A stretch of DNA of 41,821 nt from Mesorhizobium sp. (lineage in GTDB: Bacteria > Pseudomonadota > Alphaproteobacteria > Rhizobiales > Rhizobiaceae), in the NCBI GenBank assembly GCA_004020545.1, contig SAQE01000057.1, forward strand, positions 1 through 41,821. Reading direction: 5' to 3'. Of this stretch, positions 1 through 41,821 are shown piece after piece. The first letter of the stretch is position 1. Each line of letters starts with the position of its first letter. The position numbers were made by a program, and so were the translations under genes. The notes under the pieces are model-generated. The model worked only from the letters and a program-made list of their open reading frames with translations. It was not told where the DNA came from and made no database searches.

Positions 1-36
1 GAGGGGTTAGGGGTGGGGGTATTCGTAGGGCGCAAG
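1..36. repeat. Partial palindromic intergenic element (family A)
   Basis: The first 36 bases (GAGGGGTTAGGGGTGGGGGT, then ATTCGTAGGGC) match the right arm of the element at 7688-7740 almost exactly. The window edge therefore cuts through another copy of this short interspersed repeat. About 100 bases follow it before the first gene, with nothing recognisable in them. Confidence 0.75.
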
Positions 37-139
37 CCGTCGCTTTCCATATGCAATTACCCTGCCCTCAGGGGGAGATTACGCGCTTCGCCGCTTTCGC
101 CAATCACCAGCGCCGAGAGGGTTGGCGCGCGGAACCACC

Positions 140-1159
140 TCACCGCCAGCCCAGCGCCGGCGCGACGTGCTTCAGGATCGCCTCGATGACATGGGCGTTG
201 TAGGCGACGCCGAGCTGGTTGGGCACGGTGAGCAGCAGCGTGTCAGCCTCGGCGATCGCCTCGTCCTGCCTGAGCTGTTCAACCAGCTTGTCCGGCTCGG
301 CGGCATAGGTGCGGCCGAACACGGCGCGCTTTTCCGGCTCGATATAGCCGAAATGATCCTCGCCCTCGCTGCCGCCGAAATAGGCGCGGTCCATGTCGTT
401 GACCAGGGCGAAGATGCTGCGGCTGACCGAGACGCGCGGCTCCCTGGTATGGCCGGCTTCCTTCCAGGCGGCGCGGTAGGCTCTTATTTGCTCGGCCTGC
501 TGGATGTGCAACGGCTGGCCGCTCTCGTCGAATTTGAGCGTCGAGCTCTGGAGGTTCATGCCGAGCTTGGCCGCCCATTCGGCGGTGGCGTTGGTGGCCG
601 CGCCCCACCAGATGCGCTCGCGCAGACCCTCCGAGAAGGGTTCCAGCCTCAATAGGCCGGGCGGATTGGGAAACATCGGCCTGGGATTGGGCTGGGCAAA
701 GCCCTCGCCGCGCAACAGGTCGAGGAAGATCTCGGCGTGGCGGCGCGCCATGTCGGCGTCGGTCTTGCCCTCTTCCGGCACGTAGCCGAAATAGCGCCAG
801 CCATCGATCACCTGCTCGGGCGAGCCGCGGCTGATGCCGAGCTGCAGCCGGCCGCCGGCGATGAGGTCGGCCGCACCCGCATCCTCGGCCATATAAAGCG
901 GGTTCTCGTAACGCATGTCGATGACAGCGGTGCCGAGCTCGATGCGCTTGGTCTTCGCGCCGGCGGCGGCAAGCAGTGGAAAGGGCGAGCCGAGCTGGCG
1001 GGCGAAATGATGGACGCGGAAATAGGCGCCGTCGGCGCCGAGCTCCTCGGCCGCCACCGCAAGATCGATCGACTGCAGCAGCGCGTCCGAGCCCGAGCGC
1101 GTGCCCGACTGCGGCGAGGGCGACCAATGCCCGAACGACAAAAATCCGATCTTCTTCAT
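140..1159 (-). CDS. LLM-class flavin-dependent oxidoreductase (luciferase-like monooxygenase family)
   Basis: A 339-residue protein with the look of the bacterial luciferase-like TIM-barrel family, which uses reduced flavin (FMN or F420) and usually oxygen on small organic substrates. Family-typical stretches are an N-terminal beta strand (KKIGFLSFGHW), the AVAAEELGADGAYFRVHHFA segment around residues 32-50, the LGTAVIDMRYENPLYMAEDA segment, and LQLGISRGSPEQVIDGW. Start choice: ATG at 1159 gives the N-terminus MKKIGFLSF and has GGAG just upstream; an ATG three codons further out (1168) is possible. It is a single gene with no clear operon partner; the nearest gene lies about 300 bases away. 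The substrate cannot be told from sequence. The family assignment is firm, the specific reaction is not. Confidence 0.88.
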   Translation of the reverse strand: MKKIGFLSFGHWSPSPQSGTRSGSDALLQSIDLAVAAEELGADGAYFRVHHFARQLGSPFPLLAAAGAKTKRIELGTAVIDMRYENPLYMAEDAGAADLIAGGRLQLGISRGSPEQVIDGWRYFGYVPEEGKTDADMARRHAEIFLDLLRGEGFAQPNPRPMFPNPPGLLRLEPFSEGLRERIWWGAATNATAEWAAKLGMNLQSSTLKFDESGQPLHIQQAEQIRAYRAAWKEAGHTREPRVSVSRSIFALVNDMDRAYFGGSEGEDHFGYIEPEKRAVFGRTYAAEPDKLVEQLRQDEAIAEADTLLLTVPNQLGVAYNAHVIEAILKHVAPALGWR

Positions 1160-1459
1160 GCGCTCCATTCCGGTTCAGAAAGGCTCGCCCGGCCCCTCAA
1201 ATTCATTTGTTGCTCCAGCGCAATATCAAGGCAGCGTAAAACGGCTTTCTGCCTCGGAATTGCGTGAAAACAAATAGTTGGAGCAATACCGCGATTCAAC
1301 GGACACCGAACGGATACAGACCGTCAATCGCTACGGATCCGTCAAAGACATGTTCGCCGCCTTGTCATCCGTTGAAGGAGGCTGGACTCGTCTACCGTCA
1401 GGAGGCGGCAGCGTAACGCCGGTGGAAAACGGAGGCGCGGCACCCGCGACCGCAGGGCG

Positions 1460-1645
1460 TCAGGCCTTGATAGCGCGGCTTTCTTTATAGGTCGCTCTTT
1501 TGACGAAAAGCTTGGCGTGTTCGGCCCACTCGACTTCTGTGACGTTGTTCTCGCGAACGGATCGCCTGAAAGCCTCCCGCAGGGCATCGAGCTCAAAAAC
1601 CGACATCTGTCCGGGTATATTGCGCTTCGATATGCGAGCGTCCAT
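1460..1645 (-). CDS. Small hypothetical protein
   Basis: A 61-residue reading frame from ATG 1645 (MDARISKRNIPGQ...), extendable by six codons to a TTG at 1663. The product is charged and predicted to be mostly helical, with SVFELDALREAFRRSV and EVEWAEHAKLFVKRA as amphipathic stretches. No domain is recognised. Composition resembles a real small cytosolic protein more than the overlapping frames, which are rich in Arg, Ser and Pro as antisense frames of GC-rich DNA usually are. No strong ribosome binding site is seen. It lies alone between the oxidoreductase and the methyltransferase genes. It may be a genuine small gene or a chance frame. Confidence 0.45.
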   Translation of the reverse strand: MDARISKRNIPGQMSVFELDALREAFRRSVRENNVTEVEWAEHAKLFVKRATYKESRAIKA

Positions 1646-1745
1646 CGCGTTGCCGCCAGCCAAGGTTCAGACCCGATCTTTATGTTCGATCGGCTCAGGC
1701 CATCAAGGCGTTGCCGCTGACTTCTTTTGGGTGCAAATCGGCTCA

Positions 1746-1850
1746 ATGCATGTCGCCCAAAAGCGTGCAGCGGTTTTGGGACAATAACATGCATCAAAAC
1801 AAAGACTTGAAGCGCGTCGCCTGAATTCGTTTCAGCGCGATCCGCTTTGG
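1746..1850. repeat. Interspersed palindromic element (ATGCATGTCGCCCAAAA type) with adjoining hairpin
   Basis: Bases 1746-1794 start with ATGCATGTCGCCCAAAA and end with TTTTGGGACAATAACATGCAT, giving an imperfect hairpin with inverted ends. The same unit occurs three times in tandem at 37948-38110. Directly after it, 1810-1850 contains a second imperfect inverted repeat around GAATTC. It lies downstream of the methyltransferase gene (minus strand). Confidence 0.7.
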
Positions 1851-1866
1851 GTTAGGCGGTGAAATA

Positions 1867-2499
1867 TCAATAGACGGTAAACAAGGTCGGCAGCACGCCG
1901 GCCGCGCGAAAATATTCGACCGTTTCGATAAGCGGAAACAAGGCCAGGAAATAAAGCCCGTCCCGGAACGTGCTTTTCAGCGCGCCGGTGGAAACGACCC
2001 ACTGATCCTGGTCCTGGTAAAGCAGCGGGTTCGGCCAGAACCGGGGCGTCCGCTCGGCATAGGCAGTGTAGGCGGCGCCGAACTTGCCGGCCAGGAACTC
2101 GGCCTCCCTGCGGGCGGTGAACCGGAAAACGAGGAAGCTTGCGAGCCCCAGCGCCGCTGCCGCCAGCACCGATCCGAACATCAGCCCGATGCCGACCGCG
2201 CCGATGGTCGAGAAGAAATAGAGGGGGTTGCGGGTCATCGAGAACGGACCCGAGACGATCAGTTCGTCATTCTTCCTGCCGCCGACATAGAGGATGCTCC
2301 ACAGCCGGCCGAGGAAGCAGATGAGCACAAGGCCGAAGCCGACCGTCTCCATCAACTCGTGCCCGTTCGAGCCCTCGCTGAGAGACGGCTTGGAAAACAG
2401 AAGCAGGACGATGGCCACCACGGCGGCGACCTGGACGACGATCAGGCGCTTGTGCTGGTCGAACGCTTTTGGCGCCGACTTGAGTGATGTGTAAGCCAT
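1867..2499 (-). CDS. Isoprenylcysteine carboxyl methyltransferase (ICMT)-like membrane protein
   Basis: A 210-residue integral membrane protein. Hydrophobic segments lie near residues 20-35, 51-70, 95-127 and 180-195. The segment SGPFSMTRNPLYFFS, followed by a long hydrophobic stretch and an RREAEFLAGKFGAAYTAY-like tail, is the signature of the ICMT/PEMT methyltransferase superfamily, in which the R-N-P motif and the C-terminal E/Y-rich part contact S-adenosylmethionine. Bacterial members rarely have a known substrate; prenylcysteine methylation is not implied. The C-terminus is about 50 residues longer than minimal members. It is transcribed away from the response regulator gene at 2702, with a 202-base divergent gap. 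Family confidence is high, function unknown. Confidence 0.82.
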   Translation of the reverse strand: MAYTSLKSAPKAFDQHKRLIVVQVAAVVAIVLLLFSKPSLSEGSNGHELMETVGFGLVLICFLGRLWSILYVGGRKNDELIVSGPFSMTRNPLYFFSTIGAVGIGLMFGSVLAAAALGLASFLVFRFTARREAEFLAGKFGAAYTAYAERTPRFWPNPLLYQDQDQWVVSTGALKSTFRDGLYFLALFPLIETVEYFRAAGVLPTLFTVY

Positions 2500-2701
2500 T
2501 CGGGATCAGTCACTCCGGCCCGGGCAAAGACGTTATCCCACTAGCCTTTCTCTTGCCCCATTGCGAGGCCTCATCAGTATTTTCGATCATCCTTACGAAT
2601 TTGTAAGGAACCGTACAGGCGTGCGTAAGCCTGGCTTGTGGGAATGGGCCGTCGCCGATGCTAGCATGCCGCTAGCGCTGGACTCCGGACGACAGGCCAA
2701 C

Positions 2702-3379
2702 ATGCGACTTCTGCTGGTTGAGGATGACCCAAGGACCGCCGACTACATCGTCAGGGGGCTGGCCGAGGCCGGACACGCCTGCGATCTCCTGCGCAACGGC
2801 CATGACGCGCTCGTCGCGGCCACCCGCGATGCCTATGACGTCATCGTGGCCGACCGCATGATCCCCGGCCTGGACGGTCTTTCCCTGATCAAGGCGGTGC
2901 GTGCCGCAGGTACCCAGACGCCGGCCATATTCCTGACCTCGATCGGCGGCGTCGACGACCGGGTCGAGGGATTGGAGGCCGGCGGCGACGACTATCTCGT
3001 CAAACCGTTCGCCATTTCCGAGCTGCTTGCCCGCATCAACGCGCTCGGCCGCAGGCCGGCGGCGCAGGAGCAGAAGACGGCTCTGCGCGTTGCCGATCTG
3101 GAAATGGACCTGATCATGCGGCGCGTGACCAGGCAGGGCCAGGCGATCGACCTGCAGCCCCGGGAGTTCAGCCTGCTCGAAGTGCTGATGCGCGGCGAGG
3201 GCCGCGTCATCACCCGCACCATGCTGCTGGAACGGGTCTGGGATTTTCACTTCGATCCCAAGACCAGCGTCGTCGAGACCCATATCAGCCGGCTGAGAGC
3301 CAAGGTCGACAGGCCGTTCGACGTGCCGCTCATCCACACGGTGCGCAACACCGGCTACAGCCTGCACGCGCCGTGTTGA
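2702..3379 (+). CDS. Two-component response regulator, OmpR/PhoB family
   Basis: A 225-residue DNA-binding response regulator. The receiver domain (residues 1-115) has the acidic pair D8/D9, phospho-acceptor D51 (VIVADRMIPGLDG), switch T79 and K101 (LVKPFA), all in the expected places. The C-terminal winged helix (about 130-222) contains REFSLLEVLMRGEGRVITRTML and VETHISRLRAKV, typical of OmpR-type output domains. Start chosen at ATG 2702 because receiver domains begin with this strand; an upstream in-frame start at 2561 would add 47 residues with no domain. Its presumed partner kinase is the frameshifted gene at 3895, separated by a YkvA-family gene. The nearest characterised type is a membrane-sensor PhoP/QseB-like system; the signal is not known. 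Confidence 0.93.
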   Translation: MRLLLVEDDPRTADYIVRGLAEAGHACDLLRNGHDALVAATRDAYDVIVADRMIPGLDGLSLIKAVRAAGTQTPAIFLTSIGGVDDRVEGLEAGGDDYLVKPFAISELLARINALGRRPAAQEQKTALRVADLEMDLIMRRVTRQGQAIDLQPREFSLLEVLMRGEGRVITRTMLLERVWDFHFDPKTSVVETHISRLRAKVDRPFDVPLIHTVRNTGYSLHAPC

Positions 3380-3435
3380 CGATCCATGTTTGATTGCATC
3401 TCGCACTTCCGGCAGCCTGTCCGTAAATATGCGAT

Positions 3436-3828
3436 ATGTCGATGCTGAACTCTGCAAAGCAATGGGCGCGCGGCATCAAGCGCGACGTCGTGGCACTGTG
3501 GCTTGCCGCCCGCGATCCGCGCGTGCCCTGGTATGCGAAAGCGACCGCCGGCGCCGTCGCGGCCTATGCCCTCAGCCCCATCGATCTCATTCCGGATTTC
3601 ATCCCGATCATCGGCTATTTGGATGACCTTTTGATCGTCCCGCTCGGCATCATGCTTGCGGTCAAGCTGGTTCCGGCCGGTCTCATGCAGGAGTTTCGCG
3701 ACGAGGCCACGCGCAGGGCCAAGCCGGTCAGCAAGGCCGGCCTGATCTTCATGATCGCGGTCTGGATAGCGGCGGCGCTGGCGTTGCTGTGGCTGTTCTG
3801 GCCGAAGCCAGTCCAGCCCTTTGTCTAA
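3436..3828 (+). CDS. YkvA family protein (DUF1232)
   Basis: A 130-residue small membrane-associated protein. The diagnostic DUF1232 core SPIDLIPDFIP lies around residues 47-57, followed by GYLDDLLIVPLGI, and a C-terminal hydrophobic helix (about residues 103-123) likely spans the membrane. The function of this family is not established. It sits between a response regulator (ending 57 bases upstream) and the matching histidine kinase (starting 67 bases downstream), all in the same direction, so the three are probably co-transcribed. That makes a link to membrane signalling possible but unproven. Confidence 0.88.
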   Translation: MSMLNSAKQWARGIKRDVVALWLAARDPRVPWYAKATAGAVAAYALSPIDLIPDFIPIIGYLDDLLIVPLGIMLAVKLVPAGLMQEFRDEATRRAKPVSKAGLIFMIAVWIAAALALLWLFWPKPVQPFV

Positions 3829-3894
3829 GACAGCCCCGTCTCGCAAAAGAGATATTCGCCACCTGTCGGGGATTCTGGCACCGATGGCTCCGAT

Positions 3895-5267
3895 ATGAAT
3901 AAGACTCGCGTCAGCCTGCTGCGCAGCACGCCGTTCCGGCTGGCGCTGACCTTTGCCTTCCTGTTCGTGCTTGCCTTCATCCTGTCCGGCGCGATCGTCT
4001 ATCAATTGATGAGCGCCGACCTCGCGAGACGGCTCGATCAATCCATCAAGGAGACCTATTCGGTCGTCGCCCTGACCTATGCGGAGGACGACAGGGACGA
4101 CCTTATCGCCTCGGTCAAAAACAATGCCGACCTCAGCCCGGACAAGGACCAGCTTTTCTCGCTGACCGATCCCGACGGCAACCATCTGGCCGGGAACTTC
4201 ACCGCTTCCGGCCTGCCCGACGGTTTCTCGATGTTCGCCGTCAGATTGCCGGGCGTGCCGCCCGACACGATGTACCGCGCCTATACGGGCAAGGTTGGCG
4301 GCAACCGGTCGCCTTCTCGCTCGCCGAGACCGACGAATTGGAGACCATCGTGCTGATGAGCTTCGGCTGGGGCACGCTGTTCATCACCGGCCTGGCGATC
4401 GCCGGCGGCGCCCTGCTTGCCTCGCGTGTCCAGCGGCGCCTCGACGGCATTGCCGCCACCATGGTCGACGTCTCGCACGGACGGCTCGATGCGCGCATCC
4501 CGCTGACCGGCAATGGCGACGACATCGACGGCGTCTCCGCCCAGGTGAACGCCGCGCTCGACCGCCTCTCGGCGCTGGTCGACGGCATGCGGGAGGTGAG
4601 CGCCAACATCGCGCATGACCTGAAGACGCCGCTCAACCGCCTGCAGATGATCCTGGAGCAGGCCGTCGACAAGGCGGCCTCGGGCGAGGATGTTTCCACT
4701 GAGCTGACCGATGCCCGCGCCGAAAGCCTGCAGATCAACGAAACCTTCGACGCTTTGCTGCGTATCGCCCAGATCGAGGCCGGGGCGCGCAAGGCGCGCT
4801 TCGTCGATCTCGACGTCGGCGGCGTCGTCGACACCATCGGCGAGGTCTATGCCGATGTCGCCGAGGACGACGGCAAGTCCCTATCCACAAGCCTCGTTCC
4901 GGAGACGAAATGGTATATCCACGGCGATCGCGATCTGCTGATGCAGATGCTCTCCAATCTGGTCGAGAACGCGCTGCGGCATTGCCCGCCGGGCACGGCG
5001 ATCGAGCTGGCGGTGTCCCGCCAGGACGACAGCATCCTCGTCCGTGTCCGCGACAATGGCCCCGGCATTCCGCCCGGGGAGCGCGAGAAGGTCTTCGAGC
5101 GGCTTTACCGGCTGGATTCCAGCCGCACGACGCCCGGCAGCGGCCTTGGCCTCAGCCTCGTCAAGGCGGTGGCCGACCTGCACGGCGCCACGATCACGCT
5201 TGAGGACAACAATCCCGGGCTCGTCGTGTCGGTGAGCTTTCCGGCGGTGAAGTCGCCAGCGGCCTGA
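3895..5267 (+). pseudogene. Sensor histidine kinase, apparently frameshifted
   Basis: Two overlapping frames together encode one complete kinase of about 457 residues. The first frame (3895-4356) supplies an N-terminal membrane helix (LALTFAFLFVLAFILSGAIV) and a periplasmic sensor region. At about 4306-4310 the reading moves by one base, and the second frame supplies ETDELETIV, a second membrane helix, a HAMP linker, the H-box ANIAHDLKTPLNRL (His codon at 4614), the N-box NLVENALRH, DNGPGIPPGE and the GSGLGLSLVKAV glycine box. Adding one G to CCGGTC at 4305-4310 would join the frames without losing any residue. The second half has its own possible ATG at 4338, so a sensorless, membrane-anchored kinase could still be made. 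A true inactivating deletion, an assembly error, or rarely a recoding site are the options; no classical slippery heptamer is seen. It is the likely partner of the regulator at 2702. Confidence 0.85.
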
Positions 5268-5286
5268 TCGGCCAAACCGCCCGCAG

Positions 5287-6153
5287 CTACCTGACGCCCG
5301 CCCTGCGGAAATCGGAGGGCGACATGCCGGCAAGCTTGCGGAAAGACTTGTTGAAAGCGCTGAGCGAGCCGAAGCCCGAGTCCATCGCGACCTTCAGCAC
5401 ATTGGCGCCCTCATGCATCAAAAGCGCCTGCGCGTAGCTCAGCCGCAGCAGATTGACATATTCGTTGAGCGTCATGCCGGTCGATTTCTTGAACAGGCTC
5501 ATGGCGTATTTGGGATGGATGTCGGCGGCCGCCGCTATGTTCACGCAGTCGATATCGTAGAGGAAATTCTCGGCGATGAAATCGCACATGCGCCCGACAT
5601 TGCGCGAGGACTGCTGGTCGAACGGACTGCCCGTCCCTTGCCCGGCCATGGTTTCCGGGACCAGCCGGTAAGGCTCGAAGCGCACCCGCTCTAGCCTCAA
5701 CAGCAGCTCGTTGACGGCATGTTCTGCCTTGGCCGGATCGCCCGAGCGCGCGTAATCGTTCCAGCGCTTGAAATTGTCGTTGTCGGACTGGTCGGTGGCA
5801 TTCGTCACCAGCGTCGCGCCGGTCATCAGCCGGTGCCGGACATCGGCCGGCAGATGCAGGCGGAAGAAATGCACCAGCGGCAGATGCGCGCCGGCATAGA
5901 TGGCGTCGTCACTGAGATCGTCCATCTGGTGCGGCAGCCCGCCCCAGAACAGGCACATCTCGCCCGCCGACAGCGCAATTTCATGCTCGGCCATGCGGTA
6001 GTGCACGCTGCCGCGCACGATGAAGTTCACCTCGACCTGGGCGTGCCAGTGCGGCTTCAGCATCACCAGCGGGTGGTTATGGAACATCTGCAAGGCCAGC
6101 GGCAGGCCTTCGACGCTGCTGGCGCCTGGCTGGTAGAACGGACGCCCGGGCAT
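5287..6153 (-). CDS. AraC family transcriptional regulator
   Basis: A 288-residue regulator with an N-terminal cupin-like sensing domain (HWHAQVEVNFIVRGSVHY and the later GEMCLFWGGLPHQM) and a C-terminal AraC pair of helix-turn-helix motifs: IDCVNIAAAADIHPKYAMSL, then VLKVAMDSGFGSLSAFNKSF and KLAGMSPSDFRR. The layout resembles MelR-type sugar regulators. ATG 6153 was chosen because GGAAAG lies a few bases upstream; ATG 6210 would add 19 basic residues and has no ribosome site. It is transcribed divergently from the ABC sugar transporter operon at 6260, with about 106 bases between, so it probably controls that operon in response to its sugar. The ligand is not deducible. Confidence 0.9.
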   Translation of the reverse strand: MPGRPFYQPGASSVEGLPLALQMFHNHPLVMLKPHWHAQVEVNFIVRGSVHYRMAEHEIALSAGEMCLFWGGLPHQMDDLSDDAIYAGAHLPLVHFFRLHLPADVRHRLMTGATLVTNATDQSDNDNFKRWNDYARSGDPAKAEHAVNELLLRLERVRFEPYRLVPETMAGQGTGSPFDQQSSRNVGRMCDFIAENFLYDIDCVNIAAAADIHPKYAMSLFKKSTGMTLNEYVNLLRLSYAQALLMHEGANVLKVAMDSGFGSLSAFNKSFRKLAGMSPSDFRRAGVR

Positions 6154-6259
6154 CTTACTTTCCGCCAACTTCTTATTCCCTTTGTCGGGGACAAGCCTAC
6201 CGCGCCGCATAATCTATCCATGCTCACGGTGAGAGAGCAAACGAAATGGGAGGATTTCA

Positions 6260-7528
6260 ATGCGCACCACACTGACCTGCGCCACGCTTTTGCTTGCCCT
6301 GGGCTCCGGCCCGGCCCTCGCGCAATCCGGCGAACTCACGATCTGGAGCTGGAACATCGCCGCTTCGTCGCTGAAGTCGACGGTCGAGGGCTTCAACAAG
6401 AAATACCCCGACATCAAGGTCACGGTTCAGGACCTCGGCAACCAGCCGACCTATGACAAGTCGATCGCCGGCTGTGCCGCCGGTGGCGTCGGCCTGCCCG
6501 ACATCGTCTCGATCGAGAACGGCGAGGCCGAGAACTACTGGAGCCAGTTCCCGGACTGTTTCGTCGACCTGCACACACTGGGCTACACGGCGGAAGACCA
6601 GAAGAAATTCCCCGACTTCAAGCGCACCGAGCTCGAGGTCGGCGACAAGGCCTATGCGATGCCTTGGGATTCCGGCCCGGTCGCCGTCTTCTACCGTCGC
6701 GATTTCTACGAGAAGGCCGGCGTCGATCCGGCTTCGATCAAGACCTGGGACGATTTCATCGCCGCCGGCAAGAAGATCCAGGCCGCCAATCCCGGCGTCA
6801 CCATGACCAATGCCGATTTCAACGGCGACACCGAATTCTTCCGCATGATCTCCAACGAGCAGGGCTGCGCCTATTTCGCCGAGGATGGCCAGTCGATCAC
6901 GGTCAACCAGCCGAAATGCGTCGACGCCATGACCAAGGTCAAGGAGATGAAGGACGCCGGCATCGTGTCTTCCGCCGACTGGTCGACCAAGATCACCAAC
7001 AACACCGCCGGCACCGTCGCCACCCAGGTCTATGGCGGCTGGTATGAGGGCACGATCCGCACCGAATCGCCGAAGGAAAGCGGCAAATGGGGCGTCTACC
7101 TGATGCCGAGCCTGACCGCCGACGGCCCGCGCGCCGCCAATCTCGGCGGCTCCTCTTTGGCCATCACCTCGGCCTCGAAGAACAAGGAAGCCGCCTACGC
7201 CTATCTGAAATACACGCTGGAGACGAATGAAGGCCAGATCACCATGCTGAAGGATTTCGGCCTGGTGCCCTCGCTGATCTCGGCGCTGGACGATCCTTAC
7301 GTCGCGCAGGGCCAGCCCTATTGGGGCGACCAGGCGGTGTGGAAGGACATCCTCGCCACACTGCCGAAGGTGGTGCCGAGCCGCGGCACACAATTCCAGA
7401 GCGACGCCGAGATCATCGTGCGCGCCGTGCAGACCAAATATCTGGCCGGCGGCTATCCGGACGCGAAGGCCGCGCTCGACGACGCCGCCAGCCAGATCGC
7501 CTCGGCGACGGGTCTGCCGGTCAAGTGA
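6260..7528 (+). CDS. ABC transporter sugar-binding protein (CUT1 type)
   Basis: A 422-residue periplasmic solute-binding protein of the MalE/UgpB-like group. It begins with a clear Sec signal peptide (residues 1-21, cleavage likely after ALA-Q), followed by the mature start GELTIWSWNIAASSLKSTVEGF. Further family features are YAMPWDSGPVAVFYRRDFYEKAGV, the TWDDFIAAGKKI segment and the late GGSSLAITSASKNKEAAYAY segment. GGGAGG stands nine bases before ATG 6260. It is the first gene of an importer operon divergent from an AraC regulator. Its distance to the first permease (299 bases, filled by a palindromic element) is typical of a highly expressed binding protein gene followed by a processing or attenuation site. 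The substrate is probably a mono- or oligosaccharide or polyol. Confidence 0.93.
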   Translation: MRTTLTCATLLLALGSGPALAQSGELTIWSWNIAASSLKSTVEGFNKKYPDIKVTVQDLGNQPTYDKSIAGCAAGGVGLPDIVSIENGEAENYWSQFPDCFVDLHTLGYTAEDQKKFPDFKRTELEVGDKAYAMPWDSGPVAVFYRRDFYEKAGVDPASIKTWDDFIAAGKKIQAANPGVTMTNADFNGDTEFFRMISNEQGCAYFAEDGQSITVNQPKCVDAMTKVKEMKDAGIVSSADWSTKITNNTAGTVATQVYGGWYEGTIRTESPKESGKWGVYLMPSLTADGPRAANLGGSSLAITSASKNKEAAYAYLKYTLETNEGQITMLKDFGLVPSLISALDDPYVAQGQPYWGDQAVWKDILATLPKVVPSRGTQFQSDAEIIVRAVQTKYLAGGYPDAKAALDDAASQIASATGLPVK

Positions 7529-7597
7529 GCGATCGGCTTTCTTTCTCCCCGTTTATGGCAGGGCAATCGCATATGGATTCTTGTGAAGAAGGACCTC

Positions 7598-7740
7598 CAC
7601 CCTAACCATCCCCACAAGGGGGAGGGAATGCTGCCGCGCGCCTCTATTGCGGAACGCCGGTGGTCTTGCAGAGGCCCGCGGTTACGAAAGTCCCCCTCCC
7701 CCTTGTGGGGAGGGGTTAGGGGTGGGGGTATTCGTAGGGC
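7598..7740. repeat. Composite palindromic element (family A) inside the ABC operon
   Basis: Two inverted arms, CCCTAACCATCCCCACAAGG near 7602-7621 and CCCTTGTGGGGAGGGGTTAG near 7700-7719, enclose about 70 bases with their own inverted repeat (CCTCTATTGCGG and CCGCGGTTACG region). The right arm continues into GGGGTGGGGGTATTCGTAGGGC, the same sequence that opens this window. In RNA it would form a very stable stem. Between a binding-protein gene and its permease genes it could lower downstream expression or protect the upstream mRNA; that role is inference. Confidence 0.85.
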
Positions 7741-7827
7741 AAAGCCTTCGCTACCCGCATGCGATTGGGCGGCGCTCACCCCGACAAATAGCGCCGTAAG
7801 GCGACAACAGAGAGAGGAGGAAGGACG

Positions 7828-8688
7828 ATGCGCTATCGGAACGCCACCGCGTATCGCTTCCTCACGCCTTATCTGCTGATCTTCGCCGTCTTCTGGATCT
7901 GGCCGATCATCAGCTCGTTCCTGATCTCCTTCCAGGCGACCCGCACGGTGCCGTGGCGCTTCGCGCCGACCTTCAACTGGGGCCGCCTGATCGGCGATTC
8001 CGCCTTCTTCAACGCCTTGAAGAACACGCTGCTCATCCTCGTCATCCAGGTGCCGGTGATGATCTCGCTGGCGATCGTGATGGCGGTGCTTTTGAATTCC
8101 CCGCTGCTGAAGGCGCGCGGCCTCTATCGCTTTGCCTTCTTCGCCCCGGTCGTGGTCGGCGAGGTTGCCTATTCGGCGGTGTTCCGGCTGATGTTCAGCC
8201 TCGATTTTGGCATCGTCAACAAGCTCTTGAACAGCGTCGGCCTGCCCAAGGTCGACTGGTTCTCCAACGTCACGCCGGCGATGGCGCTGATCATGATCGC
8301 GGTGACCTGGCGCTGGGCCGGCTACAACGCCATCATCATCCTCGCCGGCCTGCAGTCCATTCCGGAGGACGTCTACGAGGCGGCGACGCTCGACCGCGTC
8401 AGCAAGGTGAAGCAGTTCTTCCACATCACCTTGCCGCTGTTGAAGCCGGTCATCGTCTTCTGCGCCGTGCTGTCGATCATCGGCACCATGCAGCTCTTCA
8501 CCGAACCCTTCCTGATCACCGAGCGCGGCGGACCGGGCGGCGGCACCGAGACGCTGGGCCTGCTGCTTTACCGGCAGGGCTTCCGTTCGCTCAATTTCGG
8601 CTATGCCTCGGCCATCGCCTACACCATGGCCGGACTGGCGATCGCTATCACTTTGGTGCAGCTCTGGTTGACGAGGGAGCCGAAATGA
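7828..8688 (+). CDS. ABC sugar transporter permease 1 (MalF/UgpA type)
   Basis: A 286-residue inner-membrane permease with six predicted helices, the first at about residues 12-32 (YLLIFAVFWIWPIISSFLI). The cytoplasmic EAA loop that docks on the ATPase is visible as EAATLDRVSKVKQFFHITLPLL. GAGGAAGG lies just upstream of ATG 7828, a strong ribosome binding site. Its TGA overlaps the ATG of the second permease (ATGA), so the two are translationally coupled. With the binding protein at 6260 and the ATPase at 9534 it forms a CUT1-type importer. It has the common length for the family and no missing parts. Confidence 0.92.
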   Translation: MRYRNATAYRFLTPYLLIFAVFWIWPIISSFLISFQATRTVPWRFAPTFNWGRLIGDSAFFNALKNTLLILVIQVPVMISLAIVMAVLLNSPLLKARGLYRFAFFAPVVVGEVAYSAVFRLMFSLDFGIVNKLLNSVGLPKVDWFSNVTPAMALIMIAVTWRWAGYNAIIILAGLQSIPEDVYEAATLDRVSKVKQFFHITLPLLKPVIVFCAVLSIIGTMQLFTEPFLITERGGPGGGTETLGLLLYRQGFRSLNFGYASAIAYTMAGLAIAITLVQLWLTREPK

Positions 8689-9521
8689 TCTCGCGCTCTC
8701 AAAGACGGCTCGGGCGCAGCATTCTGCTGCATCTTGTCCTGACGCCGCTGGCGCTGGTCTGGCTTTTCCCGCTGTGGATGATGGTGGTGTTCTCCACCAT
8801 GCCCGACTACGGCATCTTCAGCCCCGGCATCGAGCTTCTGCCGCACGACAATTTCCTCGACAATGTCAACAATCTGCAGCGCGACACCAATTTCATCGGC
8901 GCGATCGGCATCTCCGTCTCGGTGGCGGTGACCTACACCTTCCTGTCGGTGCTGCTCACCTCGATGGCCGGCTGGGCGCTGGCGCGCTACGAGTTCCTCG
9001 GCAAGCGGCTTGTGGTGGCGATCATCCTCGGCACCATCACGCTTCCCTACGCGGTGGTGCTGATCCCGCAATTCATCATGGTGGCGCGCGATTTCCAGCT
9101 CGCCAACACCTGGATCGCGCTGATCGTGCCGCCGCTGTTCAATTCGCTGGGCGTGCTCTTCATGCGCCAGGCTTTCTCGATGATGCCGGCCGAACTGTTC
9201 GACGCGGCCAGGGTCGAAGGCGTCAAGGAATGGCGCATCTTCCTCTTCGTTGCGCTGCCGCTGGCGCGGCCGATGCTGGCGGCATTGGCCATCATCCTCT
9301 TCCTCGCCTCGTGGAACAATTATCTCTGGCCGCTGCTGATCAACAGTCAGCCCGGCGCGATGACGGCGCCGGTGGCGCTCGGCACACTGATCGGCCTCAC
9401 CAAGGTCTCCTGGGGCGGCTTGATGGCCGGCGCGGTGATGCTGACGGTGCCGATGCTCATCGTCTTCGTGCTGCTGCAGCGCCATTTCATCGCCGGCATC
9501 GCCGCCGGCGCGGTCAAGTAG
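8685..9521 (+). CDS. ABC sugar transporter permease 2 (MalG/UgpE type)
   Basis: A 278-residue inner-membrane permease starting at the ATG of the ATGA overlap with the previous gene. Six helices are predicted; the first is about residues 15-35 (LTPLALVWLFPLWMMVVF). The EAA loop reads DAARVEGVKEWRIFLFVALP, followed by the last helices and a family-typical C-terminus (QRHFIAGIAAGAVK). The frame is open far upstream (to 7953), but that part is only an out-of-frame reading of the first permease, so the coupled ATG is preferred. It completes the membrane channel of the importer. Confidence 0.92.
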   Translation: MISRSQRRLGRSILLHLVLTPLALVWLFPLWMMVVFSTMPDYGIFSPGIELLPHDNFLDNVNNLQRDTNFIGAIGISVSVAVTYTFLSVLLTSMAGWALARYEFLGKRLVVAIILGTITLPYAVVLIPQFIMVARDFQLANTWIALIVPPLFNSLGVLFMRQAFSMMPAELFDAARVEGVKEWRIFLFVALPLARPMLAALAIILFLASWNNYLWPLLINSQPGAMTAPVALGTLIGLTKVSWGGLMAGAVMLTVPMLIVFVLLQRHFIAGIAAGAVK

Positions 9522-9533
9522 GATAGGAGCGCG

Positions 9534-10619
<1,086 letters not shown>

Positions 10620-10676
10620 CCCCGGTTTTTCTTTGCCGGCATGCCAGGCATGGCGGCGACCCATGGAGAATTCGAC

Positions 10677-12704
10677 ATGACATCTGGGAAAATTCGCTGG
10701 GGCATCCTCGGGCCCGGCAGCATCGCAAAATCCTTTGCCGGCGGCGTGGCGCAGTCGCGCAACGGCGCGCTGGTCGCGCTTGGCGCCCGCAACCCCGGCA
10801 AGCCGGGGCTTGCCGAGGCTTTTCCCGGCGCGCGCATTCTCGACGGCTACGATGCGCTGCTTGCCGATAAGGAGGTCGACGCCGTTTACATCTCGATCCC
10901 GCATCCCGGCCATGCCGAATGGACGATCAAGGCCGCCGAGGCCGGCAAGCATGTGCTGTGTGAAAAGCCGCTGGCGCTGACCGCCTTCGAGGCCGATGCG
11001 ATGATGCATGCGGCGCGCAAGGCCGGCACCTTTCTTGGCGAAGCCTTCATGTATCGGCTGCACCCGCAGACGCTGCAGCTGGTCGAGCTGATCAAATCTG
11101 GCGTCATCGGCGATGTCCGCATGATCAAGTCGAGCTTCGGCTTCGCCATGCCGGGCTTCATGCCGGAGCACCGGCTCTACGCCAACGAGCTGGCTGGCGG
11201 TGGCATCCTCGATGTCGGCGGCTATCCCGTATCGATGGCGCGGCTGATCGCCGGCGCTGCGGCAGGAAAACCCTTCCTCGAGCCGGACAAGGTGGTGGGC
11301 GCGGCCCATCTCGGCCAGTCCGGCGTCGACGAATGGGCGTCGGCGCTGCTCACCTTCGCCAATGGCATCGTCGCCGAGGTCTCCTGCAGCATTTCGCTGA
11401 ACCAGGACAATATGCTGCGCATCTTCGGCACCAAGGGTCAGATCGAAGTGCCTGATTTCTGGTTCGCGGGCGGCAACCGCGATGTCGGACCGGGCCGGAT
11501 CGACGTGATCCGATCTGGTGCCGCGCGCGAGTTGATCAGCCTCAACGAGACGCGCCATCTCTATTCATTCGAGGTCGATGCCGCCTGCGAGGCGATCCTG
11601 GCTGGCCGCCAGGAATTCGCCTGGCCGGGCATGGGCTGGGCCGACAGCCTGGGCACACTGCGCGTCCTAGACAAATGGCGCGCCGCCGTGGGCCTGGAGT
11701 ACGAGATCGAAAAGCCGGCTAAGCGCGTCAACACCATCTCCGGCAGGCCGTTGCGTACGGGCGGCACCGCCATCGGCAAGCGCGCCATTCCGGGCCTGCC
11801 GCGACAGGCCTCGCTTCTGGCGCTCGGCTTCGAGGATTTCCGCACCTTCTCTTCCGGTGCGATCCTGCTCGACGCCTACTTCGAGGCCGGCGGCAATCTG
11901 TTCGACACCGGCTTTGTCTACGGCGCCGGCTACACCGAAGCGCTGCTTGGCCAGTGGCTGAGGAATCGCGGCGTGCGCGAGCAGTCGGTGATCATCGCCA
12001 AGGGCGCGCATTCGCCGCTCTGCTACCCAGATGTGATCGGCAAGCAGCTCGCCCAGTCGCTCGACCGCCTGCAGACGGACCATGTCGACATCTATTTCAT
12101 GCACCGCGACAATCCGGACGTGCCGGTCGGCGAGTTCGTCGACGCCATGGACCGGGAGGCTAAAGCCGGCCGCATCCGTGGCCTGTTCGGTGGCTCCAAC
12201 TGGACGATGGAGCGCATGGACGAGGCGATTGCCTATGCCGAAAAGAACGGCAAGCAGAAGCCCGGCGCGCTTTCCAACAATTTCTCGCTGGCCGAGATGC
12301 TGGAACCGATCTGGGCAGGCTGCATCACCTCCTCGACCGATGCCTGGAAAGCCTGGCTGACGGCGCGGCAAATGCCGAACTTCGCTTGGTCGAGCCAGGG
12401 CCGCGGCTTCTTCACCGATCGCGCCGGGCGCGACCGGACCGACGATGAAGAGCTGGTGCGGGTCTGGTATTCGGAGAAGAACTTCGGCCGCCGCGACCGC
12501 GCCATCGAACTGGCCAAGCGGCTGGGCAAGAGCCCGATCCATGTCGCCCTCGCCTATGTCCTGGCGCAGCCCTTCCCCTCGGTGCCGCTGATCGGTCCGC
12601 GCACGCTGGACGAGCTGGAGGATAGCCTAAAGGCGCTGGATATTGCGCTGACGGCGGAGGATTTGGAGTGGCTGGATGAGGGGCCGGAGCGGGGCAGGGC
12701 GTAG
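10677..12704 (+). CDS. Fused Gfo/Idh/MocA oxidoreductase and aldo/keto reductase
   Basis: A single 675-residue frame with two enzyme modules. Residues 1 to about 340 are a Gfo/Idh/MocA dehydrogenase: Rossmann motif ILGPGSIAKSF (G12, G14), and the family's EKP motif at 96-98 (VLCEKPLALT). Residues about 370-675 are an aldo/keto reductase whose expected catalytic tetrad is present: D410 and Y415 (FDTGFVYG), K442 (IIAKGAH) and H476 (FMHRDNPD), plus the late cofactor-binding segment PLIGPRTLDELEDSL. The AKR part lacks the usual first strand and begins inside the linker. ATG 10677 was chosen for its GGAGAA site; an ATG at 10641 adds 12 residues. As last gene of a sugar importer operon it likely oxidises and/or reduces the imported sugar or a derivative. 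No stop or frameshift separates the halves. The substrate is unknown. Confidence 0.9.
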   Translation: MTSGKIRWGILGPGSIAKSFAGGVAQSRNGALVALGARNPGKPGLAEAFPGARILDGYDALLADKEVDAVYISIPHPGHAEWTIKAAEAGKHVLCEKPLALTAFEADAMMHAARKAGTFLGEAFMYRLHPQTLQLVELIKSGVIGDVRMIKSSFGFAMPGFMPEHRLYANELAGGGILDVGGYPVSMARLIAGAAAGKPFLEPDKVVGAAHLGQSGVDEWASALLTFANGIVAEVSCSISLNQDNMLRIFGTKGQIEVPDFWFAGGNRDVGPGRIDVIRSGAARELISLNETRHLYSFEVDAACEAILAGRQEFAWPGMGWADSLGTLRVLDKWRAAVGLEYEIEKPAKRVNTISGRPLRTGGTAIGKRAIPGLPRQASLLALGFEDFRTFSSGAILLDAYFEAGGNLFDTGFVYGAGYTEALLGQWLRNRGVREQSVIIAKGAHSPLCYPDVIGKQLAQSLDRLQTDHVDIYFMHRDNPDVPVGEFVDAMDREAKAGRIRGLFGGSNWTMERMDEAIAYAEKNGKQKPGALSNNFSLAEMLEPIWAGCITSSTDAWKAWLTARQMPNFAWSSQGRGFFTDRAGRDRTDDEELVRVWYSEKNFGRRDRAIELAKRLGKSPIHVALAYVLAQPFPSVPLIGPRTLDELEDSLKALDIALTAEDLEWLDEGPERGRA

Positions 12705-12717
12705 CGCGCTATTGGAG

Positions 12718-12912
12718 ATTGGCGAAAGCCGAGGCGACGGCCAATCTCCCCCCTTGCGGGGGAGATGCCTGGCAAGGCAGAGGGGGGTGCTGTCCCGCCG
12801 ACGTCTCCAACTGGCCAAAAGTCGAGGCAGCGTGACGACCTGGCCAAGGTAGCGTTCCTTCGCACCCCCCTCTGGCCTGCCGGCCATCTCCCCCGCAGGG
12901 GGGGAGATTGGC
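12718..12912. repeat. Composite palindromic element (family C)
   Basis: Two inverted arms, CAATCTCCCCCCTTGCGGGG from 12742 and CCCCCGCAGGGGGGGAGATTG ending at about 12910, each flanked by a second block (GGCAAGGCAGAGGGGGGTGC and GCACCCCCCTCTGGCCTGCC). The same blocks, together with the flanking words TTGGCGAAAGC and CTGTCCCGCC-GCGTCTCCAAC, recur at 37118-37293. It lies between two convergent genes (the fused oxidoreductase and the Lrp-type regulator) and could serve as a transcript end. Confidence 0.85.
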
Positions 12913-12929
12913 AGCTGCGCCGCCTCCGC

Positions 12930-13358
12930 TTAACGATCCACCCTTGTCGACAAGATAATCGACGACGACGTCCGCTCGACCCCATCCATCGCGCCGATCC
13001 GGTCGAGCAGCGCGTCGAGGTCCCGGATCGACGGCGCGTCGACGATGACGATCATGTCGAAATTGCCGCTTACCGAATGCACCGTCCGCACCGGCGGCAT
13101 CGCCTCGAGGCTGCGCACAACCTTGTCGGCGAGCTTGGGCGTGACGGTGAGCAGCACATGCGCCTTGACCAGCCCCTGCTCGTAGTCGGGCGACAGCCTG
13201 ACCCCATAGCCGGTGATGATGCCGCGCCGCTCCAGCCGCTCGATCCGGCTCTGCACCGTCGTGCGCGACACGCCGAGCTGCCGCGCCAGATCAGCGGTCG
13301 AGGCGCGTGCGTTGGCGCGCAGCAAGGTTAGCAGGGCTTGTTCGGCTTGGCTGAGCAT
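12930..13358 (-). CDS. Lrp/AsnC family transcriptional regulator
   Basis: A 142-residue regulator. The N-terminal winged helix-turn-helix (residues 1-55) reads ARASTADLARQLGVSRTTVQ, then RIERLERRGIITGYGVRL. The C-terminal RAM domain (about 65-140), which usually binds an amino acid, contains VKAHVLLTV and TVHSVSGNFDMIVIVDAPS. It is of normal family length. It is divergent from a saccharopine dehydrogenase-like gene with 121 bases between, the classic layout for an Lrp-type local regulator of an amino-acid catabolic gene. A role in sensing lysine or a product of lysine breakdown is therefore inferred, not shown. Confidence 0.9.
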   Translation of the reverse strand: MLSQAEQALLTLLRANARASTADLARQLGVSRTTVQSRIERLERRGIITGYGVRLSPDYEQGLVKAHVLLTVTPKLADKVVRSLEAMPPVRTVHSVSGNFDMIVIVDAPSIRDLDALLDRIGAMDGVERTSSSIILSTRVDR

Positions 13359-13479
13359 TGTGACGAATTCCTTCGGCGTATCGCTTAAAGTCTAGCTTCA
13401 CTTTGCCGGATTTCACACTTCCTTTCGACAGGCAAGTTGCGATGATCTTCACCAACTCGAATTGGCAGGGGAATTGATC

Positions 13480-14583
13480 ATGAAGAATATCGTTGTCGTC
13501 GGCGCCGGCAAGATCGGCTCGACCATCGCCGAAATGCTTAGCGCCACGGGCGACTATCGCGTCACGCTCGTCGACCGCTCGGCCGCCCAGCTCGCAGCCG
13601 CCGAATTGCCGGCCGGCGTCGAGATGCAGGAGCTGGACATCGCCGCCCCCGGCGCGCTGGAAGCGACACTCGCCGGCAAGTTCGCCGTGCTGAGCGCCGC
13701 CCCCTTCCACCTCACCACCCGCATCGCGGAAGCCGCGGCTGCTGTCGGCGTGCACTATCTCGACCTCACCGAGGATGTCGTCTCGACCCGGCGGGTGAAG
13801 GAGCTGGCGCGTGAGGCCAGGAGCGCCTTCATCCCGCAATGCGGCCTGGCACCGGGCTTCATCTCGATCGTCGCCAACGATCTCGCCAGCCGCTTCGACA
13901 CGCTGGAGAGCGTGCGCATGCGCGTCGGCGCGCTGCCGCAATATCCGTCGAACGCACTGAACTACAACCTGACCTGGAGCACCGACGGCGTCATCAACGA
14001 ATATTGCGAACCCTGCGAGGCGATCGTCGAGAGCGAGCTGATCGAGGTGCCGCCGCTGGAAGAGCGCGAGGAGTTCTCGCTCGACGGCGTCACCTATGAG
14101 GCCTTCAACACCTCCGGCGGTCTCGGCACTCTGGCCGAGACGTTGAAAGGCAAGGTGCGCACGCTGAACTACCGCACCATCCGCTATCCCGGCCATGCCG
14201 CCATCATGAAGGCGCTGCTCAACGATCTGGGGCTGCGCCACCGCCGCGACGTGCTGAAGGACATTTTCGAGAGCGCCCTGCCGGCAACGCTGCAGGACGT
14301 GGTCATCGTCTTCGTCACCGTCTCGGGCCGCAGGAACGGCCGCCTGCTGCAGGAGACCTACGCCAACAAGATCTATTCGCACCGCGTCGGCAATATCGTG
14401 CGCAGCGCCATCCAGATCACCACCGCCTCCGGCATCTGCGCCGTGCTCGACATGCTGGCTGACGGCTCGCTGCCGGCCGAAGGTTTTGTCCGCCAGGAAG
14501 ATATCGCGCTCGACGCATTTCTCGCCAACCGCTTCGGCCGCGCCTACGCGCAGCACGAGATGGTGAGCCGGCTGGCGGGTTGA
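13480..14583 (+). CDS. Saccharopine dehydrogenase family protein
   Basis: A 367-residue NAD(P)-dependent enzyme. The N-terminus is a Rossmann fold with MKNIVVVGAGKIGSTIAEML (GxGxxG at residues 8-13); QCGLAPGFISIVANDLA lies where the family's substrate-domain junction occurs. Members oxidise saccharopine to glutamate and aminoadipate semialdehyde in lysine breakdown, or act on related imines such as carboxynorspermidine. ATG 13480 is preceded by GGCAGGGGAATTG, a good ribosome site; an upstream ATG at 13462 adds six residues. It is divergent from an Lrp-type regulator. A catabolic lysine role is plausible; no lysine-ketoglutarate reductase is in the window, so the pathway is incomplete here. 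Confidence 0.85.
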   Translation: MKNIVVVGAGKIGSTIAEMLSATGDYRVTLVDRSAAQLAAAELPAGVEMQELDIAAPGALEATLAGKFAVLSAAPFHLTTRIAEAAAAVGVHYLDLTEDVVSTRRVKELAREARSAFIPQCGLAPGFISIVANDLASRFDTLESVRMRVGALPQYPSNALNYNLTWSTDGVINEYCEPCEAIVESELIEVPPLEEREEFSLDGVTYEAFNTSGGLGTLAETLKGKVRTLNYRTIRYPGHAAIMKALLNDLGLRHRRDVLKDIFESALPATLQDVVIVFVTVSGRRNGRLLQETYANKIYSHRVGNIVRSAIQITTASGICAVLDMLADGSLPAEGFVRQEDIALDAFLANRFGRAYAQHEMVSRLAG

Positions 14584-14596
14584 GCTGCGCAATCTT

Positions 14597-14751
14597 CCCT
14601 TCCCCCCCTTGTGGGGGAAGGTGGATCGGCGCTCAGCGCCGAGACGGATGAGGGGTGCTCCAGGGAACGCCAGCGTCTCACTCCGCTGGAACACCCCTCA
14701 TCCGTCGCCTTCGGCGACACCTTCTCCCGCAAGGGGAGAAGGGGGAGCTAA
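14597..14751. repeat. Composite palindromic element (family B), copy 1
   Basis: Left arm: CCCCTTGTGGGGGAAGGTGG, then a GGCGCTCAGCGCC hairpin and ACGGATGAGGGGT. Then a 36-base centre (14657-14692, starting GCTCCAGGG). Right arm: ACCCCTCATCCGT, a CGCCTTCGGCG hairpin, and CACCTTCTCCCGCAAGGGGA. It fills the convergent gap between the saccharopine dehydrogenase-like gene and lpdV. A second copy with the same arms but inverted centre lies at 16187-16336, on the other side of lpdV. Confidence 0.9.
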
Positions 14752-16145
14752 ATATGCAGCGCGTGCCCAAGCGCTTTCAGCGCCGCTTCCTGGAAACCCT
14801 CGCCCTGCGTCGGGTGAGCATGGATCGTCCCTGCGATGTCCTCCAGCCGCGCGCCCATTTCGAGCGCCAGGCCGAACGCGGCCGACAGTTCCGAAACGCC
14901 TTGCCCGACCGCCTGGATGCCCAGCACCAGATGGTTGTCGGCGCGGGCAACGATCCGGACGAAGCCGTCTTCGCCTTGCTTTGTCATGGCGCGGCCGTTG
15001 GCGGCAAAGGGAAACTGGCCGATCTTGATCTCGCCGCCCAACGCCTTCGCCTCCTCCGGTGACAGGCCGGCGGTGACCAGTTCCGGATCGGTGAAGCAGA
15101 TCGCCGGGATCGCGCGCTTGTCCCAGCTTCTTTTGTGGCCGGCGACGATCTCGGCGACCATCTCGCCCTGCGCCATGGCGCGATGCGCAAGCATCGGCTC
15201 GCCGGTGACGTCGCCGATGGCATGGATGCCGCGCATCGAAGTCCGGCATTGATCGTCGATGCGGATGAATTTTCCGGCCATGTCGAGGTCGATCTGCTCC
15301 AGCCCCCAGCCTTCGGTCAGTGGCTTGCGCCCGACCGTGACCAGGATCCTGTCGGCGGCGACCTTGGCGTTCTTGCCGTCGGCCGTCTCGATCAGCAGCG
15401 CGTCGCCCCTGGTCGACAGCCCCTTGGCCTTGGCGCCAGTGATCACCTCGACGCCGAGCTCGCCGAGCCGCTTCAGCACCGGCCGGGTCAGTTCTGCATC
15501 ATATTGCGCGAGCACGCGCGGCAGGGCTTCGACCACGGTCACCTTCACGCCCATCTTGGCGAACGCCATGCCAAGCTCCAACCCGATATAGCCGCCACCG
15601 ACGACGGCAAGCCTCTTCGGCACTTCGCTCAGCGCCAGCGCCTCGGTCGACGAGATCACCGGACCGGCGAAGGGCAGGAACGGCAGCTCGACCGGCGCCG
15701 AGCCGGTGGCGATCACCACCGTCTCGGCGCGGATCACTTGGCTTCCGGTCTCGGTCTCGACCTCGACGGTCTTGCCGTCGCGGAACGTCGCCCAGCCATG
15801 CACGGTCTTGACCCCGGCCTTTTTGAGCAGGCCCGCGACACCGCTGTTAAGCCGGCTAACGATACCATCCTTCCAGGCGACGGTTTTTGCGAGTTCGAGC
15901 GCCGGCGTGGCGACCGAAATGCCGAGCGGACTCTTGCCGCCGGCCATATGCGCGACCTTGTCGAACTCCTCCGCGGCATGGATGAGCGCCTTGGACGGGA
16001 TGCAGCCGACATTGAGGCAGGTGCCGCCCGGCTTGCCGACCTCGACGATCACCGTGTCGACGCCGAGCTGGCCGGCGCGGATGGCGCAGACATAGCCGCC
16101 CGGACCGGCGCCGATAACGAGCAGCTTGCAGGAGATCTCTTTCAT
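14748..16145 (-). CDS. lpdV: Dihydrolipoyl dehydrogenase (E3) of the branched-chain 2-oxoacid dehydrogenase complex
   Basis: A 465-residue flavoprotein that reoxidises the dihydrolipoyl group of E2 and passes electrons to NAD. The FAD-binding start [19 protein letters not shown] is at about 10-28, the redox-active disulfide is C43/C48 ([13 protein letters not shown]), a second dinucleotide fold reads [12 protein letters not shown], and the C-terminal active-site histidine of the partner subunit is in [11 protein letters not shown] 16145 has AAAGGATG upstream; the frame is open further out, but only through the palindromic repeat at 16187-16336. It is the last gene of the operon bkdA1-bkdA2-bkdB-lpdV. 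The symbol is by operon context; lpdA would be equally acceptable on sequence alone. Confidence 0.94.
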
Positions 16146-16186
16146 GTCAGCTGCATCCTTTCGGAGAATAGCGCGGCGCTTCTCCT

Positions 16187-16336
16187 TCTCCCCTTGTGGG
16201 AGAAGGTGGATCGGCGCGTTAGCGCCGAGACGGATGAGGGGTGTTCCAGCGGAGTGAGACGCTGGCGTTCCCTGGAGCACCCCTCATCCGTCGCCTTCGG
16301 CGACACCTTCTCCCACAAGGGGAGAAGGGGGAGCCC
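16187..16336. repeat. Composite palindromic element (family B), copy 2 with inverted centre
   Basis: The arms match copy 1 at 14597-14751 in the same orientation (left hairpin GGCGCGTTAGCGCC, right hairpin CGCCTTCGGCG). The 36-base centre (16243-16278, GTTCCAGCGG...CCTGGAGC) is the exact reverse complement of the centre of copy 1. It lies in the bkdB-lpdV gap, so the distal gene of the operon is separated by a strong hairpin. Confidence 0.9.
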
Positions 16337-16403
16337 GCATCCCGGCGCCGCACACTTGCGAGCCCTCTCCGCCCGATCTGTGTTCAAGACCGGCCTCATC
16401 GCC

Positions 16404-17804
16404 TCAATCCACAAAGATCAGCGCCGGCGTCTCAAGCAGCGCCTTGATCCGCTGCACGAACACCGCGGCGTCCCAGCCGTCGATGACGCGGTGATCGAAG
16501 CTGGACGACAGGTTCATCATCTTGCGCGGAATGAACTGCGTGCCGTCCCATACCGGCCGCACCATCATCTTGTTGACGCCGACGATCGCCACTTCCGGAT
16601 AGTTGATGACGGGCGTCGTCGCCACGCCGCCCATGGCGCCGAGCGAGGTGATGGTGATGGTCGAGCCGGAAAGCTCCTCGCGGCTCGCCGTGCCGGACTT
16701 GGCGGCGTCAGCGAGACGGTTGACCTCGGCGGCGCAGTCCCACAGGTCGCGTGCCTCGGCATGCTTGACCACCGGCACCACGAGGCCGTTGGGCGTCTGC
16801 GCGGCAATGCCGATATGGATGCCTTCATGCTGATGGATGATGCCGGCCTCGTCGTCGAACACGGCGTTGAGGTTCGGCTGGTCGGCGATCGCCTTGACCA
16901 TGGCCCGCATCAGGAAAGGCAGCAGCGTCAGCTTCGCCCTCTCCGCCCCCTTGGCGGGTCGCTTCTCCTTGTTGAGCGTGGCGCGCAGCTCCTCGAGCGC
17001 CGTGACGTCGATCTCCTCGACATAGGTGATGTGCGGGATGCGCGATTTGGCGAGCGCCATCTTCTCGGCGATCTTGCGCCGCAGGCCGACGATCTTGATG
17101 TCCTCGACGCCGTCCTTGCGGGCAAGGCCGGTCGCGCGGGCAAGCTGCGGACCCCGCGCCAGGAAGGCCTCGATGTCCTCATGGCCGATGCGCCCGGCCG
17201 GCCCACTGCCCGGAACCTGGCGCAGATCGATGCCGGCTTCCTTGGCGCGCAGCCGGACGGCGGGTGAGGCCAGCGGCTTTTCGCCTTCGGGCCGTGGCGC
17301 GCCGGAAGTCGGCGCTGAACCAGCAGCCGTCGGCGCAGTACCCCCACCCCTAACCCCTCCCCACAAGGGGGAGGGGGATTGCAGCGCCGGCTCACTCTTG
17401 GGCGTGGGAACTTTTTTGGGCGACCCAGCCTCGGATTTGGCGCTGACGTCAGCGGCCATGGCGCGTTCCCCTCCCCCTTGTGGGGAGGGGCTAGGGGTGG
17501 GGGTAATTTCAGCCGCAGCCGTCTCATCTTTAGGCGAAGAACCTGGAGCGACATTGCCTTCGCCGGCCACCTTCAGCCGCACGATCGGCGAGCCGATCGC
17601 CACCGTGTCGCCGATCTCGGCGCCCAGCCACACGATCTCGCCGTCAACCGGCGACGGGATTTCCACGGTGGCCTTGTCGGTCATGACGGCGGCCAGCACC
17701 GCATCCTCGCGCACGAGATCGCCGATCTTGACGTGCCATTCGACAAGCTCGGCCTCGGCGACGCCTTCTCCGACATCGGGAAGCTTGATCACATATTCAC
17801 CCAT
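16404..17804 (-). CDS. bkdB: Dihydrolipoamide acyltransferase (E2) of the branched-chain 2-oxoacid dehydrogenase complex, with repeat-derived linker
   Basis: A 466-residue core enzyme that carries acyl groups on lipoyl-lysine and passes them to CoA. Lipoyl domain: residues 1-79 with lipoylated K44 (MTDKATVEIPS). Peripheral subunit-binding domain: about 178-215 (SPAVRLRAKEAGIDL, GRIGHEDIEAFL). Catalytic domain: about 235-466 with H438 and D442 (DHRVIDGWDAA). The linker between the first two domains is unusual. Residues about 100-114 (TPTPSPSPQGGGER) and 142-156 (SPSPLWGGVRGGG) are translations of two inverted copies of palindromic element family A. ATG 17804 has GAGGAG upstream. It follows bkdA2 closely (11 bases) in the operon. 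The branched-chain assignment rests mainly on the E1alpha and E1beta neighbours. Confidence 0.93.
   Translation of the reverse strand: MGEYVIKLPDVGEGVAEAELVEWHVKIGDLVREDAVLAAVMTDKATVEIPSPVDGEIVWLGAEIGDTVAIGSPIVRLKVAGEGNVAPGSSPKDETAAAEITPTPSPSPQGGGERAMAADVSAKSEAGSPKKVPTPKSEPALQSPSPLWGGVRGGGTAPTAAGSAPTSGAPRPEGEKPLASPAVRLRAKEAGIDLRQVPGSGPAGRIGHEDIEAFLARGPQLARATGLARKDGVEDIKIVGLRRKIAEKMALAKSRIPHITYVEEIDVTALEELRATLNKEKRPAKGAERAKLTLLPFLMRAMVKAIADQPNLNAVFDDEAGIIHQHEGIHIGIAAQTPNGLVVPVVKHAEARDLWDCAAEVNRLADAAKSGTASREELSGSTITITSLGAMGGVATTPVINYPEVAIVGVNKMMVRPVWDGTQFIPRKMMNLSSSFDHRVIDGWDAAVFVQRIKALLETPALIFVD
17340..17381. repeat. Palindromic element (family A) inside the bkdB coding sequence, copy 1
   Basis: The plus-strand sequence ACCCCCACCCCTAACCCCTC, then CCCACAAGGGGGAGGGGG, is the same unit seen in the intergenic copies at 1-36 and 7598-7740. 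Here it is read in frame on the minus strand as SPSPLWGGVRGGG in the E2 linker. No stop codon or frame change results. Confidence 0.9.
17468..17509. repeat. Palindromic element (family A) inside the bkdB coding sequence, copy 2
   Basis: Inverted relative to the copy at 17340-17381: plus-strand CCCCTCCCCCTTGTGGGGAG, then GGGCTAGGGGTGGGGGTAA. It is read on the minus strand as TPTPSPSPQGGG. The two copies are 86 bases apart, matching the two-arm layout of the composite element at 7598-7740. Confidence 0.9.
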
Positions 17805-17815
17805 CGCGAGGCTCC

Positions 17816-18829
17816 TCAGGCTTCCATGGTCTCGACGAGGGCCCGCCCGACCCGCGCGGGGCCGGGGAAATACTCCCACTCCTGCGCATGCGGATAGGGC
17901 GTATCCCAGCCGGCGACCCGCGCCACCGGGGCCTCCAGATGGTAGAAGCAGTTTTCCTGCACGAGCGAGACGAGCTCGGCGCCGAAACCAGAGGTGAGCG
18001 TCGCCTCGTGCACGACGACGCAGCGCCCGGTCTTCTTCACCGAGGCGACGATCGTGTCGAGGTCGAGCGGCAAAAGCGTCCTGAGGTCGATGATTTCGGC
18101 GTCGATGCCGGTCTCTTCGGCCGCGGCTTCAGCGACATAGACCATGGTGCCATAGGCGAGCACGGTGACCGCCGAGCCCTGCCTGCGGATCGCCGCCTTG
18201 CCGAGCGGAATCGTGTAATGACCGTCGGCGACCTCGCCGAGCTCATGCTTCGACCAGGGCGTCACCGGCCGGTCGTGATGGCCGTCGAAGGGGCCATTAT
18301 AGAGCCGCTTCGGCTCGAGGAAGATCACCGGGTCCGGGTCTTCGATCGCCGCGATCAAAAGCCCCTTGGCGTCGTGCGGGTTGGACGGCACCACCGTCTT
18401 CAGGCCGGACACATGCGTGAACAAGGCTTCCGGGCTCTGGCTGTGCGTCTGGCCGCCGAAAATGCCGCCGCCGGTCGGCATGCGCACCACGATCGGGCAG
18501 GTGAAGTCGCTGTTCGAGCGGTAGCGCAGCCGCGCTGCCTCCGACACGATCTGATCGTAAGCCGGATAAACATAATCGGCGAACTGCACCTCGACGCAGG
18601 GTTTCAGCCCATACGCGGCCATGCCGATCGCCGCGCCGACGATGCCGGATTCGCTGATCGGCGCATCGAAGCAGCGGCTCTTGCCGTATTTGGCCTGCAG
18701 GCCCTGCGTGCAGCGGAAGACGCCGCCGAAGAAGCCGACATCCTCACCGAACACGACCACGCGCTCGTCGCGCCCCATCGATACGTCCATGGCGTCGCGG
18801 ATCGCCTCGATCATGGTCCGTCTCGGCAT
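17816..18829 (-). CDS. bkdA2: 2-oxoisovalerate dehydrogenase E1 beta subunit
   Basis: A 337-residue transketolase-fold subunit, close to the usual 339 or so of BkdA2. Recognisable parts are the N-terminal TMIEAIRDAMDVSMGRDERVVVFGEDVGFFGG, the block GLQAKYGKSRCFDAPISESG (about 43-62), the YPAYDQIVSEAARLRYRSNS region, and the C-terminal domain start CVVVHEATLTSGFGAEL. With E1alpha it forms the thiamine-diphosphate enzyme that decarboxylates the 2-oxoacids of valine, leucine and isoleucine. Its ATG lies two bases after the stop of bkdA1, so translation is probably coupled. Sequence features favour the branched-chain complex over pyruvate dehydrogenase, especially in combination with the partner at 18832. 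Confidence 0.94.
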   Translation of the reverse strand: MPRRTMIEAIRDAMDVSMGRDERVVVFGEDVGFFGGVFRCTQGLQAKYGKSRCFDAPISESGIVGAAIGMAAYGLKPCVEVQFADYVYPAYDQIVSEAARLRYRSNSDFTCPIVVRMPTGGGIFGGQTHSQSPEALFTHVSGLKTVVPSNPHDAKGLLIAAIEDPDPVIFLEPKRLYNGPFDGHHDRPVTPWSKHELGEVADGHYTIPLGKAAIRRQGSAVTVLAYGTMVYVAEAAAEETGIDAEIIDLRTLLPLDLDTIVASVKKTGRCVVVHEATLTSGFGAELVSLVQENCFYHLEAPVARVAGWDTPYPHAQEWEYFPGPARVGRALVETMEA

Positions 18830-18831
18830 GG

Positions 18832-20384
<1,553 letters not shown>

Positions 20385-21428
20385 ATGGCACAGAAGAAAG
20401 GATACGAGGTCGATTCGTGGCTCGCGAAGCCGGACCCGGCCATGGGGATCGTCCTGCTTTACGGTCCCGATCGCGGCCTGGTCGCGGAGCGGGCGAAGAC
20501 CTTCGCCGCCAAGACCGGCCTGCCGCTCGACGACCCGTTCTCGGTGGTCAAGCTGGACGGCGCGGAGGTCGACCGCGACGAGGGCCGCCTGCTCGACGAG
20601 GCGCGCACCGTGCCGATGTTTTCCGACCGACGGCTGCTTTGGGTGCGCAATGCCAGCGGCCAGAAGGCGCTGGCCGACGACATCAAGGCGCTGACTGCCG
20701 AGCCGGCGCGGGATGCGATCATCCTCATCGAAGCCGGCGACCTGAAGAAGGGCACGGGCTTGAGGGCGATCGTCGAGGCGGCCGGCAACGCCATCGCCTT
20801 GCCCTGCTATGCCGACGAGGCGCGCGACCTCGACACCGTCATCGACGACGAGCTGCGCAAGGCCGGCATGTCGATGATGCTCGACGCCCGCCAGGCGCTG
20901 CGCCGCAATCTCGGCGGCGACCGCCTGGCCTCGCGCGGCGAGATCGAGAAGCTGGTGCTTTATGCTCACGGCAAGAAGGAGATCGATCTCGACGACGTCA
21001 ATGCCATGTCCGGCGACGTCTCCGGCGCCTCCTTCGACGATGCGGTCGACGCCATGCTCGACGGCAGGGTCGCCGATTTCGATGTGGCCTTCACCCGCCA
21101 CTGCCAGTCGGGCGGCCACCCGTTCCTGGTGCTGTCATCGGCGATGCGTCAATTACAGGCGATCCAGGTGCTGCGCGGCCAGATGGACTCCGGCGGCCGC
21201 AACGCGACCTCGGTCGTGGCTGGTGCCCGTCCGCCGGTCTTCTTCTCGCGCCGCAAGCTGGTGGAGAAGACGTTGGAGCGCTGGAATGTCGAGGCGCTCG
21301 GCCGCGCGCTGAACCGCTTGCAGACAGCGGTGCTGCAGACGCGCAAGCGGCCGGATTTGTCGGAAGCGCTGGCCCGCCAAGCGCTGCTCGGCATTGCGGT
21401 GGAAAGCGCGAGACTGGGGCAGCGCTAG
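20385..21428 (+). CDS. holA: DNA polymerase III delta subunit
   Basis: A 347-residue clamp-loader subunit that opens the beta sliding clamp. Features of the family are the N-terminal MGIVLLYGPDRGLVAERA (degenerate nucleotide-fold segment), VPMFSDRRLLWVRN, the LPCYADEARDLDTVI linker, ARQALRRNLGGDRLASRGEIEKLVLY and the C-terminal collar HPFLVLSSAMRQLQAIQ. ATG 20385 was chosen because homologues begin with a short basic lead before the strand; the frame extends 30 codons up through a palindromic repeat. It converges on parB, with 361 bases between. In many rhizobia holA follows leuS and lptE; here the bkd operon stands upstream instead. Confidence 0.92.
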   Translation: MAQKKGYEVDSWLAKPDPAMGIVLLYGPDRGLVAERAKTFAAKTGLPLDDPFSVVKLDGAEVDRDEGRLLDEARTVPMFSDRRLLWVRNASGQKALADDIKALTAEPARDAIILIEAGDLKKGTGLRAIVEAAGNAIALPCYADEARDLDTVIDDELRKAGMSMMLDARQALRRNLGGDRLASRGEIEKLVLYAHGKKEIDLDDVNAMSGDVSGASFDDAVDAMLDGRVADFDVAFTRHCQSGGHPFLVLSSAMRQLQAIQVLRGQMDSGGRNATSVVAGARPPVFFSRRKLVEKTLERWNVEALGRALNRLQTAVLQTRKRPDLSEALARQALLGIAVESARLGQR

Positions 21429-21456
21429 GCGATTGGCCGATCCCCTGAGCGCCCCT

Positions 21457-21565
21457 CGTCGTTTTCGGGCTTGACCCGAGGATCCATGCCGTCACCTTCC
21501 ACGTAGAGTGCGGCCGTGCAGAATTCTGTAACCGCTGCAACGTTTTAGCGTCACGGCATGGACCG
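21457..21565. repeat. Interspersed palindromic element (family D), copy 1
   Basis: The element reads CGGGCTTGACCCGAGGATCC, then ATGCCGTCAC, a middle with GTGCAGAATTCTG, and ends GTCACGGCATGGACC, so its ends are inverted repeats of each other. A related copy with the same order of blocks lies at 41662-41770. It lies in the convergent holA-parB gap. Confidence 0.8.
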
Positions 21566-21674
21566 AAATGTTGGCCTTCGTACCCACCTGCTCAGCCGGG
21601 CATCTCCCTCGCGAGGAACCCACGAGGGGAGATTGGCCGTCGCAACCACCTTTGCCAATTCACCGCTGCAAACG

Positions 21675-21702
21675 AAAGGGCCGGCTGTGACGCCGGCCCT
21701 TT
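21675..21702. terminator. Bidirectional rho-independent terminator between holA and parB
   Basis: A perfect 11-base stem, AAAGGGCCGGC (21675-21685) with GCCGGCCCTTT (21692-21702), and a six-base loop. It lies 88 bases beyond the end of parB and 246 beyond holA. The A/T ends of the stem give short U-runs in both directions, so it can end both converging transcripts. Confidence 0.75.
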
Positions 21703-21789
21703 CTCTCAGTCTATCACCAATATATCAGGCGCACACAATCCTAAACCGGAACATCATTAGCCGGATAAATACCATGCCGCCCCAACGCC

Positions 21790-22680
21790 CTATCGCTCAT
21801 CCTTCAACCGCCGGCACAGTTCATCGAGCTGGTCGAGCGTGCGATAATTGACCTTGAGCGTACCGCCCTTGCCCTTGTGCTCGATGCTCACGATCATGCC
21901 GATCGTGTCAGTCATCAGTTTCTCCAGCGCCAGCGTGTCAGGGTCCTTGTCCGGCGCGCTCGCCGCGGACTTCACCTTGGCCGGCGTCGGTCCGGCGGGC
22001 ATCTGCGCCAGCGCCTCGGCCTGGCGCACCGAAAGCCCTTCCTTGACGATGCGCTTGGCGAGCCCGGCCGGATCCTGGGCGGTGACCAGAGTGCGGGCAT
22101 GGCCAGCCGACAAATCGCCGTCGACCAGCATATCGTGAATGACGTTGGGCAGCTTCAACAGCCTGAGCGTGTTGGCGACGTGGCTGCGGCTCTTGCCGAT
22201 CACCTGGCCAAGATCGGCCTGCGTGTAGCCGTGCTCGTCGATCAACTGCTGGTAGCCTTGCGCCTCCTCGACCGGGTTGAGGTCGGCGCGCTGCACGTTC
22301 TCGATGATCGCCAGCTCCAGCGCCGTGCGGTCGTTCACGTCGCGCACGATGAGCGGGATCTCGGTGAGGCCGGCGCGCTGCGCCGCCCGCCAGCGCCGTT
22401 CGCCGGCGATGATCTCGTAGCGGCCGGGCTGCGACGGTGACGGCCGCGCCACCACCGGCTGCACCACGCCATGTTCGCGGATCGATTGCGCGAGATCGGT
22501 GAGCTCGGCGTCGCCGAAATGCCGACGCGGATTCTTCGGGTTCGGGCTGACGAACTCGATCGGCACCTTGCCGTCCGCCGCTACCGCGCTCGGCTTTTCC
22601 GGCGCCGCCGGACGGTCGATTTCGCCGATCAGCGCCGCGAGGCCGCGGCCCAGTCTTTTTCTCGATTGGTCTTCGCTCAT
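21790..22680 (-). CDS. parB: Chromosome partitioning protein ParB
   Basis: A 296-residue CTP-dependent DNA clamp that loads at parS sites and spreads along the origin region. The N-terminal RKRLGRGLAALIGE (7-20) is the segment that stimulates ParA. The CTP-binding part contains NPRRHF (50-55) and the family signature GERRWRAAQRAGL (93-105). The parS-reading helix-turn-helix lies at about 152-176 (YTQADLGQVIGKSRSHVANTL), and the C-terminal dimer domain ends the protein. ATG 22680 begins directly at the conserved N-terminus. It is 62 bases after parA in the same direction. Candidate parS sites are at 24141, 26147 and elsewhere in this window. Confidence 0.96.
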   Translation of the reverse strand: MSEDQSRKRLGRGLAALIGEIDRPAAPEKPSAVAADGKVPIEFVSPNPKNPRRHFGDAELTDLAQSIREHGVVQPVVARPSPSQPGRYEIIAGERRWRAAQRAGLTEIPLIVRDVNDRTALELAIIENVQRADLNPVEEAQGYQQLIDEHGYTQADLGQVIGKSRSHVANTLRLLKLPNVIHDMLVDGDLSAGHARTLVTAQDPAGLAKRIVKEGLSVRQAEALAQMPAGPTPAKVKSAASAPDKDPDTLALEKLMTDTIGMIVSIEHKGKGGTLKVNYRTLDQLDELCRRLKDER

Positions 22681-22742
22681 AATATTGTCCAGGTCGTTTC
22701 GGAATCGGCTATTCGTTAACAGGATGGGCCTGTCCGCGCGGC

Positions 22743-23561
22743 TCAAGCCGCGCGCAGCTTGCGCTCGCGGCGGATCACTTCGGAAGCAAGCTGCAGATAG
22801 GCCTGGCTGCCGGAGCATTTGAGATCGTAGAGGATCGCCGGCTTGCCGTAGGAGGGCGCTTCGGAAACGCGCACATTGCGCGGGATGATGGTCTCGTAGA
22901 CCTTGTCGCCCATATGCGTGCGCACATCCTGCACCACCTGGTTAGCGAGGTTGTTGCGTCCGTCGTACATGGTGAGCACGATGCCCTGGATGGTGAGATC
23001 CTGATTGATGGTGCGGCGCACCTGCTCGACCGTCTCGAGCAATTGGCTGAGACCTTCCAGCGCGAAGAACTCGCATTGCAGCGGCACGAGAACCGAATCG
23101 GCCGCCGCCATCGAATTCAAAGTCAAAAGGTTGAGCGACGGCGGGCAGTCGATCAGCACATAGCCGAACGGCGCCGAGCGCTCGGCCGCGGCACGCAGCG
23201 CATTGCGCAGCCTGAGCACGCGGTCGGGCGCCGAGGCGATCTCCATTTCGATGCCGAGCAGGTCGAGCGTCGAGGGAACGATGGACAAGCCCGGTACCGC
23301 CGTCGGCACCGCTGCCGCCTCCAGCTCCAGCTCACCGGTCAGCACGTCGTAGGACGAGACCGTGCGGTCCTTGCGGTCGATGCCGAGGCCGGTGCTGGCA
23401 TTGCCCTGCGGATCGAGGTCGACGATCAGCACCTGCTCGCCGATCGCAGCCAGCGCCGTGGCCAGGTTGATGGCCGTGGTGGTCTTGCCGACGCCGCCCT
23501 TCTGGTTGGCGACGGTGATAATACGCGGTCCAGTTTTCATGGGTTTATGCCAGTAATTCAT
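22743..23561 (-). CDS. parA: Chromosome partitioning ATPase ParA
   Basis: A 272-residue deviant-Walker ATPase that binds the nucleoid non-specifically as an ATP dimer and forms the gradient that moves ParB-bound origins. The P-loop is KGGVGKTTT (21-29), followed by [13 protein letters not shown] and the Walker B-like [20 protein letters not shown] 23561 overlaps the stop of rsmG (ATGA), suggesting coupling; a second ATG at 23540 ([13 protein letters not shown]) would also give a full protein and matches the start of many homologues. It belongs to the mnmG-rsmG-parA-parB cluster conserved near bacterial origins. Confidence 0.96.
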
Positions 23562-24199
23562 TGCGGGGTCGCCGGGCGCAGATCGGTGATTTCCAGGATG
23601 ACGCCGTGAGGGTCGGTCATGCTTGGATGTTCTACCAGATCGAAGGCCCAGCGGTGAGTGCTTTCTTCCACTTCGGCGCGGTAATCCCGGCCTTTGTGGA
23701 AAAGCGCGCGCGCCCCTTTGGATAGCCAGGGTGCCGCGAGATCGAGCAGGTCCGGAAGCGCGGCCAAGGCTCGCGCAGTGACGATTTCCGGTGCGGAAAC
23801 AAGGTGATAGCTGTCATCGATACGTCGCGCCAGCACACGCGCCGGCAGGCTGAACTGGCCGATGACGGATTGCAGGAATGACGCCTTCTTGCGGTTGCTT
23901 TCGACCAGATCGATCGAGGCGCCCGGCCGCTCGGCCAGCAGGAAACCCAGCACCAGGCCGGGGAAACCGCCGCCCGAGCCGAGATCGACCCAGCGTGTCG
24001 CAGCAGGCGCGATTCGGGCGAGCTGGGCGCTGTCCAGGATGTGGCGGCGCCAGACGTCATCCAGCGTCGACGGCGCCGCCAGATTGATGCTGCGGTTCCA
24101 TTTCAGGAAGAGCTGCTCGAAGGCCTGTAGCCGCTCGAATGTTTCACGTGAAACCGGACCCGCTGCTTTCTGCAGGTCCACCCAGGCATCGGCGCTCAC
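23558..24199 (-). CDS. rsmG: 16S rRNA (guanine527-N7)-methyltransferase RsmG (GidB)
   Basis: A 213-residue SAM-dependent methyltransferase acting on G527 of 16S rRNA (E. coli numbering); loss in other bacteria gives low-level streptomycin resistance. The SAM motif is [14 protein letters not shown], preceded by [25 protein letters not shown]. The start is a GTG at 24199 that overlaps the TGA of mnmG, and its 3' end overlaps parA by four bases, so three genes are translationally coupled. Codons 16-20 (VSRET) contain a perfect 14-base parS core palindrome at 24141-24154, a site that serves DNA and protein at once. Confidence 0.95.
24140..24155. promoter_or_regulatory. parS: parS site within rsmG
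   Basis: TGTTTCACGTGAAACC matches the near-universal ParB site TGTTTCACGTGAAACA at 15 of 16 positions, with a perfect 14-base palindrome at its core. It lies about 1.5 kb from parB. Confidence 0.92.
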
Positions 24200-26070
24200 G
24201 CCACATCCCTTCGCGTGGCGAGCTCGGCATTGCGGACATGCGCGACAATGATGGCGAGCGCCGCCGGCGTCATCCCTTCCATCCTCTGCGCATCCGCGAT
24301 CGAGCGCGGCTGGCGCGTCTTCATCTTCTGCTTGAGCTCGTTGGAAAGGCCCGGCACATACGAGAAGTCGATGCTCTCGGGAATAAGCCGCGACTCTTCA
24401 TGCCTTATTTGCGCGACGTCGGCCTGCTGCCGGTCGAGATAGACGGAATATTTTGCTTCCGTCTCAAGTCGCTCCGCCGTCTTGGCGTCAAGCGCGGCGA
24501 AGCGGGGTTCGACGCGTGTCAGCCAGGCGATGTCGACGCCCGGATGCGCAAGCAGCTCATAGGCCGAACGGCGCACCCCATCCTTGTTGATCTCCAGACC
24601 AAGCCGCGCCGCTTCATTCGGCGTCAACGTGATCGACTTTGCCAGCGCGCGGGCCAGGTCGAGCTTGCCGGCAAAACCATCAAACCGCTGCAAGCGCTCT
24701 GACGAGGCAATCCCGAGCCTGGCGGCGAGCGGCGTCAGCCGCTCGTCGGCATTGTCGGCGCGCAGCGAAAGCCGGAATTCGGCGCGCGAGGTGAACATGC
24801 GATAAGGCTCGGCGATGCCGCGGCTGGTGAGGTCGTCGACCATCACGCCGATATAGGCCTCGGTGCGGCTGAGCACGATCGGATCGCTCGCCGATGCCTT
24901 GCGCGCGGCATTGATGCCGGCGAGCAGACCCTGCGCGCCGGCCTCTTCATAGCCGGTCGTGCCGTTGATCTGCCCGGCCAGGAACAGGCCGCCGACGCGC
25001 CTGGTCTCCAGCGTCGTCAACAACTCGCGCGGGTCGACGTGATCGTATTCGATGGCATAGCCCGGCTGCAGCATCGTCGCCTTTTCAAGCCCGGGGATCG
25101 TCTTCAAGATGTCGAGCTGCACGTCTTCCGGCAGCGACGTCGAAATCCCGTTCGGATAGACGGTGTCGTCGTCGAGGCCTTCCGGCTCGAGAAAAATCTG
25201 GTGGCCTTCGCGGTCGCCGAACTTGACGATCTTATCCTCGATCGACGGGCAGTAGCGCGGCCCCACACCTTCGATCGACCCGGAATACATGGCCGAGCGG
25301 CCGAGATTGGCGCGGATCAATTCATGCGTCGCCGGCATGGTGCGGGTGATGCCGCAATGGATTTGCGGATTGGCGATGTGGTCGGTCATCAGCGAGAACG
25401 GCACCGGATCCTCGTCCGCCGCCTGGCTTTCCAGCGAGCCCCAGTCGATGGTGCGGCCGTCGAGGCGAGGGGGTGTTCCCGTCTTCAGCCGCCCGAGTTT
25501 GAAACCCGCGCGAGCCATCGTCCTCGACAAGCCCATGCTTGCCTGCTCGTTCATCCGGCCGGCGACAATCTTTCTTTCGCCGATATGGATCAGCCCACGC
25601 AGGAAGGTGCCGGTCGTCAGCACGACGGCGCCGCAAGCGAGGCGCCGATCGCCGGATACAAGCACGGCCGCAACCCGTCCTTCCTCGACCTCCAGATCCA
25701 GGACCTCGCCCTCGACCACCTCAAGATTGGCCTGCTCGCTGATCGCGGCCTGCATGGCGAGGCGGTAGAGCTTGCGGTCGGCCTGCGTGCGCGGGCCGCG
25801 CACGGCCGGGCCCTTGCGGCGATTGAGCAGCCGGAACTGGATGCCGGCGGCGTCGGCGATGCGGCCCATCAATCCGTCCATGGCGTCGATCTCGCGCACG
25901 AGATGTCCCTTGCCCAGACCGCCGATCGCCGGGTTGCAGGACATGACGCCGATCGTGTCGAAGCGCAGCGTCACCAGCGCGGTCCTGGCGCCGGCGCGCG
26001 CGGCAGCGCTTGCCGCTTCGCATCCGGCATGGCCGCCGCCCACCACCACCACATCATAGTGATTGGTCAT
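24196..26070 (-). CDS. mnmG: tRNA uridine-5-carboxymethylaminomethyl modification enzyme MnmG (GidA)
   Basis: A 624-residue FAD protein that works with MnmE to install the cmnm5 group on wobble uridine U34 of certain tRNAs. The FAD fold begins at [10 protein letters not shown] (11-20). Other signatures are [36 protein letters not shown], the [20 protein letters not shown] block and [17 protein letters not shown]. The C-terminal helical part (about 550-624) binds MnmE and tRNA. ATG 26070 is used. Its TGA overlaps the GTG of rsmG. The partner mnmE lies upstream on the same strand beyond a 164-base gap that holds a parS site. Confidence 0.97.
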
Positions 26071-26145
26071 TTCAGGAATCCGGATTCAGAGATTGACCGA
26101 CACATGTCCCCGACGGCCTTCGCTGTCAAGGCGGAGGGGAGGACT

Positions 26146-26161
26146 CGTTTCACGTGAAACA
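26146..26161. promoter_or_regulatory. parS: parS site in the mnmG-mnmE gap
   Basis: CGTTTCACGTGAAACA matches the ParB consensus at 15 of 16 positions and has a perfect 14-base palindromic core (26147-26160). Weaker matches follow at 26185-26200 (TGTTTCAGGTGAATCG, 13 of 16) and 26222-26237 (TGTTTCACGTGAGTCA, 14 of 16), so three ParB-like sites occupy 92 bases. Confidence 0.92.
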
Positions 26162-26221
26162 TTGTATCGGACGCACCTTGCAAGTGTTTCAGGTGAATCG
26201 CCCGCGCGCACGACGTCTCCG

Positions 26222-26237
26222 TGTTTCACGTGAGTCA
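26222..26237. promoter_or_regulatory. parS: Degenerate parS-like site at the end of mnmE
   Basis: TGTTTCACGTGAGTCA shares the first 12 bases of the ParB consensus and overlaps the stop of mnmE. The second half-site is imperfect, so binding strength is uncertain. Confidence 0.55.
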
Positions 26238-27554
26238 CTTCCCGATGCAGAACTGCGAAAAGATGACGTCAAGCAAGTCCTCGACATCGACCGCCCCGAT
26301 GATTCGCCCAAGCCGCTCCGCCGCCAGCCGCAGCTCCTCCGCACGCAGTTCCTGACTCTGCCCTGACAAAGCCGCCACGAGAAAACCCTTCGCTTCCTTC
26401 AGCAGTTCGACATGGCGAAGCCTGGACGGCAGGACGTCGCCAACGTTTCCGACTGCCGCCGCGGCGCGACGGCCGATCTCGTCCAGCAGCTCGGAAAGTC
26501 CGAAGCCGTCCTTGGAAGAAATGACCATATCATAGGTCCCTTTACGCGCGCCCTCGAGGTCGGCCTTCGTGCCGATCTTCAGCAACGGGACGTGTGCCGG
26601 AACCTCGCCCACGGACTGCGGATCAACCATGTCCTCCAGCAACAGCACAAGGTCGGCCTCACCGGCCTTGGCGCGCGCCCTTTCGATGCCGATCATCTCC
26701 ACTTTGCCGGCCGTCTCGCGCAGGCCCGCCGTATCGACGATCCGCGCCATCATCCCGTTAAGCTCGAGCACCACTTCGAGCAGGTCGCGCGTGGTGCCCG
26801 GTTCATCGGTGACGATCGCCGCCTCGCGTCGGGCCAGCGCATTGAACAGGCTGGACTTGCCGGCATTCGGCGCGCCGAGGATGACGACCTCAAAGCCATC
26901 GCGAATGATCTCCGCTGCCTTGAACCCTTGGATGTGACGTTCGATCTCATCGATCATCATAGCCACGTCGGACCAGACCGCCTCCGAAACGGAACCCGGC
27001 ACGTCCTCTTCATCGGCGAAGTCAATCTCCGCCTCGATCATGGCTCGCGCATGGATCAGCCGGCGGCGCCAGCTCGAATAGAGCTCGCTCTGCGCCCCAT
27101 CGGCATTGCGCAGGGCGAAGCGGCGCTGCGCCTCCGTCTCGGCATTGACGAGATCGGCCAGCGCTTCGGTCTCGACCAGGTCGAGCTTGGCGTTGAGGAA
27201 AGCGCGCCGCGTGAATTCGCCGGGCTCAGCGTGCCTGACGCCCTCGATATCGGTAATCGTCTCCAGCATCTTTGCCGCCACCGCGCGACTGCCATGGACG
27301 TGGAACTCCGCGACATCCTCGCCCGTGAAGCTTCCCGGTCCGGGAAAGAAAAAGACGAGCCCGTGGTCGATGAGGGAGCCGTCGGCTGCCTTGAACCTCC
27401 GCAACGCGGCCAGGCGGTCCCTAACGGCGCCGGCGATTGTTTCGACTACGAATCGAGTCTTCGGGCCGGAAATACGGATCACGGCAATGCCGGCGGGCAG
27501 GCGGCCGCTCGAAAGCGCTACGATCGAATCCTTCGAGGTCATCTGGGAAACCAT
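26235..27554 (-). CDS. mnmE: tRNA modification GTPase MnmE (TrmE)
   Basis: A 439-residue GTPase, partner of MnmG in wobble-uridine modification. Order of parts: N-terminal tetrahydrofolate-binding domain (about 5-120; FHVHGSRAVAAKML and GEFTRRAFLNAKLDL), helical domain, inserted G domain with P-loop GAPNAGKSS (227-235), EPGTTRD (251-257) and DTAGLRET, then the C-terminal tail ending in the essential CIGK motif (C436). ATG 27554 is used; a second ATG four codons in (27542) would also fit. It faces away from the DUF255 gene at 27616, leaving a short 61-base divergent promoter region. Confidence 0.96.
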   Translation of the reverse strand: MVSQMTSKDSIVALSSGRLPAGIAVIRISGPKTRFVVETIAGAVRDRLAALRRFKAADGSLIDHGLVFFFPGPGSFTGEDVAEFHVHGSRAVAAKMLETITDIEGVRHAEPGEFTRRAFLNAKLDLVETEALADLVNAETEAQRRFALRNADGAQSELYSSWRRRLIHARAMIEAEIDFADEEDVPGSVSEAVWSDVAMMIDEIERHIQGFKAAEIIRDGFEVVILGAPNAGKSSLFNALARREAAIVTDEPGTTRDLLEVVLELNGMMARIVDTAGLRETAGKVEMIGIERARAKAGEADLVLLLEDMVDPQSVGEVPAHVPLLKIGTKADLEGARKGTYDMVISSKDGFGLSELLDEIGRRAAAAVGNVGDVLPSRLRHVELLKEAKGFLVAALSGQSQELRAEELRLAAERLGRIIGAVDVEDLLDVIFSQFCIGK

Positions 27555-27615
27555 TTGCCGGACCTGCTGAAGCGCCCTAGCCTTTGTCTTTCAAATCCAC
27601 AATGCCGAGCCGCCT

Positions 27616-29637
<2,022 letters not shown>

Positions 29638-29639
29638 GG

Positions 29640-29698
29640 CTCCCACCCTCCCTTGTGGGGAGGGTCGATCCGCGAAGCGGAGCGGGGTGGGGGTCGAA
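29640..29698. repeat. Palindromic element between convergent DUF255 and rho genes
   Basis: CCCACCCTCCCTTGTGGGGA, then a GATCCGCGAAGCGGAGC hairpin and GGGGTGGGGGTCG. The TTGTGGGG core is shared with families A-C, but the loop differs. Located two bases after one stop codon and 28 before the other, it may act as a shared transcript end; no U-run is present. Confidence 0.75.
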
Positions 29699-29725
29699 AG
29701 ACTCTTCGCCTCAATCCCACCCCGA

Positions 29726-30991
<1,266 letters not shown>

Positions 30992-31157
30992 TAGATGGAC
31001 TCTGGGTAGGCTTTGGGGAGAAAAATCGGCTGGATGCGACAAATGCCGGGCGCGGCCGAAAGCGAGAAAAGGGGCGGCGCATGACGGGAAGGAAGACCCG
31101 TCTTTTATCGTCGGTCGCCTGAAAGAGCAAGCCGCCTTTTGCGGGATCGTTTGAGCC

Positions 31158-31694
31158 TCAAAACGGCTTCACGATGACCAGGATGACGATGACAATCATC
31201 AGCAATGTGGGGATTTCGTTGACGATCCGCCAGTGCCTGGCCGGCTTTTCGTTCTTGTCCTCGGCGAATTTCCTCACCGCGCCGGCGAGATAACCGTGAA
31301 GCCCCGAAAGCAGGAGCACCGCGGCGATCTTGGTGTGCAGCCAGCCGCCCTGAAAGCCAAACATTTTCCAGGCGAGCCAGAGCCCGAACACCCAGGTGAC
31401 AATCATCGCCGGATTGATGATGGCTCTCAGCAGCCGACGTTCCATCACCTTGAAGGTTTCGGATTGCACGGAGCCTTTCTCGGCATCGGCGTGATAGACG
31501 AAGAGCCGCGGCAGATAGAGCATGCCCGCCATCCAGGAGATGACGGCGATCACATGGATGGCCTTTGCCCAAGGATAAAAACTCTCGGGCGCCACGAAGA
31601 AGAGCAGCGCCGTCAGTACGGCCAGAACGACGATGCCGATTGTCATGCGCTTCATCGCATGGCCGATGCTGTTCTCATTGCTCATATCGGTCAT
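31158..31694 (-). CDS. hemJ: Protoporphyrinogen IX oxidase HemJ
   Basis: A 178-residue membrane protein of the UPF0093/HemJ family, which oxidises protoporphyrinogen IX to protoporphyrin IX in most alphaproteobacteria and cyanobacteria. The conserved histidine motif is [20 protein letters not shown] (H47) followed by FVYH (H68); four to five hydrophobic helices are evident, and a conserved late part reads [20 protein letters not shown]. Its ATG overlaps the stop of hemE (ATGA), so two heme biosynthesis steps are coupled in one operon. The family usually has about 140-180 residues; the N-terminal 15 residues are variable and another ATG (MKRMTIG) is possible. Confidence 0.92.
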
Positions 31695-32719
31695 CGGTGG
31701 CTCCTCACCATTTTCACCATGGCCTCGACATGCGCCACCGGCGTCTCCGGCGTGATGCCATGGCCGAGATTGAAGATCAGAGGGCCATCACCCAGAGTGC
31801 GAAGGATAGCATCGACACCGTCCGCCAGCGCCTTGCCGCCGGCCACAAGCCGCAGCGGATCGAGATTGCCCTGCACCGCGCCCTCGCCCTGCAACTCCCG
31901 CGCCATCGACAGCGGCACGGTCCAGTCGAGGCCTAGACCGGTGATCCCGGTCTTCTTCCTGTAGTCGCGATAGCGCTCGCCGGCGCCTTTTGGAAATCCG
32001 ATCACCGGCACATCCGGATGCGCCGCCTTCACCTGCCGGACGATCTCCGCCACCGGCTCGACGCAGAACGCGTCGAAGGATGCCTCGTCGAGAACGCCCG
32101 ACCAGGAGTCGAAGATCTGCACCACATCGGCGCCGGCCTCGATCTGGCGGATCAGATAGGCCGCCGAATGATCGGCCAATATCTTCAGAAGCCGAGCAAT
32201 AGCCTCCGGCTCGCGATAGGCGAAGAGCCGCGCGGGCCCCTGGTCCGGCGTGCCATGGCCGGCGATCATATAGGTCGCCACCGTCCACGGCGCGCCGCAG
32301 AAACCGATCAGCGTCGTCTCCTCCGGCAGCTTCGCGCGCAGCCGGCGGACCGTCTCGTAGACCGGTTCGAGATTCACGTGAAACGTTTCGCTGTTCAGGG
32401 TCGCAATCTCGGCCGCCGCGATCGGCTTCAGGATCGGCCCGTGTCCTTCCTCGAAGCGGACTTCGCGTCCCAGCGCATTGGGGACGACGAGAATGTCGGA
32501 GAACAGGATCGAGGCATCGAAACCGAAACGTTCGATCGGCTGCAAGGTCACTTCGACCGCAAGGTCAGGATCGTAGCAAAGGTCGAGGAAGGATCCCGCC
32601 CGCTTCCGGGTGTCCCGATACTCCGGCAGATAGCGGCCTGCCTGACGCATCATCCAGAGCGGCGGCGGAGAGACCGTCTCGCCCTTGAGGACGTCCAGCA
32701 TGATCCGTTTCCCAGCCAT
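31691..32719 (-). CDS. hemE: Uroporphyrinogen decarboxylase
   Basis: A 342-residue cytosolic TIM-barrel enzyme that removes four carboxyl groups from uroporphyrinogen III in heme synthesis. The signature [17 protein letters not shown] is at residues 19-35; other blocks are [27 protein letters not shown] and the late [19 protein letters not shown] 32719 begins directly at the conserved N-terminus. hemE is the classic left neighbour of the origin in Caulobacter and related bacteria. Its coding sequence contains a partly conserved ParB-like site (GATTCACGTGAAAC at 32371-32384). Confidence 0.97.
32371..32384. promoter_or_regulatory. parS: Degenerate parS-like site within hemE
   Basis: GATTCACGTGAAAC differs at one position from the palindromic parS core GTTTCACGTGAAAC. 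It lies about 450 bases from the origin gap. It may be chance, since the codons for FHVN fit the protein as well. Confidence 0.4.
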
Positions 32720-32734
32720 CCAGCGCTCGCCTCC

Positions 32735-32830
32735 CTACAGCGCCACGCGTCCTTAGGACGCGTAAAGGACGCTGTAGCACTTTCATTTGGCGCATGATCC
32801 TTTCCGAACCTCCGGTTCGGGGTCATGCGC
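32735..32830. repeat. Interspersed palindromic element (CTACAGCG ... GCGCATGATCC type) upstream of hemE
   Basis: Two hairpins in series. The first runs from CTACAGCG to CGCTGTAG (32735-32776) with the inner inverted repeat ACGCGTCCTTAGGACGCGT. The second is GCGCATGATCCTTTCCGAAC paired with GTTCGGGGTCATGCGC (32790-32830). Such units are scattered in rhizobial genomes. It begins 16 bases upstream of the hemE start and ends at the edge of the AT-rich origin stretch. Confidence 0.75.
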
Positions 32831-33213
32831 GGTGCTCTTAAATCAAATATCTATTTTAAAAGAGTCTTCTGATTCTAAGAGTCTGTTGGTTGTGGTGGTT
32901 GCGACCTGTCCAGCTTGCGGGCCAGAAAGGCCAGGCAGCATATTGTCGCGCGGCCGCATTCGCAAATTGGAGGGATCTGGGGACAAACCGGATTCAGGCT
33001 TTCGAGTCAAACGCTTGGCTTGTTGGCGCGGAGCTTCGCGCTGTGGACTAAACCGGCCAAGAAAAGTTGATCCCCGGTTTTGTCCCCAGCGCCCCGACAA
33101 AGCCGACAGCGGGGCGAATTGTGGACAAGGTGCCATCTGATACAGTCACCCTCACCGGATCGGCTCTTCCATCCAGCCTTATCCACACCTGCCCACAGCC
33201 TGGAACCGCGCTT
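32831..33213. other. oriC: Putative chromosomal replication origin (oriC)
   Basis: This gene-free stretch lies between hemE and ppsR (the Rickettsia RP001 / Caulobacter origin-neighbour family), the known place of Cori in Caulobacter and of oriC in several rhizobia. It holds an AT-rich segment (32837-32880), a perfect DnaA box TTATCCACA (33179-33187), near matches TGTGGACAA (33120-33128), TTGTCCCCA (33080-33088), TGGGGACAA (32978-32986) and TGTGGACTA (33042-33050), and five GANTC sites for the CcrM methylase at 32862, 32871, 32879, 32991 and 33004. Gene direction changes here from mostly minus to mostly plus. Origin function is inferred. Confidence 0.85.
33179..33187 (+). promoter_or_regulatory. 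DnaA box
   Basis: TTATCCACA is the perfect consensus for DnaA binding. It lies 27 bases upstream of the ppsR start codon, so it could also affect transcription of that gene. Confidence 0.85.
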
Positions 33214-34035
33214 GTGAACAAACCTCAGAGCTTCTTCCATCTGCACCTGATTTCCGACGCCACCGGCGAGACGCTGCTGGCGGCCGGCCGCGCCGCATCC
33301 GCCCAATACAAGGATGCGCGCGCCATCGAGCACATCTATCCGCTGATCCGTACGGAAAAGCAGGTCGCCAAGGTATTCGAGGACATCGAGGAGGAGCCGG
33401 GCATCATTCTCTATACCGTCGTCGACCAGAAGCTGGCGCGCAGCATCGACGAGCGCTGCGCGGCCATGGGCCTGCCTTGCGTGTCGGTGCTGGAGCCCGT
33501 GCTCGCCGTTTTCCAGTCCTATCTCGGCACCCCCGCCGGCCGCCGTGTCGGCGCCCAGCATGTGCTCGACGCCGAATATTTCCGCCGCATTGATGCGCTG
33601 AACTTCACCATGGAACATGATGACGGCCAGCTGCCGGCCAATATGGATGACGCCGATATCGTGCTGATCGGCATCTCGCGCACCTCGAAGACACCGACCA
33701 GCATCTATCTCGCCAATCGCGGCATCAAGACCGCCAACATCCCGATTGTGCTCGGCGTGCCGCTGCCCGAAAGCCTGATCGCCGCCAAGACGCCGCTGAT
33801 CGTCGGCCTGGTCGCGACCGCCGAGCGCATCTCGCATGTGCGCCAGAACCGCATCCTCGGCAACACCGCCCCCTATGTGTCGACCGACTATATCGACCGC
33901 GCCGCGATCAACGAAGAGCTCGCCTATGCGCGCCAGCTCTGCACGAAACATGGTTGGCCGATGATCGACGTCAGCCGGCGCTCGATCGAGGAAACGGCCG
34001 CGGCCATCGTTGCCCTGCGGGGAAAGACGCGCTAG
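33214..34035 (+). CDS. ppsR: Pyruvate, phosphate dikinase / PEP synthase regulatory protein (bifunctional kinase-pyrophosphorylase)
   Basis: A 273-residue protein of the DUF299/COG1806 family, which switches PPDK or PEP synthase off by ADP-dependent threonine phosphorylation and on again by Pi-dependent removal. Seen here: the N-terminal [13 protein letters not shown] (8-20), the block [21 protein letters not shown], and the nucleotide loop [11 protein letters not shown] (153-163). GTG 33214 is chosen because homologues start just before [11 protein letters not shown]; the frame is open upstream to 33067, but that part overlaps DnaA boxes and lacks similarity. No PPDK gene is in the window. 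It is the first plus-strand gene to the right of the origin, as in other alphaproteobacteria. Confidence 0.93.
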
Positions 34036-34065
34036 GGCAGGCGATATAAGTGAGCACTCCGTCCA

Positions 34066-34251
34066 ACACCCCTCATCCGACCGAGCTTCGCTCGGCCACC
34101 TTCTTCCACAAGGGGAGAAGGAAGAACGTGGCGACAGCGTCCCGCAGATACCACCAGGTGGCGATTTGCAGCGGCGTTAGCGCAGGACTTTCCTTCTCCC
34201 CTTGTGGGAGAAGGTGGCTCGGCGCTTTAGCGCCGAGACGGATGAGGGGTG
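34066..34251. repeat. Composite palindromic element (family B) between ppsR and maf
   Basis: Left arm ACACCCCTCATCCGACCGAG with a GAGCTTCGCTC hairpin, then CACCTTCTTCCACAAGGGGA. Right arm CCTTCTCCCCTTGTGGGAGA with a GGCGCTTTAGCGCC hairpin and ACGGATGAGGGGT. The arms are about 65 bases apart. Arm order is the reverse of the lpdV-flanking copies, and the centre is a different sequence. Confidence 0.85.
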
Positions 34252-34283
34252 CTGGACGGATCGCAGCCGTTGGGTGAACCAGC

Positions 34284-34883
34284 ATGGCCGAGAAAATCAT
34301 CCTCGCTTCGGGCAGCCCGTTCCGCAAGGCGATGCTCGTCGTTGCCGGGCTTGACGTCGAGGCGGTGCCGGCCGACGTCGACGAGCGTGCGCTCGAGGCA
34401 CCCTTGCAGGATAGCGGCGTGTCTCCCGAAGATGTCGCGTCGATCCTCGCCGAGGCCAAGGCGACCGAAGTCAGCGAGCGCAGTCCTGGCGCCCTGGTGC
34501 TGGGCTGCGACCAGACGCTGTCGCTGGGCGACGATATCTTTCACAAGCCGGCCGACATGGAAGGCGCGCGCAGGCATCTCCTGGCTCTGTCGGGCAAGAC
34601 GCATCAGCTTAACAGCGCCGCCGTGCTTTGCCGTGATGGCAAGGTGCTGTGGCGGCATGTCGGCGTTGCCAGCCTCACCATGCGCAAGCTCGATCCCGCC
34701 TTCATCGGCCGCCATCTGGCGCGGGTCGGCGCCAAGGCTTTGGCAAGCGTCGGCGCCTACCAGATCGAGGGCGAAGGCATTCAGCTCTTCGAGAAGATCG
34801 AGGGCGACTATTTTACCATCGTCGGCCTGCCGCTTCTGCCGGTGCTGAAGGAGCTGCGCGCGCTGGGAGCCATCGATGGCTGA
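34284..34883 (+). CDS. maf: Maf-like nucleoside triphosphate pyrophosphatase
   Basis: A 199-residue cytosolic enzyme that hydrolyses non-canonical or modified nucleoside triphosphates to monophosphates. The signature [13 protein letters not shown] (6-18) is the phosphate-binding start; [13 protein letters not shown] holds the catalytic aspartate (D in GCDQ), and [28 protein letters not shown] is the conserved C-terminal block. Its last eight bases overlap aroE, so the two are translationally coupled. The order maf-aroE-coaE-dnaQ-secB next to the origin is conserved in alphaproteobacteria. Older names call it a septum formation inhibitor. Confidence 0.94.
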
Positions 34884-35709
34884 GAAAAAGGCTTTCGTCA
34901 CCGGCCATCCGATCGCGCATTCGCGCTCGCCGAAGATCCACGGCTATTGGCTGGCGAAATACGGCATCGACGGCAGCTATCGGGCGATCGATGTCGCGCC
35001 GGAGGATTTCGCCGCGTTCCTGAAATCGCTTGGCGCCAACAACTATCGCGGCGGCAATGTCACCATTCCGCATAAGGAAGCGGCCTTCGCTTTGGTGGAG
35101 CGGCGCGACGAGGCGGCCGAAGCGATCGGCGCGGTCAACACGCTGTGGCTGGAAGACGGCGTCTTATGGGGCGGCAACACTGATGGCCTCGGCTTTGCCG
35201 GCAATCTCGATGACTACGCGCCGGGCTGGGCGGGCAATGGCCCGGCCGTGGTGTTGGGGGCGGGCGGCGCGTCCCGGGCGGTCATCCAAGCGCTGAAGGC
35301 GCGCGGCGTGAAGGATATCCGCATCGTCAACCGCACGCTGGCGAGGGCCGAGGAGCTTTCTGACCGGTTCGGCGCCGGGGTTTCCGCGCATGGCGCCGGC
35401 GCAGTCGGCGAACTGCTTTCCGATGCCGGCCTGCTCGTCAACACCACAGCGCTCGGCATGCATGGCAACGAGACCCTCGCCGCCGATCCGGCCGGTCTGC
35501 CCGATCATGCCATCGTCACCGACATCGTCTATGTGCCGCTGGAGACGCCGCTGTTAGCCGCCGCCAGGGCGCGCGGCCTGAAGACGGTCGATGGGCTGGG
35601 AATGCTGCTGCACCAGGCCGTTCCCGGTTTCGAGCGCTGGTTCGGCAAAAGGCCGGAAGTCACGCCGGAACTGCGGCGCATGATCGTCGCCGACATCGAA
35701 GCGCGCTGA
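34876..35709 (+). CDS. aroE: Shikimate dehydrogenase
   Basis: A 277-residue NADPH-dependent enzyme that reduces 3-dehydroshikimate in aromatic amino acid synthesis. The substrate-binding serines are in [12 protein letters not shown] (S16, S18), catalytic K67 is in [11 protein letters not shown], and D103 in NTDGLGF. The Rossmann motif is [11 protein letters not shown] (126-136) with the NADPH-type loop [10 protein letters not shown]. Start ATG 34876 lies within the end of maf. The stop is one base before the ATG of coaE. Length and all key residues are normal. Confidence 0.96.
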
Positions 35710-35710
35710 C

Positions 35711-36307
35711 ATGATCGTGCTCGGCCTCACCGGATCGATCGGCATGGGCAAGTCGACCACGGCGAAAATGTTCGCCGATGCCGGCGTGCCGGTGCATGAT
35801 TCCGACGAGACCGTGCATCGCCTTTATGCTGGCAAGGCCGCGCCGCTGGTCGAAGCGGCCTTTCCCGGCACGACAAAAGCGGGCGTGGTCGATCGCGCCA
35901 GGCTGGCGGAAAAGGTGCTGGGCGATCCCGCCGCGCTGAAGAAGCTGGAGGCGATCATCCATCCGCTGGTTCGCGCCGACGCCGATGCGTTTCTTGGCCA
36001 CCACCGCGCCGCCGGCGCGCCGATCGCCGTGCTCGACATCCCGCTGCTGTTCGAGACCGGCGGCCGCAACCGCGTCGACAAGATCGTGGTTGTCACCGCG
36101 CCCGCCGATATCCAGCGTGCCCGCGTTCTGGCGCGGCCCGGGATGAGCGAGGCAAAGTTCGCCTCCATTCTCGCCAAGCAGGTGCCGGACGCTGAAAAGC
36201 GCCGCCAGGCCGATTTCATCGTCGACACCGGGCAAGGCTTCGATGCCGCGCGCCGGGCGGTAGAGGCGATCGTCAGCGAACTGACAGGGGATAAGGCTCG
36301 CTCCTGA
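35711..36307 (+). CDS. coaE: Dephospho-CoA kinase
   Basis: A 198-residue P-loop kinase for the last step of coenzyme A synthesis. Walker A is GSIGMGKST (8-16), followed by [16 protein letters not shown] with the catalytic aspartate region, and [22 protein letters not shown]; the lid segment [28 protein letters not shown] is typical. It starts one base after aroE, a compact operon. dnaQ follows 74 bases downstream. No oddity was seen. Confidence 0.96.
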
Positions 36308-36381
36308 CTCTTGCTGTCAGCAGTCCCCATTGCCATTTTGTTCTGGTTTATGATTCTGCTCTTTGCAGCGGACTGATTCGA

Positions 36382-37089
36382 ATGCGTGAGATCATCTTCG
36401 ACACCGAAACCACCGGCCTCGATTTGCGCGACGACCGCATCATCGAGCTCGGCGGCGTCGAGCTGGTCAACCGCTTCCCGACTGGCCGCACCTTCCACAA
36501 ATTCATCAATCCGCAAGGGCGCGCGATTCATGCCGAGGCGCAGGCCGTGCACGGCATCAGCGCGGCCGACCTGGTCGGCAAGCCGACCTTCACGGAAGTC
36601 GTGGAGGAGTGGCTGGCCTTCACCGACGGCGCCAAGCTGATCGCCCACAACGCCACGTTCGACATCGGCTTCCTCAATCTCGAATTCGGCCGGCTCGGCC
36701 ATCCGGCCATCGATGGCGCCCGCGTCGTCGACACACTGGCGCTCGCGCGCCGCAAGCATCCGATGGGCCCGAATTCGCTTGATGCGCTCTGCCGGCGCTA
36801 TGGCATCGACAACACCCGCCGCACCAAGCACGGCGCGCTGCTCGACTCCGAATTGCTGGCCGAGGTCTATATCGAGCTCATCGGCGGCAAGCAGGCCGCG
36901 CTCATCCTCGACGCCGTGGCGGTGCAGGCGAACGGCGCCGGCGAGGTGGCCGATATCGACATCTCGATCGGCGCAAGGCCGATCGCCCTGCCGCCGCGGC
37001 TGACCGAGGCGGATCGGGCCGCTCATGCCGGTCTTGTCGGCACGCTCGGCGAGAAGGCGCTGTGGTTGAAGGTGGCGGCCGCGGGTTAA
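36382..37089 (+). CDS. dnaQ: DNA polymerase III epsilon subunit (3'-5' proofreading exonuclease)
   Basis: A 235-residue DEDDh exonuclease that proofreads for the replicative polymerase. The five metal and catalytic residues are visible: D7 and E9 (IIFDTETTGLD), D94 (HNATFDIGFL), H150 and D155 (TKHGALLDSELLAEVY). After residue about 180 comes a linker and C-terminal tail expected to bind the alpha subunit. ATG 36382 starts right at the first motif. It is the last gene of the maf-aroE-coaE-dnaQ group, converging with secB over a repeat-filled gap of about 260 bases. Confidence 0.95.
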   Translation: MREIIFDTETTGLDLRDDRIIELGGVELVNRFPTGRTFHKFINPQGRAIHAEAQAVHGISAADLVGKPTFTEVVEEWLAFTDGAKLIAHNATFDIGFLNLEFGRLGHPAIDGARVVDTLALARRKHPMGPNSLDALCRRYGIDNTRRTKHGALLDSELLAEVYIELIGGKQAALILDAVAVQANGAGEVADIDISIGARPIALPPRLTEADRAAHAGLVGTLGEKALWLKVAAAG

Positions 37090-37117
37090 CGGATAACCGG
37101 ACAGGCGGCGATCCTTC

Positions 37118-37293
37118 GCACCCCCCTCTGCCCTGCCGGGCATCTCCCCCACAAGGGGGGAGATTGGCAGTTTCGGCGCTTCGCCCGCTCCTCGACGTTG
37201 TAAATTGGCGAAAGCTTAGGCGACATCTGATCTTCCCCTTGTGGGGGAGATGGCCGGCAGGCCAGAGGGGGCGCTGTCCCGCCAGCGTCTCCA
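37118..37293. repeat. Composite palindromic element (family C), copy 2
   Basis: Left arm GCACCCCCCTCTGCCCTGCC, GGGCATCTCCCCCACAAGGG and GGGAGATTGG (37118-37167). Right arm from 37228: TGATCTTCCCCTTGTGGGGG, AGATGGCCGGCAGGCCAGAG. Both arms and the tail CTGTCCCGCCAGCGTCTCCAAC match the element at 12718-12912. It sits between the convergent dnaQ and secB. Confidence 0.85.
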
Positions 37294-37297
37294 ACAA

Positions 37298-37324
37298 AAA
37301 AGCCCGGCGCGAGGCCGGGCTTTT
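37298..37324. terminator. Rho-independent terminator downstream of secB
   Basis: An eight-base GC-rich stem, AGCCCGGC (37301-37308) and GCCGGGCT (37314-37321), extended by three A-T pairs, with a five-base loop. On the minus strand it is followed by a run of six T, the classical form, 25 bases after the secB stop. It may also stop plus-strand transcripts from dnaQ. Confidence 0.88.
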
Positions 37325-37349
37325 CAAACCTTGGAGAGACCGAACCGCC

Positions 37350-37850
37350 TCAGCTCACCTTGACCTTCGCCGCTGCCTGATCCTCGGCAATCCTTTGCTG
37401 GAACATCTGCGCGAAATCGATCGGGTCGAGCATCAGCGGCGGGAAGCCGCCGTTGCGGGTGGCGTCAGCGATGATCTGGCGGGCAAAGGGGAACAGAAGC
37501 CGCGGGCATTCGATGAACAGGATCGGCAGCATGTGCTCCTGCGGGAAACCGCTGATGGCGAAGACGCCGCCATAGACCAGCTCGACGTTGAACAGCACTT
37601 CCTGGTCGAAGGAGGCCTTGGCGTTCAACGTGAGATTGACATCGAACTGCTTGTCCGAAAGCGGGTTGGCGTTGACGTTGACATTGATGGCGATGCCGGG
37701 AGCCTTGTCGCGGCCGCGCAGCGAATTCGGCGCGCCGGGGCTTTCGAAGGACAGGTCCTTCACATACTGGGCAAGCACGTTGAGCGAGGGCTGTGCCTGG
37801 TTGCCGTTGCCGTTTGCGGCGCCCGCCGCGCCGTCATCATTGCTGGCCAT
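37350..37850 (-). CDS. secB: Protein-export chaperone SecB
   Basis: A 166-residue cytosolic chaperone that forms a tetramer and delivers unfolded preproteins to SecA. After a variable Asn/Gly/Ala-rich tail (1-22), conserved parts are [19 protein letters not shown], the [19 protein letters not shown] strand, [12 protein letters not shown] and the helix start [26 protein letters not shown], ending with [17 protein letters not shown] 37850 is the natural start. It is separated from fxsA by a repeat array and has its own terminator. secB is found near the origin in other alphaproteobacteria as well. Confidence 0.96.
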
Positions 37851-37947
37851 GAGCCTTTGTCCTTTTGCCTGGGCAGCATTGCTGACCGGATTGAAATCGG
37901 GGGTTCGCTACCATGGTCGGCATGACAAGACAAGTTTTGCCGCCTTT

Positions 37948-38110
37948 ATGCATGTCGCCCAAAAGTGCGAAGCGGTTTTGGGAGAACGACATGCATCAGG
38001 CAATATCTGCATGTCGCCCAAAGTGCGTAGCGGCTTTGGGACAACGACATGCGTCAGGCAAAAGCTGCAGGTCGTCCAAACTGCGCGGCGGTTCCGGGCA
38101 ATGACGTGCA
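37948..38110. repeat. Three tandem copies of a palindromic element upstream of secB
   Basis: Copies at 37948-37996, 38008-38054 and 38066-38110, with a spacing of 58-60 bases. Each begins like TGCATGTCGCCCAAA and ends like TTTGGGACAACGACATGC. The third is the most degenerate (TGCAGGTCGTCCAAAC). A single copy lies at 1746-1794. They fill much of the 289-base gap between secB and fxsA. Confidence 0.85.
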
Positions 38111-38139
38111 CGAGATAGGAGACGAGCCTACATCCAGAC

Positions 38140-38697
38140 CTAGTCGTCTTTCAGCCGTCGCCAAGGGGAGTTGTGGTCCGGCCCGCGCTTGTAGTCGTCG
38201 CGCGAATAGTCGCTGTCGTCGAGATCGATCACCTTGTCGCGGCCGCGGGCGCTAAAGCCGCTTCTGAAGCTCGTCGCCATCACGATGCGGCTCTTGAGCA
38301 GGCGCCAGGCGAGATCGCGCACAGGCGGCAAGAGCAGCAGGATGGCGAAAATGTCGGTGATGAAGCCCGGAATGATGAGCAGGATCGCCGCCAGCACGAT
38401 CATCGCGCCATGCGCGAGCTGGCGGCTGGGGTCGCGGCCGGCATCCATTTCCGCCCGCACCCGCGCCATCACGCCGAAGCCCTGATGCCGAAGCAGAAGG
38501 CTGCCGGCGATCGTGGAAAGCATGACCAGCCCGACCGTCGCCAAGGCACCCACTTCGCGGCCGACGATGACGAAGCCGGCGATCTCCAGCAGCGGCAGCA
38601 GGAGCAGGAACAACGGGAAGAGTGAAACGCGCAAATCTTGACCGATCGTTTTCTTCTTTTGCGGGCCGCGGGCAATCGCCGCTGGCACTGGGGCCAT
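38140..38697 (-). CDS. fxsA: FxsA family membrane protein
   Basis: A protein of up to 185 residues. The FxsA family core begins at LFPLFLLLLPLLEIAGFVIVGREVGA and continues with VGLVMLSTIAGSLLLRHQG and ILLIIPGFITDIFAILLLLPPVR; these give three to four membrane helices. The family is named after an E. coli gene whose overproduction eases F-plasmid exclusion of phage T7, and its normal role is unknown. The start is uncertain: ATG 38697 adds a 21-residue basic lead, while a TTG at 38634 would start directly before the first helix, as in many homologues. It is divergent from the Tim44-like gene. Confidence 0.88.
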   Translation of the reverse strand: MAPVPAAIARGPQKKKTIGQDLRVSLFPLFLLLLPLLEIAGFVIVGREVGALATVGLVMLSTIAGSLLLRHQGFGVMARVRAEMDAGRDPSRQLAHGAMIVLAAILLIIPGFITDIFAILLLLPPVRDLAWRLLKSRIVMATSFRSGFSARGRDKVIDLDDSDYSRDDYKRGPDHNSPWRRLKDD

Positions 38698-38846
38698 TAG
38701 ATAGGTATGGCTGCCTTTGATTTGAATGATTGCGCCCGCCGTTCTATATGCTTTGGATGTTGAATGCTATGCGACCGCCGCCTTTGTGAGCCTCTGGTCG
38801 AGGCTCCGGTGGTCCGGCCGGGACAGGGATCGAATTGGCGGAAGAT

Positions 38847-39554
38847 ATGGGTTTCTTCGACTTCGGCACGATTTTCTTCTTGATTGCGGCGGTTGTGATC
38901 TTCTTCCAACTGCGCAACGTGCTGGGCCGCCGCACCGGAAACGAGCGCCCGCCCTTCGATCCCTACTCGGCGAGCCGCACGCGCGAGCAGGACGCGGCGC
39001 AGAAGTCGGAGAATGTGGTGTCGCTGCCGCGCAAGCGCATGCCGGGCGAGACGGCAGCCGAGACCTACGCCGCGATCGACGCCTTCGCCAAGCCCGAGAC
39101 CGATCTCAACAAGGGCCTGCGCACGATCAAGGACAACGACCCGTCCTTCGATCCCAAGACCTTCGTCGACGGCGCCAAGATGGCCTACGAGATGATCGTC
39201 ATGGCCTTTGCCGATGGCGACCGGAAAACACTGAAGAACCTGTTGTCGCGCGAGGTCTATGACAGCTTCGCCGCCGCGATCGGCGAACGCGAGGCGAAAT
39301 CGGAGAAGATCCAGTCTTCCTTCGTCGGCATCGACAAGGTCGACGTTGTCGCCGCCGAGATGAAGGGCACCGAGGCGCATATCACGCTGCGCATCGTCAG
39401 CGAGCTGATTTCGGCAACCCGGGACAAGGTCGGCGCCGTCATCGACGGCGATCCCGAGAAGGTCGCCGAGGTCAAGGACGTCTGGACCTTCTTCCGCGAC
39501 ACCCGCTCGCGCGACCCGAACTGGAAGCTCGTCGCCACGGAAGAAGAAGACTGA
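38847..39554 (+). CDS. Tim44/TimA family protein
   Basis: A 235-residue protein with an N-terminal membrane anchor (MGFFDFGTIFFLIAAVVIFF, about 1-20), a charged linker, and a Tim44-like domain from about residue 75 (FDPKTFVDGAKMAYEMIVMAFADGD ... WKLVATEEED). In mitochondria the related Tim44 links the translocon to Hsp70; alphaproteobacterial relatives (TimA) are membrane proteins, but their partners are not settled. ATG 38847 with GGCGGAAG upstream is preferred to the TTG at 38835. It is followed at 18 bases by mltA, probably in one transcript. Its place near secB and fxsA is conserved in rhizobia. Confidence 0.9.
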   Translation: MGFFDFGTIFFLIAAVVIFFQLRNVLGRRTGNERPPFDPYSASRTREQDAAQKSENVVSLPRKRMPGETAAETYAAIDAFAKPETDLNKGLRTIKDNDPSFDPKTFVDGAKMAYEMIVMAFADGDRKTLKNLLSREVYDSFAAAIGEREAKSEKIQSSFVGIDKVDVVAAEMKGTEAHITLRIVSELISATRDKVGAVIDGDPEKVAEVKDVWTFFRDTRSRDPNWKLVATEEED

Positions 39555-39572
39555 GACCAGGCGGCTGCTGCC

Positions 39573-40694
39573 GTGTCGCTATCTCCCGCATTCAGTGAAA
39601 GATCCTTCGGCGACCTGCCCGGCTGGGACGAGGGCGATCACCTCGCCGCGTTCGCGGCGTTCAAACGTTCCGCTTTCCATGTGCTGACCAAGCCTTATCG
39701 CACTGGCTCGCTTGGCGTTGATTTCAACGCCTTTGCCGGGGCCTATGCCGAGGCGCGCAGCGTTGCGCCGGCGAATCGGTCCGAGGCGCGCTCCTTCTTC
39801 GAGCGCCATTTTGTTCCGATGCTGGTGCCGGCCGACGACGGCGGCGCAGGCCTCGTCACCGGCTTCTATGAGCCGCAGGTCGAGGCCTCGCCGGTGAGGA
39901 CGGAGCGGTTCACCGTGCCGCTGCTTTCCCGCCCCGCCGATCTGATCGACATAGACGATAAGAACCGCCCCGCCGGCACGGATCCCTATCTCGCCTTCGG
40001 GCGCGATACGCCGGCAGGCCCCGTCGAATATCCCGACCGCGGCGAGATCGAGCGCGGCGCGCTCTCAGGCCGGAATCTCGAGATTGCCTGGCTCGCCGAC
40101 AAGGTCGACGCTTTCTTCATCCATGTGCAGGGCGCGGCGCGGCTGAAGATGACCGACGGCCGGCTGTGCCGGGTCACTTATGCCGCCAAATCCGGCCAGC
40201 GCTTCACCGGCCCGGGCAAAATCTTGAGCGAACTCGGTGAAATCCCGATTGCAAAGGTGACGATGCAGTCGATCCGTGCCTGGTTCAAGGCGCATCCGGA
40301 TCGCGTCGACGAGATCTTGTGGCAGAACCGCTCCTATATCTTCTTCCGCGAGGCGCCGGTCGACGATCCGGCGCTCGGCCCGATCGCCGCCGCCAAGGTG
40401 CCGCTGACGCCAGGCCGCTCGGTCGCCGTCGATCGGCTGCTGCACACATTCGGCACGCCCTTCTATATCGTCGCGCCGACGCTCACCGCTTTCGACGGAA
40501 ATCCGTTCCGGCGGCTGATGATCGCGCAGGACACCGGCTCAGCCATCACGGGCACGGCGCGGGGCGACCTCTTCGCCGGCTCCGGCGACGCCGCCGGCGA
40601 GATAGCCGGCGTGGTGCGCAACGCCGCCGATTTCCATGCGCTGGTCCCGCGCGGGCTGGTCCCATATGGGCTGGTCGACGGGAGGCGCCGATGA
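39573..40694 (+). CDS. mltA: Membrane-bound lytic murein transglycosylase A (MltA family)
   Basis: A 373-residue enzyme expected to cleave peptidoglycan glycan strands with formation of 1,6-anhydromuramic ends. The MltA barrel covers about 95-255 (LVTGFYEPQVEASP, FFIHVQGAARLKM, NRSYIFFRE), and the C-terminal 3D domain has MIAQDTGSAITG with D320 where the catalytic aspartate is expected, followed by ARGDLFAGSG. The start is a GTG at 39573, 18 bases after the Tim44-like gene. No signal peptide or lipobox is visible at this N-terminus (MSLSPAFSERSFGDLPGW), which is odd for a periplasmic enzyme. Its stop overlaps the next ATG (ATGA). Confidence 0.9.
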   Translation: MSLSPAFSERSFGDLPGWDEGDHLAAFAAFKRSAFHVLTKPYRTGSLGVDFNAFAGAYAEARSVAPANRSEARSFFERHFVPMLVPADDGGAGLVTGFYEPQVEASPVRTERFTVPLLSRPADLIDIDDKNRPAGTDPYLAFGRDTPAGPVEYPDRGEIERGALSGRNLEIAWLADKVDAFFIHVQGAARLKMTDGRLCRVTYAAKSGQRFTGPGKILSELGEIPIAKVTMQSIRAWFKAHPDRVDEILWQNRSYIFFREAPVDDPALGPIAAAKVPLTPGRSVAVDRLLHTFGTPFYIVAPTLTAFDGNPFRRLMIAQDTGSAITGTARGDLFAGSGDAAGEIAGVVRNAADFHALVPRGLVPYGLVDGRRR

Positions 40695-41215
40695 CCCGCC
40701 GCGCCGGTGAGCTCAGCGACGACGACCGCATCCTCTGGAACCTGGTGGCGCGAACGGCGCGCCCGCTGAAAGGCAAGGCAGCGGTCGAGATTCCGGACGT
40801 CGTCGAACCCAAGCCGGTGCCGGCATCGGCGCCGGTCAACGGCGTCTCGGCCGTTACCGCGAAACCCAAGACGCAGCACGTCTCGCACGTGCTGGACGAC
40901 CAGACGCATGAAAAACTGAAGAAAGGCCGGCTGCCGATCGAGGGTCGCGTCGACCTGCATGGCATGACGCAGGACGAGGCCTATTCGCTGCTGCTCACCT
41001 TCCTGCACCGCGCGCATGCCGGCGGCGTCCGCTATGTGCTGGTCATCACCGGCAAGGGCTCGTCCTCGGGCGGCGACGGCATCTTGCGGCGCTCGGTGCC
41101 GCATTGGTTGTCGACGCCGGCCTTCCGGCACCTGGTCTCCAGCCACGATCATGCCGCCCGCAACCATGGCGGCTCGGGCGCGCTCTATATCCGGCTGAGG
41201 CGCACGCGCGCATGA
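40691..41215 (+). CDS. Smr domain protein
   Basis: A 174-residue protein whose C-terminal half (about 85-170) is an Smr domain, with the motifs RVDLHGMTQDEA (86-97) and VLVITGKG (117-123). Smr domains act as nucleases on branched DNA or RNA; the stand-alone type found here lacks the MutS2 part. The N-terminal half is charged and low in complexity. The start ATG 40691 overlaps the stop of mltA, and GGAGG precedes it. Linked with mltA and an XRE regulator downstream. The cellular role of such small Smr proteins is not established. Confidence 0.92.
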   Translation: MTRRAGELSDDDRILWNLVARTARPLKGKAAVEIPDVVEPKPVPASAPVNGVSAVTAKPKTQHVSHVLDDQTHEKLKKGRLPIEGRVDLHGMTQDEAYSLLLTFLHRAHAGGVRYVLVITGKGSSSGGDGILRRSVPHWLSTPAFRHLVSSHDHAARNHGGSGALYIRLRRTRA

Positions 41216-41242
41216 GGATACGGTCGTGAGCAAGGGGATGGC

Positions 41243-41605
41243 ATGACCCCGTTCGGCGAAAGGCTGCGGGCGCTGCGCGCCGAACGCGGCGTCAGCCAGA
41301 AGGCGATGGCGCAGGCCATCGGCGTCAGCGCCGCCTATCTGTCGGCGCTGGAGCATGGTCGCCGCGGCGCCCCGACCTGGACGCTGATCCAGAAGATCAT
41401 CGGCTATTTCAACATCATCTGGGACGATGCCGAGGACCTGGCCCGCCTCGCCGAAACCTCTCATCCGAGGGTCAGGATCGACACGTCCGGTCTCTCGCCC
41501 GCCGCGACCGAGCTGGCGAACCTTCTGGCTGAGAGCATCGAGAAGCTGGATGAGGCGGAACTGCGGAAAATCACCGCGTCGGTCCGCGCCGCGCTGAGGG
41601 CATAG
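41243..41605 (+). CDS. XRE family helix-turn-helix transcriptional regulator
   Basis: A 120-residue protein. The DNA-binding domain covers residues 4-60 with RLRALRAERGVSQKAMAQAI and GVSAAYLSALEHGRR, a typical Cro/C1 helix-turn-helix; the rest (80-120) is a helical tail (ATELANLLAESIEKLDEAEL) likely used for dimerisation. It starts 27 bases after the Smr gene with AAGGGGAT upstream, so it is probably co-transcribed with timA-mltA-smr. There is no toxin partner or phage neighbour. The target is unknown. Confidence 0.9.
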   Translation: MTPFGERLRALRAERGVSQKAMAQAIGVSAAYLSALEHGRRGAPTWTLIQKIIGYFNIIWDDAEDLARLAETSHPRVRIDTSGLSPAATELANLLAESIEKLDEAELRKITASVRAALRA

Positions 41606-41661
41606 TCGGCGCGTTGCTCATGACAACGTTCGCGGTTTTGGATTAGCGGCGAAGCTCTCTT

Positions 41662-41770
41662 CGTCATCCTCGGGCTTGACCGGAGGATTCATTCCATGAC
41701 CTCCGCCGAGGAGTGCAAAGGCGCAGAATTCTGCACCGTCGAGACGCTCGAATGTCACGGAATGGATTCT
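41662..41770. repeat. Interspersed palindromic element (family D), copy 2
   Basis: The element reads CGGGCTTGACCGGAGGATTC, then ATTCCATGAC, a middle with GCGCAGAATTCTGC, and GTCACGGAATGGATTC at the end. It has the same order of blocks as the element at 21457-21565, with about 30 percent of bases changed. The last 50 bases of the window show nothing recognisable beyond an ATCGAT-GA-ATCGAT repeat at 41789-41802. Confidence 0.75.
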
Positions 41771-41821
41771 AGAGCACGTCCGGGGATCGATGAATCGATT
41801 GTGATGTGACGGCCGGTGCAG

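Follow-up and report, generated by a model that had tools for sequence, protein, structure and literature searches.

How does repeat DNA that otherwise lies between genes come to be part of a protein, and does the protein gain by it? The question is raised by bkdB in a stretch of 41,821 nucleotides from Mesorhizobium sp. (contig SAQE01000057.1), which we analysed whole and call the window. It is one contig of a 6.99-Mb genome (G000) in 188 contigs, and the best named relatives of its BkdB protein are from Mesorhizobium. An earlier note on this DNA had claimed that an intergenic palindromic element lies in frame inside the gene. The features that bear on this claim are as follows; the family letters A to F used throughout are labels of this analysis.

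16404..17804, minus strand: bkdB, encoding an E2 protein (dihydrolipoamide acyltransferase) of 466 amino acids with the Pfam domains Biotin_lipoyl, E3_binding and 2-oxoacid_dh; E1-like and lpd-like open reading frames adjoin it
17468..17505, minus strand: arm 1 (in gene order) of a family A element, an inverted repeat encoding TPTPSPSPQGGG, residues 101-112
17377..17467, minus strand: middle between the arms, about 30 amino acids, linker-like in composition and different from the middles of other copies
17339..17376, minus strand: arm 2 (in gene order) of the same element, an inverted repeat encoding SPSPLWGGVRGGG, residues 143-155
7593..7740: family A element outside genes, with two arms and a 67-nt middle
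1..36: single family A arm, from an element cut by the contig end

An intergenic element inside a gene

The gene encodes an E2 protein, with a lipoyl domain at residues 6-77, an E3-binding domain at 177-212 and an acyltransferase domain at 233-464. No NCBIfam model matched BkdB at its cut-off, and the name bkdB rests on the earlier note and on the E1-like and lpd-like neighbours. The insert spans residues 101-155, in frame, between the lipoyl and E3-binding domains. These Pfam limits support the view that it is located in a tolerant inter-domain linker, and the encoded peptides are those originally reported.

The two inverted arms are 38 nt each, 97% complementary and 91 nt apart. Positions 17339-17378 are identical to the reverse complement of 7691-7730 at 40/40 nt, synonymous positions included, and a blastn comparison of the bkdB linker with the window gives E = 8e-16 for this copy. 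Positions 1-31 are in turn identical to 7710-7740. The check on the peptide words SPSPLWGG and SPSPQGGG that the earlier note proposed was run at the DNA level: the 21-nt core of the arm has 54 matches in the G000 genome at up to two mismatches, and its reversed control has none, so the matches are not due to chance. We give practically no credence to the idea that Pro/Gly-rich linkers have simply converged on a low-complexity sequence. Linkers of this kind are indeed Pro/Ala rich; however, the 40/40 identity, synonymous positions and all, together with a reversed pattern that has 0 matches in 7 Mb, refutes chance likeness. The presence of an intergenic element in frame inside bkdB is thus confirmed.

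Repeat families of the window and the genome

We regard family A as a palindromic repeat, REP/BIME-like and non-autonomous; most of the genomes searched have from several to many copies. REPINs and BIMEs are dispersed genomic repeats in which a variable spacer separates two short palindromes in inverted orientation. Family A shares the paired, inverted short palindromes and the variable spacer, as judged from 16 pairs outside bkdB. These pairs come from loci fetched incidentally, and an intergenic position is confirmed for part of them only. Two layouts occur. In type I the arms point inward and follow the pattern ACCCCCACCCC-TAAC-CCCTCCCCACAAGGGGGAGGG, with a middle of 63-79 nt in the 16 pairs; the element in the bkdB linker is of this type. 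In type II the arms point outward, each has an extra small hairpin, and the element often abuts start or stop codons (judged by eye). A nested element of about 40 nt, family F (TTGCCGGGGCGAGCCACGGGTCTCGCCCGTCCTTCGGACC), is found in the arm stems of family A and of other repeat families (L240, L242, L248, L255, L246). In some other genomes, family A or F elements lie near bkdB and outside its linker (L187, L188, L164, L237).

Family A is not a GTAG REP or REPIN. It lacks the GTAG tag, and the PF01797 profile of RAYT-type Y1 transposases, which was detected in 5 of 14 controls, found none in G000, the one genome of interest searched; a RAYT-driven REPIN is rejected on this ground. Nor is it a CGTC REP, as it has no CGTC tag and the borders of its arms are formed by ACCCCCACCCC and TAAC-like spacers. 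The RIME and ABC mosaic elements are intergenic repeats of Rhizobiales, and family A, being an intergenic repeat of rhizobia, is like them by description. Rfam gave 0 matches in the window at the gathering score.

The window contains further palindromic repeats:

21448..21528: relative of family B, the family present in BkdB linkers elsewhere in Mesorhizobium
41653..41733: another relative of family B
37103..37271: family E element that matches a BkdB linker in a distant relative, L211 (89.7% over 68 nt, E = 4e-20)
12712..12926: another element of family E
14597-14748, 16178-16334, 20305-20342 and 34095-34251: a further palindromic family (CACCTTCTCCCACAAGGGGAGAAGG), which matches the family C and D linkers

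One copy of the CACCTTCTCCCACAAGGGGAGAAGG family sits between bkdB and the lpd-like gene. Separately, a 58-nt repeat around GCATGTCGCCCAAAAG...CGGTTTTGGG occurs at 1739-1796 and 37941-37998 (84% identical) and is perhaps one more dispersed family.

Family B has the features of the CGTC REPs as these are set out in the main text of PMC3733652. Its arm in the linkers reads CGTC-ATCCTCGGG-CTTGT-CCCGAGGAT, that is, a CGTC tag, a 9-bp stem beginning AT and a 5-nt loop (8-9 bp and 4-5 nt in that text). It shares nothing with the hairpin cores of the other families beyond chance. The cores of family A, of the C/D repeats and of family E have an identical tip of 11-13 nt around CCCACAAGGGG. The notion of several unrelated families is weakened by this common tip and by C and D matching the same repeats of the window, and only B is clearly unrelated. 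As far as their sequences can tell, A, C/D and E may be distantly related or of common origin, or they may have converged.

The linker in relatives of BkdB

Relatives were collected in three steps. In the first set all 61 of 61 genomes had a match, with E <= 2e-174 only in G000, in 36 genomes of the same genus and in G049; the remaining matches, none better than 2.8e-55, are probably other E2 proteins. From 438 named loci 80 were kept. In a family-wide search 117 of 199 genomes matched at E <= 1e-100, and from these we took the best 30 loci (3 already included) and 40 of the remaining matches, so that distant forms are under-sampled. Linkers were cut from 183 loci and yielded 164 distinct sequences.

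Family A was recognised in 44 of these linkers (4 decayed), B in 8, C in 3, D in 1 and E in 2 (1 decayed), and in 106 no repeat was recognised. The decayed A and E calls were made by eye, some distant rows without a repeat may be paralogues, and the query itself bears arms. All but two of the A linkers (42/44) keep the reading frame. They occur in Pseudaminobacter, Aliihoeflea, Aquamicrobium, Aminobacter and further genera as well as in Mesorhizobium, and the relatives thus rule out an event peculiar to a single genome. The earlier note had described one insertion in one rhizobium; the in-frame insertion stands, but the same linker holds family A in other genera and other families elsewhere. 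Its expectation that some strains would lack the insert was borne out by close relatives such as G011, the sister of G000, and the 106 linkers without a recognised repeat show that the relatives do not all carry the same linker.

Seven of nine non-A linkers match repeats of the window. All three family B linkers tried do so, with best E values of 1e-6 to 5e-6; the peptide of this family in the linker is PSSSGLSRG...DPRDKPEDDG. Among the three C linkers compared, L196 matches at E = 1e-6 and L184 weakly (E = 7e-4). The D linker has a weak match (E = 5e-4), and one of the two E linkers matches, that of L211. The linkers of L190 and L203 have no match among the window repeats.

The median linker length in Mesorhizobium is 255 nt with A (26 linkers), 252 nt with B (8) and 189 nt where none is recognised (53). 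In G000 the linker is 264 nt, compared with a plain linker of 186 nt in G011, its closest relative on the tree. The net gain is therefore about 22 residues by the medians or 26 by the G000-G011 pair, and not the roughly 55 residues predicted from the size of the insert.

Insert states change between sister species. On a tree of E1 beta and the conserved parts of BkdB (38 genomes, with states assigned by eye), a minimum of 14 changes accounts for the three states, compared with 14.9 for shuffled labels, and the states are no more scattered or clustered than those labels. On a family tree of all 164 rows at least 41 changes are needed and 52 with shuffled labels; here the states are somewhat clustered, as inheritance would give.

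This patchiness might be explained without recurrent arrival. A single ancient family A insertion in a common ancestor could have been inherited vertically, with many losses or with recombination of linker alleles. The presence of A in several genera and the modest clustering on the larger tree agree with this, as does the resemblance of the upstream flanks (KSPEVTAA-like) between species from separate clades. However, L112 carries B and its sister L126 is plain. Furthermore, no clear recombination tract adjoins the linker in seven pairs: the divergence of E1 beta and of the N and C domains rises at most slightly beside it, which leads us to reject whole-tract recombination as the source of the patchiness. 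Overall we regard a single insertion as unlikely.

Two observations concern the assemblies. In G020 and G014, both outside the 183 loci, the assembly breaks inside arms within the bkdB linker (L066-L069), and the window itself begins in a family A arm (1-36), an illustration of how repeat-bearing genes get split in draft genomes. In the bkdB linker of G031 (L065) a G run in arm 1 accompanies a frameshift, which might reflect slippage of the G runs of the arm or a sequencing error.

Arms and middle

The earlier note had proposed that a full two-arm unit was inserted. Both arms are indeed there, but the middle of about 90 nt looks like linker, and the net gain in length is about that of the two arms alone. 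Hydrophobic residues make up 10% of bkdB middles and 9% of plain linkers (p = 0.47), as against 23% of the translated middles of other copies (p = 2e-7 versus bkdB middles). The latter contain a stop in 13 of 32 readings, and their length is a multiple of three in 3 of 16. The insertion may have brought in a complete unit whose middle was then reshaped; alternatively, the sequence between the arms may be native linker.

The arms are much more alike than the gene around them. Among 30 A linkers the fourfold-site identity is 0.883 and 0.893 in the two arms, compared with 0.685 in the N domain and 0.646 in the C domain; two clean arms were required, which dropped 8 of 38 A linkers from this and from the comparison of arm and middle divergence, and arm 1 is out of register in L095 and L170. 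For the 10 linkers outside the main Mesorhizobium clade, a group that includes one record named M. camelthorni, the values are 0.867 and 0.919 versus 0.594 and 0.558. In 429 of 435 pairs arm identity is above the fourfold value. Whatever the divergence, it stays at 0.87-0.95; the identity of the middles declines from 0.64 to about 0.49, near the 0.46 of shuffled sequences. This likeness is inflated, since decayed copies escape recognition and are counted as none and linkers without two clean arms were dropped.

Constraint on the protein does not account for this likeness. Changed arm codons in 28 linkers are synonymous and nonsynonymous in ratios of 12:26 and 17:40, and the possible changes in ratios of 32:76 and 34:83. 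These are close to the proportions of random single-base changes, and selection on the arms at the protein level is rejected accordingly. By these comparisons the bkdB arms look young, or homogenised with the repeat pool of the genome, and arms that look so much younger than the gene argue, within the limits of the recognition bias, against a single old insertion. On the other hand, the frame of arms recognised at the DNA level is the same in 33/33 cases for arm 1 and in 35/37 for arm 2, even though a different frame is open; the two that deviate, L065 and L216, are frameshifted. A single arm frame fits one old insertion better than many, or else one preferred target.

The arms might also be maintained as RNA. 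Under such a reading the paired arms form a hairpin, or the proline-rich residues a slow stretch, that delays translation between domains or shapes the mRNA of the bkd operon, and the palindrome itself is selected. In folding predictions the arms of the linker RNA do pair into a single long helix, several palindromic families share the linker, and the two arms of one gene complement each other slightly better than shuffled partners do (p = 0.003-0.006, in shuffles that ignore relatedness). Yet 106 of the 164 linkers have no recognised repeat, and the linkers of three other E2 proteins in G000 are plain, with no palindrome visible by eye. Moreover, among 26 local pairs of the stem or loop closure that carry changes, only 10 still pair (5/9 in arm 1, 5/17 in arm 2). 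Compensation is not in excess, which speaks against selection for the hairpin, and we consider this explanation improbable, more so than a single insertion.

Links to the repeat pool of each genome

The arms in bkdB share features with other copies in the same genome. Four genomes have a TCAA loop in their bkdB arms, and there the other arms are TCAA-rich (0.40 to 1.0), with TCAA in 27/27 arms of M. camelthorni. The contrast of these 4 with 28 genomes whose bkdB arms have ACAA or other loops has a one-sided p = 0.014, a value uncorrected for relatedness. There are exceptions: L132, L111 and L106 have TCAA-rich pools yet ACAA arms in bkdB.

The nested element behaves in a similar way. In G021 a 36-nt F element sits within the bkdB arm, where it has three substitutions, and within family A arms elsewhere; in its sister G012 the nested F is present only elsewhere and is absent from bkdB. 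Likewise, bkdB contains a nested F in G016 and lacks it in the sister genome G020.

Copy number points in the same direction. Counting exact 21-nt arms only and leaving out L143, the median number of A copies is 15 where bkdB carries A (27 genomes), 10 where it is plain (9) and 2 where it carries B (4). The one-sided p for A versus plain is 0.037 (27 vs 9, G006 counted), again uncorrected for relatedness.

Family A in other proteins

In G000, 30 candidate open reading frames cross arms, three of them spanning the bkdB insert, and family models confirm bkdB and HrpB only. Two proteins of this genome besides BkdB deserve description:

G000:C177:105302-107848 (L284, L074): HrpB helicase (TIGR01970), whose inter-domain region contains an in-frame family A element of type II
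G000:C112:68156-69739 (L314, L075): third protein, with a family A element in an Ala/Glu-rich tail

Among 30 genomes HrpB carries family A in frame in 14 (decayed in G003), another family in 1 (Aminobacter) and nothing in 15. The empty inter-domain site measures 99 nt in 11 of these 15 genomes and 96-123 nt in the remaining 4; the 123-nt site of G258, scored as empty, may hold a remnant. Family A copies in HrpB have several layouts and frames, a further point against deriving the inserts from one ancient event. The insert states of bkdB and HrpB go together in 21 genomes (8, 1, 3, 9; Fisher p = 0.0075, uncorrected for relatedness), as expected if the element load of a genome matters.

The third protein, a putative SUPV3L1-like helicase, has no Pfam match. 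We treat it as real because it has a match in 20 of 20 genomes, of which 7 have both arms, 3 one arm, 1 a decayed element and 9 none.

The probable account: a tolerated insert with turnover

We consider it likely that the repeats in the bkdB linker are tolerated and effectively neutral for the protein, and that they turn over. Copies landing in an inter-domain linker in a stop-free phase would be tolerated, because such a linker would accept almost any hydrophilic sequence, and those landing in folded domains would be purged. Over time the bkdB linker may be recolonised or overwritten by the same or by other palindromic families. Its arms could be refreshed from the repeat pool of the genome through gene conversion or re-insertion, and the middle would drift under a linker-like composition. 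The uniform arm frame and the weaker copy-number p value led us to lower our confidence in this account slightly and to raise that in a single insertion by a similarly small step.

A further proposal is that the linker is a standing slot, occupied and replaced by distinct palindromic families, whose arms are kept in concert with the genomic copies by conversion, so that its sequence would be set by the dynamics of the repeat pool and not by selection on the protein. We hold this to be a real but somewhat doubtful possibility.

Known systems

Rickettsia palindromic elements (RPE) are, in an excerpt of PMC10969869, in-frame palindromic repeats in unrelated genes that add a peptide to the protein. 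The bkdB insert is of this kind, being an in-frame palindrome in a gene and absent from the orthologue in the sister G011, and the analogy with Rickettsia drawn in the earlier note holds. The likeness is drawn at the level of kind. The insert differs from RPE in belonging to another bacterial order and in that several families are found in one and the same inter-domain linker, in many species.

Such insertions have also been published from outside Rickettsia. In-frame REPs are already known as a kind from Rickettsia and from the CGTC REPs of Di Nocera 2013, for which the main text of PMC3733652 describes paired inverted units and known intragenic units in several species, mentions flexible linkers or loops, and reports no dedicated transposase. 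That main text makes no mention of Mesorhizobium, lipoyl or dehydrogenase. Our literature search, which covered titles and the starts of abstracts and left subscription papers mostly outside its scope, found no palindromic repeats in a lipoyl linker and none of these repeats in Mesorhizobium. Nor did it bring up a case of one linker hosting several families in different genera, or of arms in coding sequence that track the pool of repeats.

Implications

For curators of rhizobial proteins, repeat-derived peptides such as SPSPLWGG, PSPQGGG and PRDKPEDDG should not be read as domain homology, and it is worth bearing in mind that draft assemblies can break inside repeat-bearing genes. More generally, part of these proteins is written by the repeat DNA of the genome. 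With one linker in many species, several families, plain sisters and a parallel in HrpB, the gain, replacement, decay and conversion of such inserts would become measurable. Together they amount to a replicated natural experiment on how parasitic palindromic repeats enter coding sequence, and on whether proteins gain from them.
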